From contig NZ_CP066171.1 in the NCBI RefSeq assembly GCF_028867705.1, positions 1,364,001-1,428,000 on the forward strand: DNA of 64,000 nucleotides, written 5' to 3'. Shown piece after piece: positions 1 through 64,000 of the stretch; within the stretch, counting starts at the first letter, position 1; each line of letters begins with the position of its first letter. This DNA is from Thermoleophilum album. Lineage in GTDB: Bacteria > Actinomycetota > Thermoleophilia > Solirubrobacterales > Thermoleophilaceae. The notes beneath the pieces were generated by a model. The model saw nothing but the letters and a program-made list of their open reading frames with translations, did not search any database and was not told the origin of the DNA. A program made the position numbers and the translations under genes.

Positions 1-931
1 CGAGTATCGGGCGCTGGCTTGATGCCACGAGATCTTCCGCGGGCTTCTTACCCAGCAGGGCGTCTACGGCGTTTTGCGGCGTCCATTCCTGGTCGCGCGA
101 CTCGTAGAGCTGGTGAATGTTGGTGCCGAACTGGTTGCCGGACGGCTCAGACTCGCTCGCCTCCCCGCGGAGGATCACATTGGGCTCAAAAGGCCGCCAC
201 TCGGGAGGGACGAGCGGCAGCTCCCTGAAGATCCGGTTGCTGGCGAAGTCCTTCTCCAACCGCTGATAGACGATGACGTTCGGCGCCACGATGAGGAAGT
301 TCGTGGAAAGCTCTGAACTGGGCATGCGCTTCTTGTGGAAGTAGGACCAGACCACCGCCATCGCCATGACCCAGGGCTTGCCTGAGCCTGTGGCCAGCTT
401 GAAGGCGAAGCGACGGAGGTCCTCGGGTGGAAGGTCCTGCACCCCCTCGGCCTCGAGTTCTGGCACGTAGCGGCGGAGTTGCCGTCGTCCGTCCATGGTG
501 GTCTGGAACGCGATCGTGTCTCTGCCCGGGTCCCGCCTGAACTTGGTCCCGTAAGTTTGGATCAGCTCCTGCACGTCGCGCGCGCCTGCGACCTCGACAA
601 GCCAGACCAGCGTCTCTATGGCCTCCCGCTGGCAGAAGTAGTAACGGAACGGCACATTGAAGCCCGGGACCTCGTGGTCTTTCTCGAACCAATACTCGAA
701 CAACCGGCGGCTGACCACCGACGCGCCCGGGTAGCCCTGCTCGCCCCACGCGTCCACCTTCGTCCGGATTTTCGGCACCAGCAGCAGCTTGCTCGGCCGT
801 CGGCCTTCGGCCACTCGCCATCCCGTCGGGGCGGCGTCGTCCTTCACGAGGTGCTGCGTCGGCTTCTGCCAGGGTCTCCGCGCGGGGATCTCCGGGAGGT
901 CCTTGTCGTAGGCGATGACCGCTTCGGCCAT
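1..931 (-). CDS. Type III restriction enzyme Res-like subunit, 5' part (runs off the window)
   Basis: The frame is open from an ATG at 929-931 to the window edge, giving 310 residues without a stop; the 3' part lies outside. I read it as the restriction/helicase partner of the methyltransferase just upstream, because the ATG lies two bases after the mod stop codon. A superfamily II helicase motif I sits near residue 170 (FKLATGSGKPWVMAMA), followed about 30 residues later by the strand STNFLIVAPNVIVYQRLEKD, typical of this family. In the family the Walker A lysine is followed by Thr or Ser; here it is Pro (AAG CCC), which should impair ATP binding. Type III Res proteins translocate on or cut DNA only in complex with Mod, and mod is broken here. 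The family call is firm; whether the rest of the gene is intact is unknown. Confidence 0.8.
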   Translation of the reverse strand, partial: MAEAVIAYDKDLPEIPARRPWQKPTQHLVKDDAAPTGWRVAEGRRPSKLLLVPKIRTKVDAWGEQGYPGASVVSRRLFEYWFEKDHEVPGFNVPFRYYFCQREAIETLVWLVEVAGARDVQELIQTYGTKFRRDPGRDTIAFQTTMDGRRQLRRYVPELEAEGVQDLPPEDLRRFAFKLATGSGKPWVMAMAVVWSYFHKKRMPSSELSTNFLIVAPNVIVYQRLEKDFASNRIFRELPLVPPEWRPFEPNVILRGEASESEPSGNQFGTNIHQLYESRDQEWTPQNAVDALLGKKPAEDLVASSQRPIL

Positions 932-933
932 CG

Positions 934-2862
934 CTACTGGACCTCCACGTCAAAGGCCTGCGAGGTGTCGTTGCCGAAAATGTCGATCACCTTTACCAGG
1001 ATGCGATACTTCCCCGGCTTCTGGTAGGTGTGGAGGTCGGAGGTGAGAGGGAGCCTGCGTTCCTTGCGGGTGCGGTAGGCGACCCACCCCTGCATGAACG
1101 TGTCGTTATGGAAGTCCCAGTCCACCGCCCAGTAGTCGATGTAGTCGGACCACTTCTTCATCTTGCTGCTCACGTCTGCTGGGATTAGATCGGCGTTGGG
1201 CGTGGCGAAGTCCTTTAGCACGACTTGGACGGTGAGCTTCTCGGGCTTGCTGATCTTCGCCTCGAAGTAGGCCAGCTCGAAGAAGCGCACGTCGGCCTTG
1301 GCGGCCGCTTGCTGCTCCATCACCTTACGCGGGATCTGCAGGAGGCGGAGGAGCTTCACACCCTTCTGCTTCGCGATCTCGTGCATGGGGCTCCCCTTGC
1401 GCAGGTCGTTGTTCGGGCCCGCCAGGCCCATCTCCCACTCCCAACCGAGGACGTGCAGCTCGGCCTGCTTGAGCGCGACGCATTCATCGAGCGCCTGGCT
1501 GACTTCTTCAATGGTCACCGGTGCGTCGACCGCCCCGATGTGGACCATCGCCTTGCCCCTTTTGCCGTGGAGGTGCACCATCCCTGCCGCGGGCTGGGCG
1601 CGGTACAGCTCGAGGATGAATGCGAGGTACTCGTAGAGCGCCTGCTCGGCGCGAGATTTGTCCTCGCTGTCGCCGAACGTCACCCCCTGCCAGTACTGGC
1701 GCTCGTACTTGCCGAGGTTCAGGACCTCGAAGGGCTTGCAGTTCGGGATGCCCAGGAGCCGCTTGCGGGTGACGTGGATGGCCCACCGCTCCAGATCGCA
1801 GCCGCTCCAGCGGCGGCCGAGCTTCTCAGCGACCGCTAGGGTCGTGCCCGAGCCGCAGAAGAAGTCGGCGACGAGGTCGCCGGGGTTGCATGCGATCGAC
1901 ACGATTCGCTCGAGAAGCGCCTCGGGCTTCTGCGTTCGGAAGCCTGTCTCCTCCGCAGCTCGCCTTACCAGATACATGGCGTAGGTCTACTTAATATCGG
2001 CCCATACTGTCGAGAGGGGTACTCCCTTGCTCGAGTCGAGGTACTGCCGCTCAACCGCCCCACCTTCACGCTTCCGAATGCGGTATCGGCGCCCTCCTCA
2101 TCCGTAAAAGCAAATCTCTCGTTTATATACTTTTTCAAATACCGAAGACACTGCTTGTTGTCTATATACGCGCCGTACCGCTTAACAGCGTATATAATGT
2201 GTTTGCGTGCCTTAACAAGCTTGTTCCCGGCGACACGGCCTCCAGATGGAGTCCCGTAACTCTAAATTATCTCATCGAGGATGTTTTCCGTTCCAAACGC
2301 TTCCTCCAATGCAACTCTAAGGAAGTGGTTGACCTGGGTGCCGAGATGGACAAACAGCGATCCCCTTTTCAGAAAGCAGATCGCGGATAATTCGAAACCG
2401 CGGAACAAGCATGTCGAGATAGGTGTCGATTCCGTGGCCCCACGTGTCCAGATATGCCTTTTCTTCGATGATAGATTGTGGTCTCTCGACCTTGTTTCCA
2501 CATTCCCCGATCGGCGCGGTAAACGAAAAATCTGCCCCGGTCGCAAACGGCGGATCGATGTAGACGAGGTCGATCTTTCCGGCGAACTTCTCAAGCAGTG
2601 AACCCATTACGAGCAGGTTGTCGCCCCAGATGAGCTTGTTGCGCCGCCCCTCCTCGAAGCTATCGCCCTCCTTGCCTTCCCGGACATCAAAAAGGATCTG
2701 CTGGATGCCGTTCTTTCTGGCCTCGTGCGTCGCTCGGCTCTCGTTCACGCGCTCGATGACCTGGAAGGGGAGGTTGACCCGAGGCACCTCCTTTAGCGTG
2801 CCGTCCTCGTTGTACTTGCCAGGCGAGACCAGCTCGGTGTTCGTAATCTCAACCTTCGCCAC
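934..2862 (-). pseudogene. Broken DNA (adenine/cytosine-N4) methyltransferase, type III Mod-like
   Basis: Reading on the minus strand gives one methyltransferase of about 640 residues in three frames. The N-terminal piece (2862 to about 2365) carries motif IV in VYIDPPFATGADF. The C-terminal piece (about 2085 to 934) carries motif I in ADFFCGSGTTLAVAEKLG, so the motif order (IV before I) is that of beta-class methyltransferases such as type III Mod. The middle continues as GSLFVHLGTQVNHFLRVALE in a second frame after an extra G in a G run near 2362-2365. An amber codon then stands where DEIIWSYG is expected (near 2265). A second frame change occurs near 2085 (one G too few), and another amber codon stands just before MYLVRRAAEETG (near 1988). 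Two frameshifts plus two stops make this a pseudogene, unless the assembly is poor here. The intact family member would methylate the recognition site and guide Res. Confidence 0.85.
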
Positions 2863-2969
2863 TCAGTCCTCCCAGCTCATTGAGCTAGACTTACTTAACT
2901 CGCCGCGGACCCGGATCACGGTCGCTCGTTCTGCCCGGCCTGGATCACACCGTCGGTTATGCAGTAGTG

Positions 2970-4380
2970 TCACAGGGCCCATTCATCACACACCTTGCGC
3001 TCAGGCACTTGGACTACCTCGAAATCCCCCTCTTGAATCTTCCTGACAACCGCATCAAACCGCCGGACAGCATCGGCCACTTTGTCCGGGCGATAAGGGA
3101 ACTCCATCAACGCATCGCGTTTATTGGTATCAGCTGTCCAGTACAGCAGCAGTCTCTCCGGGCGCTTGCCATTCCGCCGCTCCAAGATATGCGCATAGAT
3201 GCAAGGCTGGTCTTGATAGGCAGCTAAGAGCGTCGGATCGGCACTGCGCTCTGAGGTCTTGAAGTCCAGCAGTTCGAGCTTCCCATCGTCCCCCAGCAAG
3301 AGGTCGACCTTCCCGGTCAGGATGTAGCTGTCCTTCTCTACCGACACGTCCACTTCGGTCTCGATCACGCGCCACATATCGGCCTGGTTCTGATGGAAGT
3401 AGTTCATGGCCTGGGCGATGGTTGTCTTCTTCGCGGCCGGACCGATGGGGCGCACGTCGCTTATCGAGAACAACCAGTAGGTTTGCTGAAAGAGCTCTCG
3501 GATACGATGCTCATCCAAGGTGTCAAAACTGCCATCCAGGACGATGCGATGAATTTCGTCGATGGTCTGGTGCACGAGCAGCCCGAAGAAGATTACGGCG
3601 GATCGGGAAGGCGTGAAGTCGTACCTGCCGAAGAACTGGTACTGGCGCGGGCACGTCTCGTAGATCCTGAGATCGCCCGGGAAGCTGAAGCTCCGCTTGA
3701 CCGGCATGCGATCCCGGAGCTCAAAGCGCTGTGCCCCGAGTAGCTGCCTCCGCACATAGGGCCACTGGGGCAACCCCTGCCAGATGGGGGCGAAGTACTC
3801 CTTTGGCCGCTCGTGGGTGGTGAGGACGAGTACCCTCTGCGCCCGGGAGAAGGCGACGTAATGCAGGCGCATCCGGTCGAAACCGGTGATACGATCGCCT
3901 CGAAGGCCGCGCGGCGATAGAACGGACCCAGGTCCCGGTCAACTTGCTTGGGACGTGAAAGCTGCGCCGCCAAAGAGCCGACCACGACCACTGGGAACTC
4001 GAGGCCTTTGGCCTGATGGACGGTCATTGCCTGGACCTGGCCCTTGGGGAAAGGCTGGTCCGGGTCCTCGTACTCGTTGATCCCGCCGCCGCAGAGCAGC
4101 CGAAAGAAGCTGTTGAAGAGGTGCATTCCGAGGTTCTCGAGGTTCCGATGGCTGACGACCGTGTATTTTGATAGTAGGTCTGGAAGGCGCTGAGGACCCG
4201 GGAGAAGATCGCGAGGTTGCGGGCTGCGTTCTCGTTCTTGACCGCGGTGGCGAACGGCCCCACGGCCAGCAACCTGTAGAGGTAGTAGGCCGGACGGACG
4301 TCGAGCGCGTCGCCTTCCTGCAGGGCGGCGATCTCGGCGGTCCACGCCTGGAGCGCCCTGGACAGGGGATGAGCCTTCTC
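2970..4380 (-). pseudogene. Remnant of UvrD-type helicase with C-terminal PD-(D/E)XK nuclease
   Basis: Three minus-strand frames join into the second half of a UvrD/RecB-like protein. Part of the 2B region (AYYLYRLLAVGPFATAV, FSRVLSAFQTYY) is followed, after a frame change in an A run near 4165, by LENLGMHLFNSFFRLL and motif V (VQAMTVHQAKGLEFPVVVVG). After a second frame change near 3898 come motif VI (MRLHYVAFSRAQRVLVLTTH) and a Cas4/RecB-like nuclease fold with the signature TGKVDLLL...LELLDFKTS (Asp, then Asp-x-Lys). The 5' half with Walker A and B is absent: upstream the frame turns into an unrelated short protein. Each frame change is repaired by one added base in a short homopolymer. 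The gene would have preceded mod and res in the same operon. It cannot make a working helicase as it stands, though the last 300 residues (3872-2970) could still be translated. Confidence 0.8.
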
Positions 4381-4839
4381 TAGCCTGTTTTGTGGGATCT
4401 TGAACATCTCCCTTCCGTCTTTCATCACCCGCAAGCTCTTCCCCGGGTACCACCGCACTGTCATTCCTTGTGGCGCAGCAGAGTTTGTGTCAATGACTTC
4501 GTGCAGTTCCTTCGGCTCCAGTAGACACACACAACTGCCTCTCTTTAGCTCGCTCAGCGATTCACTGCCGCATACGAGAGCTAGATACACCTTGTGCTGT
4601 GAGCTGGACATCTGCTCGAGCTGTGAATCGCCAAACGTGAAGCGCCAGGAAAAGCCGCCTTGGATCTGTTTTCGATTGGTGCTGTATTTAATAAACAAAA
4701 GGGCAGCATCGTTCAGCAAATAGGCTGACCACGCATCGCGCGGCCTTGTCTCGATCATCCGCAGGGTTACAGGCTGCTCGGAGCGAAGCAGCTTTGTCAA
4801 AGCTGCTCCATGCAAGCAAGCAAAAATGTCGATCGCCAC
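4024..4839 (-). CDS. Unrecognised short protein fused in frame to helicase remnant
   Basis: The start is GTG at 4837-4839, with a GAGGG ribosome site eight bases upstream. The first about 150 residues (MAIDIFACLHG...KIPQNRLE) look like a complete small soluble protein with several Cys (C8, C90, C103, C105) and a motif YLALVCGSESLSELKRG. I do not recognise its family. From about residue 155 the frame becomes the internal 2B part of a UvrD-type helicase (SRALQAWTAEIAALQ...), then after about residue 224 it drops out of the helicase frame and ends as junk at 4024. This is best explained by a deletion that removed the end of the short gene and the first half of the helicase gene. The first 150 residues may still be functional. 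Base composition here is less GC-rich than in the housekeeping genes. Confidence 0.5.
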   Translation of the reverse strand: MAIDIFACLHGAALTKLLRSEQPVTLRMIETRPRDAWSAYLLNDAALLFIKYSTNRKQIQGGFSWRFTFGDSQLEQMSSSQHKVYLALVCGSESLSELKRGSCVCLLEPKELHEVIDTNSAAPQGMTVRWYPGKSLRVMKDGREMFKIPQNRLEKAHPLSRALQAWTAEIAALQEGDALDVRPAYYLYRLLAVGPFATAVKNENAARNLAIFSRVLSAFQTYYQNTRSSAIGTSRTSECTSSTASFGCSAAAGSTSTRTRTSLSPRARSRQ

Positions 4840-5146
4840 TTGCTTACCCTCTGCCCCTTATCTTACTGTACGGCCGTCGATTAGTCTCGTACAGGCTAGC
4901 TGACACAAGACTCGACTGCAAATGTTTACTACAGCAATGTTATCTGCCTACCTCGTGCGCGCTCGTGCTTCTCCACCGCTCTTGCCGAGCGATCGCGCCC
5001 ACGCCCGCCAGCCTTCGCCCCGGCACCCCGTCCAACCGCTTAATCCGCTGGCAGCCCCGCGAGCCGCTCCGCGCCGCGGAGCCTCCCGTGGCGCTATACA
5101 CCCTGCAACCCCGCTAGCTGCAGAGGCCTGTCAACCGGGCGAACGA
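4840..5146. other. Intergenic gap upstream of the decayed island
   Basis: No credible gene. The part next to 4840 is comparatively AT-rich and probably held the promoter of the minus-strand island operon. A perfect 7-bp hairpin with a 3-base loop (arms 5066-5072 and 5076-5082) lies downstream of the VOC gene but has no T tract, so I do not call it a terminator. Confidence 0.4.
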
Positions 5147-6193
5147 TTACGCGCCCGCTAACCCCGCCAGCTCAATCTTCTTCATCTTCTGGAGCGCCTC
5201 GACGTGGCGCAGCACGCGCGCGGGGTCGCCCTCTGCGAGCACGTCGTGCATCAGGCTGGGTGCGACCTGCCACGTAACCCCGAAACGGTCGCGGCACCAG
5301 CCGCAGATCTCGGCCTCGGGCACCGCCGACAGCGCACCCCAGTAGTGGTCGATCTCGTCCTGCGTGTCGCACTCGACCATCAGCGAAATCGCTTCGTTGA
5401 AGGCGAAGCCATGCTCGCTCCCGCCGTCCATCGCCACGAACCACGTCTCGCCAAGACGGAAGTCCGAGTACATCACCCGCTCCCCGCTGCCGTGCTCGGT
5501 CAGCGTGCCGTCGCGGGCCTCGGGCATGACGTCGGCCAGCCGCGCTGTGAACGCCTCTTGCGAGCCCGGAAAAACGGCGCGGTAGAAGGCGGAGGCGCTG
5601 GCGGCGGTGCCGTCCATGTCGGTAAAGAGGAGGCTCACCATCACGGTCGGGCGCGGCTCGGCATCAGGGGGAGGCGTGAAGAGCTGCCACGACACTCCGT
5701 GGCGGTCCTCGACCCAGCCGTACAGCGGGCTGTAGGCGTACTCGCCAAGCTCCATCAGCACCTTGCCGCCGTTGGCGAGCTCGCGCCACAGGCGCCCGAG
5801 TCGTTCGCTGGCGTCGGCGACGAGCGCCGGATCGAAGCGGACGAAAAACGAGATCGACGGGTTAGCTGTCGCCGGCGGCCCGTTGTTTGTCGACATAACG
5901 AGCACAGGTTGCCCGGCGAGGCGCAGCGCCGCCACCTCACCACCGCTGCTGCCCGCGGGCGTGGCTGGGATCGGCGTGACGTAGCGGATGCTCGTGTCGC
6001 CGCCGTTTGCGTCGCCGCTCTGGGCGGCGCTGTGCGCGCTGCTTGTCGCCGGGCCATCGACGGGGCTCGTGGCGGGATCGCTGAAGAGCGCGGCGTAGCG
6101 GGTGGCGACGTCGCCCGCTCGCTCCGAAAGCCAAAGGCACGGCGTGATCGTGGGCGTTCGCGTCGGGCGCGTGCTAGCAGTCGCCTCGCTCAA
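5147..6193 (-). CDS. VOC-superfamily protein, PhnB/glyoxalase-like, two domains
   Basis: A 348-residue protein with tandem vicinal-oxygen-chelate repeats of the PhnB / 3-demethylubiquinone-methyltransferase-like type. The first repeat begins at ITPCLWLSERAGD near residue 15, is interrupted by a low-complexity Ser/Gly/Ala insertion at about residues 40-75, and resumes at ISFFVRFDPALVADASERLG to GWVEDRHGVSWQLF. The second runs from about residue 185 (VSLLFTDMDGTAASASAFYR) to CGWCRDRFGVTWQVAP. The TTG at 6191-6193 is chosen because GAGGAG lies seven bases before it; the upstream TTG at 6199 is only one base from that site. The substrate cannot be told from sequence. It is a single gene, with the decayed island downstream. 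Confidence 0.8.
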   Translation of the reverse strand: MSEATASTRPTRTPTITPCLWLSERAGDVATRYAALFSDPATSPVDGPATSSAHSAAQSGDANGGDTSIRYVTPIPATPAGSSGGEVAALRLAGQPVLVMSTNNGPPATANPSISFFVRFDPALVADASERLGRLWRELANGGKVLMELGEYAYSPLYGWVEDRHGVSWQLFTPPPDAEPRPTVMVSLLFTDMDGTAASASAFYRAVFPGSQEAFTARLADVMPEARDGTLTEHGSGERVMYSDFRLGETWFVAMDGGSEHGFAFNEAISLMVECDTQDEIDHYWGALSAVPEAEICGWCRDRFGVTWQVAPSLMHDVLAEGDPARVLRHVEALQKMKKIELAGLAGA

Positions 6194-6448
6194 GACCAAG
6201 CTCCTCGTTTCGTCGTGGTGTCAGGGTTCGTCGACTGAGGCGGACTTTGCCGCGTCCCGGGGCGCGCGAACCACAACGCGCCGCTCGCAACTCCCCCTCG
6301 CCTCTCGGCACTCGCCGCTCGGCCGTTTCCCAACAGAGCCGGCTCGCACGCGAGCCTAGCAGCGGGCGCCGCGACCGTCGCCTCGCAGTCGCTGGTAGCT
6401 GAGCGTTCGGGCGATCGCTCTCGTCTGCGACCCAGAGGGGGTGTCGCG

Positions 6449-6634
6449 ATGTCGCAGCCACGACTCGTCGTCACCGTGGTCGTCGCCGGCCTGCCGGCGG
6501 CCGCGGCCGGCACGAGCGGCGCGCTGTTGGTTGCGCGCAGCGGGCCCGACCGCCCGGTGCCCGCCACCGTCACGCGAACCGACACGAAGCAAGACCCAGC
6601 GACATCGGCGAGGAAGTCGAAGTCGCGCCGCTAG
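6449..6634 (+). CDS. Possible small membrane-anchored or exported protein, 61 residues
   Basis: An ATG preceded at seven bases by AGGGGG opens a 61-codon frame with high third-position GC. Residues 5-29 are hydrophobic (RLVVTVVVAGLPAAAAGTSG...) and could be a signal peptide or anchor; the tail is basic. After the frame ends, a second frame from about 6598 to 6700 reads like protein (DIGEEVEVAPLADDPKISD, then a Cys and a stop), so the original gene may have been longer and be broken by a one-base shift near 6595. No homologue is recognised. Confidence 0.35.
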   Translation: MSQPRLVVTVVVAGLPAAAAGTSGALLVARSGPDRPVPATVTRTDTKQDPATSARKSKSRR

Positions 6635-7076
6635 CCGACGACCCGAAGATTTCCGACACCGACACCTACGCCGGCGGTTGTTCGGTTACCCCAGTCTAGC
6701 CGCGCGCCTACGGAGCGTTGTGACAGTAGAATTCCCACTCCCAAAACACCACACCCCGCCCAGTTTCCAATACTCCTCCATTTCACCGACTAACGCTTCT
6801 CTCTCGGCGATGCGCATCCTCGCTTGCACCGCGCGCCTAGGAGGTCTCTCCTACACTCCAGTCGCTCATGAGGCTGGGATTATCACTGCGTACATACCCT
6901 AGAAGCAGATCTCGCCATTGTGGCACGTGGTCGCAAACCCGCAGCATTGACGACTCGTCACATCGCACTTTCTGTTCGGCGGCACTGCTCGAAGGGCGAA
7001 GTGCTGCACGCACGTATATGATCGCATCCATGAGTCACTTCTGTCGCTGCCAGATCCCAAACCGCGAGCTCCTGTC
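6635..7076. other. Intergenic gap, no gene seen
   Basis: About 440 bases between the small exported-protein frame and the end of the HEPN gene. Apart from the possible out-of-frame tail of the small protein up to about 6700, I see no supported gene, RNA or repeat. The stretch is noticeably less GC-rich than the window average, in keeping with accessory DNA. Confidence 0.4.
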
Positions 7077-7973
7077 CTAACGACCTATACCAAATTTCTC
7101 CAGGTTCGTTATGATTAGCACTATGATGTTTAGCAAGTCACGTACCCTCTCCAGAGACGGCAACGGTTCACGAGGATAATCCCCGTGCACAATCCAATTT
7201 CGCCACTTGCATAGGTCGGCGAGAGCTTCATCCGGTTTCGACAGATCGTAGCTTGTAGAACTCGCTGTCGCCCGACCTTCGAAGAGGTACTCTATATGCA
7301 ATCCATCCTGGCGCCACTGTGCGAGCAGCGCTTGCCATTTCTCCGTAGCCGTAGATGATGGATCTGACGGCGACCCGAAACAGCGTTGTAGTTCGTCTCC
7401 GATAGCCTTCCAGCTGCCCGGCCACAAATCAACAAGCTGGAGCACCTCGGTAAACTTCCCAGGATTGGTACTGGCACGACTTCTTATGTAGTCCTCGAGA
7501 ATCTTGCGGTAGCCCCAAACACGGCGTTCGTAAGAACGTTCGATGTCTAGAATCTCCCCGAGATCAGTGTTGACCTTCCGCAAGCGCTGACGTATCTCGG
7601 GTGTCGATTCGGCCTTCTTTAGGATGTTTCCTACTTGACGGCATGCGAATTCTTCGAGCCACACTTCGACAGCCGTCGCGGCGACGATGATGGCGTTGCG
7701 AGTAAGGATCTCTGTGGCATGCTGGAGGTGGTGCGGCTTGACTGGGGAGTCTCCCTTAACGACGATCCACGCCCACCTCGACGCTGCTACATCGAGCGTC
7801 TCACGATCTTCCTGCGACAATTGAAAGACACTGTCGAGCTCTTCTCGTACCTCTGCTCTAGCCTTTCCTTGCCCCTCATTTTGGAGCATTTCCGCGAGCC
7901 GTAAAAGGAGGCAGGCATCGTTGAAATGCTCAATAAACACATCATACGGAGCCGGGCGTTTTGTTCGTGGCAT
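7077..7973 (-). CDS. HEPN-domain protein, candidate RNase/toxin
   Basis: A 298-residue, mostly helical soluble protein. The start ATG (7971-7973) follows AAGGAGA by about eight bases; the longer in-frame start upstream lacks a ribosome site. The C-terminal region has R258-N-W-I-V-H263-G followed by a predicted helical segment (SLERVRDLLNIIVLIITNLEKFG). R-x4-6-H with Asn after the Arg is the catalytic signature of HEPN ribonucleases found in toxin-antitoxin, abortive-infection and CRISPR systems. The overall layout resembles the RiboL-PSP/MAE_28990-like HEPN families (inference). No nucleotidyltransferase (MNT) or other antitoxin is adjacent. An operator-like array about 125 bases upstream resembles the one ahead of the ABC operon at 8349-11630. 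The codon usage is less GC-biased than in core genes, suggesting acquisition. Confidence 0.65.
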   Translation of the reverse strand: MPRTKRPAPYDVFIEHFNDACLLLRLAEMLQNEGQGKARAEVREELDSVFQLSQEDRETLDVAASRWAWIVVKGDSPVKPHHLQHATEILTRNAIIVAATAVEVWLEEFACRQVGNILKKAESTPEIRQRLRKVNTDLGEILDIERSYERRVWGYRKILEDYIRSRASTNPGKFTEVLQLVDLWPGSWKAIGDELQRCFGSPSDPSSTATEKWQALLAQWRQDGLHIEYLFEGRATASSTSYDLSKPDEALADLCKWRNWIVHGDYPREPLPSLERVRDLLNIIVLIITNLEKFGIGR

Positions 7974-8348
7974 ACCTATCTCTCCTTCATGAGCTGAAAT
8001 AGATGACTGGGCTTGCCACGCCTGCGAACTCGAAGCCCTGAGCACAGGCACGCTTCTCGTTTGTCGACACTCCTAGTACGAAGCGACGCGACATGCAATG
8101 GTGGATTTCCACCACTTCGGTATGATGGATAACGACCATGTGCGCAGATCAGTTCCGGGCTTCCGCCAGGGATACGTTGTCGAATCGCGGACCGCGAGAT
8201 GGTGGTTAACACAACGTGTTCCTCGAGCAGGGTTCGGGCGTCGGCAGGTCACACCGAGGTCCGAGACTTGCTCGTGAGCAGCACGGGGGAGAGACTGCGA
8301 GACGGCTATGGCTGCGAGAGCTACGGCTTCTAGCGTCTAGGCGACGGT
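7974..8348. other. Intergenic region between HEPN gene and ABC operon
   Basis: No gene is supported. It contains the operator-like dyads at 8093-8143 and presumably the HEPN promoter. I found no clear terminator for the ABC operon within it. Confidence 0.4.
8093..8143. promoter_or_regulatory. Operator-like dyad pair A, upstream of HEPN gene
   Basis: Two imperfect dyads with 7-base spacers. TGGTGG (8099-8104) faces CCACTT (8112-8117), and TGATGG (8123-8128) faces CCATGT (8136-8141). In each dyad the half-sites start 13 bases apart. The same half-site and spacing occur at 11871-11923. It lies between the end of the ABC operon and the HEPN start. Confidence 0.5.
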
Positions 8349-9239
8349 CTAGGCGACGAGCTCGCGCCGGGCCATTGCTGCGCGCAGCGCCCACAAGGCC
8401 GCGCCGGCCCAAACGGCTAGCTGCGCTTTCCACCACCAGCTGATGCAATCGGGAGAGGAGAAGGAGCTGGCCCCGCAAAAGTGCTGCTGCCATTTGATCT
8501 GGAGTATCGGGTCGATGCGGTACTGCCAGGCAAGCGCGGAAAGGCCCGAGTTGTCCGAGATCAAGCTGTCGAGCATGGGGCTGATCGCGAAGTGGGCGAC
8601 GAGCAGTGCGCTAGCTAGTGCGTAGGCCACGGTGCGCGATCGGATCAAGAGCCCGAGCAGCGCCCCGAACGCCGCCACCGGCAACAGCACAGGTATGCGG
8701 ACTAGCGCCAGCAGCACTGCTTCGACACCTGGCGCCACGTCGAGCCGGGGAATTTCCCGGTACATGTCCGGATAGGTGGTGTAGTCGGATGGTGCGAACG
8801 ACGGCTTGAAGCCCGCGAATGGCGCGAGCACGAGGATCAACACAACCGAGACAACGACAACGAGCACACAGATCAGCGCGAGCGATATCGCCTTCGACAA
8901 CCAGTAGCGCCGCCAACCACCAACTCGGTGCAGCGTGACCCATGCACCGCCCCGCTCGCGGTCCTCAGCGGTAAGCGCCACGCCCAAAAGCAGCGCCGAC
9001 AGAAGATGCATGCCGAACGCAGCGACGTCACGAGCCAGGACTATCGGCACCACATCGAGCAGCGACGGGTGGAGCGGATGGTTGTAGGGGTTGGGCTCGT
9101 TCAGGATGATCCTGTTCGGTTGCGGGATGTCGAGCGCGGTGACAATGAAGAACGCCATCGCTGCGAGCACACCCAGCCCGCGCCAGCCCGAAAGCAGCCA
9201 GCGCAACTCGTAGCGCGAAAGCGCAAACGCCGCTCTCAC
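8349..9239 (-). CDS. ABC-2 type transporter permease
   Basis: A 296-residue integral membrane protein with about six hydrophobic segments (for example LISLALICVLVVVVSVVLILVL-like stretches after residue 120, and VRIPVLLPVAAFGALLGLLI). It has the charged cytosolic loop RERGGAWVTLHRVGGWRRYW, typical of ABC-2 permeases that couple to their ATPase. The GTG start at 9237-9239 overlaps the ATPase stop in GTGA, so translation is coupled; the longer open frame upstream lies entirely within the ATPase gene. A large extracytoplasmic loop (PFAGFKPSFAPSDYTTYPDM) follows the middle membrane segment. Last gene of a four-gene operon; substrate unknown. Confidence 0.75.
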   Translation of the reverse strand: MRAAFALSRYELRWLLSGWRGLGVLAAMAFFIVTALDIPQPNRIILNEPNPYNHPLHPSLLDVVPIVLARDVAAFGMHLLSALLLGVALTAEDRERGGAWVTLHRVGGWRRYWLSKAISLALICVLVVVVSVVLILVLAPFAGFKPSFAPSDYTTYPDMYREIPRLDVAPGVEAVLLALVRIPVLLPVAAFGALLGLLIRSRTVAYALASALLVAHFAISPMLDSLISDNSGLSALAWQYRIDPILQIKWQQHFCGASSFSSPDCISWWWKAQLAVWAGAALWALRAAMARRELVA

Positions 9240-10198
9240 AGCACCGCACCCCCGTCCAGCAGCCGCAGAAACTCGGCCTCCAGCGACGCCCGCGCCGGCC
9301 GAAACTCGCACACCCCCACACCGCCCGCAACGAGCTCGGCGAGCAGCTCGGGAAGCGGCCGCGCCACGCGCACCAACAGCTCTCCCGTCTCCTCGAGCGC
9401 TTCCACCACCCACCCGCGCCCGGCCGCAAGCGCACGCAAACGCTCCTCATCGGCCCCCGTGGCACAGCGCACAAGCGCCCCCTCCAGATCCCGCAACTCA
9501 AGCACCTTCCGAACCTCGCCCCGCGCCACCAAAAGCACCCGATCACACAACCGCTCAACCTCCGTCAGCATGTGGCTCGCCAACACAATCGCGATCCCAT
9601 GCTCGTCAGCGAGCCTGCGCAAAAGCCCGCGCAACGCCACGATCGCCTCCGGATCGAGACCGTTCGTCGGCTCGTCCAACACCAAAAGCCGCGGATCCTC
9701 CATCAACGCCTGCGCCAGATAAAGACGCTGGCGCATACCGTGCGAAAACCCCCGCACCGGCTTGCGCGACCCAGGATCCAGCCCAACCAACCGCAACGTC
9801 TCCTCGATCTTCCCGCGATCCGCAACCCCCCGCACCGACGCCAAAAGCTCGAGATTCCGCCGCGCCGACAGCTCCGGCACCATCCCCATCTGCTCAGCCA
9901 CCAACCCAAGCCCCACCGGCACCCTCGCCCGCGGATCGCAACCAAACACCCTCACCTCGCCCTCGCTAGGCGGCGTGAGCCCACACACCATCTTCAAAAA
10001 CGTCGACTTCCCCGCCCCATTCGGACCGATGAAGCCAAGCACATCGCCCGCACACAACTCCACACTCACACCACGGATCGCCCACTGGCTCCCATAACGG
10101 CGACCAAGATTGCGAGTCACAAGCACCGGATCCCCGGCGACACCAGCCGCGGCCCTCGATGGCTGGATAGTGGCGGAAACAGATACCTGTGCCGTCAC
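9236..10198 (-). CDS. ABC transporter ATP-binding protein
   Basis: A 320-residue ATPase. Walker A is GFIGPNGAGKST near residue 59, the signature is GFSHGMRQRLYLAQAL near residue 150, Walker B is LLVLDEPTNGLD, and the switch His is in IVLASHMLTEVE. The signature motif is FSHGM rather than LSGGQ, as is common in CcmA/NatA-type drug and peptide exporters. A C-terminal domain of about 85 residues follows the nucleotide-binding domain. It would power the two permeases encoded on either side. The coding strand is strongly enriched in G and T at silent positions compared with core genes of the window. Confidence 0.9.
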   Translation of the reverse strand: MTAQVSVSATIQPSRAAAGVAGDPVLVTRNLGRRYGSQWAIRGVSVELCAGDVLGFIGPNGAGKSTFLKMVCGLTPPSEGEVRVFGCDPRARVPVGLGLVAEQMGMVPELSARRNLELLASVRGVADRGKIEETLRLVGLDPGSRKPVRGFSHGMRQRLYLAQALMEDPRLLVLDEPTNGLDPEAIVALRGLLRRLADEHGIAIVLASHMLTEVERLCDRVLLVARGEVRKVLELRDLEGALVRCATGADEERLRALAAGRGWVVEALEETGELLVRVARPLPELLAELVAGGVGVCEFRPARASLEAEFLRLLDGGAVL

Positions 10199-10241
10199 GA
10201 CACGACCTCCTTACCTTCCAGACAGCTAACCGTCCCGTCGA

Positions 10242-11201
10242 TCACGCGCGCGCCTCCTGGCGCCACGCAGCCACACATACGAATAACAATGACACCACAA
10301 GCAGCGATAGGAACACCCCGAAAGGAACCACCCACAGCCACGGCGCGTCGAACGTGGCCACGATCTTGCTGTACACCGGTGCGACCTCCAAGTACGGCTG
10401 GAAAGAAAACCACTTCCCCCACGGCATTTGCGACCTGAACGGGTTCAACATCGGCCACATACAAAGCGTGAACACAAGCAGTGTCGGCACGATCGGTCGC
10501 GCCACAACCTGACCTATCGCACAGCCAAGCGCAGCAACCGCCGCGCACGCAACCGCACCCAACACAACCGTCACCAGATCACACACAAGCGGCGAGAAAT
10601 GCCACAAACCGGGTGTGGGAAAACCCATCTCGTAGGGTGGGATAACAGTGCGCGGATCGTACCCCATCTCGACCGCAGCCCGAAAAGCGCCCGGCCGAAT
10701 CAGCGCGTGATCACGCCACGGCAGGGTCAAAAGATTCAACACCACAAGCGCACAACCAACCAGCGTGCCCACAAAACCAGCCGCCAACGACCCCGCAACA
10801 GTACGCACAACCGCAAGCCGCACACCCCGCAACCCCCGCACCGCATACAACACATCCTCCCCACGACCACGCCCCACAGCCGTCAACGCCCCACCAACCG
10901 CAAACCCAAGCAACGGAAGCCCCCAAGCGAAGAGGCTCTCTCTGGTGCTGCACGTAAGCGCCCCAAACGCTCCCCGCGCCTCGCTCCCCGAGCAACCCAC
11001 CCCCTGGCGCGAGTTCAAATACATAGCAACCACAAGCACCAGGCCCGCAGCCACCACCACTAGGCGTGCGACGCAACGCCGAGCCAACGCCAAAACCACG
11101 CGCGCCGTACGCACACCCACACGACCGTGTCGCACCGCGCCGCCCCGGGCAAAATGCCCAGGGCGGCCGGCACGAGCAACTACACCACTAGCCATCACCA
11201 A
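10242..11201 (-). CDS. ABC transporter permease, first of pair
   Basis: A multi-pass membrane protein of up to 319 residues with about six hydrophobic segments: LVVVAAGLVLVVAMYL near residue 50, FAWGLPLLGFAVGGAL, AGSLAAGFVGTLVGCALVVL, and three near the C-terminus ending FGVFLSLLVVSLLFVCVAAW. An extracytoplasmic loop between the third and fourth holds YDPRTVIPPYEMGFPTPGLW. It has the layout of an ABC-2 permease but only weak sequence resemblance to known families. The start is uncertain: the long N-terminus is basic, and a start some 30 codons later is possible. It sits 43 bases before the ATPase gene and 18 bases after the small exported protein. Confidence 0.65.
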   Translation of the reverse strand: MVMASGVVARAGRPGHFARGGAVRHGRVGVRTARVVLALARRCVARLVVVAAGLVLVVAMYLNSRQGVGCSGSEARGAFGALTCSTRESLFAWGLPLLGFAVGGALTAVGRGRGEDVLYAVRGLRGVRLAVVRTVAGSLAAGFVGTLVGCALVVLNLLTLPWRDHALIRPGAFRAAVEMGYDPRTVIPPYEMGFPTPGLWHFSPLVCDLVTVVLGAVACAAVAALGCAIGQVVARPIVPTLLVFTLCMWPMLNPFRSQMPWGKWFSFQPYLEVAPVYSKIVATFDAPWLWVVPFGVFLSLLVVSLLFVCVAAWRQEARA

Positions 11202-11219
11202 ACACTCGCCGCACTAGCA

Positions 11220-11630
11220 CTACGGGCAGCGGAAGCGCAGCCGCAAACGGATGTGATCGGTGTCGAGACCAGAACTGTCGGTATAGATGCCGGGATACAT
11301 GCGGTCCCTACCAGCGATCCAGCCGTTGTCGGCCTGACCCTTTTCGAGCTTGGCGGACTCCCAACGCACATCGCCGCTCTTGCCGCGACGGACTTGCACT
11401 TTTGCCCAGCCTCCATCGTCGATGAAAAGCACACGCACTCCAATGCTGCGACAGCGCTGGATTGCGAAGCTGAGCGTTGTGCAATATCTCCAGCCCCATC
11501 GGTCGGTGCTGCACGCCAGCTCCACCACCGTGTCGGCGCTCGCCGTCGCCACCGGCCCGGCCGTAGCAACAGCCCCACACGCTGCGAGCGTTGCGGCTGA
11601 CGCCGCGACACACCTGCGCAACCTCTTCAC
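11220..11630 (-). CDS. Small exported Cys-containing protein of unknown function
   Basis: A GTG start at 11628-11630 with AAGGGAG eight bases before it gives 136 residues. The N-terminus is a clear signal peptide: KRLRR, then a hydrophobic Ala-rich core ending about residue 30 near TASADTVV. The mature part has four Cys (in ELACSTDRWGWRYCTT, IQRCRSIG and the final RFRCP), which could form two disulfides, and ends in a basic beta-like segment HIRLRLRFRCP. I recognise no family. As first gene of the ABC operon it may be the exported cargo, a surface partner or a resistance factor; the sequence does not decide. Confidence 0.6.
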   Translation of the reverse strand: MKRLRRCVAASAATLAACGAVATAGPVATASADTVVELACSTDRWGWRYCTTLSFAIQRCRSIGVRVLFIDDGGWAKVQVRRGKSGDVRWESAKLEKGQADNGWIAGRDRMYPGIYTDSSGLDTDHIRLRLRFRCP

Positions 11631-11680
11631 CTGTCTTACTCCCTTTCCTGCGCACTCGAACCAACATGTGCGGCCACAGA

Positions 11681-11704
11681 CCATTAGGCCATTGGGTCAT
11701 TGGG
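11681..11704. repeat. Three tandem 8-base repeats
   Basis: CCATTAGG, CCATTGGG and TCATTGGG follow each other without gaps, 51 bases upstream of the GTG of the small exported protein. They could be part of its leader or promoter; too short to assign. Confidence 0.5.
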
Positions 11705-11870
11705 CCACGCCGCCTCGCGACAAGCGAGCAGGCGGCCGGCACCCTAGCACACACATCTGACGCACACAACGCTCGACACCCGCACCGAACAACGCTCTTT
11801 CACACGCAGCCCAAGATCCATACCGTGTAGGTAACTCGGCTTCTAATACGCGCGCGCTTATCACACACAA

Positions 11871-11923
11871 CCATCACACGCAATGATGGAAATCCACCAT
11901 CGACTGATGGCGGACAACCATCA
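11871..11923. promoter_or_regulatory. Operator-like array B, upstream of the ABC operon
   Basis: Five half-sites alternate in orientation: CCATCA at 11871, TGATGG at 11884, CCATC at 11897, TGATGG at 11905 and CCATCA at 11918. Neighbouring half-sites start 13 bases apart, except 8 between the third and fourth. The two outer pairs are perfect 6-bp dyads. The array lies about 240 bases before the start of the exported-protein gene and resembles the array upstream of the HEPN gene. No regulator gene is adjacent. Confidence 0.55.
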
Positions 11924-12006
11924 TCGATACGCGCAACGGTTGCAGCGGCCGCGAGGCGCCACCGCCCCTCCCCAACCAGCGCCCCTGCCCCAGAACACCA
12001 AGCCAG

Positions 12007-12080
12007 CGCCCCCGGCAGGATTCGAACCTGCGACCTAGGGATTAGAAGTCCCTCGCTCTGATCCGCTGAGCTACGGGGGC
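12007..12080 (-). tRNA. tRNA-Arg (anticodon TCT)
   Basis: A 74-base cloverleaf: acceptor GCCCCCG pairs with CGGGGGC, the anticodon stem is AGGGA/TCCCT around loop CTTCTAA (anticodon at 12044-12046), and the T arm contains GGTTCGAATCC. CCA is not encoded. It reads AGA (and possibly AGG), rare codons in this GC-rich genome. Confidence 0.93.
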
Positions 12081-12095
12081 CCGCGCACAGCGCAA

Positions 12096-12169
12096 TCGGG
12101 GCGGCCGGATTCGAACCGGCGACTTCGCGCCCCCAAAGCGCGCGCTCTACCAGGCTGAGCTACGCCCCG
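12096..12169 (-). tRNA. tRNA-Pro (anticodon TGG)
   Basis: A 74-base cloverleaf beginning CGGGGCG, pairing with CGCCCCG. The anticodon stem is CGCGC/GCGCG around loop TTTGGGG (anticodon at 12133-12135), and the T loop is GGTTCGAATCC. CCA is not encoded. It lies 15 bases upstream of tRNA-Arg and may be co-transcribed with it. Confidence 0.93.
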
Positions 12170-12248
12170 TGCAAACGAAGTGTACGCCCCGCCAGCGGGC
12201 CTGCGGTTAGCGCCGCAAGTGCACGAGCGGCGGTAGGGTGCCGAGCTG

Positions 12249-13559
12249 ATGCCTGAGGTCACCCCCTTCCCTGCGCTGCGCTACGAGCCGGCACGCGCCG
12301 GCCGCCTCGACGAGCTCGTCGCGCCCCCCTATGACGTCGTCGACCCGGCGTGGCGACGCTCGCTCCTAGCCACCAACCCACGCAACGTCGTCGCCATCGA
12401 CCTCCCCCACGACGACCCCGACCACCCCGAGCGCGCTGGCGACGACCCCTACACGAAAGCCGCGGAAACCGTCGCCCGCTGGCTGCGCGAAGGCATCCTC
12501 GTGCGCGAAGAAAAGCCTGCTTTGTGGGTGATGCGCCAACGCTTCACCGCCCCCGACGGCCAGCTCCGAACCCGCACGGGTTTCTTCGCGCGCGTGCGCG
12601 TCGAGCCCCACGACGGGACGATCCGCCCCCACGAGCGCACCCAACCCGGCCCCAAAGAGGACCGGCTGCGCCTAACCCGCGCCACGCGGCTCAACCTCTC
12701 ACCGATCTTCAGCGTCTTCCCTGATCCCGACGGCGGTGCGCGCGCCGCGCTCGCAGCCGTCGCCGACCGCGAGCCGGCCGGGAGGTTCGTCGAGCACGAC
12801 GGCACCAGCACGACCTTCTGGCGCGTCGACGACCCCGCCACGATCGAGCAGCTCACGAAGCTCGCCGCGCGCAGCGAACTGTTGATCGCCGACGGCCACC
12901 ACCGCTACGAAACAGCCCGCACCTACGCGCGCGAGGTGGGCGGCGAGGGGCCACACCAGCGCACGCTGATGTTCCTCTGTCCCCTCTCCGACCCGGGGCT
13001 CGAGCTCTATCCGATCCACCGCCTGCTCACTGGCATCGACGCCGAGCGCCGGCGTGCGCTGTGGCAAACGCTGGAAGCGTTCTTCGACCTCGAAGACCGT
13101 GATCCGCCGGCGCCCAGCGACGCGACCGACGCCGGCAGCACGGTCAGCGGCTTCATCCCCGGGCGCTTCGGCGTCGTCGATCCAGCGAGCGGCCGCAGCG
13201 TGGTGGCAACACTGCGACGCGACGCCGCCCAGGCGGAGCTTGCGCAGCTCCCTCCCGCCCTGCGCGAACTCGACGCCGCGATCCTCGAGCACCTAGTGCT
13301 GCGCCGCGCGCTCGCACTCAGCGACGAGGACATCGCCAACAAGCGCGGGATCAGCTACACACCACGGTTCGAGCGCGCGCTGCAAGCAGTGGCGACCGGC
13401 GATGCGGATGTCGCCTTCCTCCTGCGCGCGACACCGATCGAACAGGTGCGCGCGATCGCTGCCGACGGTGTGCCGATGCCGCCAAAGTCGACCTTCTTCT
13501 ACCCGAAGGTGCCGACGGGGATCGTCTTCAACCCGCTCGACGAGCGCTTCGAACAGTGA
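12249..13559 (+). CDS. DUF1015 family protein (SerK/SbnI-like kinase family)
   Basis: 436 residues spanning the whole DUF1015 domain. Family hallmarks are the opening TPFPALRYEPARAGRLDELVAPPYDVVD, ATNPRNVVAIDLP, the central ADGHHRYETARTY near residue 215, and the C-terminal PPKSTFFYPKVPTGIVFNPL. Some archaeal and staphylococcal relatives (SerK, SbnI) phosphorylate free serine; whether this bacterial form does so is untested. It starts at ATG 12249, just after the tRNA genes and on the opposite strand, and is followed 13 bases later by the adenosyltransferase gene, so the two are probably co-transcribed. Confidence 0.85.
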   Translation: MPEVTPFPALRYEPARAGRLDELVAPPYDVVDPAWRRSLLATNPRNVVAIDLPHDDPDHPERAGDDPYTKAAETVARWLREGILVREEKPALWVMRQRFTAPDGQLRTRTGFFARVRVEPHDGTIRPHERTQPGPKEDRLRLTRATRLNLSPIFSVFPDPDGGARAALAAVADREPAGRFVEHDGTSTTFWRVDDPATIEQLTKLAARSELLIADGHHRYETARTYAREVGGEGPHQRTLMFLCPLSDPGLELYPIHRLLTGIDAERRRALWQTLEAFFDLEDRDPPAPSDATDAGSTVSGFIPGRFGVVDPASGRSVVATLRRDAAQAELAQLPPALRELDAAILEHLVLRRALALSDEDIANKRGISYTPRFERALQAVATGDADVAFLLRATPIEQVRAIAADGVPMPPKSTFFYPKVPTGIVFNPLDERFEQ

Positions 13560-13572
13560 CTAGCTGCGCGCG

Positions 13573-14130
13573 ATGAAGATCTATACGCGTAAAGGCGACG
13601 ACGGCACCACTGGCCTGTGGTACGGCGGACGGGTGCCGAAAGACTCGCCGCGGCCCGAGGCCTACGGCACCGTCGACGAGGCCGGTTCCGCGCTCGCGCT
13701 TTGCCGCGCCGCGTGCGATCGCGACAGCGAGCTGCACCGCGACATCTTGTGGCTGCAGCGCCAGTTGTTCGTGTGCGGCGCGCAACTAGCCACCGCGCCG
13801 TCGGCTGCCTCGCGGCTCGAGCCCGGCGTGTCGCGCATCGAACCGCAAGCCGTCGAGGAACTTGAGCGGATGATCGACCGCTACATGGAGCGTGTCGATC
13901 TGCCCCCGAAGTTCGTGATACCGGGCGGAACCGAGCTCTCGGCGCGGCTCGACTTCGCGCGCACCGTTCTGCGGCGGGCGGAGCGTCGCGTCGCCGCGCT
14001 CGTCGCTGCGGGCGAGCTCGACGACGCCACGCTGGTCGCCTTTCTCAACCGTGCTTCGGACGCGGTGTGGGCGATGGCGCGCTACGCCGACGAGCCGCAG
14101 CCCGAACTCTTCGAAGGTCGCGGCACATGA
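13573..14130 (+). CDS. Cob(I)alamin adenosyltransferase, PduO type
   Basis: 185 residues. Enzymes of this family transfer the adenosyl group of ATP to cob(I)alamin, making coenzyme B12. The N-terminal nucleotide-binding motif is YTRKGDDGTTGLWYGGRVPK, followed by YGTVDEAGSALALCRAA. The later conserved region VIPGGTELSARLDFARTVLRRAERR has the Arg residues that bind ATP and the Asp of the base-off cobalamin site. Length and order match PduO/MMAB proteins. Nothing else for cobalamin is nearby, so it may serve methylmalonyl-CoA mutase or ribonucleotide reductase elsewhere. Confidence 0.9.
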   Translation: MKIYTRKGDDGTTGLWYGGRVPKDSPRPEAYGTVDEAGSALALCRAACDRDSELHRDILWLQRQLFVCGAQLATAPSAASRLEPGVSRIEPQAVEELERMIDRYMERVDLPPKFVIPGGTELSARLDFARTVLRRAERRVAALVAAGELDDATLVAFLNRASDAVWAMARYADEPQPELFEGRGT

Positions 14131-14205
14131 CGCGGACTCGCGGTCGGTCGCGGGACGGGTGCCAAGGAATCTCGTAGCGTCAGCGAGCGGGAGGTAGTGC
14201 AAGCG

Positions 14206-14601
14206 ATGAAAGCAGTGGCGCGCAGACTCGACGACGGCTACCAGCACGAGGTGTCGATCCGACACCACCGCTTCTTGACCGACGAACCCCCATCCAACGG
14301 TGGACGCGACAGCGGACCGACACCGTTGGAACTGTTGGCGGCCGCGCTCGCCTCGTGCAGCGCGATCACGCTCGAGATGTACGCCAAGCGCAAGGGTTGG
14401 GATGTAGGTCGGGTTGAGGTCGAGGTGGACTACGAACCGGCGCAGCGCGGTGCACCGACGCGCTTCGACATCACGGTCAAGCTCCCACGCCATCTGAGCG
14501 AAGAGCAGCAGGAGCGGCTGATGCAGATAGTCGCCAAGTGCCCCGTGCACCGCACGCTCGAGGGCGAGGCGATGTTCCGTGAAGAGCTGAAGCTCGTTTG
14601 A
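14206..14601 (+). CDS. OsmC/Ohr family protein
   Basis: 131 residues of the OsmC fold, an organic-hydroperoxide peroxidase family that uses two Cys thiols. The first Cys is in LAAALASCSAITLEMYAKRKGW on the long helix and the second in MQIVAKCPVHRTLEG. The sequence reads as the YhfA/OsmC-like subgroup rather than Ohr. The ATG at 14206 is 11 bases after GGGAGG; a GTG at 14197 is also in frame but too close to that site. It stands alone between the adenosyltransferase and the large c-di-GMP protein. Confidence 0.85.
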   Translation: MKAVARRLDDGYQHEVSIRHHRFLTDEPPSNGGRDSGPTPLELLAAALASCSAITLEMYAKRKGWDVGRVEVEVDYEPAQRGAPTRFDITVKLPRHLSEEQQERLMQIVAKCPVHRTLEGEAMFREELKLV

Positions 14602-14695
14602 ACGGCCGCTGGCCAGGACGCGCGAGCGCCTCGCGCGCTCGGGAACGTCGCCACTGAAGCGGCGGACACGCGCGCGAAGGCGTGCAGGACTCAAG

Positions 14696-17600
14696 GTGGC
14701 GGCGGGGAACGCCGACACCGTGGACGTGACCGCACGTACCGCCCCGGCGGTCCGGACCCTCCGCACCGGTGCCGTCTACACGCTGGTTTACGTCGCTGTA
14801 GCCGCAGTCGGACAGGCGCTGGTCGAGCCGAGCGGCGGAACCGCCACCCTCTGGCCGGCCACCGGCCTCGCGGCCGGTGCCCTTTACGTCCAGCAGGCGC
14901 GCCGCTGGCTTGCGCCGCTCGTCGGCCTTGTGGCGGGCGCTTTCTGCGCCAACCTGCTGGCCGGCACCGACCCGCTTCTTGCGGCCGCCTTCGCCGGCCC
15001 GGCGGCGGCCGCGCCGGCGCTCGCGGCGGCGGCCGCACGCGCGCTCGCCGGGCCGCCAGCCGAGCTTCAGCCGCGCTTCGTCGTTCTCGTCCGTCTCGCT
15101 GGCGCCGCGGCCGTGGGTTGCGGGCTCGCCGCTCTCACCGGCGCGGCAGCGGCGGCGCGCGCTTTCGGCACCGAACCGCTGCAGGCGTGGATGTCGTGGT
15201 GGGCGGCCGACCTCGCCGGCACCGCGACGCTCGCGCCCGCAGGGGCGCTGTTGGCGCTCCACACCGGTCGTCTCGCCCGCTGGCGCAAGCAGATCGAAGC
15301 CGCGCAGCGGGCGCTGCGCGACCCGCAAAAGCAGCGCGCCCTCGTTGGGGTGGCTGCGCTCGTCGCCGCCGGGATCACCAGCGGAGCGCTCGTTTTCGCC
15401 GCCGAGCCGTCGACGCTCGGGTTCCGCAACACCCTGCCGGCGACGCTGCCGCTCGCGTTCGGTCTTTGGCTCGCCTGGCGCTTCGGCACTCCCGCGCTGG
15501 CGAGCGTCCTCGCTATCGGCGGCACGCTTGCCGGCTGGCTCACCGCCACCGGTCAGGGACCGTTCGCCAACCCCGCGGCCCCGCCCACCGCCGGCGTGCG
15601 CGGGCTTCAGATCTTCCTCGTCACGGGCGCGTTGCTCGCCGGCGCCGCTACCGTCACGCGGCTGCGCGAGCTCGCGCTGCGCAGGTCGCTCGCCGACGCC
15701 GCCGGCTGGTTGCGGTCGATCCTCGCCACCGCCTCCGACGCCTACGTCGCGCTCGATCACAGCGGTCGCATCGTCGAGTGGAACGCGACCGCGGAGCGGA
15801 TGTTCGGGCGGCGGCGCGACCAGGTTCTCGGGCAGCCGCTCGCCGGCGTTCTCGGCGACCTACCGCTCGAGCACGCGGCCCAAGAAGGGCGAGCTATCGA
15901 ACGCGATGTGCCCGGGCCGCTCGGTGCGCGCGTGCCGGTAGCGCTCGCGGTCGCGAGCGGACGCGGGGCGATCGCCTACCACCTCCTGCTCAGTGACCTG
16001 CGACCGGTACGCGCGCTCGAGGGCGAACTCGGGCGGGTGCGCGAAATCGTCGAGAACCTGCGCGCGCGTTTGATCGACGCGCTGCGCGACCGCGAGCTTC
16101 TGCTGCGCGAACGCGAAGCGCTTCGCCGCGAGCGCGACGAACTGCGCGCGACGCGCGAACACCTCGTCGAGACCCACCGCCAGCTCGAGGCTAACCACCG
16201 CGAGCTCGGCGCGCGCCACAGCCGGCTGCGCGACGAGCACGACAAGCTCGCCGCTCGCGCCGCCGAGATCGAGCGAGGCAGCCGTGAGCTCGCCGCCGAG
16301 CGCGACCGCCTGCTCGCCCAGCTGGCGGCCGCGCGCCACGCGCACGAACGCGCGCGCAGCGAGCTCGAGCAAGCACGTGCGCGCACCGCCGAGCTCGACG
16401 CCCAGCGAGCCAGCCTCGCCGAACAGCTCGCGAACGTAGCCGCCGCGCGCGACGCGAACGCTCGCAAGCTCGCGCTGACCGAGACACGTGCCGCCGAGCT
16501 CGAACGGTCCCTGGCCGACCACGAGCGCCGCCAGGAGCAGTTGCGCCACGAGCTCGCCGCGATCGAGCGCGAGCGCGACGAGGCGCTGGCACGCTGCGAG
16601 CGGCTCGCCGAGCTCGGAGAGCGGCGGTCGGTCGAGCTCGCGAAAGTGCACGACGAGCTGCGTACGCTCGCCAGCGAGCGCGACAAGCTGCGCGGCGAGC
16701 TTGCGCGCAGCGAAGCTACGAGCGAGCGACTGCGCGCCGAGCTCGACCGGCTTAACGCGGCGAGCGCCGCCGAACGCGAACGTCTCGAGCGGGCCGTCGC
16801 TAGAGCCGAGCGGGCGCTGCTCGAGCAGCGCTCGCGGCTCGAGAACGCGCAGGCCGAGGTCGAGCGAAGCTCGGGCGAGCTCGAGCGCGTGCGCGCGCAG
16901 CTCTCAACCGTCGAAACGCGCCTCGCCGAGGAGCGCGAGCGCCACGCCGCAACCGCTCGCGCCCTCGAGGAGCGCAGCCACGAGCTCGAGCGCCGTTCCC
17001 GCGAACTCGAACGCGCACGCGCCGAAAGCGATCGCCTTGCGAGTGAGGTCGCAGCTGCCCGCCTAGACGCCGAGCGCAAGGCGCGGCGACTCGAAGAGAT
17101 CGAGCCAGAACTGGAGCGCGCCCGGCGGGAGCTCGCCGAGGCGGACGAGGTGCTGCAGCGCTGGACCGCTAGCTTCGAGCGCACCCGCCGAGCGGCAGCG
17201 CTGGTCGATCCCGACAACGGCCGCGTCGTCGCGTGCAACCAGCCTTTCGCCGACCTGCACGGCGTCCGCGTCGAAGACATAGTCGGGCGTCCCTTCGCGA
17301 GCCTCGCGACCCCCCGTAGCGCGGCCCGCGCCGCCCAGCTCGACCGTGAGGTGCGGACCGCCGGCTACGTGCGCTGGCAGGGCGAGCACCGCCACGCGAG
17401 CGGCAGCGTCGTGGAGGTCGCCGGCGAGGGGTTCGCGATCAGGGGCCGTGACGGACGCGAGCGTTACCGCGTGGTGTGGCTCGACGATCTCACGCTGCTG
17501 CGCGAGCGCGAACGCGGTGCGCGCACCGCGCAGGCACGGTTCGAGGCGACGTTCAAGCACGCGCCGGTACCGGCGGTGCTCGTCGACCGCCACGGGCTCG

Positions 17601-19231
17601 TCGTCGCAACCAACGACGCTTTCGCGCGCACGCTTGGCTACCCCGCCGAGCAGCTCGCCGGGCTGGCGCTGCGGACGCTCGCCACCCCGGACGACACCGA
17701 CCGCCTCGCCGACGCTCTTGCCGCCGCGGTGTCCGGCGAGAACAAGCGTGCGCAGATGCGTTTCGTCGACGCTCAGGGGTCCGAGCTCGAAGCGGAGCTG
17801 TCGGCCACCGCGCTGGGAGAAGAAGCCGGCGGCGGCGCGCTCGTGTGGCTGCAGGACGCGAGCGAGCGGCGCCGCTTCGAGGGCCAGCTCCAGCATCTCA
17901 CCGACCATGACGGCGTCACCGGTCTCTTCAACGCCAAGCGCTTCCGCGAGGAGCTCGAACGCGAGCTCGCGTCGGCAGCCCGCTACCGCAGCAGCGCCGC
18001 GGTGCTGGCAATCGACATCGACGGTTTCCGCTACCTGAACGGGGCGCTCGGCCACGAAGCCGCCGACGAACTGCTTGCGCGCATCGCCGACGCCCTGCGG
18101 CGCCGGCTGCGCTCGAGCGACATCGCCGCCCGCACCGGCAGCGACGAGTTCGCGGTGCTGTTGCCGCGCGCCACGCTTGACGAGGCGCACAGCGCTGCCA
18201 GCGGGATACTCGAGGCGCTGCGTGCACTCGGCCGCGAAGAGCTGGGCGGGCGGCCGCTCCAGCTCACCGCAAGCATCGGCGCAGCCTCTTTCACCGGCGA
18301 CCCGCCGCTCGCTGACGAGCTTCTCGTCGCTGCCGAAAGCGCGCTCTGGGACGCCAAGGAGCGTGGCGGCGACACCGTCTGCACCGCGGCGGCGAGCGGC
18401 GACGGCTCCGCAGTCGCCCGCCGGCTGGCGTGGGGCGAGCGGCTGCGGCGAGCGCTCGACAGCGGGCGTCTGCGCCTGGTCGCACAGCCGCTCGTGGCCC
18501 TCGAAGCGGCGCTACCGACCCGCGTCGAGCTGGTGGTGCGCGTCGTCGGGGACGACGGCGAGCTCGTGCCGCCGGCAGCGTTCATGCCCGCCGCCGAGCG
18601 CTTCGGTCTCGCCGGCGAACTCGACCGCTGGGCGATCCGCGCGGCTGTCGCCGAGCTCGCGACACGGCGGCGCCGCGGCGAGCACACGACGCTCGAGCTG
18701 ACGTTGTCGGCGAGCGCCGTCTCCGACCCTGAACTGCCGGCCTTCGTGGAGCGCGAGCTGCGCGCCAAAGGAACGGACGGGCGTGGGCTGGCACTGCTCG
18801 TTCCCGAGGCGGCCGCGATCGCTACCACCGACCGCGCCCGCTTGCTCGCCAAGCGGCTGATCGAGCTCGGCGTCGAGGCCGGCCTCAGCGAGTTCGGCGC
18901 CGGCTTCGGCTCGTTCCGGGCGCTCGAGCACCTGCCGTTCGGCTACGTGAAGATCGACCGCGAGCTTGTGGCCGGCCTCGCGCAGAGCCGCACCCGCCAG
19001 CTCGTGGTGCGCGCGATCGCCGATCTCGCCCGCGCGCTCGGCCGTCGCTGCGCCGCAGCGGGCGCCGACGAGGAAGCGGCGGCGATGCTGCGGGCCTGGG
19101 GTGTCGACTACGTGCAGCCGCTCGCGCCGTTCGCGAGCGGGCGGGCGACGCTCGCCGGCCCGGACTACGCGCTAGGGAACGCGGGCGCCGCCGGCGACGA
19201 TCTTCGCGCCCGATCGACGGAGCTCTTCTAG
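14696..19231 (+). CDS. Very large MASE1-PAS-coiled coil-PAS-PAS-GGDEF-EAL protein
   Basis: 1511 residues from a GTG start. Residues about 15-330 are a MASE1 multi-pass membrane sensor (GGTATLWPATGLAAGALYVQQARRWLAPL and later hydrophobic segments). A PAS domain follows near 345-410 (SDAYVALDHSGRIVEWNATA), then an uninterrupted coiled coil of almost 400 residues (about 438-825) rich in Glu, Arg, Leu and Ala. Two more PAS domains follow (near 830 and 950), then GGDEF (about 1065-1225) and EAL (about 1250-1495). The GGDEF signature is GSDEF at residues 1148-1152. The EAL signature is ELV (1278-1280), the DDFG motif is SEFG, and the QGY-like end is QPL, so the phosphodiesterase half is probably inactive and may only bind c-di-GMP. 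The 3' end overlaps the convergent pncA gene by 60 bases. Confidence 0.88.
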   Translation: MAAGNADTVDVTARTAPAVRTLRTGAVYTLVYVAVAAVGQALVEPSGGTATLWPATGLAAGALYVQQARRWLAPLVGLVAGAFCANLLAGTDPLLAAAFAGPAAAAPALAAAAARALAGPPAELQPRFVVLVRLAGAAAVGCGLAALTGAAAAARAFGTEPLQAWMSWWAADLAGTATLAPAGALLALHTGRLARWRKQIEAAQRALRDPQKQRALVGVAALVAAGITSGALVFAAEPSTLGFRNTLPATLPLAFGLWLAWRFGTPALASVLAIGGTLAGWLTATGQGPFANPAAPPTAGVRGLQIFLVTGALLAGAATVTRLRELALRRSLADAAGWLRSILATASDAYVALDHSGRIVEWNATAERMFGRRRDQVLGQPLAGVLGDLPLEHAAQEGRAIERDVPGPLGARVPVALAVASGRGAIAYHLLLSDLRPVRALEGELGRVREIVENLRARLIDALRDRELLLREREALRRERDELRATREHLVETHRQLEANHRELGARHSRLRDEHDKLAARAAEIERGSRELAAERDRLLAQLAAARHAHERARSELEQARARTAELDAQRASLAEQLANVAAARDANARKLALTETRAAELERSLADHERRQEQLRHELAAIERERDEALARCERLAELGERRSVELAKVHDELRTLASERDKLRGELARSEATSERLRAELDRLNAASAAERERLERAVARAERALLEQRSRLENAQAEVERSSGELERVRAQLSTVETRLAEERERHAATARALEERSHELERRSRELERARAESDRLASEVAAARLDAERKARRLEEIEPELERARRELAEADEVLQRWTASFERTRRAAALVDPDNGRVVACNQPFADLHGVRVEDIVGRPFASLATPRSAARAAQLDREVRTAGYVRWQGEHRHASGSVVEVAGEGFAIRGRDGRERYRVVWLDDLTLLRERERGARTAQARFEATFKHAPVPAVLVDRHGLVVATNDAFARTLGYPAEQLAGLALRTLATPDDTDRLADALAAAVSGENKRAQMRFVDAQGSELEAELSATALGEEAGGGALVWLQDASERRRFEGQLQHLTDHDGVTGLFNAKRFREELERELASAARYRSSAAVLAIDIDGFRYLNGALGHEAADELLARIADALRRRLRSSDIAARTGSDEFAVLLPRATLDEAHSAASGILEALRALGREELGGRPLQLTASIGAASFTGDPPLADELLVAAESALWDAKERGGDTVCTAAASGDGSAVARRLAWGERLRRALDSGRLRLVAQPLVALEAALPTRVELVVRVVGDDGELVPPAAFMPAAERFGLAGELDRWAIRAAVAELATRRRRGEHTTLELTLSASAVSDPELPAFVERELRAKGTDGRGLALLVPEAAAIATTDRARLLAKRLIELGVEAGLSEFGAGFGSFRALEHLPFGYVKIDRELVAGLAQSRTRQLVVRAIADLARALGRRCAAAGADEEAAAMLRAWGVDYVQPLAPFASGRATLAGPDYALGNAGAAGDDLRARSTELF

Positions 19232-19735
19232 AGCGCGCTCGCTGTCGCCCGGCTGGACGTCGACGCCGCGCGTCGCCGAGGTGTCGACCTCGACCTCGAA
19301 GCCGCGCCGCAACGCGTCGAGCGCGGTGTTTTTGACGCAGTAGTCGGTGGCGAGACCCACCACCGTGACGCGCTCGATGCCCCGTTCTCGCAAAAGCTGT
19401 TCGAGCTCAGGGTTCTCGAACGCCGAGTAGCCCTCGGTGGCGGGGTCTTGCCCCTTGTCGATCACCGCGTCGATGCGCGAACGGTCGAGGCGCGGGTGCA
19501 GCTTGGCACCTGGCGTCCCCTGAACGCAGTGACGTGGCCAAGGTCCCCCCTGCTCGCGGAACGAGCTGTGGTCGGACGGGTGCCAATCGCGCGTCGCGAT
19601 CACGAGGTCGAAGCGCGATTCGCCGGCGAGCTCGTTGAGACGATCGGCGATCTCGTCGCCGCGCGGCACCGCCAACGCGCCGCCCGGCGTGAAGTCGTTC
19701 TGAAAGTCGACGATGACGAGCGCCTCTCGGGCCAT
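19172..19735 (-). CDS. pncA: Nicotinamidase (isochorismatase fold)
   Basis: 187 residues. It hydrolyses nicotinamide to nicotinate for NAD salvage. The catalytic triad is visible: Asp in VIVDFQNDFTPGGALAVP, Lys in AVIDKGQDP, and Cys in GLATDYCVKNTALDALRRG. Metal ligands are in TRDWHPSDHSSF. The ATG at 19733-19735 has GGAGGGAG upstream; longer open frames to 20056 run through the divergent Nudix gene and are not used. The 3' end overlaps the end of the GGDEF/EAL gene tail to tail. Confidence 0.93.
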   Translation of the reverse strand: MAREALVIVDFQNDFTPGGALAVPRGDEIADRLNELAGESRFDLVIATRDWHPSDHSSFREQGGPWPRHCVQGTPGAKLHPRLDRSRIDAVIDKGQDPATEGYSAFENPELEQLLRERGIERVTVVGLATDYCVKNTALDALRRGFEVEVDTSATRGVDVQPGDSERALEELRRSGAKIVAGGARVP

Positions 19736-19807
19736 CGCTCTCCCTCCTTCCCCGACGCTACTGTCGCGCCGCGGTGACGGCGCACCAGACGCGATCATAG
19801 GCAGCGG

Positions 19808-20488
19808 GTGAACGACGAACAGCGCGAGCGCGAGGCCGAAGGCGCGGCACAAGCCCCGCAGCGGCACGACGATCGAGGCCCGAGCCCCGGGCTCGAACTT
19901 CCCGAACGGTTGCGTGAGCTCTTGCTCGCTCCGGAAGAAACCGAGCGCATGTTCGCGCCAGGCTCGAAAGAGGCAGCTGTTCTCGTTCCGCTCCTCGAGC
20001 GGAACGGTGAGCTCGTAGCTGTGTTCACGCGCCGCGCCCGGCACCTCCCGCAGCACGCGGGCGAAATCTCTTTTCCCGGGGGGCGGCTACGTCGCGGCGA
20101 AAGTGCGCTGGCGGCCGCCCTGCGCGAGGCCGAGGAGGAGATCGGTCTTGCCCCAGCGAGGGTCGAGGTGGTCGGCGCGTTGCCTCCCACCGGGACGATC
20201 GTCACGGCCTTCCGCGTGCGGCCCTACGTTGGCTGGGTCGCCGCGCCGCCGGCGTCGTGGCGACCTGCGGCCGACGAGGTCGAAGCCGTGCTCGAGCTGC
20301 CGCTGCGCGCGCTCGCGGCCGGCTTTCGCCTGCAGCGGCTCGTGCGCCTCGGCGTGCCGATCCGAACACCGACCTACACGGTCGGTGAACACGTCGTCTG
20401 GGGCGCGACGGCACGCATCGTCCGCGCCCTGCTCCGCCGGCTCGCACCGCTCGACAGCGGGACAGCCGGCGAGGACGACGCCCGCTAG
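19808..20488 (+). CDS. Nudix hydrolase, CoA pyrophosphatase (NudL-like)
   Basis: 226 residues from GTG. The Nudix box is complete: GGRLRRGESALAAALREAEEEIGL (Gly-x5-Glu-x7-Arg-Glu-x2-Glu-Glu-x-Gly), near residues 98-121. It is preceded by AVFTRRARHLPQHAGEISFPGG, the UPF0035/NudL signature of enzymes that split CoA and acyl-CoA into phosphopantetheine and 3',5'-ADP. A CoA role would fit the nearby beta-oxidation genes, but the substrate is inferred. It is divergent from pncA with 72 bases between the starts. Confidence 0.85.
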   Translation: MNDEQREREAEGAAQAPQRHDDRGPSPGLELPERLRELLLAPEETERMFAPGSKEAAVLVPLLERNGELVAVFTRRARHLPQHAGEISFPGGRLRRGESALAAALREAEEEIGLAPARVEVVGALPPTGTIVTAFRVRPYVGWVAAPPASWRPAADEVEAVLELPLRALAAGFRLQRLVRLGVPIRTPTYTVGEHVVWGATARIVRALLRRLAPLDSGTAGEDDAR

Positions 20489-20590
20489 CGCGCAGCGCTC
20501 GCCGCGGCTCGCTAGCGCGATCGCCTCCCGTGCGCGGCCGCAGCGGTGCGGCCGTGCACGGTCAGCGGCGCCCGGGGGCGCGGGCAAGCA

Positions 20591-21436
20591 TCAGCTACCG
20601 CGCTCGATCGGCACCGCCACGAGGTTCCCCCACTCGGTCCACGAGCCGTCGTAGTTCTCCACCTGGTCGTAACCGAGCAGCTCGTGCAGCACGAACCAGG
20701 TGTGGGCCGAGCGCTCGCCGATGCGGCAGTAGGCGATAACCGGCTTGCCGTCTTCCAGCACGCCCTTCTCGCGGTACAGGCGCTCGAGCTCCTCGCGCGA
20801 TTTGAAAGTGCCGTCCTCGTTGACGGCTTGCGCCCACGGCACGTTGATGGCACCGGGGATGTGCCCGGCTCGCTGCGCGCCCTCCTGCTCGTAGCCGGCG
20901 GGCGAGATGATCTCGCCCGCGAACTCGGCGGGCGAGCGCACGTCGACGAGCTTCACGTCTCGCTCAAGCGCGGCGAGAACTTCGTCGCGACGCGCGCGGA
21001 TCGACTCGTCGGGGCCTTTCGTCTCGAACCGCTGCGGCGGGTAGCTCGGCACCTCGGTCGTGGTCGGTCGCCCCTCGGCGATCCACTTCTCGCGCGGCCC
21101 GTTGATCAGCTTGACTTTGTCGTGGCCGTAGTAGCGGAAGTACCAGTAGGTGTAGGCCGCGAACCAGTTGTTGCGGTCGCCGTAGAGCACGACCGTGTGA
21201 TCGTTGGAGATGCCGCGGCTTCCCATCAGCTCCCCGAACTCGCGGGGGCCGAGGAAGTCGCGCTGCACCGGATCCTGAAGGTCCTTTTGCCAGTCGAAGC
21301 CGATCGCACCGGGGATGTGCGCCTCGCGGTAGAGGTCGGGGTTTTCATCGACCTCGACGATGCGGATCGAGTCGTCGTCGAGATGCTGCTCGACCCACTC
21401 AGTCGACACCAAGACGTCCTTCGCGTACTCGCCCAT
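20591..21436 (-). CDS. Two-domain rhodanese sulfurtransferase
   Basis: 281 residues with tandem rhodanese domains. The inactive N-terminal domain starts YAKDVLVSTEWVEQHLDDD. The catalytic domain has VKLVDVRSPAEFAGE and the active-site loop AYCRIGERSAHTW, with Cys near residue 235. It resembles SseA/CysA-type thiosulfate:cyanide sulfurtransferases of Actinobacteria. The ATG at 21434-21436 follows GAGGAGG by seven bases and is preferred to the upstream start at 21478. No partner genes adjoin; the upstream 40 bases are AT-rich and probably carry the promoter. Confidence 0.9.
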   Translation of the reverse strand: MGEYAKDVLVSTEWVEQHLDDDSIRIVEVDENPDLYREAHIPGAIGFDWQKDLQDPVQRDFLGPREFGELMGSRGISNDHTVVLYGDRNNWFAAYTYWYFRYYGHDKVKLINGPREKWIAEGRPTTTEVPSYPPQRFETKGPDESIRARRDEVLAALERDVKLVDVRSPAEFAGEIISPAGYEQEGAQRAGHIPGAINVPWAQAVNEDGTFKSREELERLYREKGVLEDGKPVIAYCRIGERSAHTWFVLHELLGYDQVENYDGSWTEWGNLVAVPIERGS

Positions 21437-21532
21437 GCTGCGCCTCCTCGGTCGTCGGAAGAGCGGAACCTCCGCCACCCGAACAAATCTGCCTTATTGC
21501 CGTGGTGATTCTAGTGTTTTGCTGCGGCGCAG

Positions 21533-22024
21533 TCACGCAGGGGCGCCGCCGCCGAGCAGTCGCGCCGCGGCAGCAGCGAGGTCGGCAGGGTCCGCGCCGC
21601 CCTCGTCGGGCGACTCGACGACAGCGAAGCGGATGCGCTTGCGGCGGCAGAACTCGGCCACCCGTTCGCCCGCCATCGCGACTTCGTCGTCTCCGACGGC
21701 CCCGCCCCCACCGCTCCGCGAACGTCCCGGCGACTCGTAAACGAACGCGCGCACGGGCGAGTCGACGAGGCGCTCGAGCAGCGACGACAAGCGGTTGCCG
21801 TGCAGCTCAGCGAACTCCGCCGCTGGCCGTCGCCGTGCTCCGAAACACCAACAAAGACACGCAGCGTCGGCGAGCAGCGGCAGCACCGTGCCGAGCCGCA
21901 GCGGGTCGAGCGTCGCCCCTTCGCCGCCTTCGCTGGCGACCGTCACGGGCGCGTCCAGCCGCGCGAACGCGGCCACGAACGCCGCGCCGCGCGCCCCGTC
22001 GCTGCAGACCACGATCCGCGCCAC
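21533..22024 (-). CDS. Conserved-looking protein of unknown function
   Basis: 163 residues from GTG at 22022-22024, divergent from the thiolase gene with 51 bases between. The N-terminus [21 protein letters not shown] suggests a Rossmann-like beta-alpha-beta unit. Later parts ([39 protein letters not shown]) resemble a truncated nucleotide-sugar epimerase-like fold without the catalytic Tyr-x3-Lys. A Gly/Ser-rich stretch follows. The open frame continues upstream through the thiolase, but only as its antisense shadow. I do not assign a function. Confidence 0.55.
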
Positions 22025-22075
22025 CGCCGCGACGCTAGCGCACCCGCCAACCGCCCGGTCGGTACGATCGCGCCG

Positions 22076-23275
22076 ATGCCCGACGTCGTCATCTGCGATG
22101 CGTTGCGGACGCCGATCGGCCGCTACGGCGGCGCGCTCGCCGACGTGCGACCGGACACGCTCGCAGCGCTCGTTATCCGCCGCATCGTCGAGCGCAACGA
22201 GATCGATCCGGCGTTGGTCGACGACGTCGTCTTCGGCTGCGCCAACCAAGCGGGCGAAGACAACCGCAACGTCGCGCGCATGGCGCTGCTTCTGGCCGGG
22301 CTGCCGAAGGAGGTGCCGGGCGTGACCGTCAACCGCCTGTGCGCGTCCGGGCTCGACGCGGTCATCCACGCGGCACGAGCGATTCGCGCCGGCGAAGCCG
22401 ACCTCGTGCTGGCGGGCGGTGTCGAGTCGATGACGCGGGCGCCGCTCGTCGCGCTCAAGCCCGATCGCGCCTGGCCGCGCGGCGGCCTCGAGCTCGTCGA
22501 CACCACGATCGGGTGGCGCTTCCCCCACCCCGACTTCCCCTACTCGACGGAGTCGATGGGCGAAACCGCCGAGAACGTCGCACAGCGCTACGGCATCGCG
22601 CGCGAGGACCAGGACGCTTTCGCGCTCGAGTCGCACCGCCGCGCGATCGCCGCACAGGACGCCGGCCTGTTCGACCACGAGATCGTGCCCGTCGAGGTGC
22701 CGCAACGCAAGGGCGAGCCGGTCGTCGTCGAGCATGACGAAGGCCCGCGCCGCGACACCTCGCTCGAGAAGCTGGCACGCCTGCGCCCGGTGTTCCGCGA
22801 CGGAGGCACGGTGACCGCTGGCAACTCTTCGCAAATCAACGACGGCGCGGCCTGCCTGCTGCTCGCCAGCGCCGAACGGGCGCGCGAGCTTGGCCTCTCC
22901 CCTCTTGCCCGCGTCGTCTGCGGCGCGGCCGCCGGCGTCGACCCCGCCTACATGGGCATCGGTCCGATCCCCGCCACGCGCAAACTCCTCGCCCGCACCG
23001 GCAAGGTGATCGACGACTTCGACCTCGTCGAGCTCAACGAAGCTTTCGCCAGCCAGGTGCTGGCTTGCATACGCGAGCTTGGCATCGACCACGAACGCTT
23101 GAACGTCAACGGCGGCGCGATCGCGATCGGGCACCCGCTCGGCTGCTCGGGCGCGCGCCTGGCGGGGACGATCTGTCACGAGCTCGCGCGTCGCGGCGGG
23201 CGGCTAGGACTCGTGACGATGTGCGTGGGCGTCGGTCAGGGCGTGGCGCTCGCGGTCGAGAACCTACGCCTCTGA
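22076..23275 (+). CDS. Acetyl-CoA acyltransferase (thiolase)
   Basis: 399 residues, full thiolase length. It cleaves 3-ketoacyl-CoA with CoA, the last step of beta-oxidation, or runs in reverse. The nucleophilic Cys is in [13 protein letters not shown] near residue 90. The [10 protein letters not shown] motif near residue 350 gives the His, and the last Cys of the site is in [21 protein letters not shown] and [11 protein letters not shown] are also typical. It resembles the PcaF/FadA subgroup. First gene of the beta-oxidation block at 22076-26891. Confidence 0.93.
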
Positions 23276-23330
23276 GCTCGCCCGCGGCGACGCCGACCGC
23301 GCGGTCAGCGGTCAGGTAGGCTCGCTGTCC

Positions 23331-24488
23331 GTGATCGACTTCGAGCTGACAGACGAGCAGAAGCTGGTGCGCGAGACGGCGCGCGAGTTCGCCGAGAAAG
23401 AGATTCAGCCCCGCGTCCGCGACAACGATCGCAACGAGCGATTCGACACCGAGCTCGTCGAGAAGATGGCGGCGATGGGCTATCTCGGCGCGACGATCCC
23501 CGAGGAGTACGGCGGCCGCGGCATCGACTACATCACCTACGGCTTGATCGTTGAAGAGATCGGGCGCATCGACTCGGCGATGCGCACGGTGGTTTCGGTC
23601 GTCACCTCGCTTGTCAGCACGCCGATCTACAAGTGGGGTACCGAAGAGCAAAAGCGCGAGTGGCTGCCGAAGCTTTGTTCGGGCGAGGCGCTGGGCTGCT
23701 TCGGTCTAACCGAGCCCGACACCGGTTCCGACGCCGCCAGCTTGCAGACGCGTGCGGTGAAGATCGACGGCGGCTGGCGCATCTCCGGCCAGAAGATGTG
23801 GATCTCGCTCGGTAACTACGCGAAGGTGGCGCTCATCTTCGCCCAGACCGACCCCGAGAAGCGCCACAAGGGGATCGCGGCGTTCCTTGTCCCGACCGAC
23901 TCGCCGGGGTTCCACTCCCAAGCGATCCACGGCAAGCTCGGCTTGCGCGGCTCGGACACCGCCGAGCTGTCGCTCGACGGCGTCGAGGTGCCGGACGAGG
24001 CGATGCTCGGCGAGATCGGCGACGGCTTCAAGGTCGCGATGACGGCGCTCGACGCCGGCCGCTACAGCGTGGCGGCCGGCTGCGTAGGCATCTGCCAAGG
24101 CTCCCTCGACGCCGCCGTCAAGTACGCCAAGGAGCGCATCCAGTTCGGCCGACCGATCGCCTCCTTCCAGCTCGTGCAAGAGATGCTCGCCGACATCAAG
24201 GTGCAAACCGAGGCGGCGCGCAGTCTCGTCTGGCGAGCGGGCTGGCTGAAGGACAAGGGCTTGCCCAACACCACCGAGACGTCGATCGCCAAGCTGTACG
24301 CCACCGAGGCGGCCGTGCGCTGTGCCAACCTCGCGATCCAGGTCCACGGCGGCTCGGGGTACGTCGACGACTATCCCGTCGAGCGCTACCTCCGCGACGC
24401 CCGCGTGACGACGCTCTACGAGGGCACCTCGCAGATCCAGAAGCTGATCATCGGGCGCTCGCTGACGGGTATCAACGCGATGGTGTGA
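23331..24488 (+). CDS. Acyl-CoA dehydrogenase
   Basis: 385 residues from GTG. An FAD enzyme that introduces the alpha-beta double bond in acyl-CoA. The N-terminal helical domain is ELTDEQKLVRETAREFAEKE, the middle beta domain has CFGLTEPDTGSDAASL and KMWISLGNYA, and the C-terminal domain has GVGICQ-like GCVGICQGSLDAAVKYAKER. The catalytic Glu is in TTLYEGTSQIQKLIIGR near residue 370, the position used by short- and medium-chain enzymes. It probably feeds electrons to ETF, which is not in the window. It lies between thiolase and enoyl-CoA hydratase on the same strand. Confidence 0.93.
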   Translation: MIDFELTDEQKLVRETAREFAEKEIQPRVRDNDRNERFDTELVEKMAAMGYLGATIPEEYGGRGIDYITYGLIVEEIGRIDSAMRTVVSVVTSLVSTPIYKWGTEEQKREWLPKLCSGEALGCFGLTEPDTGSDAASLQTRAVKIDGGWRISGQKMWISLGNYAKVALIFAQTDPEKRHKGIAAFLVPTDSPGFHSQAIHGKLGLRGSDTAELSLDGVEVPDEAMLGEIGDGFKVAMTALDAGRYSVAAGCVGICQGSLDAAVKYAKERIQFGRPIASFQLVQEMLADIKVQTEAARSLVWRAGWLKDKGLPNTTETSIAKLYATEAAVRCANLAIQVHGGSGYVDDYPVERYLRDARVTTLYEGTSQIQKLIIGRSLTGINAMV

Positions 24489-24551
24489 CGTACCAGGCGC
24501 GACGCCACTCGCAGCGCTCAGACCGTAGACCTGCGGCAAAAGGGGGATGAG

Positions 24552-25334
24552 TTGGGCGGTAGCGGCGGTGTCCTGATCGAAGAACGGCACGACGCGGTCG
24601 CACTGCTGCGCCTCAACCGACCGGAGGCGCGCAACGCGCTGTCGCCGGAGTTGCGCGCGGCGCTATGCGAGGCGCTCGCTCGGCTCGACCGCGACCAGGG
24701 CGTGCGCTGCATCGTGATCGCCGGCGACGACGAGCACTTCGCCGCCGGCGCCGACATCGCCCAGCTCAACGAGCGCGAGCTGCCCGACCTTTTGCAGGAA
24801 CCGGGCGGAGCGAGCCTTTGGGACGCGCTGGCTCGCTGCCGCACGCCGTTGATAGCCGCAGTGTCCGGCTACGCGCTCGGCGGCGGCTGCGAGCTCGCGC
24901 TGGCATGCGACATGATCGTCGCGTCCGAAACCGCCCAGTTCGGACAGCCCGAGATCCGGCTCGGGATCATCCCCGGCGGCGGCGGGACGCAGCGGCTCGC
25001 GCGGGTGATCGGCAAACAGCGGGCGATGGAGCTCGTGCTCACCGGCCGCCGGATTCCCGCCGACGAGGCGTACGCGCTCGGTTTCGTGAACCGCGTGGTG
25101 GCGGCCGACCGCTGGCTCGAGGAGGCGCTCGAGCTGGCGCGTTCGGTCGCGCGGCGGGCGCCGCTCGCAGCGCGGCTTGGCAAACAGGCGGTTTTGGCAG
25201 CGGACGAGATGCCGCTGAGCGCCGGCCTCGAGCACGAACGCCGGCTCTTCGAGCTAGCGATGGCGACCGAGGACCGGCGCGAAGGCACCAGAGCTTTCCT
25301 CGAGAAGCGGCGTCCCGAGTTCCGCGGGAGGTAG
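24552..25334 (+). CDS. Enoyl-CoA hydratase
   Basis: 260 residues from a TTG start. Crotonase fold: the oxyanion-hole strand HFAAGADIAQLNER, and both catalytic Glu residues, one in GYALGGGCELALACDM and one in QFGQPEIRLGIIPGGGGTQRL. It hydrates trans-2-enoyl-CoA to 3-hydroxyacyl-CoA. The stop is immediately followed by the GTG of the 3-hydroxyacyl-CoA dehydrogenase gene, so the two are translationally coupled. Confidence 0.92.
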   Translation: MGGSGGVLIEERHDAVALLRLNRPEARNALSPELRAALCEALARLDRDQGVRCIVIAGDDEHFAAGADIAQLNERELPDLLQEPGGASLWDALARCRTPLIAAVSGYALGGGCELALACDMIVASETAQFGQPEIRLGIIPGGGGTQRLARVIGKQRAMELVLTGRRIPADEAYALGFVNRVVAADRWLEEALELARSVARRAPLAARLGKQAVLAADEMPLSAGLEHERRLFELAMATEDRREGTRAFLEKRRPEFRGR

Positions 25335-26891
25335 GTGACGGTGCGCGGCGACCTACCCGAAGTCGTCGGGGTCTGCGGAGCCGGCACGATGGGCGCCGGT
25401 ATCGCGCAGGTCGCCGTCGGCTGTGGGATGCGCACGCTGCTCTTCGATCCGCTTCCCGAGGCGCTCGAGCGGGGTGCTGCGCGGGTTCGCGAAGGCATCG
25501 CCAGGTGGCGCGAGCGCGGGCGGCTTTCGCCCGAGCAGGCCGATGGCGCCCTGGAGCTGCTGGAGCCGGTCGGCGATCTCGAGGCGCTCGCCCCTTGCGA
25601 GCTTGTGATCGAGGCGGCACCCGAACGGCTCGACCTCAAGCACGATCTCTTCAGGCGGTTGTCGGCGATCGTCGACGAGCAAGCGGTGCTCGCCACCAAC
25701 ACCTCGTCGATTCCGGTCACCGAGATCGCCCGCGCCGCCACGAACCCCGAGCGCGTGTGCGGCATGCACTTCTTCAACCCAGCGCCGCTTATGCGCCTGC
25801 TCGAAGTGATCGCCGCCGACCAGACGGGCGAACGCGCACTCGCGGTCGCTTTCGCCACCGGTCGCGAGATGGGCAAGCACGTGATCCTCGCCCAAGACGG
25901 ACCGGGTTTCTTGGTCAACCGCTGCGGCCGCCCGTTCAACGGCGAGGCACTGCGTTGCTTGCAGGAGCGGCTCGCGACGCACGAGCAGATCGACCGCATC
26001 GTGCGGCTCGGCGGCGGTTTCCGGATGGGACCGTTCGAGCTGATGGACTTGGTCGGGGTCGATACCGGTTTCGCGGTCGCCAAGTCGTTCACGGAGCTTT
26101 CGTTCGGCGAGCCGCGGTGGCGGCCGAGCACGATCCAGGCGCGACTCGTGGCAGCGGGCCGGCTCGGCCGCAAGACCGGCCGCGGCTTCTACGACTACTC
26201 GCACGACCCCTACCGACCACCCGATCCCGAACCGCTCGAACCCGGTGGCGGCGAAGGCACCGTCCTCGCGATCGTCGGCGAGGGCGCTATCGCCGATGCG
26301 CTGCGCGAGCGCGCCCGGCGTGCTGGCTACGACGTGCGCGGCGACGGTCCGGCAGAGGTCGCGATCTACGCCGGGCTCGATCCCGCGCCGAAACTGCGCG
26401 GTGGCGCGCCCACCGCTGTCCTGCTGGCCGGACCGTCGCTCGCTGCCCGCGGCGAAACGCAGGCCGTCGGCTTCCACCTCGTCCCGCCGGTCGACGGCGC
26501 GAAGCTCGTCGAGCTCGCAGCGCTGCCGACGGCGGCGGGCTTCGCGCGGGAGGCGGTCGAGCGCACGTTCCGGTCGCTCGGGTTCCACAGCGAGTGGGTC
26601 GAGGATTCGCCCGGCTTGGTGCTCGGTCGGATCGTGTCGCAGCTCATCAACGAGGCGGCCTTCGCGCTCGGCGAGGGCATCGGCTCGCCCGACGACGTCG
26701 ACGCCGGGCTCGAGCTCGGTCTCAACCATCCGCGCGGTCCCGTGCGCTGGAGCGAGGAGATGGGTACCGACCACGCGCTCGCAGTGATCGATGCTCTCTA
26801 CGACGAACGGCGGGAGGAGCGCTACCGTGCCGCCCCGCTCTTGCGCCGGGCGGTGGCGCTCGGACGCAGCCTGCGCGAGCTAGCGAGCTGA
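25335..26891 (+). CDS. 3-hydroxyacyl-CoA dehydrogenase with duplicated C-terminal domain
   Basis: 518 residues from GTG. The N-terminal NAD-binding domain has VGVCGAGTMGAGIAQVAV, the catalytic His-Glu pair lies in GMHFFNPAPLMRLLEV, and the first helical domain ends near residue 290 (RKTGRGFYDYS). Residues about 300-390 look like a decayed second Rossmann domain (AIVGEGAIADALRERARRAGY), and 410-505 form a second helical domain (DSPGLVLGRIVSQLINEAAFAL). This is the PaaH/PaaC-type layout. It oxidises 3-hydroxyacyl-CoA to 3-ketoacyl-CoA for the thiolase encoded at the start of the block. Confidence 0.92.
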   Translation: MTVRGDLPEVVGVCGAGTMGAGIAQVAVGCGMRTLLFDPLPEALERGAARVREGIARWRERGRLSPEQADGALELLEPVGDLEALAPCELVIEAAPERLDLKHDLFRRLSAIVDEQAVLATNTSSIPVTEIARAATNPERVCGMHFFNPAPLMRLLEVIAADQTGERALAVAFATGREMGKHVILAQDGPGFLVNRCGRPFNGEALRCLQERLATHEQIDRIVRLGGGFRMGPFELMDLVGVDTGFAVAKSFTELSFGEPRWRPSTIQARLVAAGRLGRKTGRGFYDYSHDPYRPPDPEPLEPGGGEGTVLAIVGEGAIADALRERARRAGYDVRGDGPAEVAIYAGLDPAPKLRGGAPTAVLLAGPSLAARGETQAVGFHLVPPVDGAKLVELAALPTAAGFAREAVERTFRSLGFHSEWVEDSPGLVLGRIVSQLINEAAFALGEGIGSPDDVDAGLELGLNHPRGPVRWSEEMGTDHALAVIDALYDERREERYRAAPLLRRAVALGRSLRELAS

Positions 26892-26900
26892 CATAACGCC

Positions 26901-27206
26901 GTGGCGACCGCCGACATCAGCGTGATACCCCTCGGCTCGGCTGACCCGAGCGCCAGCCGCGTCGTCGCCGAGATCCACCGCCGCCTCCGCCGCCAAACCA
27001 AGGTGCGCTCTCGCCTCCACGCGATGGGGACCGAGCTGGAGGGCGAGACAGACGACATCCTCGCGGTGGTCGCGGAGATCCATCGCGTGCCGTTCGAACT
27101 CGGCTATCCCCGCGTCTACACCGTGCTCAAGCTCGACGAGCGACGCGATCGGCCCGATCAGACGCTCGATGACAAGGTCGCGAGCGTCGAGCGACTGTTG
27201 CGCTAG
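26901..27206 (+). CDS. MTH1187 family thiamine-binding protein (DUF77)
   Basis: 101 residues of the MTH1187/YkoF-like ferredoxin fold: ATADISVIPLGSADPSASRVVAEI, RLHAMGTELEGETDDILAVV and YTVLKLDERRDRP. Relatives bind thiamine or HMP without known catalysis. It follows the dehydrogenase by nine bases and probably ends that operon. Its last four bases overlap the stop of the convergent regulator gene. Confidence 0.85.
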   Translation: MATADISVIPLGSADPSASRVVAEIHRRLRRQTKVRSRLHAMGTELEGETDDILAVVAEIHRVPFELGYPRVYTVLKLDERRDRPDQTLDDKVASVERLLR

Positions 27207-27973
27207 TTCGACGCCGCCACCTCGACGAGGCAACGACCTTTGCGCGGATCGTCGGGTAGCAGGCGCGCGGTCGCACCATCGCCGGCGACCGCGGCCGCGA
27301 GACCGGCCGTCAGAGCGCTGTGCAGCCCACAGACGAGGCGGGGGTGCGCGGCTGCCACGTCGGCGTAAGGACAACGACAGAGGCGCAGACGCACAGCCGG
27401 CACGGAGCTCGGTTCTGCGCTGCCCTCGCGCCGTGGTGCGAAACCCAGCGCCGCGAAGGCGCGGGCCAGCGCTTCGGCTGCATCGCCGCCACGCGCCCGA
27501 GCACCGAGCCGACCGAGCAGCTCGCGACCAAGATCGCGGCCGACCGCCTCGAGCTCGTCGCAGCCGCGCTCCGCGAGGCACGCCAACCAGCGTGCGAGTT
27601 CGCGGTACTCCTCCGCTGTTCCCGGCAGAGCGTGGGCCGCTTCGGCCGAAGCCCGCCACACGTCGCGTGGGCGCCCGCGCGGGCGGTGCTCGCGGTCACG
27701 CTCGACCAGTCCGCGGGCCTCGAGTCGCTGCAGGTGTTGGCGCACCCCGTTGGGGTGCATTTCGAGCCGACCCGCCAGCGCCCCGGTGGACAGCGCGGTG
27801 CCGCTCGCGACGAGCTCCGCCAGCACCCTTGCCGCCGTGCCCTGTAAGGCCGGCGTGCGACCGCTCGAGCCGCTATCGTCGCCGCCACCAACGCGATGGC
27901 GGCGAGGGTTGCCCGAGCCGCGTCGCCGCTCCGGTGCGGGGGCGGTATCTGCCCCTGCCGGGTTTTCACACAT
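27203..27973 (-). CDS. HTH regulator with C-terminal Cys cluster (SufR/ArsR-like)
   Basis: 256 residues. A winged helix-turn-helix lies near residues 45-105 ([42 protein letters not shown]). The C-terminal domain carries Cys in [26 protein letters not shown] and near the end (KGRCLVEV). This pattern resembles the SufR-type regulators, whose C-terminal Cys bind an iron-sulfur cluster; cluster binding here is inferred. The gene is divergent from a seven-iron ferredoxin with a 73-base shared control region, so regulation of that ferredoxin and of itself is the simplest idea. The N-terminal 40 residues are low-complexity and the true start may be later. Confidence 0.75.
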
Positions 27974-28015
27974 AACTTTGTATAAAATAACGGCTGCTGC
28001 GTCCGATAGCAGCCG
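27972..28015 (+). promoter_or_regulatory. Shared control region with direct repeats and a hairpin
   Basis: ATAAC occurs at 27972 and 27987, flanking TATAAA (27981-27986), a plausible -10 element. Immediately after is a perfect 8-bp hairpin: CGGCTGCT (27991-27998) and AGCAGCCG (28008-28015) with a 9-base loop. The hairpin would lie at the 5' end of the ferredoxin mRNA, about 30 bases before its start codon; it has no T tract. Confidence 0.5.
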
Positions 28016-28046
28016 GAAAGCTTCGCGAGCGAAAAGGGGGTGGCCC

Positions 28047-28313
28047 GTGGCCTACGTAATCGCCGAACCGTGCATCGGAGTCAAGGACTCCTCGTGCGTC
28101 GAGGTGTGCCCGGTCGACTGCATCCATCCGACCCCGGAGGAAGCGGCGTTCGAGAGCGTCGACCAGCTCTACATCGACCCAGACGAGTGCATCGACTGCG
28201 ACGCCTGCGTGGAGGCTTGCCCCGTCGACGCGATCTTCCCCGAGGACCAAGTTCCCGAGGAGTGGACCTCCTACATCGAAAAGAACGCCGCTTACTACAA
28301 GCAGGCCGCTTGA
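28047..28313 (+). CDS. fdxA: Seven-iron ferredoxin [3Fe-4S][4Fe-4S]
   Basis: 88 residues. The GTG at 28047 follows a GGGGGTGG site; longer in-frame starts run through the divergent regulator. The Cys pattern [17 protein letters not shown] (Cys-x7-Cys-x3-Cys-x3-Cys), then [14 protein letters not shown] (Cys-x2-Cys-x2-Cys-x3-Cys), is that of Azotobacter/Mycobacterium FdxA. It is a soluble low-potential electron carrier, in Actinobacteria often paired with cytochromes P450 or oxidoreductases. The Cys-rich regulator opposite it is its likely controller. Confidence 0.92.
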
Positions 28314-28344
28314 CCACCCGTACGACCGCGAGAGGAAGCGAACA

Positions 28345-28596
28345 GTGCGCGATACCGTCGGACGTCTTCTGGACACGTTCGCACGGCGGGCAGCGATCGC
28401 CGACGCCGGGCCCCTGCCTCACTTCACTGTCGCGGCGGCCCTCATCACCCTGCTGATCGTGCTCCTTGGGCTCGAGCCGCGCTACGGGGTGCTCGCAGCG
28501 GTGATGGTCGTGCACGTCGTCGTCACGCTCGTCGTGCTCGACTTCATCATGCGCATGTTGAGCTCGGGCGACCGCGAGGGCGAAGCGACCCACTAG
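28345..28596 (+). CDS. Small two-helix membrane protein
   Basis: 83 residues from GTG with GAGAGGAAG upstream. Two hydrophobic segments, FTVAAALITLLIVLLGLEP and YGVLAAVMVVHVVVTLVVLDFIM, with cytosolic charged ends. It lies 31 bases after the ferredoxin gene and is likely co-transcribed. I do not recognise it; a membrane anchor or partner role is only a guess. Confidence 0.55.
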   Translation: MRDTVGRLLDTFARRAAIADAGPLPHFTVAAALITLLIVLLGLEPRYGVLAAVMVVHVVVTLVVLDFIMRMLSSGDREGEATH

Positions 28597-28654
28597 ACCA
28601 CCTGACGCTCCGCTCCAACGACCCGACACCTCTCGGTTCGGCAGACTGCGGCCG

Positions 28655-29863
28655 TCAGCGAACGGCCGCTCGACGCAGGAAGGCAGCTACGCGCGCACTC
28701 TCCTGCTCCAGGGAGTGTTCGCGCGCGAACGCGAAACGGCGCCGCCGGCGGGCAGGATCGCGCTGCTCGGATGCGAGCGCAGCGAGCACCGTGTCGGCGA
28801 AAGCGGCGGGGTAGCGCTCGGTGACGAGGTCGACGGTGTCACCGAACGCTGCGCGGATGCCGCCGACATCACCGGCGACGACGGGCAGCCCGTGGCCGAG
28901 CGCCTCCAGCAACGCTTGCGGCACACCCTCGACGCGCGCGGTGTGGAGTACTAGGTCGACTTCGCCGTAGAGCTCGTAGAGGCGGTGCGGCTCGACGTCG
29001 CCGAGAAGGGTTACGCGCGCTTCGAGCCCGCGTTCGCGCGCAGCCGTGGCTACCGCATCGCGCAGGCGGCCGTCCCCGGCCCAAAGCAACTCGAACGCGC
29101 CCGGTCGGCGACGCTCGAGCTCGGCGAAAACGTCGAGGGCGAGCAGCGGGTCCTTCTCAGGCTCGAGACGGCCCACGCACAGCAACCGCACCAGCTCGCC
29201 GCCGCCCGCCCGTGCACCCCGATCCGTCACGGCGGCACGCCGCTCGGCGGCTTCGATCTCGCGGTCGGCGACGAGCGACACGAAGTGAACGAGCGTGTTG
29301 TCGGGCCGGCGGCGGTAGAGCTTGGCGATCGCCGGCCCCACCACGGTCATCGGCAGGTCGCGCCAGCGCTCGCGGTAGACGTGGTCGAGGAGAGCGAGCA
29401 GGGGCAGGGCGGCGCGCCCCGAAAACCCTTCGGCACGTGCCCGCCAGTAGTCCATGCCCGGCATGCGCGTACCGAGCACCACCTGCGTCTCACCGCGTAC
29501 GCCGGCGAGAAGCAGCGGCAAAAGGGGGTGCGGGCCGAACAGCCAGGCGACGTCGCTTGCCCGCAAGGCGCGCACCGCCCGCCGGAGCGTGTGCGGCACC
29601 ACCGCCGCGACGCGCCACGGTTGACGCAGGCTCGGGTAGTGGGGCAGACCTACGAAGGTGACGCTCGGCGGGAGCGGGACCGACACGAAGCGCTCGTCGG
29701 GCTCGGGCGCCTCGCGCATCAGCACGACGGCAGCGTCGAAGCGCTCGGCCACAGCGAGCGCGAAGCGTGCGAACTGCACCGAGGTGCCGGCCACGGCGAG
29801 CTCGCGCCGGCCGGAGGCGCTCACCTCGCAGGCGACCGCGTCGAACCAAACCGCTAGGCGCAC
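28655..29863 (-). CDS. Glycosyltransferase family 4
   Basis: 402 residues from GTG. GT-B fold: the C-terminal domain has LLCVGRLEPEKDPLLALDVF near residue 225, WAGDGRLRDAV, and the nucleotide-sugar motif ARVEGVPQALLEALGHGLPVVAGDVGG with the two Glu seven residues apart. The N-terminal acceptor domain is poorly conserved, as usual. Donor and acceptor cannot be deduced. It is divergent from a GT2 gene, and the pair probably acts on the same cell-surface glycan (inference). Confidence 0.87.
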   Translation of the reverse strand: MRLAVWFDAVACEVSASGRRELAVAGTSVQFARFALAVAERFDAAVVLMREAPEPDERFVSVPLPPSVTFVGLPHYPSLRQPWRVAAVVPHTLRRAVRALRASDVAWLFGPHPLLPLLLAGVRGETQVVLGTRMPGMDYWRARAEGFSGRAALPLLALLDHVYRERWRDLPMTVVGPAIAKLYRRRPDNTLVHFVSLVADREIEAAERRAAVTDRGARAGGGELVRLLCVGRLEPEKDPLLALDVFAELERRRPGAFELLWAGDGRLRDAVATAARERGLEARVTLLGDVEPHRLYELYGEVDLVLHTARVEGVPQALLEALGHGLPVVAGDVGGIRAAFGDTVDLVTERYPAAFADTVLAALASEQRDPARRRRRFAFAREHSLEQESARVAAFLRRAAVR

Positions 29864-29957
29864 GAGCGGATACTCGCACGCGCAGGTCGCGGGACAGCAC
29901 GCCGCAGCGCCCCGCGGCCGCGGCCAGCTGGGCTATTCTCGCCGCGCCCTCGGTACC

Positions 29958-29996
29958 CCGGCCGTGGGCGAGCCATCGGCCGGGAGCTCTTTTTTT
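29958..29996 (+). terminator. Intrinsic-terminator-like hairpin ahead of the GT2 gene
   Basis: A perfect 7-bp GC stem, CCGGCCG (29958-29964) with CGGCCGG (29977-29983), is followed by GAGCTC-like bases and a run of seven T (29990-29996). It reads as a terminator on the plus strand only, yet lies 24 bases upstream of the plus-strand GT2 start. It could therefore act as an attenuator in that gene's leader. Confidence 0.55.
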
Positions 29997-30020
29997 CCGA
30001 AATTTCCGATCGCCACAGCT

Positions 30021-31022
30021 ATGCCGAGTGAACCGGTCGAGGTAAGCGTCCTGATCCCCTTCCTCAACGAGGAACGCCATCTCCCCCGCACCGCTCCACG
30101 GATGCTCGGCCAGCGTTTCGATGGCACGATCGAGTTCCTCTTTGTCGACTCGGGGTCGAGCGACCGCAGCCGCGAGATCGTCGAGCGGCTGGCCGCTAGA
30201 GACGAGCGCGTGCGTCTCCTCGACAACCCGGGCCGCACGGTTGCGCGCGCCCTCAACGTCGGCTTGCGCGCCGCTCGCGGGCGCTACGTGGCGAGGATGG
30301 ACGCCCACACTTTCTACCCGGAGGACTACATCGCCGAAGGTGTGCGCCGCCTCGAGCGGGGCGACGTGGATTGGGTCAGCGGACCGGCGCTCCCGCGCGG
30401 CGAAGGCAAGTGGTCGCGCAGGATCGCCCTCGCTTTGCGGACGTGGCTGGGAACGGGCGGTGTCGCCTACCGCATCCCGCCCGAAGCCGCTGAAGAGGTC
30501 GAGGTCGACAGCGGTTTCACCGGGTTGTGGCGGCGCAACACGCTCGTCGCGCTGGGCGGCTGGGACAAGGATGCGGTCGTCAACGAAGACGGCGAGCTCG
30601 CTTCCCGCTTTCGCGCCCGCGGCATGCGGATCGTGATGTTGCGCTCGATGGCAGCGCACTACGTGCCGCGCGACTCGCTCGGCGCGTTGTGGCGCCAGTA
30701 CTACCGCTATGGCCAGGGACGTGCGCGCACAGCTTCGCTGCACGGTAACGCCTTGCGCCCCGCCCACGCGCTGCCACCGCTTGTGACGCTCGCACTGCTG
30801 GTCGCGGTCGCCGGGCCCCGACCGGTGCGCACGTTGGCGCGCCTCGCCGTAACCGGTTGGGCGGCGGCGCTCGTCGCGACAGCGGCAGCGTCGAGTCGGC
30901 ATGCCGAGCCGCGAACCGACGCCCTCTGGCTGCCGGCGATCCTCGCGACCATGCACGTAGCTTGGGGACTTGGCTTTCTGCGCGGCTCGCTGCGCCACGG
31001 GCCGCCACGCATCGGCACCTGA
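30021..31022 (+). CDS. Glycosyltransferase family 2, ExoA-like, with C-terminal membrane segments
   Basis: 333 residues from ATG 30021; the open frame upstream is only the antisense of the divergent gene. GT-A fold: EVSVLIPFLNEERHLPRT, FLFVDSGSSDRSREIV, the metal motif YVARMDAHTFYPEDY and the acceptor-side SGFTGLWRRNTLVALGGWDKDAVVNEDGEL. Two hydrophobic C-terminal segments (LPPLVTLALLVAVAG, LAVTGWAAALVATAAA) would hold it at the membrane. It resembles succinoglycan ExoA-type enzymes. A terminator-like hairpin stands just before the start. Confidence 0.87.
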   Translation: MPSEPVEVSVLIPFLNEERHLPRTAPRMLGQRFDGTIEFLFVDSGSSDRSREIVERLAARDERVRLLDNPGRTVARALNVGLRAARGRYVARMDAHTFYPEDYIAEGVRRLERGDVDWVSGPALPRGEGKWSRRIALALRTWLGTGGVAYRIPPEAAEEVEVDSGFTGLWRRNTLVALGGWDKDAVVNEDGELASRFRARGMRIVMLRSMAAHYVPRDSLGALWRQYYRYGQGRARTASLHGNALRPAHALPPLVTLALLVAVAGPRPVRTLARLAVTGWAAALVATAAASSRHAEPRTDALWLPAILATMHVAWGLGFLRGSLRHGPPRIGT

Positions 31023-31114
31023 GAGCGCCGGGGCACCCGCTGCCACGCCGGCGACCGGGCGCCCCGTCTCGGCGATCGGCGTGGGACGGCGTCTCCGCGC
31101 CTCGAGGGCCGTCG

Positions 31115-32890
31115 CTACGAATCCCCGCTCGGCGGTTGCACTGTGTAAACCCGCAGGTAGCGTTGCCAGTCGACGCCGGTTTGGATGTCGAAGTAGTAGG
31201 CGTCTTCGGTTGGGCTGTAGCCGATGCCGCCTTGGTGGGTGTTTTGTTGGGCGAATTGGTAGATGGGGTCGGGGTGCCCGAAGGCGGTGTAGGTGTTGCC
31301 GCTTTCGAATTGGAGCATTCCCGACCCGTTGCCTTCGCCGTTGGTGTCGCCGATCCACATGCCGTATTTGGCCATCGCTTTGAGGATCGGTTTCTTCCAG
31401 GCGGGCACGGGCAGCTGGTCGATCTGTTGGGGTGTCATGTCGAGGTGGATGTAGGCGCCGAGCGGTGCGGATGCTGCGCGCCGCTCGGCTGTGGAGCACG
31501 GGGTGCCGGTGCCGGGACCGTGGGCGGGCCAGGTGTAGGTGCCGTTCGAGCAGTCGATCCCGAAAAACAGACCGTGCTCGATCCGGCCCGCGACGAGCTC
31601 TTGGGCTCTGATGATCCCGGCCGAGAGGGCGAAGTGGGCGGCGGTCGCGTTCGACCCAAGCCCATCACCGTCGATGCGGGTCATCCCGCCCCAGCGCACA
31701 CGCAGCGTCCCGCCGCTGCTACCAACCGCACCGGTTTTCTCCACACCCCAAAAGTCGTACTCCCACCCGGTCTGCTGGTCGATCACCGTCATGTGCTTGT
31801 CCACACAACAGTCCGGGCGCGCCTGGGCGGGGATCCGCACCTGCACACCCTCGACCTCGCACCGCCCCCACTGCTCGGTGCACGTCACCGTGAACAGCGG
31901 GTCCGACGGGCGCGAGAAATAGATCGGGTGGTAGAACTGGGCGCCCAGCTCGTACCGGTAGCCCGCATACAGCGGGATGAACGCCCGCCGCTCACCCATC
32001 ATCCGATCAACGATCTGCTGCGAATTCGGGAGCGGCACAAGCCGCCCCTCGGCCTCGAGCTGCGCGAAAGTGGTGTTGAACGGCGACCGATCCGAAAACG
32101 GCCGCCAACACACCGACGGCCACACACCCACACCAAACGAACCCCAACCAAAAGACCAGGAGGCAGGGTGTGCCTCTGTGCACACCGGTTCGCTGTCCGT
32201 GTCCGCCGTGCTGGGCGGCGTGCTCGTCCCGAGCCACCCCGCGGCACTCTCACCGCCCACGCTACCGCGGCTGCTGACGAGGGTCGCTCCGCGCCGCTCG
32301 CCCTGGTCGGACGGTGCCGACGTGGAGGAGCGCTCGCGACCGCCAGCCGGCGGCTCGCCGCGCTCGGCTGTCGACCGCTCTCCACCACGCGACGGTTCGT
32401 CGTCCGGTCCGGCGCTCGTGTCGTCGCGCGGAGGAGACGGCGGCGAACCGCCGCGCTCGCTCGCTTGCGGCACTGGCTCGCTGCGGCCCGGTTGCCCCGA
32501 CGGCTTCGGCACAGCACCACCCGAGCGCGGAACTGCAACAGCGACGTCCGTCGCCCCGCGCTCCCTACGCCAGTGATCGACGCGTCGCCACCGCCACCGC
32601 TGAGAACGCCTGCCATCGAGGCGCTGCCTGCGCAGGGCTCGTGCTCTACGACCAGAAGGTGCGATGGCCTCGGCCGCCCGGCGCTCGGGACCTGTGTCTT
32701 GTAGACGCGGGCGCTCCCCCGGCGAGCTCTCTCCGGCCTTGCCGGCAGATCGGCCGTTGCGGCCGAGCTCTTCGCCGCTTTGTCGCCACGGGTGCAGCGT
32801 CAAGAGAACGAGCGCGATGAAGACCAAGCACGCGAACGCTGAATGACCCGGTGCCGCGGCACTACTGCACTTAACCAACCTGACTCGCAC
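31115..32890 (-). CDS. Large secreted or anchored protein with a conserved-looking C-terminal domain
   Basis: 591 residues from GTG, with GAGGGGG eight bases upstream. A signal or anchor helix lies at residues about 18-33 (FACLVFIALVLLTLHP), then some 170 residues of disordered Arg/Ser/Gly/Pro/Glu linker. A Cys-containing domain runs from about 235 to the end. That domain has DKHMTVIDQQTGWEYDFWGV, AAHFALSAGIIRAQELVAG, RIEHGLFFGIDC, GAYIHLDM and AMAKYGMWIGDTNG, which I recall from other secreted actinobacterial proteins of unknown function. The motifs suggest a beta-rich extracellular domain; no catalytic assignment is made. Base composition at silent sites differs from the neighbours (coding strand rich in C and A). 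Confidence 0.65.
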   Translation of the reverse strand: MRVRLVKCSSAAAPGHSAFACLVFIALVLLTLHPWRQSGEELGRNGRSAGKAGESSPGERPRLQDTGPERRAAEAIAPSGRRARALRRQRLDGRRSQRWRWRRVDHWRRERGATDVAVAVPRSGGAVPKPSGQPGRSEPVPQASERGGSPPSPPRDDTSAGPDDEPSRGGERSTAERGEPPAGGRERSSTSAPSDQGERRGATLVSSRGSVGGESAAGWLGTSTPPSTADTDSEPVCTEAHPASWSFGWGSFGVGVWPSVCWRPFSDRSPFNTTFAQLEAEGRLVPLPNSQQIVDRMMGERRAFIPLYAGYRYELGAQFYHPIYFSRPSDPLFTVTCTEQWGRCEVEGVQVRIPAQARPDCCVDKHMTVIDQQTGWEYDFWGVEKTGAVGSSGGTLRVRWGGMTRIDGDGLGSNATAAHFALSAGIIRAQELVAGRIEHGLFFGIDCSNGTYTWPAHGPGTGTPCSTAERRAASAPLGAYIHLDMTPQQIDQLPVPAWKKPILKAMAKYGMWIGDTNGEGNGSGMLQFESGNTYTAFGHPDPIYQFAQQNTHQGGIGYSPTEDAYYFDIQTGVDWQRYLRVYTVQPPSGDS

Positions 32891-33156
32891 AACGGCAACC
32901 CCCTCGCTGTGAGTCGCTCGAGAAATCCGAGGGCGGAAATCGCCCCGGCTGCCATGCAGGCGCCGCCCCAGTCCGCTACTCGCTAGCTGACCTTCGCGTC
33001 GGCAGCGCGCCCCGACCGTAGAGGCTTGCCAGGAGACGAGTCAACCCTACGCAGCAGCCAGCACACACGCTTGGGGTGCACGAACCGTGCGCCTCGGACG
33101 CCCGAAGCGACGATCGCGCTAACGGCTAGCGCCCGCCGATCTCGCGGCTCGCAGTG

Positions 33157-35961
<2,805 letters not shown>

Positions 35962-36008
35962 GGTTGGAACACTACTTCCGTTTCGCTCGAGCCTTTACCC
36001 TCGCCGCG

Positions 36009-37154
36009 GTGTCGAGCACCCCGCTCAGCGAATACGTCTGCGCCGCCCATGTCCACTCGACGCACTCCGATGGCACCGGCACCGTCGCCGAGATCGCCGA
36101 ACAGGCAGCCGAGGCCGGCGTTGACATCGTTCTTTTGACCGACCACGACACGCTGGCGGCGCGCCGTGCAGGCGAGGAGCGCTGGTGGGGAGACGTGTTG
36201 GTGGTGGTCGGTTGCGAGATCTCGCCGCGAGGCGGCAACCACTATCTGGCGTTCGGGATCGAGCGTGAGTTCGATCCCCGCGGCATGACAGCCACGGAGA
36301 TCTGCGCCGAGGTACGCCGCCAGGGCGGCTTCGGCTTCGCAGCGCACCCGGCGTCGCGCGGCGTGCGGGCGCTCGGACCGATCGCCCGGCCGATGCCGTT
36401 CCAAGCGCTCGCAGCGGACACCGCCGACGGCGTCGAAGTGTGGAGTTTCGTAACCGACACGGTCGAGCGGCTGCCCGGAGCGCGCACGATCCCGCGTTTT
36501 CTGGCGGACCCGGCGCGTTGGCTGGTGGGCCCGCGACCCGAGGTGGTGCGCCGCTGGGACGAGGTCGGGCGGGTGCGTCGTTTCCCGGCGATCGGCGGCA
36601 TCGACGCCCACCAGGCGGGCGTGAGAGTGGGCGGTCGTGTAGTGCTCAAGCTGATGGCCTATCGCCGCAGCTTCCGCTACCTGCGCACCCACCTCCTCAC
36701 CGACGGCGCGCTGACCGGCGATCCGGGCGAGGACCGCGCCACAGTGCTCGAGGCGCTCCGCGCCGGCCGGAGCTTCGTAGCGCTCGATGTGTTCGCGCCC
36801 GCCAACGGCTTTCGCTTCTGGGCCGAGCGCGAACGCCGGGGCGAAGGCGAGCCGCCCGCCGAGGGAGCCAGCGAGGGAGCCGACGAGCGGTCGGGCAGGC
36901 GTCGCGGCGCGGGCAGCGAGCGCGCCGAAATGGGCAGCGAGGTCGCCGGCCGCGGCTGGAGACTGTGCGTCGAGAGCCCGCGCGAGGCCACGCTGCGACT
37001 TCTGTGCGACGGCGCCGTGCGCCACGAGCAGCACGGCCGCAGCCTCTTGGCCAGCGCCGACGCTCCTGGCGTGTGGCGTGTGGAAGCGCGCCTCGCCGTC
37101 GACGGGCGCGAGCGCACATGGGTGCTGACGAACCCCATCTACCTGCGGGGCTAG
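36009..37154 (+). CDS. PHP-domain phosphoesterase
   Basis: 381 residues if the GTG at 36009 is used; a TTG at 35964 is in frame but abuts the aconitase start. The metal-binding PHP motifs are AAHVHSTHSDGTG, LLTDHDTL, GCEISPRGGNHYLAFG and GFGFAAHPAS, and a late Asp-His pair is in IGGIDAHQAG. It probably hydrolyses a phosphoester (trpH/RNase AM-like relatives act on 3',5'-nucleotides). Residues about 275-310 are a Glu/Gly/Arg-rich insertion. A beta-sandwich-like tail follows. The HAD gene starts seven bases after it. Confidence 0.85.
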   Translation: MSSTPLSEYVCAAHVHSTHSDGTGTVAEIAEQAAEAGVDIVLLTDHDTLAARRAGEERWWGDVLVVVGCEISPRGGNHYLAFGIEREFDPRGMTATEICAEVRRQGGFGFAAHPASRGVRALGPIARPMPFQALAADTADGVEVWSFVTDTVERLPGARTIPRFLADPARWLVGPRPEVVRRWDEVGRVRRFPAIGGIDAHQAGVRVGGRVVLKLMAYRRSFRYLRTHLLTDGALTGDPGEDRATVLEALRAGRSFVALDVFAPANGFRFWAERERRGEGEPPAEGASEGADERSGRRRGAGSERAEMGSEVAGRGWRLCVESPREATLRLLCDGAVRHEQHGRSLLASADAPGVWRVEARLAVDGRERTWVLTNPIYLRG

Positions 37155-37161
37155 GGGCGCG

Positions 37162-37836
37162 ATGCGGGCGCTGATTTTCGATCTCGACGGCACGCTTGTG
37201 GACACCGTCTACGCGCACGTGGTGGCGTGGCAGACGGCGCTCGAGGAGGCCGGCATCCCGATCGACGGTTGGCGCATCCATCGCCGCATCGGCATGAGCG
37301 GCGGGCTGTTCACGCGCGCGGTGGCGCGCGAGGCGGGACGGCCGCTCACCGCCGCCGAAGCCGAGCAGGTGCGAGCGCGCCACGCCGAGCTGTTTCGCGC
37401 GCTCGCTCCCCGCCCCCGGCCGCTGCCCGGCGCGCGCGAGCTGGTGGCGGCCTTGCGTAACGCCGGCGTTCCCTTCGCGATCGCCACCTCGGGCGGCCGC
37501 CCCGGCATCGAACCGTCGCTGCGCGCGCTCGGGATCGGCACCGACACGGTCGTCGTAGCCTGCGGCGACGTGTCGCGCGCGAAACCGGAGCCCGACCTCT
37601 TCCTCGCCGCCGCGGCAAGGCTGGGTGCGTCGGCGGGCGACTGCTACGCGGTCGGTGACGCGGTCTGGGACGTTCTCGCCGCACGGCGGGCCGGGATGCT
37701 CGGCGTGGGGTTACTTTCGGGCGGCTACGGCGAGGACGAGCTGTTGCGCTCGGGCGCGTTCCGTGTGTACCGCGACCCCGCCGAGCTTCTCGCCTCGCTC
37801 GACGAACTCGGCATCGAGGTCCACGAGCGGCGGTAA
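37162..37836 (+). CDS. HAD-superfamily phosphatase
   Basis: 224 residues with all four HAD motifs: DLDGTLVD near residue 7, the Thr/Ser of IATSGGRPG, Lys in RAKPEPDLFL, and the acidic GDAVWDVLAA. A four-helix cap sits after motif I, so it belongs to the phosphoglycolate phosphatase/beta-phosphoglucomutase subfamily. The substrate is not determinable. Co-transcribed with the PHP gene. Confidence 0.88.
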   Translation: MRALIFDLDGTLVDTVYAHVVAWQTALEEAGIPIDGWRIHRRIGMSGGLFTRAVAREAGRPLTAAEAEQVRARHAELFRALAPRPRPLPGARELVAALRNAGVPFAIATSGGRPGIEPSLRALGIGTDTVVVACGDVSRAKPEPDLFLAAAARLGASAGDCYAVGDAVWDVLAARRAGMLGVGLLSGGYGEDELLRSGAFRVYRDPAELLASLDELGIEVHERR

Positions 37837-37923
37837 ACTGCTGCCACGATCGCTCGACGCGGCGTCAAACGCACCGACGTCCGCGTCGCGCCGGCGCCGC
37901 ACAAGCGACGAAGAGGAGGAAGG

Positions 37924-39639
37924 TTGCAGAGCAAGGCCGCTCTCGCTGCCGGCTACGGCAGCCGCGACGGTTCCGAAGCCGCTTTCGACTACGACTGGGT
38001 CGTCATCGGCTCGGGCTTCGGCGGCAGCGTCAGCGCTCTGCGCCTAGCCGAAAAGGGCTACCGGGTCTGCGTGCTCGAGGCGGGACGCCGCTTCCACGAC
38101 CACGACCTCCCCCGCTCGACCTGGGACGTGCGTCGCTACTGGTGGTTCCCGAAACTCGGCTGTCGCGGGATCTTTCGTCTATCGCTGTTCAAGGATGTGA
38201 CGGTCGTAAGCGGCGCGGGAGTCGGCGGCGGTTCGCTCGGGTACGCCAACACCCTCTACGTGCCGCCGCGGCGGTTCTTCGAAGACCCCCAGTGGCGCGA
38301 TCTCGCCGACTGGGAGCGTGTGCTCGCACCCCACTACGCCGAGGCGCAACGGATGCTCGGCGTCACCGAGTGGACCGGCGACGACCGCGCCGACCAGCTG
38401 CTGCGCGAGTTCGCGCGCGAGATCGGCTGCGAAGACACCTACCGCAAGACGCCGGTGGGCGTGTTTCTCGGACCTGCCGGGGTCACCGTTCCCGACCCCT
38501 ACTTCGGCGGGTCGGGACCCGCCCGCACGGGCTGCACGCGCTGCGGGCGGTGCATGGTCGGCTGTCCGGTCGGCGCCAAGAACACCTTGGTCAAGAACTA
38601 CCTGTGGTTCGCCGAGCGACTCGGCGTCGACGTGCGGCCGGAGCGCACCGTCGTCGACATCAGGCCGCTCGGTAGCGGCGACGGCTCCGAAGGCTTCGAG
38701 ATCGAAAGCGTCCGCTCGGGTGCGTGGCTGCGCAAACAGAGGACGGTCCTGCGCGCCCGCGGCGTGGTGGTCGCGGCGGGCACGCTCGGCACCAACCTGT
38801 TGCTGCAACGCTGCCGCCTGAACAGTTCGCTACCGGCGCTGTCGCCGCGGCTCGGCGAGCTCGTGCGCACCAACAGCGAAGCGATCCTCGCCGTTACGGT
38901 GCCGGAGAAAGATCCCGAGCTCGTGCGGCGGGTAGCGATCACCTCGAGCATCTACCCCGATCCCGACACCCACATCGAGACCGTCACCTACGGCTCGCGC
39001 GGCGGCGCGATGCGCTTCCTTTTCACGCTGCTCGTCGGCGGCGGCGGTCGCATCGTACGGCCGCTGAAACTGCTCGCCGCGATCGCGCGGCGCCCCACCG
39101 CCTGGCTCAAGCTGTGGTTGAAACCGGGGTGGTCGGAGCGCACGATCATTCTGCTCGTGATGCAAACGCTCGACAACGCGATCGCGCTGAGGGCGCGGCG
39201 CCGGCCGGGCGGCGGCGTGACGCTCGAGACCGAGCAAGATCCGCAGCGGCCGATTCCCTCTTTTATCCCGATCGCCAACAAGGCAGCACGCTGGTTCGAG
39301 AAGCGCACCGGCGGCATCGCCCAGAGCTCTACGATGGAGGCTCTCTTCGGCGTGCCGACGACCGCACACATCCTCGGCGGAGCGGTGATCGGCCGCGACC
39401 CCGAGCATGGCGTCGTCGACGCTAACCTGCGCGCCTTCGGCTACCGCAACCTGCTCGTCTGCGACGGCTCGACGGTGCCCGCCAATCCCGGCGTCAACCC
39501 AAGCCTGACGATCACCGCGCTCGCCGAACACGCGATGAGCGCGATCCCGCCCAAGCACGCCGACACTGGCGACGCACTGGGTGCCAGCAGCATCGAGCAG
39601 GCGGCGACAGCTTCGGTGCGGCCCACCGCCGAGGAGTGA
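37924..39639 (+). CDS. GMC-family FAD oxidoreductase with a Cys cluster
   Basis: 571 residues from TTG, with AGAGGAGGAAGG just before. The FAD-binding motif WVVIGSGFGGSVSALRLAEKGY is near residue 25, and GMC features are GAGVGGGSLGYANTLYVPP and the C-terminal HILGGAVIGRDPEHGVVDANLR and DGSTVPANPGVNPSLTITALAEH. Cys204, Cys207, Cys210 and Cys214 (Cys-x2-Cys-x2-Cys-x3-Cys-Pro) form a ferredoxin-like cluster motif, as in ChoD-type 'cholesterol oxidases' of Actinobacteria. It probably oxidises an alcohol or sterol-like substrate, perhaps passing electrons through an Fe-S cluster rather than to oxygen (inference). The next gene starts four bases after its stop. Confidence 0.87.
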   Translation: MQSKAALAAGYGSRDGSEAAFDYDWVVIGSGFGGSVSALRLAEKGYRVCVLEAGRRFHDHDLPRSTWDVRRYWWFPKLGCRGIFRLSLFKDVTVVSGAGVGGGSLGYANTLYVPPRRFFEDPQWRDLADWERVLAPHYAEAQRMLGVTEWTGDDRADQLLREFAREIGCEDTYRKTPVGVFLGPAGVTVPDPYFGGSGPARTGCTRCGRCMVGCPVGAKNTLVKNYLWFAERLGVDVRPERTVVDIRPLGSGDGSEGFEIESVRSGAWLRKQRTVLRARGVVVAAGTLGTNLLLQRCRLNSSLPALSPRLGELVRTNSEAILAVTVPEKDPELVRRVAITSSIYPDPDTHIETVTYGSRGGAMRFLFTLLVGGGGRIVRPLKLLAAIARRPTAWLKLWLKPGWSERTIILLVMQTLDNAIALRARRRPGGGVTLETEQDPQRPIPSFIPIANKAARWFEKRTGGIAQSSTMEALFGVPTTAHILGGAVIGRDPEHGVVDANLRAFGYRNLLVCDGSTVPANPGVNPSLTITALAEHAMSAIPPKHADTGDALGASSIEQAATASVRPTAEE

Positions 39640-39643
39640 CCCG

Positions 39644-40849
39644 TTGCAGCCGAGCGCCGCCGCCGACCGCGACCTGGCCCGCTTCGACCGCGCCTTCGCC
39701 ACGGTCGACGCGCCGTTCGCTTTCGTCGACCTCGACGCGCTGCGATCGAACGCCCGGCGCATGCTCGCCCTGGCGGGGAGCAAACCGATCCGGATCGCGA
39801 CGAAATCGGTGCGCTCCCGGCCGCTTTTGGCGCGCCTCCTCGAGCTCGACGAGCGCTTCCGCGGCCTGCTCGCGTTCACGCTGCCGGAGGCCCTGTGGCT
39901 AGCCGACCACGGCTTCGACGACATCATCTGCGCCTACCCGACCGCCAACCGCTCGGCACTCCACGCACTCGCTCGCTGCCAGCACGAGCGGCCCCCGATC
40001 GTCGTCTGCGACTCGCCCGCACAGCTCGACCTGCTCGCCGAGGCTGCGCGCGGCGGGCGACCGATCCGCGTCTGCATCGAGATCGACCTGTCGCTGCCGC
40101 TACTGGGCGGGGCGGTGCGGATAGGTGCGCGCCGTTCGCCGATCCGCAGCGCGGCCGCCGCACGCGCTCTTGCCGAAGAGGTGGTGCGCCGCCCACAGCT
40201 CGAACTCGCTGCGGTCATGGCTTACGAAGCGCAGATCGCCGGGGTGCCCGACGTTCCCGCCGGTAAGCGTCTAGCCGCCCCGCTCGTCGCCTGGATCAAA
40301 CGCCGCTCGCGCGCCTACGTGCGCGAGCTGCGCGCCGAGTGCGTGGCCGCGATCCGCGAGGTCGCGGACGTCGCAATGGTCAACGGCGGCGGCACCGGCA
40401 GCCTCGCCAGCAGCGCAAGCGAAGCCGTGGTGACCGAGGTGACCGCCGGCTCGGGCTTCTACGCACCGGCTCTCTTCGACGGTTACCGCGACCTCGCGCT
40501 GCGACCGGCGGCCTTTTTCGCGCTGCCGGTGGTGCGCAAACCGGACCGCGCGACCGCGACGCTGCTCGGCGGCGGCTACATAGCCTCCGGTCCCGCCGGG
40601 CGCGACCGTCTCCCAGTGGTTTACGCACCGAGCGGCCTGCGGTTCGATCCTCTCGAGGGCGCTAGCGAGGTACAAACTCCGGTGCGCGGTCGCGCGGCGC
40701 GCTCGCTGCGGGTCGGCGATCACGTGTACCTGCGACACGCCAAGGCGGGCGAGCTGTGCGAGCGCTTCGCCTCGCTGCTGCTCCTCGACGGCGAGCGCGT
40801 GGTCGACGAGGTGCCAACGTACCGCGGCGAGGCCCGCTGCTTTCTGTAA
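39644..40849 (+). CDS. PLP enzyme, alanine racemase-N / D-threonine aldolase-like
   Basis: 401 residues; the TTG at 39644 has GAGGAG seven bases upstream (inside the end of the GMC gene). The PLP-binding Lys is in RIATKSVRSRPLLARLLEL near residue 50 and the beta/alpha barrel continues with LLAFTLPEALWLADHGFDDIICAYPT. MVNGGGTGSLASSASE binds the phosphate, and a beta domain ends with VYLRHAKAGELCERF (His and Cys metal ligands as in D-threonine aldolase). Often annotated 'amino acid deaminase/aldolase'. True substrate unknown. Four bases separate it from the GMC gene, so the two are co-expressed. Confidence 0.8.
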   Translation: MQPSAAADRDLARFDRAFATVDAPFAFVDLDALRSNARRMLALAGSKPIRIATKSVRSRPLLARLLELDERFRGLLAFTLPEALWLADHGFDDIICAYPTANRSALHALARCQHERPPIVVCDSPAQLDLLAEAARGGRPIRVCIEIDLSLPLLGGAVRIGARRSPIRSAAAARALAEEVVRRPQLELAAVMAYEAQIAGVPDVPAGKRLAAPLVAWIKRRSRAYVRELRAECVAAIREVADVAMVNGGGTGSLASSASEAVVTEVTAGSGFYAPALFDGYRDLALRPAAFFALPVVRKPDRATATLLGGGYIASGPAGRDRLPVVYAPSGLRFDPLEGASEVQTPVRGRAARSLRVGDHVYLRHAKAGELCERFASLLLLDGERVVDEVPTYRGEARCFL

Positions 40850-40860
40850 CGGTCGCCGCG

Positions 40861-42204
40861 TCAGCTCGCCCCGGCTGCAGCGTCCCCGCCGCCAGCGGGC
40901 GGGCCGAGCACGCGGTCGAGGTAGCCGTTGCGGAACTTGCCGGTCGGATCGAGGCGCGCCCTGACCGCCCGGAAGCGTTCCCATCCGGGGTAGCGCGGCG
41001 CGAGCTCGGCGGCGTCGAGCGAGTGCCACTTCCCCCAGTGCGGCCGGCCACCGAGGGGCAGGAAAATCTCGCGCTCGATCTCGGCGAACAGCTCGAGGTA
41101 CGGCATCGGCGCGTATTGGTGGACCGCGACGTACGCCGTTTCGCGACCGTGCGCCGGTGCCAGCAGCGCGTCTTCGGCCGCTCCCACCCGCACCTCGAGC
41201 GGGAAGCACACCGCAAGACGCCGCCGCTCGATCGTCGCGAGCACCCGTTCGACCGCTTCACCGACACTAGCTAGCGGCAGCGCGTACTCCATCTCGTTGA
41301 AACGCACCAGCCGCGGGTGGGCGTAGACGCGGTAGGCGAGGTCGTGGTGGCGGGCAGAGCCGAAACCGAGCTCAAGCAGGCGGTTGAGGCGCGGGACTGC
41401 GCGCGGCGCGCGGCGCGCGAGCTGGCAGTGCAGGGCGAACACGCCGTTGGCGAGCAACAGATCGGACGCACGCTTGCGCACACGGCTCGCGAAGCGCCCG
41501 GCGGGCGGCGGCGTGCGCTCGGATCGCAGCACCAAGCAGCGCCTGCCGTAGGGGAGTACGAAGAGCTCGCAGTGATCGCTCTCGGCCGCGAGCGCCGGGA
41601 AACGCGCGATCGCACGGTCGCGCTCCCACGGCTCGTCGACGCGGCGGATGCCGAAGAGCGGCACGCAGCGCAGCGTCACGGCCGTGACCACACCGAGCGC
41701 GCCGAGCGCGACCCGCCCGGCGGCGAGCTCGTCGCCGCCAGCGAGCTCGCGCACTTGCCCGCGGCCGTCGACGAGGCGCAGCCGCTCGACCTGTGCCGAA
41801 AGGCTGCGGAAGCGGGCGCCGGTGCCGTGCGTGGCGGTAGCTATCGCGCCTGCGACGGTCTGACGGTCGATGTCGCCCTGGTTCTCGAGTGCCAGCCCGT
41901 GGGCGGCGAGCGTTCGTGCGAGCTCGCCGATCCTAAGACCGGCTCCGCAGGTGACGAGACCCTCGTCCGCTGCCACGGTGACTTGTCGGAGCGCACCGAC
42001 ATCGAGCGCCACACCATCGGTCGCGGCGATCGCGGTGAACGAGTGTCCGGAGCCGAGCGCCTTGACCCGGCGCGCCTGGCTGACGACAGCGGCGACCGCC
42101 CGCTCGTCACGCGCACGCACGACGCCAGCCGGCTGCGCGCTAACGCTTCCCGACCAGTTGCGCCAGCCGCTCGCCGCGCTCGGAAATCCCACCGGCAAGC
42201 TCAT
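40861..42204 (-). CDS. FAD-linked lactone oxidase (D-arabinono-1,4-lactone/L-gulonolactone oxidase family)
   Basis: 447 residues. VAO-type FAD domain: VSQARRVKALGSGHSFTAIA, whose His is the usual covalent FAD attachment site, then GLALENQGDIDRQTVAGAIATATHGTG. The C-terminal ALO domain ends with GGRPHWGKWHSLDAAEL, the HWGK motif of aldonolactone oxidases, and YPGWERFRAVRARLDPTGKFRNGYL. It oxidises a sugar lactone or a sugar alcohol. It is convergent with the PLP enzyme; the group GMC/PLP enzyme/lactone oxidase may form one pathway (inference). Confidence 0.88.
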   Translation of the reverse strand: MSLPVGFPSAASGWRNWSGSVSAQPAGVVRARDERAVAAVVSQARRVKALGSGHSFTAIAATDGVALDVGALRQVTVAADEGLVTCGAGLRIGELARTLAAHGLALENQGDIDRQTVAGAIATATHGTGARFRSLSAQVERLRLVDGRGQVRELAGGDELAAGRVALGALGVVTAVTLRCVPLFGIRRVDEPWERDRAIARFPALAAESDHCELFVLPYGRRCLVLRSERTPPPAGRFASRVRKRASDLLLANGVFALHCQLARRAPRAVPRLNRLLELGFGSARHHDLAYRVYAHPRLVRFNEMEYALPLASVGEAVERVLATIERRRLAVCFPLEVRVGAAEDALLAPAHGRETAYVAVHQYAPMPYLELFAEIEREIFLPLGGRPHWGKWHSLDAAELAPRYPGWERFRAVRARLDPTGKFRNGYLDRVLGPPAGGGDAAAGAS

Positions 42205-42226
42205 CGCGCAGTGAACCGCCGCCGGG

Positions 42227-43213
42227 CTAGGAGGTCGCGGCCTTGGCCGCCGCCAGCTCGGGGGCGTGCTCGCGGAGGTACGCCTCGCAGTCGAGCGCGG
42301 CCATGCAGCCGCTGCCGGCCGCGGTCACGGCCTGACGGTAGACCGGGTCGATGAGATCGCCGCACGCGAACACGCCGGGGAGCCCGGTGCGCGTCGAACG
42401 CCCCTCGACGAGGACGTAGCCGTGGTCGTCGAGAGCGAGCTGGTCGGCGACGAGTTCCGACCGCGGGCGGTGGCCGATCGCGACGAAGGCGCCATCTACC
42501 GCCAGCACCCGCTCCGAGCCGTCGGCGGTGTTGCGCAGAACGGCGCGTTCGAGCTTGGCGTCGCCCTCGAAGCGCTCGACAACGTAGGGCGTCAGGAACT
42601 CGATGTTCTCGATCGAGCGGGCGCGGTCGACCATGATCGCCGACGCGCGGAACTCGTTGCGGCGGTGGACGATCGTCACTTTGCTCGCGAACTTGGCGAG
42701 AAAGGTGGCGTCCTCCATCGCCGTGTCGCCGCCGCCGACGACGATCGTCTCCTGACCGCGGAAGAACGCCGCGTCGCAAGTCGCGCAGTAGCTGACTCCG
42801 CGAGCAGCGAACTCCTCTTCGCCGGGAACACCGAGTTTGCGTGGCTCGGCGCCGGTGGCGACGATCACCGCGCGGGCGCGGATCTCGCGCTCGCCGACGC
42901 GCACGACGTGCGGAACAGAGGGGTCGCGCGAGAGCTCGATCGCCGTCGCGTCCTCGCTGATGAAGCGGGTGCCGAAACGCTCGGCTTGGCGGCGAAAATC
43001 GCTCATCATCTGCGGCCCTTGCACGCCGTCGGGGTAGCCGGGGTAGTTCTCGACGTCGGTCGTGAGCTGCAGCAATCCACCCCACTGAAAACCTTCGACG
43101 CACAGCGGCTCGAGGTCGGCGCGGGCGGTGTAGATCGCGGCGGTGTAGCCAGCGGGCCCGCTGCCGACGATCACGACGTTCTCGAGCTCCTTGATCGCCT
43201 TCGCTTCGCTCAT
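42227..43213 (-). CDS. trxB: Thioredoxin-disulfide reductase
   Basis: 328 residues. N-terminal FAD motif VVIVGSGPAGYTAAIYTARA, redox-active CATCD in GVSYCATCDAAFF near residue 150, NADPH motif VVGGGDTAMEDATFLAKF, and the C-terminal GVFACGDLIDPVYRQAVTAAGSGCMAALD. The ATG at 43211-43213 overlaps the stop of the upstream membrane-protein gene by four bases. It reduces thioredoxin with NADPH; no thioredoxin gene is in the window. Confidence 0.95.
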   Translation of the reverse strand: MSEAKAIKELENVVIVGSGPAGYTAAIYTARADLEPLCVEGFQWGGLLQLTTDVENYPGYPDGVQGPQMMSDFRRQAERFGTRFISEDATAIELSRDPSVPHVVRVGEREIRARAVIVATGAEPRKLGVPGEEEFAARGVSYCATCDAAFFRGQETIVVGGGDTAMEDATFLAKFASKVTIVHRRNEFRASAIMVDRARSIENIEFLTPYVVERFEGDAKLERAVLRNTADGSERVLAVDGAFVAIGHRPRSELVADQLALDDHGYVLVEGRSTRTGLPGVFACGDLIDPVYRQAVTAAGSGCMAALDCEAYLREHAPELAAAKAATS

Positions 43214-44406
43214 CGTGCCTCCGCCGTCGTCACCTTGTCGCTCACCGCACGATACTCGCCATCGTCCTCGCGCTCCCACACCGTGACCGTGCGACGCAGC
43301 TGCAGGTAGGCGACGAGCCCCAGCGGAACGGGCAACCAGAAGGCGATCAGCCGATACACGAGCACAGCCGGGAAGACGATCGCCGCCGGTAGGCCGAACA
43401 TCGCGAAGGCGGCGATCATCCCGGCGTCGACGGGCCCCGCGCCGGCCGCCGGGGAGGGCACCACGTTGGCGAACATGCCGAGGAAGAAGCCCTGCACGAG
43501 CACGGACGGCTCGACGCTTCCGCCGTACGCCCGAAAGCAGGCCCACAGCACGGCGATGTTCGCGGCCCAGAAACCGGCGGCACCCCCCAACGCGAGCGCG
43601 CCCCGCCGCGGCTCGCGCGCGAACTCGATCGCGGCACGCACGCCCTCTGCGACCGTCGCCGGAACGCTCGCCAAGCGTCGGGCGATGCGTGCGGTACGCG
43701 GCCGCGACGCCAGCGCGGCCAAGCGCCGGTCGATGTCCTCGGGTATCAGCGCGACGAGCAAGCACACGGCAACCGCGCCGATTGCAAACAGGGCGGGGAT
43801 CAGTGTCCCGGCGAGCGGCGCTGCGCCGGCCACGAGGCCGAAGTGCAAAGCGAGCCCGCAAACGATCACAGCGGCGGCGTAGACGCTGTAGGTGACGACG
43901 AGAAAGGCGACCATTCGCGCGGCAGCGACTCGCCGTCCGACACCGGCACGGCGCAGCGCCCAGTAGGTGAGAACAAGCCCGCCTGCTCCAGCGGCGGAAA
44001 AAAGCCTGGTAGCGGCCAGACCCGCCATCGTGATCTGGTACGAGGCGCGTACTCCGAGCCGGCGACGCAAGCGGCCGTCGGAATCCTCGACGCCGACAAG
44101 AACCCCGCGAAAGAGCATCACGTAGGCAGCGAACGCGCCGACGTTGAAGGCTAGGGCGGCGACGAGCCACGGCCAAGTCGCATCGTCGATCCGGTCGAGC
44201 GCGTCGTCGAGACCGACGATTCGCGGCAGCAGCACGTACACGGCCGCCAGAGCGCCGAGCAAGGCGAAAAATCCCGTCGCGATCCGCTGCCAGTCGCCGA
44301 ACAGCGATTGCAGGCGCCCGACGTCGAGCTCCTCGCCGCTCCCGGGAACGCGGGCGTCGGTGCGCTGGACGTCGTCCGGCACCTCGCCGCTGCCGCCGGC
44401 GATCAT
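43210..44406 (-). CDS. UPF0104/lysylphosphatidylglycerol synthase-type membrane protein
   Basis: 398 residues with about eight membrane segments (for example FFALLGALAAVYVLLPRIVG, WLVAALAFNVGAFAAYVMLF, TYSVYAAAVIVCGLALHFGL). The conserved polar motif SAAGAGGLVLTYWALRRAG and the helical PSPAAGAGPVDAGMIAAFAMFGLP match the UPF0104/AglD/MprF-flippase-like domain. There is no soluble synthase domain, so it may move or protect a lipid. Starts and stops overlap both neighbours by four bases (PAP2 upstream, trxB downstream). Confidence 0.85.
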   Translation of the reverse strand: MIAGGSGEVPDDVQRTDARVPGSGEELDVGRLQSLFGDWQRIATGFFALLGALAAVYVLLPRIVGLDDALDRIDDATWPWLVAALAFNVGAFAAYVMLFRGVLVGVEDSDGRLRRRLGVRASYQITMAGLAATRLFSAAGAGGLVLTYWALRRAGVGRRVAAARMVAFLVVTYSVYAAAVIVCGLALHFGLVAGAAPLAGTLIPALFAIGAVAVCLLVALIPEDIDRRLAALASRPRTARIARRLASVPATVAEGVRAAIEFAREPRRGALALGGAAGFWAANIAVLWACFRAYGGSVEPSVLVQGFFLGMFANVVPSPAAGAGPVDAGMIAAFAMFGLPAAIVFPAVLVYRLIAFWLPVPLGLVAYLQLRRTVTVWEREDDGEYRAVSDKVTTAEAR

Positions 44407-45494
44407 CGTGCAGCGCTCGCCGGCGGCGAGGAAGGGAGCAGCTTCCCGACCGCGGTCGCTGGCACGCGCCCGTTGGATCGCAGGTCGCCGCTCACGGACC
44501 GGTCTTCGTCGGGAACGACTTTGCGCGCCAGGCGCCACGCCACCTCGGCGCACAAGGCCCCAGCGACGAGATCGACGACGTAGTGCTCACCGAGATAGAC
44601 GAGTGCGAAGCCGAGAACGCCCGCGTAGCCCCAACCGATAGCAGCGTGGCCCGGTCCGATCTCGGCCAGTGCCCGCGCTGCCACGACCGACGTTCCGAAG
44701 TGCAATGAGGGCATCGCGGCGTAGGGGTTGCCTTCGACCGAATGGTAAAGCGGTTGCCACAGCCTCCCCCACAGGCGCTCGCCGACAGCGGCCATCGTGC
44801 GCCGGACGGGCGGCAGCTTGCCGATCCGTGAAGCCCACCACGGCGGCGCGGTGGGCAGCGCCCAGTAGCCCACGAGCCCGAGGTCGAAACACGCCGCGAC
44901 CCCGACGGCGGTGCGCCGGAAGCGCTCGGGATGACGCCAAAGCGTGTACGCGACCGTCCCGTGCGGCACCACGAACCACGCCCAATGGGCGAACGTCAAC
45001 AGGTAGTCGTGGGCCCGCAGCCGCTCGCCGCGCGCCAGCGCACGCTGCAGTCGGACGGTCGGCACTTCACCCGCCCCGAACAGACGATCGATGGCAATCG
45101 GGTAGTCGACGCGCACGCGGCGCTCGAGAGCTCCGGGCCGGTCATCGGGCATGTCGTAGTGCACGTAGTAGGCCCACATTTGCGCCGCGTAGGTCGCGGC
45201 GGCGCGCAACCGACCCGGTGGCAGCAGACGGGCTGTGGTGAGAGGGAGCTGCCAGGCGAGCAGCGAAGTCGCGAGCGGGGGTAGACGCAAGCGTTTACGC
45301 GCCGCCGGCGCGATCACGCCGACCGCGAGCGCGGCGCAGCCGGCAGCACGCAACCAGTCTCTTCCCCGCAAGGCGGGCGGCAGTGTAGCCCGCCGGCATC
45401 GCCTCGCGGTCGGCTCGCTCGGCAGCCGCTCGCGCTGCCGCGCCGCTCGCCGCGCTCGGGGTCGCTCGCGCTGCCGTTCCCCCCGCGCGCCCAC
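44403..45494 (-). CDS. PAP2-family membrane enzyme (inositolphosphotransferase/Aur1-like)
   Basis: About 363 residues if the GTG at 45492-45494 (after GGAGG) is the start; the first 50 residues are Arg-rich and the true start could be later. About six membrane segments. The phosphatase motifs are AAMPSLHFGTSVVAAR (C2) and YLGEHYVVDLVAGALCAEV (C3, His-x3-Asp). The family either removes phosphate from lipids or transfers headgroups such as inositol phosphate. It overlaps the next membrane protein by four bases, suggesting joint work on an envelope lipid. Confidence 0.78.
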   Translation of the reverse strand: MGARGERQRERPRARRAARQRERLPSEPTARRCRRATLPPALRGRDWLRAAGCAALAVGVIAPAARKRLRLPPLATSLLAWQLPLTTARLLPPGRLRAAATYAAQMWAYYVHYDMPDDRPGALERRVRVDYPIAIDRLFGAGEVPTVRLQRALARGERLRAHDYLLTFAHWAWFVVPHGTVAYTLWRHPERFRRTAVGVAACFDLGLVGYWALPTAPPWWASRIGKLPPVRRTMAAVGERLWGRLWQPLYHSVEGNPYAAMPSLHFGTSVVAARALAEIGPGHAAIGWGYAGVLGFALVYLGEHYVVDLVAGALCAEVAWRLARKVVPDEDRSVSGDLRSNGRVPATAVGKLLPSSPPASAAR

Positions 45495-45526
45495 CGGGTC
45501 GCTGCCTCCGTGCGCGACCTCCGTGC

Positions 45527-46189
45527 TCAGGCGCTCGCACTCCCGACCGGCTCGAGCAGTTCTACGGCCACCGGCGCGCACTTGCGGAACCGCTCGGCGT
45601 CGTCGCGCGTGCCGACCTCGCCGCCCCAGTGCATGGGCACGGCGACGCGCGGTTGGATTCTGCGCGCCGCCTCCGCCGCCTCCTCCGCTGTCATCACATA
45701 CCTGCCGCTCACCGGCAGGAGCGCCACATCGCAGCCCGTCACCGCATCCATCTCGGGGATCACGTCGGTGTCGCCCGCGTGGTACAGGCGCCAGCCGCGC
45801 CAGCGCAGCTCGAAACCGAGCCATCCCGCTTCGCGCGGGTGGTAGAGCCGGCCAGCGGGATCGCGCTTCGAGGTGTTGTAGGCGGCGATCGCCCGGACCT
45901 CGAGGCCGCGCACCGGTTCGTCGAGGAGCGCTTCCCCGGGAGCAAGCGAGCAGACGCGGCCCCGCACCCGCTCCACTACCGCCGCAGGCCCGATCAACCA
46001 GGTGTCGGCCTTGGCAAGCTCCTCGATATCGCGCGGCGAGAAGTGGTCATAGTGGCCGTGCGTGACGAGGATCAGATCCGCCTGCGGCGCCGGTCGCGCA
46101 ACCCGGTAGGGATCGATGTAGATGAAGGCCCGGCCGAGACGCAGCCGAAAGCCGGCGTGGCCTAGCCACTCGACCGGTTCGAGGAGCAT
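45527..46189 (-). CDS. Metallo-beta-lactamase-fold hydrolase (UPF0173/UlaG-like)
   Basis: 220 residues. Zinc motif THGHYDHFS near residue 43, later ligands in LYHAGDTDVIPEM and PMHWGGEVG. The short N-terminus VEWLGHAGFRLRLGRAFIYIDP is typical of UPF0173/UlaG-like hydrolases. The substrate is unknown. The ATG at 46187-46189 is used; longer starts cross the divergent enoyl-CoA hydratase. First gene of a minus-strand operon ending with trxB. Confidence 0.88.
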   Translation of the reverse strand: MLLEPVEWLGHAGFRLRLGRAFIYIDPYRVARPAPQADLILVTHGHYDHFSPRDIEELAKADTWLIGPAAVVERVRGRVCSLAPGEALLDEPVRGLEVRAIAAYNTSKRDPAGRLYHPREAGWLGFELRWRGWRLYHAGDTDVIPEMDAVTGCDVALLPVSGRYVMTAEEAAEAARRIQPRVAVPMHWGGEVGTRDDAERFRKCAPVAVELLEPVGSASA

Positions 46190-46259
46190 GGCGGAAGGGT
46201 AGGCTCGGCCGCAACTTCGCCTGCCGAGACAGCGCTGGACAAAAGAAAAGGAGGAGGCT

Positions 46260-47051
46260 GTGAGCGAGCGCGCGGTGCTTTGGTCAGAGGAGAACGGGGT
46301 CGCGACGATCACTCTCAACCGCCCCGAGCGCCTCAACGCATGGACCGAAGAGCTTGCTGACGAGCTGCGCGAGTGTTTGCGCCGCGCCGGCTCGTCGACG
46401 TCGGTGCGCTCTGTGCTGATTACCGGCGCCGGCCGTGCCTTCTCGTCGGGCGCCGACCTCAAGGCCGGGTTCGAGGCCGCCGACGACGGCATGCCCGACA
46501 TTCGCCGCGAACTCGACGAGCGCTACCACCCGCTGATCGCGGCGGTACGCCGGCTCGACAAGCCTGTCGTGGCGGCTGTCAACGGTCCAGCGGTGGGTAT
46601 CGGCGCCTCCCTCGCTCTCGCGTGCGACCTCGTGACGATGGCCGAGTCGGCGTTCATCTCGCTCGCCTTCGTCGAGATCGGCCTCGCTCCCGACGGCGGG
46701 TCGACGCTGCTCGTTCCGGCCGCTGTGGGTAAAGCGCGCGCCTTCCAGATGGCCCTGCTTGCCGAGCGCGTCCCGGCACGTCAGGCGCTCGAATGGGGTC
46801 TCGTGAACTTCGTCTACCCCGACGGCGAGCTGGCCGACCGCGCTCGCGATCTTGCCGAGCGCCTTGCGCGCGGACCGACGCGCGCCTATGCGGCGGTCAA
46901 GCGCGCGCTCAACGAAAGCCTGTTCGCCAACCTCGATCGGCAACTGCGCCTCGAGGCCGACCTCCAGCACGACCTGGCACGCAGCGAGGATTTCCTCGAA
47001 GGAGTACGTGCATTCATCGAGAAGCGCGAGCCGGCTTTCAAGGGCGCCTAG
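46260..47051 (+). CDS. Enoyl-CoA hydratase/isomerase family
   Basis: 263 residues from GTG, with AAAGGAGGAGG upstream. Crotonase fold: TLNRPERLNAWTEELADEL, GAGRAFSSGADLKAG and PVVAAVNGPAVGIGASLALACDLV. The first catalytic Glu of true hydratases is not at the usual GG-x-E position (GIGASLAL), while FVEIGLAPDGGSTLLVP holds an acidic residue at the second site. It is closer to PaaG-type isomerases than to the hydratase at 24552. It is separate from the main beta-oxidation block. Confidence 0.87.
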   Translation: MSERAVLWSEENGVATITLNRPERLNAWTEELADELRECLRRAGSSTSVRSVLITGAGRAFSSGADLKAGFEAADDGMPDIRRELDERYHPLIAAVRRLDKPVVAAVNGPAVGIGASLALACDLVTMAESAFISLAFVEIGLAPDGGSTLLVPAAVGKARAFQMALLAERVPARQALEWGLVNFVYPDGELADRARDLAERLARGPTRAYAAVKRALNESLFANLDRQLRLEADLQHDLARSEDFLEGVRAFIEKREPAFKGA

Positions 47052-47081
47052 CGCCAACCGTTACGAGCTCGCTTCGACGCC

Positions 47082-47107
47082 GGCCGGCGAGTTATGATCC
47101 GCCGGCC
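47082..47107 (+). promoter_or_regulatory. Perfect dyad with a -10-like core immediately before ctaC
   Basis: GGCCGGCG (47082-47089) and CGCCGGCC (47100-47107) form a perfect 8-bp inverted repeat around a 10-base loop that contains TATGAT (47093-47098), a good -10 hexamer. Transcription would then begin at about the ctaC start codon. The repeat ends directly at the TTG. Confidence 0.5.
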
Positions 47108-47974
47108 TTGCAAGCTAAGACCCGTAGACGAGCGATCTGGGCTGCGGCGTGCAGCGTTCTAGCCGGGCTGTTGCTCGCGGCCCCCGGTGCCTTTGCCGGC
47201 GTCATCACCCCCGAGAAGGGCGGCTCGCCGAACGCCGACGACATTCACACGCTCTACGTCATCGTCCTGATCATCGCGATCCCGATCTTCCTCCTCGTCG
47301 AGGGGGTTTTGATCTGGTCGCTGATCCGCTATCGGCGCCGCAAGGGCGGCCCGCAGCCGGCGCAGATCCGGGGCAACACGCCGCTCGAGATCTCTTGGAC
47401 GGTGGGAGCCGCGCTGATCCTCGTCGTGCTGGGCGTCATTACTTTCGTCTATCTCGATGACATCGGTAATCCACCGGCCTCTCTGCCTGGTGGGTTCCAG
47501 GGTGCCCAGTTCGCCACCATCGACCAGCCCAGCCCGCCGCGCTCGGGCGGCCCGACTTTGCGCGTCCGGGTCAACGGCCAGCAGTACCTCTGGCGCTACG
47601 AGTATCCCGACCTGCCAGGTCCCAACTACAGCTACTACGAACTTGTCGTGCCGACCAAGACGACGGTCGTACTCGAGGTCACAGCTTCCGACGTGATCCA
47701 CTCCTGGTGGATCCCGAAGCTCGGCGGCAAGGTCGACGCTACACCGGGCTACGTGAACAAGACTTGGTTCCGGATCTCGAAACCGGGCCGCTACGTCGGA
47801 CAGTGCGCCGAGCTTTGTGGTCCCAACCACGCCGACATGCGTGCTGTAGTCCGTGCGGTCGAGCCGGCCGAGTTCGAGGCATGGCTGCGCCGCCACCGCA
47901 TCGACATCCTCGAGGCGCAGCAGGCGCTCGCGCAGCAACGCCAGGAGCGTGCGCGCCGTGGAGACGTGCAGTAG
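47108..47974 (+). CDS. ctaC: Cytochrome c oxidase subunit II
   Basis: 288 residues from TTG. Signal segment RRAIWAAACSVLAGLLLAAPGAFA, two membrane helices (LYVIVLIIAIPIFLLVEGVLIWSLI; ISWTVGAALILVVLGVITFVYL), then the periplasmic cupredoxin domain. Its CuA ligands are in VIHSWWIPKLGG and QCAELCGPNHADMRAVV (Cys-x3-Cys-x3-His-x2-Met). It receives electrons from cytochrome c and passes them to subunit I. There is no fused cytochrome c domain. The start codon abuts a palindrome carrying a possible -10 box. Confidence 0.93.
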   Translation: MQAKTRRRAIWAAACSVLAGLLLAAPGAFAGVITPEKGGSPNADDIHTLYVIVLIIAIPIFLLVEGVLIWSLIRYRRRKGGPQPAQIRGNTPLEISWTVGAALILVVLGVITFVYLDDIGNPPASLPGGFQGAQFATIDQPSPPRSGGPTLRVRVNGQQYLWRYEYPDLPGPNYSYYELVVPTKTTVVLEVTASDVIHSWWIPKLGGKVDATPGYVNKTWFRISKPGRYVGQCAELCGPNHADMRAVVRAVEPAEFEAWLRRHRIDILEAQQALAQQRQERARRGDVQ

Positions 47975-47998
47975 CCACTGAGGACGAAAGGAAGGTCC

Positions 47999-49726
47999 GT
48001 GGAGGCAGCAACGGTCGCACCGAGTGACGCGGTGAGAGCGGTTCGCAAAGCCGCCTCGCCGCCCGAGGTCGTCATGCACGGGCTCCGGCCTGCCCCGCGC
48101 GGCTGGCTTTCGTGGTTGACCACAACCGATCACAAGCGGATCGGGATCATGTACCTCGTCCTCACCTTCACCTTCTTCCTGATTGGTGGGGTCGAGGCGC
48201 TGATCATCCGCCTCCAGCTCGCTGGGCCCGACAACACGCTCGTCACTCCCGAGGCTTACAACGCCCTTGTGACGATGCACGGGTCGACGATGATCTTCCT
48301 CTTCTTCGTGCCCGTCATCGCCGGCTTCGCCAACTACCTCGTGCCGCTGATGATCGGTGCACGTGACATGGCGTTCCCGCGCCTCAACGCCTTCTCGTTC
48401 TGGACCCTGTTTTTCGCCGGCATCACGTTCTACGCGAGCCTGTTCTTCCATCCGCCCGCCGCTGGTTGGACGTCCTACACACCGCTCTCCGACGACGCCT
48501 TTTCGCCCGACGGCGGCATCGATGCGTGGATCCTGATGATCCACCTCACCACGGTCTCGTCGCTTGCCGGTGCGGTCAACTTCATCGCGACGATCCACAA
48601 CATGCGTGCACCGGGCATGACGTGGGGCCGTTTGCCGCTTTTCGTCTGGTCGATCCTGATCTACAGCTACCTCTTGGTCCTCGCCTTGCCCTCCCTCTCA
48701 GCGGCGGCAACGATGCTGCTCACCGACCGGCACTTCGGTACCGCCTTCTTCGACCCCGCGGGTGGTGGCTCTCCGCTTCTATGGCAGCACCTCTTCTGGT
48801 TCTTCGGGCACCCCGAGGTCTACATCATGATCCTGCCGATGTTCGGCATCGTCTCCGAGGTGCTGCCGGTGTTCGCGCGCAAGCCGATCTTCGGCTACAA
48901 GGCGATCGCCGCCTCGACCGTCGCGATCGCCTTCCTGAGCATCCTCGTCTGGGCTCACCACATGTTCACTACCCCGACCGCCGAGGTCGTGCTTGCGTTC
49001 TTCATGCTCTCTTCGTTCGTGATCGCCGTGCCCACCGGGATCAAGATCTTCAACTGGCTAGCGACACTGTGGCGCGGCTCCATCGAGTTCAAGACGCCGC
49101 TGATTTTCGCCGCTGCCCTCCCAGGCCTTTTCGTGATCGGCGGTATCTCCGGCGTTATGCTCGCGATCTTCCCGATCGACTGGCAGGTGCACGACACCTA
49201 CTTCGTCGTCGCGCACTTCCACTACGTGCTCTTCGGTGGAGGAGCGTTCGCGCTGATCGCTGGGCTCTATTACTGGTACCCGAAGATGACCGGACGGCTG
49301 ATGTCCGAGCGTCTCGGCAAGCTCTCCTTCTGGCTGATGTTCATCGGCTTCAACGCGACGTTCCTCGTTCAACACTCGGCCGGTCTGTCGGGCATGCCAC
49401 GCCGCATCTACGACTACGCGGCGTCGTCCGGATGGGGCGAGTACAACCTGATCTCGACGATCGGTTCGTTCATTCTGGGCATCGGCGTGCTCGTCACGGT
49501 CTTCAACGCGGTCTGGAGCCTCAAGCGCGGCCAGGTCGCGGGTAACGACCCCTGGCACGCCAACACGCTCGAGTGGTTCGTGCCCTCGCCGCCACCTGAA
49601 AACAACTTCGACCAGATTCCGCGGGTGCGCTCGCTTGAACCGATGCAAGATCTGCGCGCGCAAGTCCGCAGCACCCAAGGTCAGCCGGCCGGCACGGTCG
49701 CCCAGCCGGTCGCGCCCACGCGGTGA
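47999..49726 (+). CDS. ctaD: Cytochrome c oxidase subunit I (aa3 type)
   Basis: 575 residues, twelve membrane helices, GTG start with AAGGAAGG ahead. Haem and CuB ligands are visible: TMHGSTMIFLFF (haem a His), FFGHPEVYIMILPMFGI (CuB His with the cross-linked Tyr), WAHHMFTT (CuB His pair) and VVAHFHYVLFGGG (haem a3 and a His). The proton channel motif NYLVPLMIGARDMAFPRLN (D channel) and the Lys in VPTGIKIFNW (K channel) are present, so it is an A-type oxidase. It overlaps ctaA by four bases. Confidence 0.96.
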   Translation: MEAATVAPSDAVRAVRKAASPPEVVMHGLRPAPRGWLSWLTTTDHKRIGIMYLVLTFTFFLIGGVEALIIRLQLAGPDNTLVTPEAYNALVTMHGSTMIFLFFVPVIAGFANYLVPLMIGARDMAFPRLNAFSFWTLFFAGITFYASLFFHPPAAGWTSYTPLSDDAFSPDGGIDAWILMIHLTTVSSLAGAVNFIATIHNMRAPGMTWGRLPLFVWSILIYSYLLVLALPSLSAAATMLLTDRHFGTAFFDPAGGGSPLLWQHLFWFFGHPEVYIMILPMFGIVSEVLPVFARKPIFGYKAIAASTVAIAFLSILVWAHHMFTTPTAEVVLAFFMLSSFVIAVPTGIKIFNWLATLWRGSIEFKTPLIFAAALPGLFVIGGISGVMLAIFPIDWQVHDTYFVVAHFHYVLFGGGAFALIAGLYYWYPKMTGRLMSERLGKLSFWLMFIGFNATFLVQHSAGLSGMPRRIYDYAASSGWGEYNLISTIGSFILGIGVLVTVFNAVWSLKRGQVAGNDPWHANTLEWFVPSPPPENNFDQIPRVRSLEPMQDLRAQVRSTQGQPAGTVAQPVAPTR

Positions 49727-50757
49727 GCACGCGCGCCTATCGCCGTCTCGCTGTCGCGACGCTCGTCGCGACCTTTCTCTTGATCATTCTCGGCGGCATC
49801 GTCCGCGTCTCGGGATCCGGGCTCGGCTGCGGTCCCGAGGGCTCGGGCTTCCACGGCTGGCCGTTCTGCAACGGCGACATCGTCCCCGGGTTCGAGCTGA
49901 CGGCGGTAATCGAGTACGCGCACCGCATCGTCGCTGGCATCGTCGGGGTGATGATCGTCTTGCTTTTCGTCCTCGCCGTTGCGCGACGTGTCGAAGGGCC
50001 GCGCCTGCCGACCTTGACCGGCGCGCTCGTGGTGCTCGTCGCGGCGCAAGCGGGTCTCGGCGGCCTTACCGTCGAGAAGGGGCTCGACGAAGGACTCGTC
50101 GCCGCCCACCTCGGTCTCGCGATGGTGCTGCTGGGCGGTCTGCTCCTGTTGGTGCGGATGTGCGGGGCACGATTCCCTAGCGATGATGGCGGTCCGACCG
50201 TCCACAACTTGACCTCCAACGTTCCCCGGCCGCTCAAGGCCCTGGCCGCGCTGACCGCTCTGGTGATGCTCGCGACGATCGTGGCCGGCGGCTACATGGC
50301 GGGAACCCAGAACTACGGTCGACCCGACTACCGGCTGGGCGACGGGGCCCATCACGCTTGCGGCAAGGAGTTCCCGACCTGCAACGGCTCGTTCATGCCG
50401 TTCGGCGAGTCGAGGCTTGTCGACATCCACCTCACCCACCGCGCCTTCATGTACCTGGCCGTTCTCCTAACCGTGATGCTCATGGCCGCGGTGTTGCGTC
50501 GCCGCAAAGCCCTGTCCGCCGCCGCGGTTGCCCGGGCGCGCTGGCTCGGCGCGTTGGTTGCGGTGCAGGTGTTGCTCGGCGCGCTCAACGTCTGGCTCGA
50601 CGAGTACGAGCTCCTGATCGTCGCTCACCTTGCTGTTGGAACGCTCGTCTGGGCTGTGGCGCTCGATCTGGCTCTCTCGCTCGCTCCCGTGCGCGCCGTG
50701 GTGCGGGGGCGCGTCCCGGGCGATGCGACGCTTGCCACAGCAGCGGGGGTGAAGTGA
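49723..50757 (+). CDS. ctaA: Haem A synthase
   Basis: 344 residues, eight membrane helices, from a GTG inside the ctaD stop (GTGA). Conserved His pairs occur in VIEYAHRIVAGIVG and DIHLTHRAFMYLAV, with further His in VAAHLGLAMV and LIVAHLAVGTLV. The Cys pairs in the two outer loops (CGPEGSGFHGWPFC; CGKEFPTC) fit actinobacterial CtaA. It oxidises the haem O methyl group to give haem A for subunit I. Confidence 0.93.
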   Translation: MSTRAYRRLAVATLVATFLLIILGGIVRVSGSGLGCGPEGSGFHGWPFCNGDIVPGFELTAVIEYAHRIVAGIVGVMIVLLFVLAVARRVEGPRLPTLTGALVVLVAAQAGLGGLTVEKGLDEGLVAAHLGLAMVLLGGLLLLVRMCGARFPSDDGGPTVHNLTSNVPRPLKALAALTALVMLATIVAGGYMAGTQNYGRPDYRLGDGAHHACGKEFPTCNGSFMPFGESRLVDIHLTHRAFMYLAVLLTVMLMAAVLRRRKALSAAAVARARWLGALVAVQVLLGALNVWLDEYELLIVAHLAVGTLVWAVALDLALSLAPVRAVVRGRVPGDATLATAAGVK

Positions 50758-51686
50758 CCGTGGCCGCCTCGCACGGCCGAGCGGCCGCGGCGGCGACCGT
50801 AGCGGGAGAACAGCCTGCGCCGCTCGCGCGTCTGCGCTCGCGGTTCGCCGACTACCTCACGATGACGAAACCGGGCGTCCAGTCGCTGCTGCTCTTCACC
50901 ACGGCTGCGACGATGTACGTCGCTGGCGACCCCTCCCCCGGGCTCGTCGCTCTCACCTGCCTTGGTGGCGCGCTGTCGGCAGGCGGTGCGGGCGCGCTCA
51001 ACCACGTTCTCGACCGCGATCTCGACCGCCAGATGGCGCGCACCGCTCAGCGACCGGTGGCGGCCGGGCGGATCTCGCCCGCGCGTGCCACCGCCTTCGG
51101 CATCGCACTCGCCCTGGCGTCGTTCGCGCTCTTGTGGAACACGGTAAACCCGCTCGCGGCAGTCCTCTCGGCCAGCGGCTTCCTCGGCTACGTCTTCGTG
51201 TACACGCTGTGGTTGAAGCGCCGCACGCCGCAGAACATCGTTATCGGCGGCGCGGCTGGCGCGGTACCGCCGTTGGTCGGTTGGGCGGCCGTGACAGGTG
51301 GGTTGAGCGGCACCCCGCTCTACCTCTTCGCAATCATCTTTTTCTGGACGCCCCCACACTTCTGGTCGCTGTCGCTGCTGATGAAGGACGAGTACGCACG
51401 TGTGGGCGTCCCGATGCTGCCGGTAGTGCGCGGCGAGGCCGAAACGCGGCGCCAGATCTTGCTCTACTCGGTCCTGCTCTACGCGATCACGCAGCTCCCG
51501 TTCTGCGCCGGCGCGTTCGGTTGGTTCTATCTCGTCGTTTCGCTCGCGCTCGGCGCGCTGTTCATCGCCGGTGCGGTCGCGCTGCTGCGGCGCCGCGACC
51601 GCCGCACCGCGCTTAGGCTCTACCTCTTCTCGCTGCTCTACCTGGCGCTGCTGTTCGCCGCGATGGTCGTCGACGCCCGGCTGTAG
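50754..51686 (+). CDS. ctaB: Haem O synthase (protohaem IX farnesyltransferase)
   Basis: Up to 310 residues; the GTG at 50754 overlaps ctaA, while a GTG at 50760 has better spacing from GGGGGT. A UbiA prenyltransferase with nine helices. The first Asp-rich motif is NHVLDRDLDRQMARTAQRP, the second region is FVYTLWLKRRTPQNIVIGGAAGA, and FFWTPPHFWSLSLLMKDEYARVGVPMLP is specific to CtaB. It farnesylates haem B to haem O, the substrate of CtaA. Confidence 0.94.
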   Translation: MTVAASHGRAAAAATVAGEQPAPLARLRSRFADYLTMTKPGVQSLLLFTTAATMYVAGDPSPGLVALTCLGGALSAGGAGALNHVLDRDLDRQMARTAQRPVAAGRISPARATAFGIALALASFALLWNTVNPLAAVLSASGFLGYVFVYTLWLKRRTPQNIVIGGAAGAVPPLVGWAAVTGGLSGTPLYLFAIIFFWTPPHFWSLSLLMKDEYARVGVPMLPVVRGEAETRRQILLYSVLLYAITQLPFCAGAFGWFYLVVSLALGALFIAGAVALLRRRDRRTALRLYLFSLLYLALLFAAMVVDARL

Positions 51687-51696
51687 GGGTGGCGCA

Positions 51697-52785
51697 GTGA
51701 CAGCTCCGGCGCGCAACCCTGGCGGTACCGAGCTGCCGCCGCTACTGGCCGCGCTGCTCGCCGCGCCCGGCCCGCCCGGCTACGAGGAACGGGCGGCGCA
51801 CGCTTGGCGAGCGGCCGCTCGCGAGTTCGCCGACGATGTCGCCGGTGACGTGCTCGGCTCGTCGACCGCGCGCGTTCGCGGTGGCGGCGAGCGACCACGG
51901 CTGGCGATCGTCGGCCACATCGACGAGATCGGCCTGATCGTCACCCACATCACCGACCGCGGCCTGCTGCGCATCGCTGCGCTAGGGGGCTGGGACCCGC
52001 AGGTGCTGGTCGGCCAGCGCGTCACCGTGCTCGCCCGCGACGGTGAGGTACCCGGGGTGATCGGCGGCAAACCGCGCCACCTGCAGCGCGGCGACGAGCG
52101 CAAGCGGGTACCCGAGCTGCGCGACCTGCACATCGACATTGGCGCCAGCGACCGCGAAGAGGCGGCAGCGCGCGTGCGCGTCGGCGACGTCGCGGTGATC
52201 GCCGCCGATCCGCAGCCGCTTGTCGGCGGGCGTGTCGCCTCTCGCGCCCTCGACAACCGCCTGGGCGCCTACGTCGCCCTCGAAGCGCTGCGCCGCGTCG
52301 CGGAGGCCGGTGGCGCCGACGTCGAGGTGGTCGCGATCGCTTCCGCTCAGGAGGAGATCACGTTCGCCGGCGCTCGCACCGCCGCTTATGCAGTCGAGCC
52401 CGATGTCGCGGTGATCGTCGATGTCACGCACGCCACCGACGTTCCGGGCGCCGACGAGGGCGAGCTCGGGAGTCATCCGCTCGGCTCGGGAGCGGTGATC
52501 GCGCGCGGAGCGACGATCGCTCCTGCCGTCTTCGAGGGCCTCGTCGCCGCCGCCGAGAAGCACGGTATCCCGTACACGGTGGAAGCGACCGCCCGCTCGA
52601 CCGGCACCGACGCCGATGCCGTGCACCTCACTCGCTCGGGGGTCGCCTGTGGCGTCGTCTCGATCCCTCTGCGCTACATGCACCAGCCGGTCGAGATCGT
52701 CGACCTCGCCGACGTCGAGGCGTGCGCGGCGCTCGTCGCAGCGTACGCGCTCGCGCTGCGCCGCGGCCAGCGGTTCGAGCGCTGA
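51697..52785 (+). CDS. M42-family aminopeptidase
   Basis: 362 residues from GTG. Metal ligands of the tetrahedral aminopeptidase family: LAIVGHIDEIGLIV (His-x-Asp), ASRALDNRLGAYVALEAL (Asp), SAQEEITFAGART (catalytic Glu pair), IVDVTHATDVPG (Asp) and RYMHQPVEIVDLADVE (last His). The PDZ-like insertion with PGVIGGKPRHLQ is present. A cytosolic peptide hydrolase. It follows ctaB by ten bases but is unlikely to act in the oxidase. Confidence 0.9.
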   Translation: MTAPARNPGGTELPPLLAALLAAPGPPGYEERAAHAWRAAAREFADDVAGDVLGSSTARVRGGGERPRLAIVGHIDEIGLIVTHITDRGLLRIAALGGWDPQVLVGQRVTVLARDGEVPGVIGGKPRHLQRGDERKRVPELRDLHIDIGASDREEAAARVRVGDVAVIAADPQPLVGGRVASRALDNRLGAYVALEALRRVAEAGGADVEVVAIASAQEEITFAGARTAAYAVEPDVAVIVDVTHATDVPGADEGELGSHPLGSGAVIARGATIAPAVFEGLVAAAEKHGIPYTVEATARSTGTDADAVHLTRSGVACGVVSIPLRYMHQPVEIVDLADVEACAALVAAYALALRRGQRFER

Positions 52786-52843
52786 CGCAGGCGCATCCAG
52801 CACCGGTCGAGGGCTCATCGAACCGGCTAGCGGATGGCAGCTG

Positions 52844-54763
52844 TCAGGCGAGCTCGGGCCAGGGGCGGCCGAAGGGAAGGCTGGTAGCGTCGAGGCCGAG
52901 GTCGGCGCGCGCCACGTGCAGCACGGCGTTGATCAAAGCGAGGTGCGTCAGCGCCTGCGGGTAGTTGCCGAGATGGCGACCCGACCGCGGGTCAATCTCC
53001 TCTGCGTAGAGGCCGAGCGGACCGGCGTGCGCGAGCAGGCGCTCGCACAGCTCGCCGGCACGGTCGATCTCCCCCGCTTCCGTTAGCGCCGAGACAAGCC
53101 AGAACGAGCAAACGGTGAACGCGCCTTCGGGCTCGCCGATCCCGTCGTCGACGCGCTGCGGGTCGTACCTGCGCACGAAGCCGCCGTCTGAGAGTTCGCT
53201 CTCGATCGCGGCGATCGTTCTGCGCACCCGCGCGTCGTCGGCGGGCAGGAAGCGCACCAGCGGAATGAGCAACAGGGAAGCGTCGAGTTCTTCGCTACCG
53301 AACGCTTGCGTGAAAACGCCGCGCTCGCTCACCCCGTCACGAAGGACCTCGGCACGGATCGTCTTCGCAGCCTCGTGCCAGCGGCGGGCACGAGCCCTGT
53401 CGCCCCGGAACGCTGCCAGACGCACACCGCGCTCGGCGGCGACCCAACACATCACCTTCGAAGACACGAAGTGCCGCGCGGGGCCGCGCACCTCCCAGAT
53501 ACCGCGATCCGGTTCCCGCCAGCCCGCGAGGGCCGCCTCGACCACCGCCACGAGCCGCGACCACACGTCGGGCGGGAGGTGCTCGCGCCCCCGCACATGC
53601 AGGTAAACGGCGTCGACGAGCGCTCCCCACACGTCGTTTTGGCGCTGACGGTAGGCGCCGTTGCCGATCCGTACTGGCCGCGAGCCGCCGTAGCCGCGTA
53701 GGTGCGGGAGGTCGCGCTCCGGCAGCTCGCGCTCTCCTCCCAACCCGTACAGCACCTGGACATCACCGTGCTCGAGAACGTCGCCGAGGAAGTAGAAGAA
53801 GTCGTCAGCCTCGCCGTCGAAGCCGAGGCTGTGCAACGCCCACAGTGCGAACGATGCGTCGCGCATCCAGCAGTAGCGGTAGTCCCAGTTGCGCGAACCG
53901 CCGATCGTCTCAGGCAGCGACGTCGTAGCCGCGGCGGCGAGCGCACCCGTCGGCTGGTAGGCGAGTGCGCGCAAGGTCAGCGCCGAGCGCTGCAGCACCG
54001 CACGCCACGGATGGTCCGGGAAGCGGCCGCGGTCGAGCCACTCCTGCCAAAAGTGGGTGGTCTCGACGAGCGCGCGGTGGGCGTCGTCATAGCTGCGCGG
54101 AAGCCAACTGTCCCAGGCCAGAGCGATGAACCGCTGCTCCCCTGCACGCAAGGTGCTGCGAGCGCTCGCCCGAGCGTGTTCGACGCCTACCCGCAGGTCG
54201 CTCGCCAGCCGCAGGCGCGGACCGGACCCGCCATCCGAAGGATCGGCGGCGAGCTCGTGGTAGCCCCCCGGCCCGAACCGCCACCGCGCCGCCTTGCGCC
54301 CGTAGTCGAAGCGCGGCTCGCAGGCAAGCTCGACCTCGACCTCACCGTGGACGCAGTGCAGGGTTCGCAACAGCACGCGCCGTGCCGAAACGTCGGCGGG
54401 TGCTCGCCGCCAGTCGCCCTCGAGCGGCCTCTCGGCGCTCCAGCGGCCGACGAGCAGCGCGTCGCGGACCACAAGCCATCCGCTGCCGGTTCCCCAGCTC
54501 GTTTCGAGCACCACCGTGCCGGGCAGGTAGCGGCGATCGACGGGCACCGTGACGTCGGCCGGACCGAGCCGGAAAAACCCTGCGTCCGGGTCAAGAATCG
54601 ACCCGAACACGCTCGGCGAGTCGAGCCGCGGCAGACAGAGCCATTCGACGGAGCCATCGGGAGCTACAAGGGCACCGGTTTCGCAGTCGGAGAGGAACGC
54701 GTATTCGGCGATCGGCACAGTTCGGCCGCGAGCGAACGCCACGAAGTCGCCTGGCCCGCTCAC
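52844..54763 (-). CDS. GH15 glycoside hydrolase (glucoamylase/trehalase family)
   Basis: 639 residues from GTG. The N-terminal beta-sandwich begins PIAEYAFLSDCETGALVAPDGSVEWLCLPRLDSPSVFGSIL, as in actinobacterial GH15. The (alpha/alpha)6 barrel follows with GGSRNWDYRYCWMRDASFALWAL, whose Trp-Arg-Asp binds substrate, and GIWEVRGPARHFVSSKVMCWVA, with catalytic Glu after GIW. The second acid lies in the YAEEIDPRSGRHLGNYPQALTHL region. No signal peptide, so it acts inside the cell, probably releasing glucose from trehalose or maltodextrin. It overlaps pgl by four bases and so is wired to the pentose phosphate operon. Confidence 0.9.
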   Translation of the reverse strand: MSGPGDFVAFARGRTVPIAEYAFLSDCETGALVAPDGSVEWLCLPRLDSPSVFGSILDPDAGFFRLGPADVTVPVDRRYLPGTVVLETSWGTGSGWLVVRDALLVGRWSAERPLEGDWRRAPADVSARRVLLRTLHCVHGEVEVELACEPRFDYGRKAARWRFGPGGYHELAADPSDGGSGPRLRLASDLRVGVEHARASARSTLRAGEQRFIALAWDSWLPRSYDDAHRALVETTHFWQEWLDRGRFPDHPWRAVLQRSALTLRALAYQPTGALAAAATTSLPETIGGSRNWDYRYCWMRDASFALWALHSLGFDGEADDFFYFLGDVLEHGDVQVLYGLGGERELPERDLPHLRGYGGSRPVRIGNGAYRQRQNDVWGALVDAVYLHVRGREHLPPDVWSRLVAVVEAALAGWREPDRGIWEVRGPARHFVSSKVMCWVAAERGVRLAAFRGDRARARRWHEAAKTIRAEVLRDGVSERGVFTQAFGSEELDASLLLIPLVRFLPADDARVRRTIAAIESELSDGGFVRRYDPQRVDDGIGEPEGAFTVCSFWLVSALTEAGEIDRAGELCERLLAHAGPLGLYAEEIDPRSGRHLGNYPQALTHLALINAVLHVARADLGLDATSLPFGRPWPELA

Positions 54764-55545
54764 GCCTGCGTCCCGCCTCCGCTCGCGATGTCGGTTACCA
54801 CCACGACCTCGCCCCCTTGCTCGGCGCAGTCGCTGGCGAGCATCGCCGCTGGCTGGGCGTCGACCGTGGCGCTGTCGGGACGGCCACCGGCGGCGCCGGA
54901 CAGCGACTGCTCGAGCGCAGCGAGCGCGGGCCGCTTCTCCTCCCCGAGAGCGAGCAGGACGAGACGGGCGCAATGGGCTAGCACGGGGAACGTGAGCGTC
55001 ACGCGGGGCACGAACGGCGCGAGACCCGGTTCGTCGACGGCGACGGCCCAGCGGTCGCGCTCGCCGAGAGCGGCTTGGTCGGGAAAAAGGGACGCGACGT
55101 GCCCGTCGCGGCCGACGCTCAGAAACACGACGTCGAAGCGCGGCGAGGCGTACGCGCTCCCGCCCACGATTGCAAGCTCGCGCTCGTAGATCGCTGCTGC
55201 CGCGGCGGGCGGGCGATCGAGACGGGGCGCGCGCAGGCGGGGGCGCAGCGCAGGCGGTAGCGGTGCGACCAGCTGTCGCTCGACGAGCCGCCCGTTCGAG
55301 CGCGCGTCACCGGCCGGAACGCAGCGCTCGTCGGACAACCAGAGCTCGCTGTCGGCGAGATCGACCCTTCGCGCCGCCAGCCGCTCGTAAACCTGCGCCG
55401 CGCCGCGACCCCCCGTCACCACAAGGCGCGCGCCGCCGCCGAGAGCGGCGACGAGGAGCTCGGCACAGCGCCCCACCGCGTCGCCTACCCGCTCGACCCG
55501 GATCGACCCCATCCCGGCGCTCTTTCTGTTCTCGCCATGCGTCAC
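54760..55545 (-). CDS. pgl: 6-phosphogluconolactonase
   Basis: 261 residues from the GTG at 55543-55545 that overlaps the opcA stop; an ATG at 55510-55512 would give 250. NagB/RpiA-like fold: GARLVVTGGRGAAQVYERLA, SELWLSDERCVPAGDARSNG, FDVVFLSVGRDGHVASLFP (the GxDGHxASLFP signature with the catalytic His) and FPVLAHCARLVLLALGEEKR. It hydrolyses 6-phosphogluconolactone made by G6PDH. The protein is divergent (GRGAA in place of GGSTP). Confidence 0.88.
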   Translation of the reverse strand: MTHGENRKSAGMGSIRVERVGDAVGRCAELLVAALGGGARLVVTGGRGAAQVYERLAARRVDLADSELWLSDERCVPAGDARSNGRLVERQLVAPLPPALRPRLRAPRLDRPPAAAAAIYERELAIVGGSAYASPRFDVVFLSVGRDGHVASLFPDQAALGERDRWAVAVDEPGLAPFVPRVTLTFPVLAHCARLVLLALGEEKRPALAALEQSLSGAAGGRPDSATVDAQPAAMLASDCAEQGGEVVVVTDIASGGGTQA

Positions 55546-56735
55546 TGACCGCCAACTTCCGCCCGGCCGCCAGCGACCTCCGCTACCTCGGCGAGACAAA
55601 CCGCCGCCTGCAGCGCCGGACGGTAAGTCGGGTCCCGCAAGAGCGCTTCGCGGAGAGCCTCGGCGAGGATCCCGCGCTCGCCGCGCGACGCCCCGACGGC
55701 GACGGAGACGCGCTCGCCACCGCCGCTGCGCGAGCGACAAACAAGGCCGCCCCTGCCGCGCTCGAGCGCGATCTCGCTACCTGCGCTTTGCACCGCTACG
55801 CCCGCCAGACCCGGCACCCCAAGCGTTCCGACCTCTTCCGTGACGACGCGCACGTCGCGCCCGACGAGCGGCCGTGTCCGCGCGTCTCGCTCGCGTTGCG
55901 GCCGCGAAGCGCAGCCATCGTCCAAGCGGCGCTCGTCGAGCGGGGGCGCGCTGCCGTCGGCCGCGGCGGATGCGCCACCTTCACCAGCCCCCTCGCGCAG
56001 GTCCCAGCCGAGCCGCGACGCGAGCCACCCCGCGAACAGCAACGCCGAAGCCCGCGAACCGGGGGCGTGGCGGACCCGCACCTGCTCGATCCGCCACAGC
56101 TCGGCGCGCCGCCGCGGCGGATCGAAAAGCTCGGCGACACGCAGACGCCAAGGCTCGGAGCGCAACCACTCGAGATCGACGACGTGCGCGGCCAGCGACA
56201 GGCGCCAGGCGCGTTCAAGCGCGTGCGAGAGCGACGCGTGTCCGGCCGAGTCGATCAGCACCGCCTCGAAGAGGCCGGCCAGGGCGGCCACCCATTCGTC
56301 GTCGACGCCCACCGGCCAGACCGCCGTCGGAACGCCGCTGACCACGAGCGGCGCAGCCACGGACGCGACCCGGTCGCGACTGCGCACGCGCAGCTGAACC
56401 AGCTCGCGCAACGTCACGAGCGGTGCGTCCCAGGCACCGTCGCTGGCGACCTCGACCGTCTGTGCGACGTCGCCGTTCCCACCAGCAACCAGCAAGACGA
56501 CGCGCGAGGGATGGTTGGGGCCGAGTGCGCGCAGACGCTCCCGCACCGTGCCCAATCGTTCGGCGGCGACCGGCACGATCAACGTCAAAGCGCGCGCCGG
56601 GACGACCCCGTGGCGCTGATGGGCAGCACGCAACAGGTCGCGCAAAGCCCGATCGGCGTCGGTGGCACCCACCACCGAACGGCTGAGGTGCAACGCGGGC
56701 CGCTCGGTCGCCAGCTCTGCGCCCGCTTCCGTCAT
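55542..56735 (-). CDS. opcA: OpcA, glucose-6-phosphate dehydrogenase assembly factor
   Basis: 397 residues; the ATG shares one base with the zwf stop. OpcA in cyanobacteria and Actinobacteria activates or helps assemble G6PDH. Features: a helical N-terminus, HPSRVVLLVAGGNGDVAQTVEV, GVPTAVWPVGVDDEWVAAL, and LFAGWLASRLGWDL near residue 235. Position directly after zwf is the best support. A Gly/Ala/Arg-rich insertion follows at about 245-285. The N-terminal region is more variable than in corynebacterial OpcA. Confidence 0.85.
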   Translation of the reverse strand: MTEAGAELATERPALHLSRSVVGATDADRALRDLLRAAHQRHGVVPARALTLIVPVAAERLGTVRERLRALGPNHPSRVVLLVAGGNGDVAQTVEVASDGAWDAPLVTLRELVQLRVRSRDRVASVAAPLVVSGVPTAVWPVGVDDEWVAALAGLFEAVLIDSAGHASLSHALERAWRLSLAAHVVDLEWLRSEPWRLRVAELFDPPRRRAELWRIEQVRVRHAPGSRASALLFAGWLASRLGWDLREGAGEGGASAAADGSAPPLDERRLDDGCASRPQRERDARTRPLVGRDVRVVTEEVGTLGVPGLAGVAVQSAGSEIALERGRGGLVCRSRSGGGERVSVAVGASRGERGILAEALREALLRDPTYRPALQAAVCLAEVAEVAGGRAEVGGQ

Positions 56736-58261
56736 CACAACGGACGCCAGGCGTGCCCGGGCAGAAGGATCCGGTCCGCCTGCGCCGGCCCCGCCGAGCC
56801 GGCGGCATACGGCAGCGGCCGCTCGCCCGAGCGCTCCCACGCGTCGAGTATCGGCTGGCAGATCGCCCACTGGGCGGCGACCTCATCTTCGCGAGTGAAG
56901 AGCGTCGCGTCCCCCAGCATCGCGTCGAGGATCAGGCGCTCGTACGCCTCCGGCGACTCCGAGAGAAAGGCGCTTCCGTACAGAAACTCGAGGTTCACCG
57001 GGCGGGTGCGCATGCGGCTGCCCGGGATCTTGGCGTTGATCGCAATCGAGACGCCTTCGTTCGGCTGCACCGACAGCACGATCTCGTTCTGTTTCACGCC
57101 CCCGCCCTCGCCGTGCAGGGCGAGGTGCGGCACCGGCCGCAACGTCAGCGCGATCTCGGTCGACTTGCGCGCCAGCCGCTTGCCGGTGCGCAGGTAGAAA
57201 GGCACCCCCGCCCACCGCCAGTTCTCGACACCGAGCCGCAGCGCGACGAACGTCTCGGTACGCGACTGCGGGTCGACCCCCTCCTCCTCCAGGTAACCCG
57301 GCACCTCCTCGCCCTCGACGACCCCGCGCGCGTACTGGCCGCGCACGGTCGCAGCCCCGACCTCTTGCGGCGACGGCGGACGCACGGCACGCAGCAGCTT
57401 CGCTTTCTCGTCGCGGACCGGATCGGCCGAGAAGCGCACCGGTGGCTCCATCGCGATCAGCGCCAGCAGCTGCAACATGTGGTTTTGAACGAGGTCGCGC
57501 AACGCTCCCGACTGCTCGTAGTAGCCCGCACGCCCCTCGATGCCGAGATCCTCGGTCACGGTGATCTGCACGTTCTCCACGTAGTGGCGGTTCCAGAACG
57601 GCTCGAAGATGCCGTTCGCGAAACGCAGCGCGAGGATGTTCTGAACCGTCTCCTTGCCCAGATAGTGGTCGATCCGGAAGATCTGGCGCTCGTCGAGGAC
57701 GGCGTGAAAGCGGGCGTTGAGCTCCTCGGCTTCGGCGAGGCTGCGGCCGATCGGCTTCTCGACCACCACCCGCACCTCGGCGCCTTCCGCGCGCGCAAGT
57801 CCGTGGCGCCCGAGCGCCTCCACCAGCGGCGCGAAAAACGCCGGGGCGGTGGCGAGGTAGAAGACGCGGTTGTGACGCAGATCGTCGTCGCTGTCAAGCT
57901 CGGCGAGTCGCCGGCCGAGGCGCTTGTAGAGGTCGTCGTCGCCGAACGCACCAGACTCGTAGCTCGTCAAATCGAGCAACCGCTCGAGCACCGCCTGGTC
58001 GGGTCGGCGGCGCGAGAAGCGTTCGACGGACTCCGCGAAGAGATGGCGATAGGCGTCGTCGCTCAGCTCGCTGCGCGCGACCGCGACGAGCCGGAACCCG
58101 TGCGGCAGCAGCCCCTCGTGACCGAGGTTGTAGACAGCCGGTAAGAGCTTGCGGCGGGCTAGATCGCCGGTCGCTCCGAAGATCACGAGCGCCGTGGCCG
58201 CGGCGATCGGCCGCTCTAGCCCCTCGCGCAGCGGGTTGCGGCGGCGCTCCACTACGGCCAC
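56735..58261 (-). CDS. zwf: Glucose-6-phosphate dehydrogenase
   Basis: 508 residues from GTG. Coenzyme motif [22 protein letters not shown] near residue 25, [17 protein letters not shown], the substrate/active-site motif [22 protein letters not shown] near residue 195 (catalytic His-Asp), and [19 protein letters not shown]. It makes 6-phosphogluconolactone with reduction of NAD(P). Sandwiched between gnd (upstream) and opcA (downstream), with a gap of three bases and a one-base overlap. Confidence 0.96.
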
Positions 58262-58264
58262 GCT

Positions 58265-59227
58265 CTAGCTGCCCTCCGCTCCCCCGCCGCGGCGGACGGC
58301 GTGCCCGCCGAACTGGTTGCGCAGCGCCGCAAGCAGACGCGCCTGGAAGTCGTCGCCCCCGCGGGAGGCGAAGCGAGCGAACAGCGCGGCGGCGATCGTC
58401 GGCACCGGGACGGCGCTAGCGATTGCCTGTTCCACCGTCCACCGGCCTTCGCCCGAGTCTTCGACCCACGGTGCGAGCTCCTCCACCTGGCCGCTCGCGA
58501 GCGCCCGGCCGGCGAGCTCGAGCAGCCAGGAGCGCACCACCGAACCTTGCATCCAGAGCCGGGCGAGGCGCGCCAGATCGAGCTCGAACGGAGCGGAGCG
58601 CAGCAGCGCGAAGCCCTCGGCGTACGCCTGCATCAGCCCGTACTCGACGCCGTTGTGCACCATCTTCACGAAGTGCCCGGCGCCGACAGGGCCGACGTGA
58701 GCGTAGCCCTCGCCGAACTCGGGGTGCGGGTCGGGGGCGAGCGCGCTCAGCACCGGCTCGAGGCGCGCGAAGGCCGTCGACGAACCGCCGGCCATCAAGC
58801 AGAACCCTTCGCTTTGGCCCCAGATGCCCCCGCTCACGCCGACGTCGACGAAGTCGATCCCCCGCGCTTCGAGCTCGCGCCCCCGGCGGACGCTGTCGCG
58901 CCAGTCGGAGTTGCCGCCGTCGACGATCACGTCGCCCCGATCGGTTGCGGCGGCGACGCTCGCGAGTGCGGCGCTGGTCACTTCGCCGGCGGGCACCATC
59001 AACCAGACGACGCGCGGCCGCGGCAGCGCAGCGACGAGCGCCTCGACGGTGTCGCTTACGGCGACGCCGGAGCGCGCTGCCTCCGCGCGCGCCCGTTCAT
59101 CCGGATCGAAGCCGTGCACGGCGATGGACGGTGCGCGCTCGCCGAGACGTGCGGCGAGTCCGCGTCCCATGCGCCCAAGCCCGACGAAACCGACCGCCTT
59201 GACCTCGGGCGCGCCCATCTCCGGCAC
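58265..59227 (-). CDS. 6-phosphogluconate dehydrogenase, short NAD-type
   Basis: 320 residues; the short form of 6-phosphogluconate dehydrogenase lacks the long C-terminal tail of the NADP-dependent, 470-residue enzymes. NAD motif VGFVGLGRMGRGLAARL, VIVDGGNSDWRDSVRRGREL, the substrate motif VDVGVSGGIWGQSEGFCLMAGG and the catalytic Lys in GHFVKMVHNGVEYGLMQAYAEG. It decarboxylates 6-phosphogluconate to ribulose 5-phosphate. Cofactor preference is inferred from the subfamily. The start could be GTG 59227 or ATG 59218. Confidence 0.92.
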   Translation of the reverse strand: MPEMGAPEVKAVGFVGLGRMGRGLAARLGERAPSIAVHGFDPDERARAEAARSGVAVSDTVEALVAALPRPRVVWLMVPAGEVTSAALASVAAATDRGDVIVDGGNSDWRDSVRRGRELEARGIDFVDVGVSGGIWGQSEGFCLMAGGSSTAFARLEPVLSALAPDPHPEFGEGYAHVGPVGAGHFVKMVHNGVEYGLMQAYAEGFALLRSAPFELDLARLARLWMQGSVVRSWLLELAGRALASGQVEELAPWVEDSGEGRWTVEQAIASAVPVPTIAAALFARFASRGGDDFQARLLAALRNQFGGHAVRRGGGAEGS

Positions 59228-61978
59228 CTACGTCGCGAGCGCGTCGCCGAGCTTGCGCAGCAGGCGCGCGGGGTCGCGGTCGGCCGCGACCGTGACGACG
59301 CGGCGCCCGCGCTGCTCGAGCGCGGCGCGATCGCCCGCCGCTTGTGCGTCGATCAGCGCACGGAAGCCGTGGTCGCGTTCCGCGATCGCTAGCTCGTCGC
59401 CGTCGCTTCCGTCGACGAGCTGCAAGAACGCGCCGACCGGCGGTCCCCCTTTGTGCAGCTGCCCGGTCGAGTGCAGGTAGCGGGGCCCGTAGCCGAAGGT
59501 CGCCGCGCAGCCGGTGCGCTCGACGACGGTGCGGCAGAGCTCGCTCGCGGCAGCGTCAAGCTCGGGCGATTCGGGGAGGTACGCCTGGATCGCCAGGTAT
59601 TCCGGCGGCGCAAGCGCGCGGATCAGCTGCACGGCTGCTGCTTCCTCGTCGCAGCGAGGACGTTCGCGCCGCGCTAGGGCTCGTTTGCTTGCGTCCTTGG
59701 CCTCCTGGACGTTGGGTTGGTCGAAGGGGTTGACGCCGATGAGCGCGCACGCCGCCGCCGTCGCGACCTCCCACAGATACAGCGCAGCTCCAAGCGCCTC
59801 GCCGCCAACAGCGGCGAGCGGCACGCCCGGAACGGGCGCGATCGCCCGCGCGCCGCCAGCGGCGCGAACGGGCAGGGCGAGCAGCGCGCCGGAAGGGGTC
59901 GCCAAAGTGCCGTCTTCGGCGGCAGTGAGCGGGACCGGGAGGATGCCGCGCCCCTGTTTGCCGCTCGATTCGGCGATCAGCTGTTCGAGCCAGAGCGCGA
60001 GCAGGCGCTCGCTCTCGCCCGCGGCGACGAGCAGGCGCCAGGACCCCTCGGCGGCCGCCGTGGCGAGCGCGGCCGCGAGCGTGGCGGCCGGTCGCGGCTC
60101 GTCCGCAAGCCTCTCGGCAAGCTCGACAGCGGCCCGCAGCTGCGGCTCGGGATCGCCGCCGCAGAGCAGCGCCGGCACCGTCCCGAACGGCGAAAGGACC
60201 GAGTAGCGCCCACCGATCTCGGGGTCGCCGTGGAAGACGTGCGCGAACCCCTGCGTGCGCGCGTCGGCGTCGAGCGGCGTGCCCGGGTCGGTGATCGCCA
60301 CGAACCGCTCAGGCTGGCCGCTGCGCCCGAGGAAGTAGTCCATCTGCGCACGCGTCTCGACCGTCGTCCCCGACTTTGAAGCAACGACGAACAGCGGACG
60401 CTTGTCCTCGAGCACGCCCTCAAGGGCGCGCACGGCGCGGGGGTGGGTGGAGTCGAGGACGTACAGGGGTTTCCGCTCGCCGGGGGACGGTGGCCGCTGC
60501 TCGGCCAGCGGACCGTGAACTTCGATACCCAGCGCAGCCGCGAGCGCGGCGGCACCAAGGCTCGAGCCGCCCATCCCGAGCAACACGACGGCGTCGACGT
60601 CGCCGGCAAGCTCACGGCACACGCTGCGACGCTCGCCGAGCACGGCGAGCTCGCGAGCCGGCGAGCGCACCCAGCCCAGCCGATCGGCGAGCTCGGGAGT
60701 CGAGGGGTCGCCGAGAGCGCTGGCGTCGCCCGCCAAGAGCGCGCGCACGATCCGCTCGCTCTCGGCGCGCCGGTCGTCTGCGCTTGCCAGTGTGCGCCAG
60801 CGCCGGTCGGGCACCACCGCCGCAGTGGTGCCCGCCAGCGCGACCGCTTTGCGCGCGACAGCGGTGAGCGTCCGCTCGTAGGGACGCACGAACTTCTCGA
60901 TCCCCTCTTCGAGCAGCACCGCCGCGACCTCTTCGAGATCGATCCCGGCGTCCGCGAGCGCCGCGAGATCGTCGGCAGGGTCGATCCGCGCCGTGTCGGC
61001 GGTGACCTCGAGCTCCCGCGCGCACGCCGCGAGCGTCGCGCGCGGCATCGTCGACACCGTGTAGGGAGCGACGAGCTCGGCGACGTACTTGGTCTCGGGA
61101 TAGGCGGGGTCCTTCACGCCTGTCGATGCCCAAAGCGGGCGCTGCACGGGGCATCCGCGCGCGCGCAGGGCGGCGAAACGCTCGCCGAGGAAGATCCGTT
61201 CGAAGGCGCGGTAGGCGGCGCGCGCGTTGGCCACGGCGGCGCGCCCCCGCAGGTCGTCGCGCCCCAGTCGCCGCAGGCGACGGTCGACCTCGGTGTCGAC
61301 GCGCGAGACGAAAAACGAGGCCACCGACCAGACGCGGAAGTCGCGGCCGGCGGCAGCGCGCCGCTCCATCGCCCGCACGTACGCCTCGGCGACGCGCTCG
61401 TAGGTAGCGACCGAGAACAGCAACGTGACGTTGACGTTGATCCCTTCGAAGAGGGCTTCCTCGATCGCCGCGAGCCCCTCTTCGGTGCCGGGGATCTTGA
61501 TCATCACGTTCGGCCGGGCGACGAGCTCCCACAGCCGACGAGCAGCACTCAGCGTCGCCTCGCCGTCGCGCGCGAGGTGGGGCGAGACCTCGATCGACAC
61601 GAAGCCGTCGGGCCCGGCGAGCGCCGTCTCGGCGCTGTCGACGCTGGCCGCGAAGATGGGCGCCAAGCGGTCGCACGCCGCGCGCACGTCGCTGACGGTC
61701 AGCGCTTCGACGAGCGCGTCGGCGTCCTGTCCGCTGCACGCGAGCTCGGCGAGCTCGTCGTCGTAGTCTCTCCCGGCCGCCAGGGCGCGTTCGAAGATCG
61801 CCGGGTTGGTGGTGACGCCGCTCACGCAATTCAGCTCGACGAGACGGTCGAGCTCGCCGCCGTGCAGCATCGCCCGGTCGAGGTCGTCGACCCACACGGC
61901 GGTGCCGGCGCGAACGAGCGCCGCTAGCCGCGAGTTCGCACCGGTAGCGGGATGGCTCTCGACTGCGCTTCTCTCCAC
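59228..61978 (-). CDS. Fused transaldolase / glucose-6-phosphate isomerase
   Basis: 916 residues from GTG. Residues about 15-370 are transaldolase: AVWVDDLDRAMLHGGELDRL, GVTTNPAIFERAL, the Schiff-base Lys in RPNVMIKIPGTEEGLAAIEE near residue 150, and STGVKDPAYPETKYVAELV. Residues about 400-916 are glucose-6-phosphate isomerase: VVLLGMGGSSLGAAALA, VASKSGTTVETRAQMDYF, and the C-terminal GYGPRYLHSTGQLHKGGPPVG with the catalytic His. Such Tal-Pgi fusions occur in several Actinobacteria. It links fructose 6-phosphate produced by transaldolase directly to glucose 6-phosphate, so carbon can recycle through zwf. Confidence 0.95.
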   Translation of the reverse strand: MERSAVESHPATGANSRLAALVRAGTAVWVDDLDRAMLHGGELDRLVELNCVSGVTTNPAIFERALAAGRDYDDELAELACSGQDADALVEALTVSDVRAACDRLAPIFAASVDSAETALAGPDGFVSIEVSPHLARDGEATLSAARRLWELVARPNVMIKIPGTEEGLAAIEEALFEGINVNVTLLFSVATYERVAEAYVRAMERRAAAGRDFRVWSVASFFVSRVDTEVDRRLRRLGRDDLRGRAAVANARAAYRAFERIFLGERFAALRARGCPVQRPLWASTGVKDPAYPETKYVAELVAPYTVSTMPRATLAACARELEVTADTARIDPADDLAALADAGIDLEEVAAVLLEEGIEKFVRPYERTLTAVARKAVALAGTTAAVVPDRRWRTLASADDRRAESERIVRALLAGDASALGDPSTPELADRLGWVRSPARELAVLGERRSVCRELAGDVDAVVLLGMGGSSLGAAALAAALGIEVHGPLAEQRPPSPGERKPLYVLDSTHPRAVRALEGVLEDKRPLFVVASKSGTTVETRAQMDYFLGRSGQPERFVAITDPGTPLDADARTQGFAHVFHGDPEIGGRYSVLSPFGTVPALLCGGDPEPQLRAAVELAERLADEPRPAATLAAALATAAAEGSWRLLVAAGESERLLALWLEQLIAESSGKQGRGILPVPLTAAEDGTLATPSGALLALPVRAAGGARAIAPVPGVPLAAVGGEALGAALYLWEVATAAACALIGVNPFDQPNVQEAKDASKRALARRERPRCDEEAAAVQLIRALAPPEYLAIQAYLPESPELDAAASELCRTVVERTGCAATFGYGPRYLHSTGQLHKGGPPVGAFLQLVDGSDGDELAIAERDHGFRALIDAQAAGDRAALEQRGRRVVTVAADRDPARLLRKLGDALAT

Positions 61979-61985
61979 CGTTACC

Positions 61986-64000
61986 TCACCTCGCGGTCGA
62001 CTGCTCGCTCGTAACCCTCGCGACGACCTCCCGCACCGTGTCCGCCACGCGCTCGGGCGTGAAGCCGAAGTGGGCGAGCACCTCCCGCCCAGGGCCGGAC
62101 TCGCCGAAGCGGTCGATGCCGACGACAGCGCCCTCGCTTCCCACGATCCGCTCCCACCCTAGGGGAGCGGCAGCCTCGACGGCGACGCGAGCTCGGCACG
62201 ACGATGGCAATAGATCCTCGCGCCAGCGCTCGTCCTGCTCGAGAAAACGCTCGACGCACGGCATCGAGATCACGCGCGCGTCTATACCGTCCGCCTGAAG
62301 AAGCTGGGCAGCGTCGAGGGCCGTCGCCACCTCGGATCCTGTCGCCACCACTATCGCGTCGGGTTCGCCGGTGCTGTCGCGCACCACCCAGGCGCCGCGC
62401 TCGATCGCATCGTCGGGGACGCGATCGGGATCGTCGACCGGAACGGCCTGGCGTGTCAGCACGAGCACGACGGGGCGGTCGCTGGTGCGCAGCGCGAACC
62501 GCCACGCGCGCACGGTCTCGTTCGCACCGGCCGGACGCACCACGTAGAGGTTGGGGATCGCACGCAGGTGCGGTAGGTGTTCGACCGGTTGGTGAGTTGG
62601 TCCGTCCTCGCCGACCCCGATCGAGTCGTGCGAGAACACGAACGTCGAAGGGATACCCATCAACGCGGCGAGCCGGATCGGCGGCTTCATGTAGTCGCTG
62701 AAGACGAGGAAGGTGGCGCCGAAGGCGCGCAGCCCGTGCAGTACGAGGCCGTTGACGATCGTGCCCATGGCGTGCTCGCGCACACCGAAGTGGATGTTGC
62801 GACCGCTGTAGTTGCCCCGCCCGATGCTCTGCGCATCGTCGATCTTCGCGAGCGTCGAGGAGGCGAGATCGGCCGACCCGCCGACGAGCTGGGGAACGCG
62901 CGCCGCTGCCCACTGCAGCGCACGGTGCGCCGCTTTGCGCGTCGCTACCGGGCCGTCGTCGCGTTCGAAGCGCGGCAGCTCGCCGCTGTCCCAGTCCGCC
63001 GGCAGCCGACGTGCCCGGACCTGTTCGAGCAGTTCGTGCTCCTTCGGGTAGGCGCGGGCGTAGCTCCGGCAGCGCTCCTCCCACTCGCGGACCAGCTCGC
63101 GCCCGCGCTCGACGGCGCGGCGGCAGTGGGCGAGCGCCTCGTCGGGCACCCAGAACGACCGATCGACCGGCCAGCCGAGGTTCTCTTTGGTGAGCCGGAC
63201 CTCGTCGGCGCCGAGCGGTGCCCCGTGGGCCGCCGCGGTGTCGCGCTTGTTGGGGGCTCCCTCGGCGATGTGCGTACGCAGGATCACCAGCGACGGCCGC
63301 CGCTCTTCGGCCTTGGCGGCTTCGACCGCGGCGCAGATCCGCGCCGGGGTTACGTCCTCTCCGAGATCTTGGACGTGCCAGCCGAGCGCCTCGTAGCGCG
63401 CGGCGGTGTCTTCCGACATCGCGAGCTCGGTCGGCCCGTCGATCGAGATGTGGTTTCGGTCGTAGAACGCGATCAGCCGACCGAGACCGAGGTGGCCGGC
63501 GATCGCGCACGCCTCGTTCGAAACGCCCTCCTGGATATCGCCGTCGGAGCAGATCGCGAACGTGTAGTGGTCGACGATCGGGTACCCGGGGCGGTTGAGG
63601 CGACCCGCCAGCCAGCGCTCGGCGAGCGCCAGTCCGACAGCGTTACCGATGCCCTGACCTAGCGGGCCGGTGGTGACCTCGACGCCGGGCGTGCGCCCGT
63701 ACTCGGGGTGACCGGGGGTGAGCGAGCCGAGCTGGCGGAACCGACGGATGTCGTCGAGGCCTAGGTCGTAGCCAGTCAAGTAGAGGATCGCGTAGAGCAG
63801 CATCGAGGCGTGGCCGGCGGAGAGCACCAGGCGGTCGCGGTCGAACCAGTCGGGGTGTCGCGGGCTGTGGCGCAGCACGCGCGTGTAGAGCGTGTAGGCG
63901 AGCGGCGCTAGCGCCATCGGCGTGCCCGGATGTCCCGAGTTCGCCGTTTCGACCGCGTCGATCGCCAGCGTGCGAATGGTGTTTATGCAGAGCTCGTCGA
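61986..64000 (-). CDS. tkt: Transketolase (5' end outside the window)
   Basis: The frame is open from the right edge to a stop at 61986, 671 codons; only the first few residues are missing, because the edge begins [20 protein letters not shown], the usual N-terminus. TPP-binding GDGDIQEG-like [39 protein letters not shown], and the pyrimidine-domain Glu in [18 protein letters not shown] are present. [21 protein letters not shown] is highly conserved in transketolase. It moves two-carbon units in the non-oxidative pentose phosphate pathway and heads the operon seen here. Confidence 0.95.

Follow-up and report, generated by a model that had tools for sequence, protein, structure and literature searches.

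Two arrays of short inverted half-sites, array A (8096-8141) and array B (11871-11923), lie in the 64,000-base window of the Thermoleophilum album genome analyzed here. The arrays match each other closely, occur in this form at no other place in the genome, and fall within a stretch of about 6 kb that is missing from a sister species. Each precedes a leftward gene unit, one encoding a HEPN-domain protein and the other a small exported protein with an ABC transporter. They are probably sites bound by a single regulator, interesting but ordinary in kind. The reading favored here, with moderate confidence, takes A and B for tandem operators of the same dimeric DNA-binding regulator.

Architecture and distribution of the arrays

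Both arrays are features without strand, built from half-sites with the consensus TGRTGG/CCAYCA. Array A has the order TGGTGGATTTCCACCA-N8-TGATGG-N7-CCATGT, in which TGGTGGATTTCCACCA occupies 8099-8114 and the second dyad 8123-8141; its half-sites are TGGTGG (8099), CCACCA (8109, overlapping CCACTT at 8112), TGATGG (8123), and CCATGT (8136). Array B has one half-site more and the order CCATCA-N7-TGATGGAAATCCACCA-N5-TGATGG-N7-CCATCA. Here CCATCA (11871) is followed by the near-palindrome TGATGGAAATCCACCA (11884-11899), which holds TGATGG (11884) and CCACCA (11894, overlapping CCATCG at 11897), and then by the perfect dyad TGATGG-N7-CCATCA (11905-11923, half-sites at 11905 and 11918). B contains two perfect 6-bp dyads, one facing outward (11871-11889) and one facing inward (11905-11923). 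The best reading of the first dyad, in A as in B, is a palindrome of 16 bp, TGRTGGAwwTCCACCA, whose halves are 10 bases apart. The order and spacing of the elements agree between A and B apart from a gap of 8 bases in A versus 5 in B, and the dyads are 24 bases apart in A and 21 in B. No direct-repeat family between 5.9 and 12.25 kb is larger than that of the four 18-nt dyads (at 8098, 8122, 11883, and 11904, two per array). An earlier sequence-only reading had reported half-site clusters at 8099-8141 and 11871-11923, where the motif is indeed found. The uniform 13-base start-to-start spacing that it described was only partly right: it applies to some pairs but not to others, the first dyads being 10 apart, and the gap of 8 versus 5 bases departs from an otherwise shared layout.

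The likeness of the two arrays far exceeds what chance would produce. When B was aligned to the intergenic region containing A, the local score was 35 in reverse complement and 31 in direct orientation. The highest control values were 28 among 4000 dinucleotide-preserving shuffles, 25 among 4000 random genome windows, and 24 among 3000 windows of matched G+C, so that the A-to-B score was reached by none of the 4000 shuffles and none of the 4000 genome windows. A chance resemblance, for which one could cite that single dyads, at two mismatches or fewer, are at chance level in the genome, is hence scarcely credible. Across the whole genome, TGATGG-N7-CCATCA with up to two mismatches occurs at 47 sites against 51 for the reversed control, which makes lone degenerate dyads uninformative; the outward dyad CCATCA-N7-TGATGG, B excepted, is likewise at control level in the genome. 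The support that the sequence-only reading had looked for in such a scan, a small set of sites with a regulator gene's among them, was not obtained.

More specific patterns set the arrays apart. In a search of the genome (2.1 Mb) with B and its flanks, A was the best other match (E 0.09). The 16-bp core TGRTGGANNTCCAYCA has two copies in the 2,112,804-base genome, at A and B only, and a single match across all 40 relatives, in G037 (L016). Tandem dyads were absent from a 400-kb sample of genome stretches used as the background set, and B was the sole match to the tandem pattern among 299 genomes of the class. With a half-site matrix trained on the arrays themselves, A and B score 45-46 and the best of the 400-kb sample 34.9. 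Genome pattern searches and the 400-kb sample revealed no third array. As would be expected of a shared operator, the core (A and B only in the genome) and the tandem dyads (judged against the 400-kb sample) are thus found at a few intergenic places and are not scattered.

Several further candidates were rejected. The cluster scoring 34.9, near 3.8 kb of the chromosome, is inside the coding sequence of recF (named from its translation). The three one-mismatch dyads whose context was read (L002, L003, and L004) are inside long open reading frames, as is a weak BLAST match (L007). Six tandem-pattern matches in viral contigs consist for the most part of repeats or sequence of low complexity, and their number is near the chance expectation. 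Separately, two motif matches at 31662-31791 of the window are found again, with sequence and spacing unchanged, near 695.6 kb of G000:C1, which suggests a repeated element.

The similarity between A and B is limited to about 46 bases centered on the dyads. This confinement, together with the position of both copies upstream of genes, speaks against a local duplication of one ancestral element that has no present function. Such an origin would fit two diverged copies 3.8 kb apart and no others, and it is considered quite unlikely.

Gene context and origin of the stretch

Both arrays are intergenic. A has the end of the ABC unit on its right, and B has the 3' ends of tRNA genes, so only the leftward genes are placed to use the arrays. 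The alignment score and the unique core bear out the description of A and B as related to each other and each placed before a leftward unit.

The HEPN-domain protein gene (7077-7973, minus strand) has its longest open reading frame extending to 8051, where the start would be GTG. The ATG at 7973, preceded by a good Shine-Dalgarno sequence, is the likelier start, and it places A about 120-170 bases upstream. The sequence R-N-W-I-V-H in the translation fits the R-X4-6-H HEPN motif. No homologue of the protein was detectable in 299 class and 386 phylum genomes, and an AlphaFold model made without an alignment was unusably poor (mean pLDDT 44). A homologue on a Streptomyces plasmid (27% identity over 171 residues) was considered and set aside, having no array near its start.

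The second unit begins with the small exported protein (11220-11684, minus strand), which has a signal-peptide-like N-terminus. It is followed on the same strand by a membrane protein without family match that is probably an ABC permease (10242-11201), by an ABC transporter ATP-binding protein (9236-10198), and, in distal position, by an ABC-2 type permease reading frame (8349-9413) whose start is uncertain and which overlaps that of the ATPase. Measured from the longest possible start of the exported protein (11684), array B is some 190-240 bases upstream; from an internal start near 11630, which is likelier, the distance is about 240-290 bases. The exported protein gave weak, short matches and no convincing homologue in 199 class genomes, and the upstream permease (10242-11201) had no detectable homologue in 295 other phylum genomes. 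Homologues of the ATPase are numerous, and the closest (50% identical, in G017) belongs to a permease-ATPase-permease operon; no half-site cluster is found upstream of that operon, the nearest homologous one, yet distant. The ABC unit (8349-11684) also shows a strong strand bias, with an AT skew of up to 0.61 and a GC skew of about -0.37 on the plus strand.

The stretch of about 6 kb (5.95-12.0 kb) that holds the two arrays together with the HEPN gene and ABC operon is without counterpart in the sister species G001. Its right edge is at tRNA-Arg (tct) (12006-12080, minus strand). In G001, tRNA-Pro and tRNA-Arg are followed, beside the same tRNA-Arg, by a relative of the 3-dmu-9 gene. There is no clean empty site, as about 380 bases between tRNA-Arg and this relative are unaligned. 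Because G001 carries other genes there, the flank of tRNA-Arg may be a variable spot. Beyond the same tRNA-Arg, G001 has genes resembling those of an N-6 DNA methylase, a nucleotidyltransferase, and a HerA-like ATPase (L043, 2337-8240; judged from translations only). Elsewhere in the window, at 934-2862, the N6_N4_Mtase DNA methylase profile is matched in part by each of two separate reading frames, as would be seen if a single methylase gene had been broken. Within the stretch, G+C changes just to the right of A, from about 53-55% in the HEPN unit to about 60-68% in the ABC unit, so the G+C-poorer HEPN gene and the ABC unit may differ in origin.

This arrangement raises the question of whether A and B could be a direct-orientation pair of recombination or insertion sites bounding the ABC module, with the HEPN and ABC units acquired separately. 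The 3.8-kb ABC unit is bracketed by direct repeats, the G+C switch falls just right of A, and at the same tRNA-Arg the sister species lacks the stretch, all of which would suit such an origin. However, no recombinase gene was recognized in the stretch, and its left edge has neither a third copy nor a repeat of the tRNA end. Moreover, the arrays are palindromic, and direct and inverted orientations are indistinguishable (scores 31 and 35). Integron attC sites resemble the arrays in being imperfect palindromes beside gene units in one orientation; the arrays differ from them in that inspection by eye showed no R boxes (GTTRRRY / RYYYAAC) at the base of the stem at B, no integrase was recognized in the stretch, and A forms no strong hairpin. 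Recombination sites are an unlikely explanation. A broader scheme, in which the arrays and the stem-loop at B form an undescribed module system, a paired palindromic element that both bounds and controls separately acquired HEPN and ABC exporter units beside a tRNA gene, is very unlikely.

The stem-loop at array B

Array B is contained in a long predicted stem-loop on the leftward strand (11851-11953, minus strand; 103 nt; 43 pairs, 11 of them G-U), located 53 bases downstream of tRNA-Arg. The leftward strand folds with -59.9 kcal/mol (z -7.0), and none of 200 shuffles was as stable; the opposite strand gives a weaker fold (-34.7, z -3.1). Among sampled genome windows, about 0.01% reach a strand difference of this size. 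When the half-sites were held fixed and the rest was shuffled, one sequence in 1000 was as stable, so the half-sites alone do not account for the outer stem. Across the ABC unit, the leftward strand is rich in G and T, which favors G-U pairs and contributes to the strand difference.

These properties could point to an RNA element in the leftward transcript, situated downstream of tRNA-Arg and serving as a leader or in processing or termination, with the half-sites partly a by-product and A a decayed copy. The asymmetry of folding, its rarity among genome windows, and its persistence as an extreme with fixed half-sites favor this explanation. Conversely, A retains its half-sites yet folds poorly, with no comparable structure (z -1.6), and the G+T-rich strand by itself favors G-U pairing. 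In addition, the full stem (11851-11953) is not followed by a U-tract, as read from the sequence, and Rfam gave no match to the stem-loop, only two tRNAs being above threshold. As a strong stem-loop that comes after a tRNA gene, B recalls an intrinsic terminator, from which it differs by the missing U-tract and a far longer stem. Of this structure a terminator scan returned only a short hairpin inside it (11871-11889), and terminator-like matches in the region were no commoner than in shuffles. An RNA element is judged unlikely. Because A has the half-sites without the fold of B, the signal that the arrays share most likely acts as double-stranded DNA.

A candidate shared regulator

If A and B are operators, each array would offer two pseudo-palindromic sites 21-24 bases apart, on which bound dimers would be spaced by roughly two helical turns. 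Tandem operators of dimeric repressors and activators (TetR, GntR, LacI, IclR, and similar) have this form: short palindromes of 16-19 bp that precede genes and are repeated in tandem some two helical turns apart. These systems differ from the present case in that no regulator gene was recognized in the stretch here. No known operator matching TGRTGGAwwTCCACCA was found in the literature searched by motif words. In a paper on CitO, the motif words belong to a mutagenesis primer.

In both arrays the similarity extends beyond the first dyad into ACA(T/C)GCAATG, which corresponds to TTGC(A/G)T on the leftward strand. From its sequence, TTGC(A/G)T may be a -35 element. The arrays stand immediately upstream of it in the leftward direction, and a regulator bound there would control the HEPN gene and the exported-protein/ABC operon. 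A consensus scan found no sigma-70-type promoter near either array, and the -10 elements are poor.

The regulator would be encoded elsewhere or would be an unrecognized protein. The sequence-only reading had noted no adjacent regulator gene, and no gene for a DNA-binding regulator was recognized among the open reading frames of the stretch and the neighboring ones scanned. The proposal of a single regulator for both units fared less clearly: it is the simplest account of two matched arrays, but neither a regulator gene nor a third array was found. Other points also count against operators. The dyads are spaced differently in A and B, the start codon is far from B (190-290 bases), and the -10 elements are weak; the ABC operon of G017 is without the motif.

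Tandem operators of one dimeric regulator nevertheless remain the preferred reading of A and B. If it is correct, one control governs an orphan HEPN protein and an orphan exporter together with its small secreted protein. Such joint control, if true, would suggest a joint role, for example in defense or competition, and the arrays would offer a direct way to the regulator. If the arrays are not operators, the stem-loop at B beside tRNA-Arg still wants an explanation.
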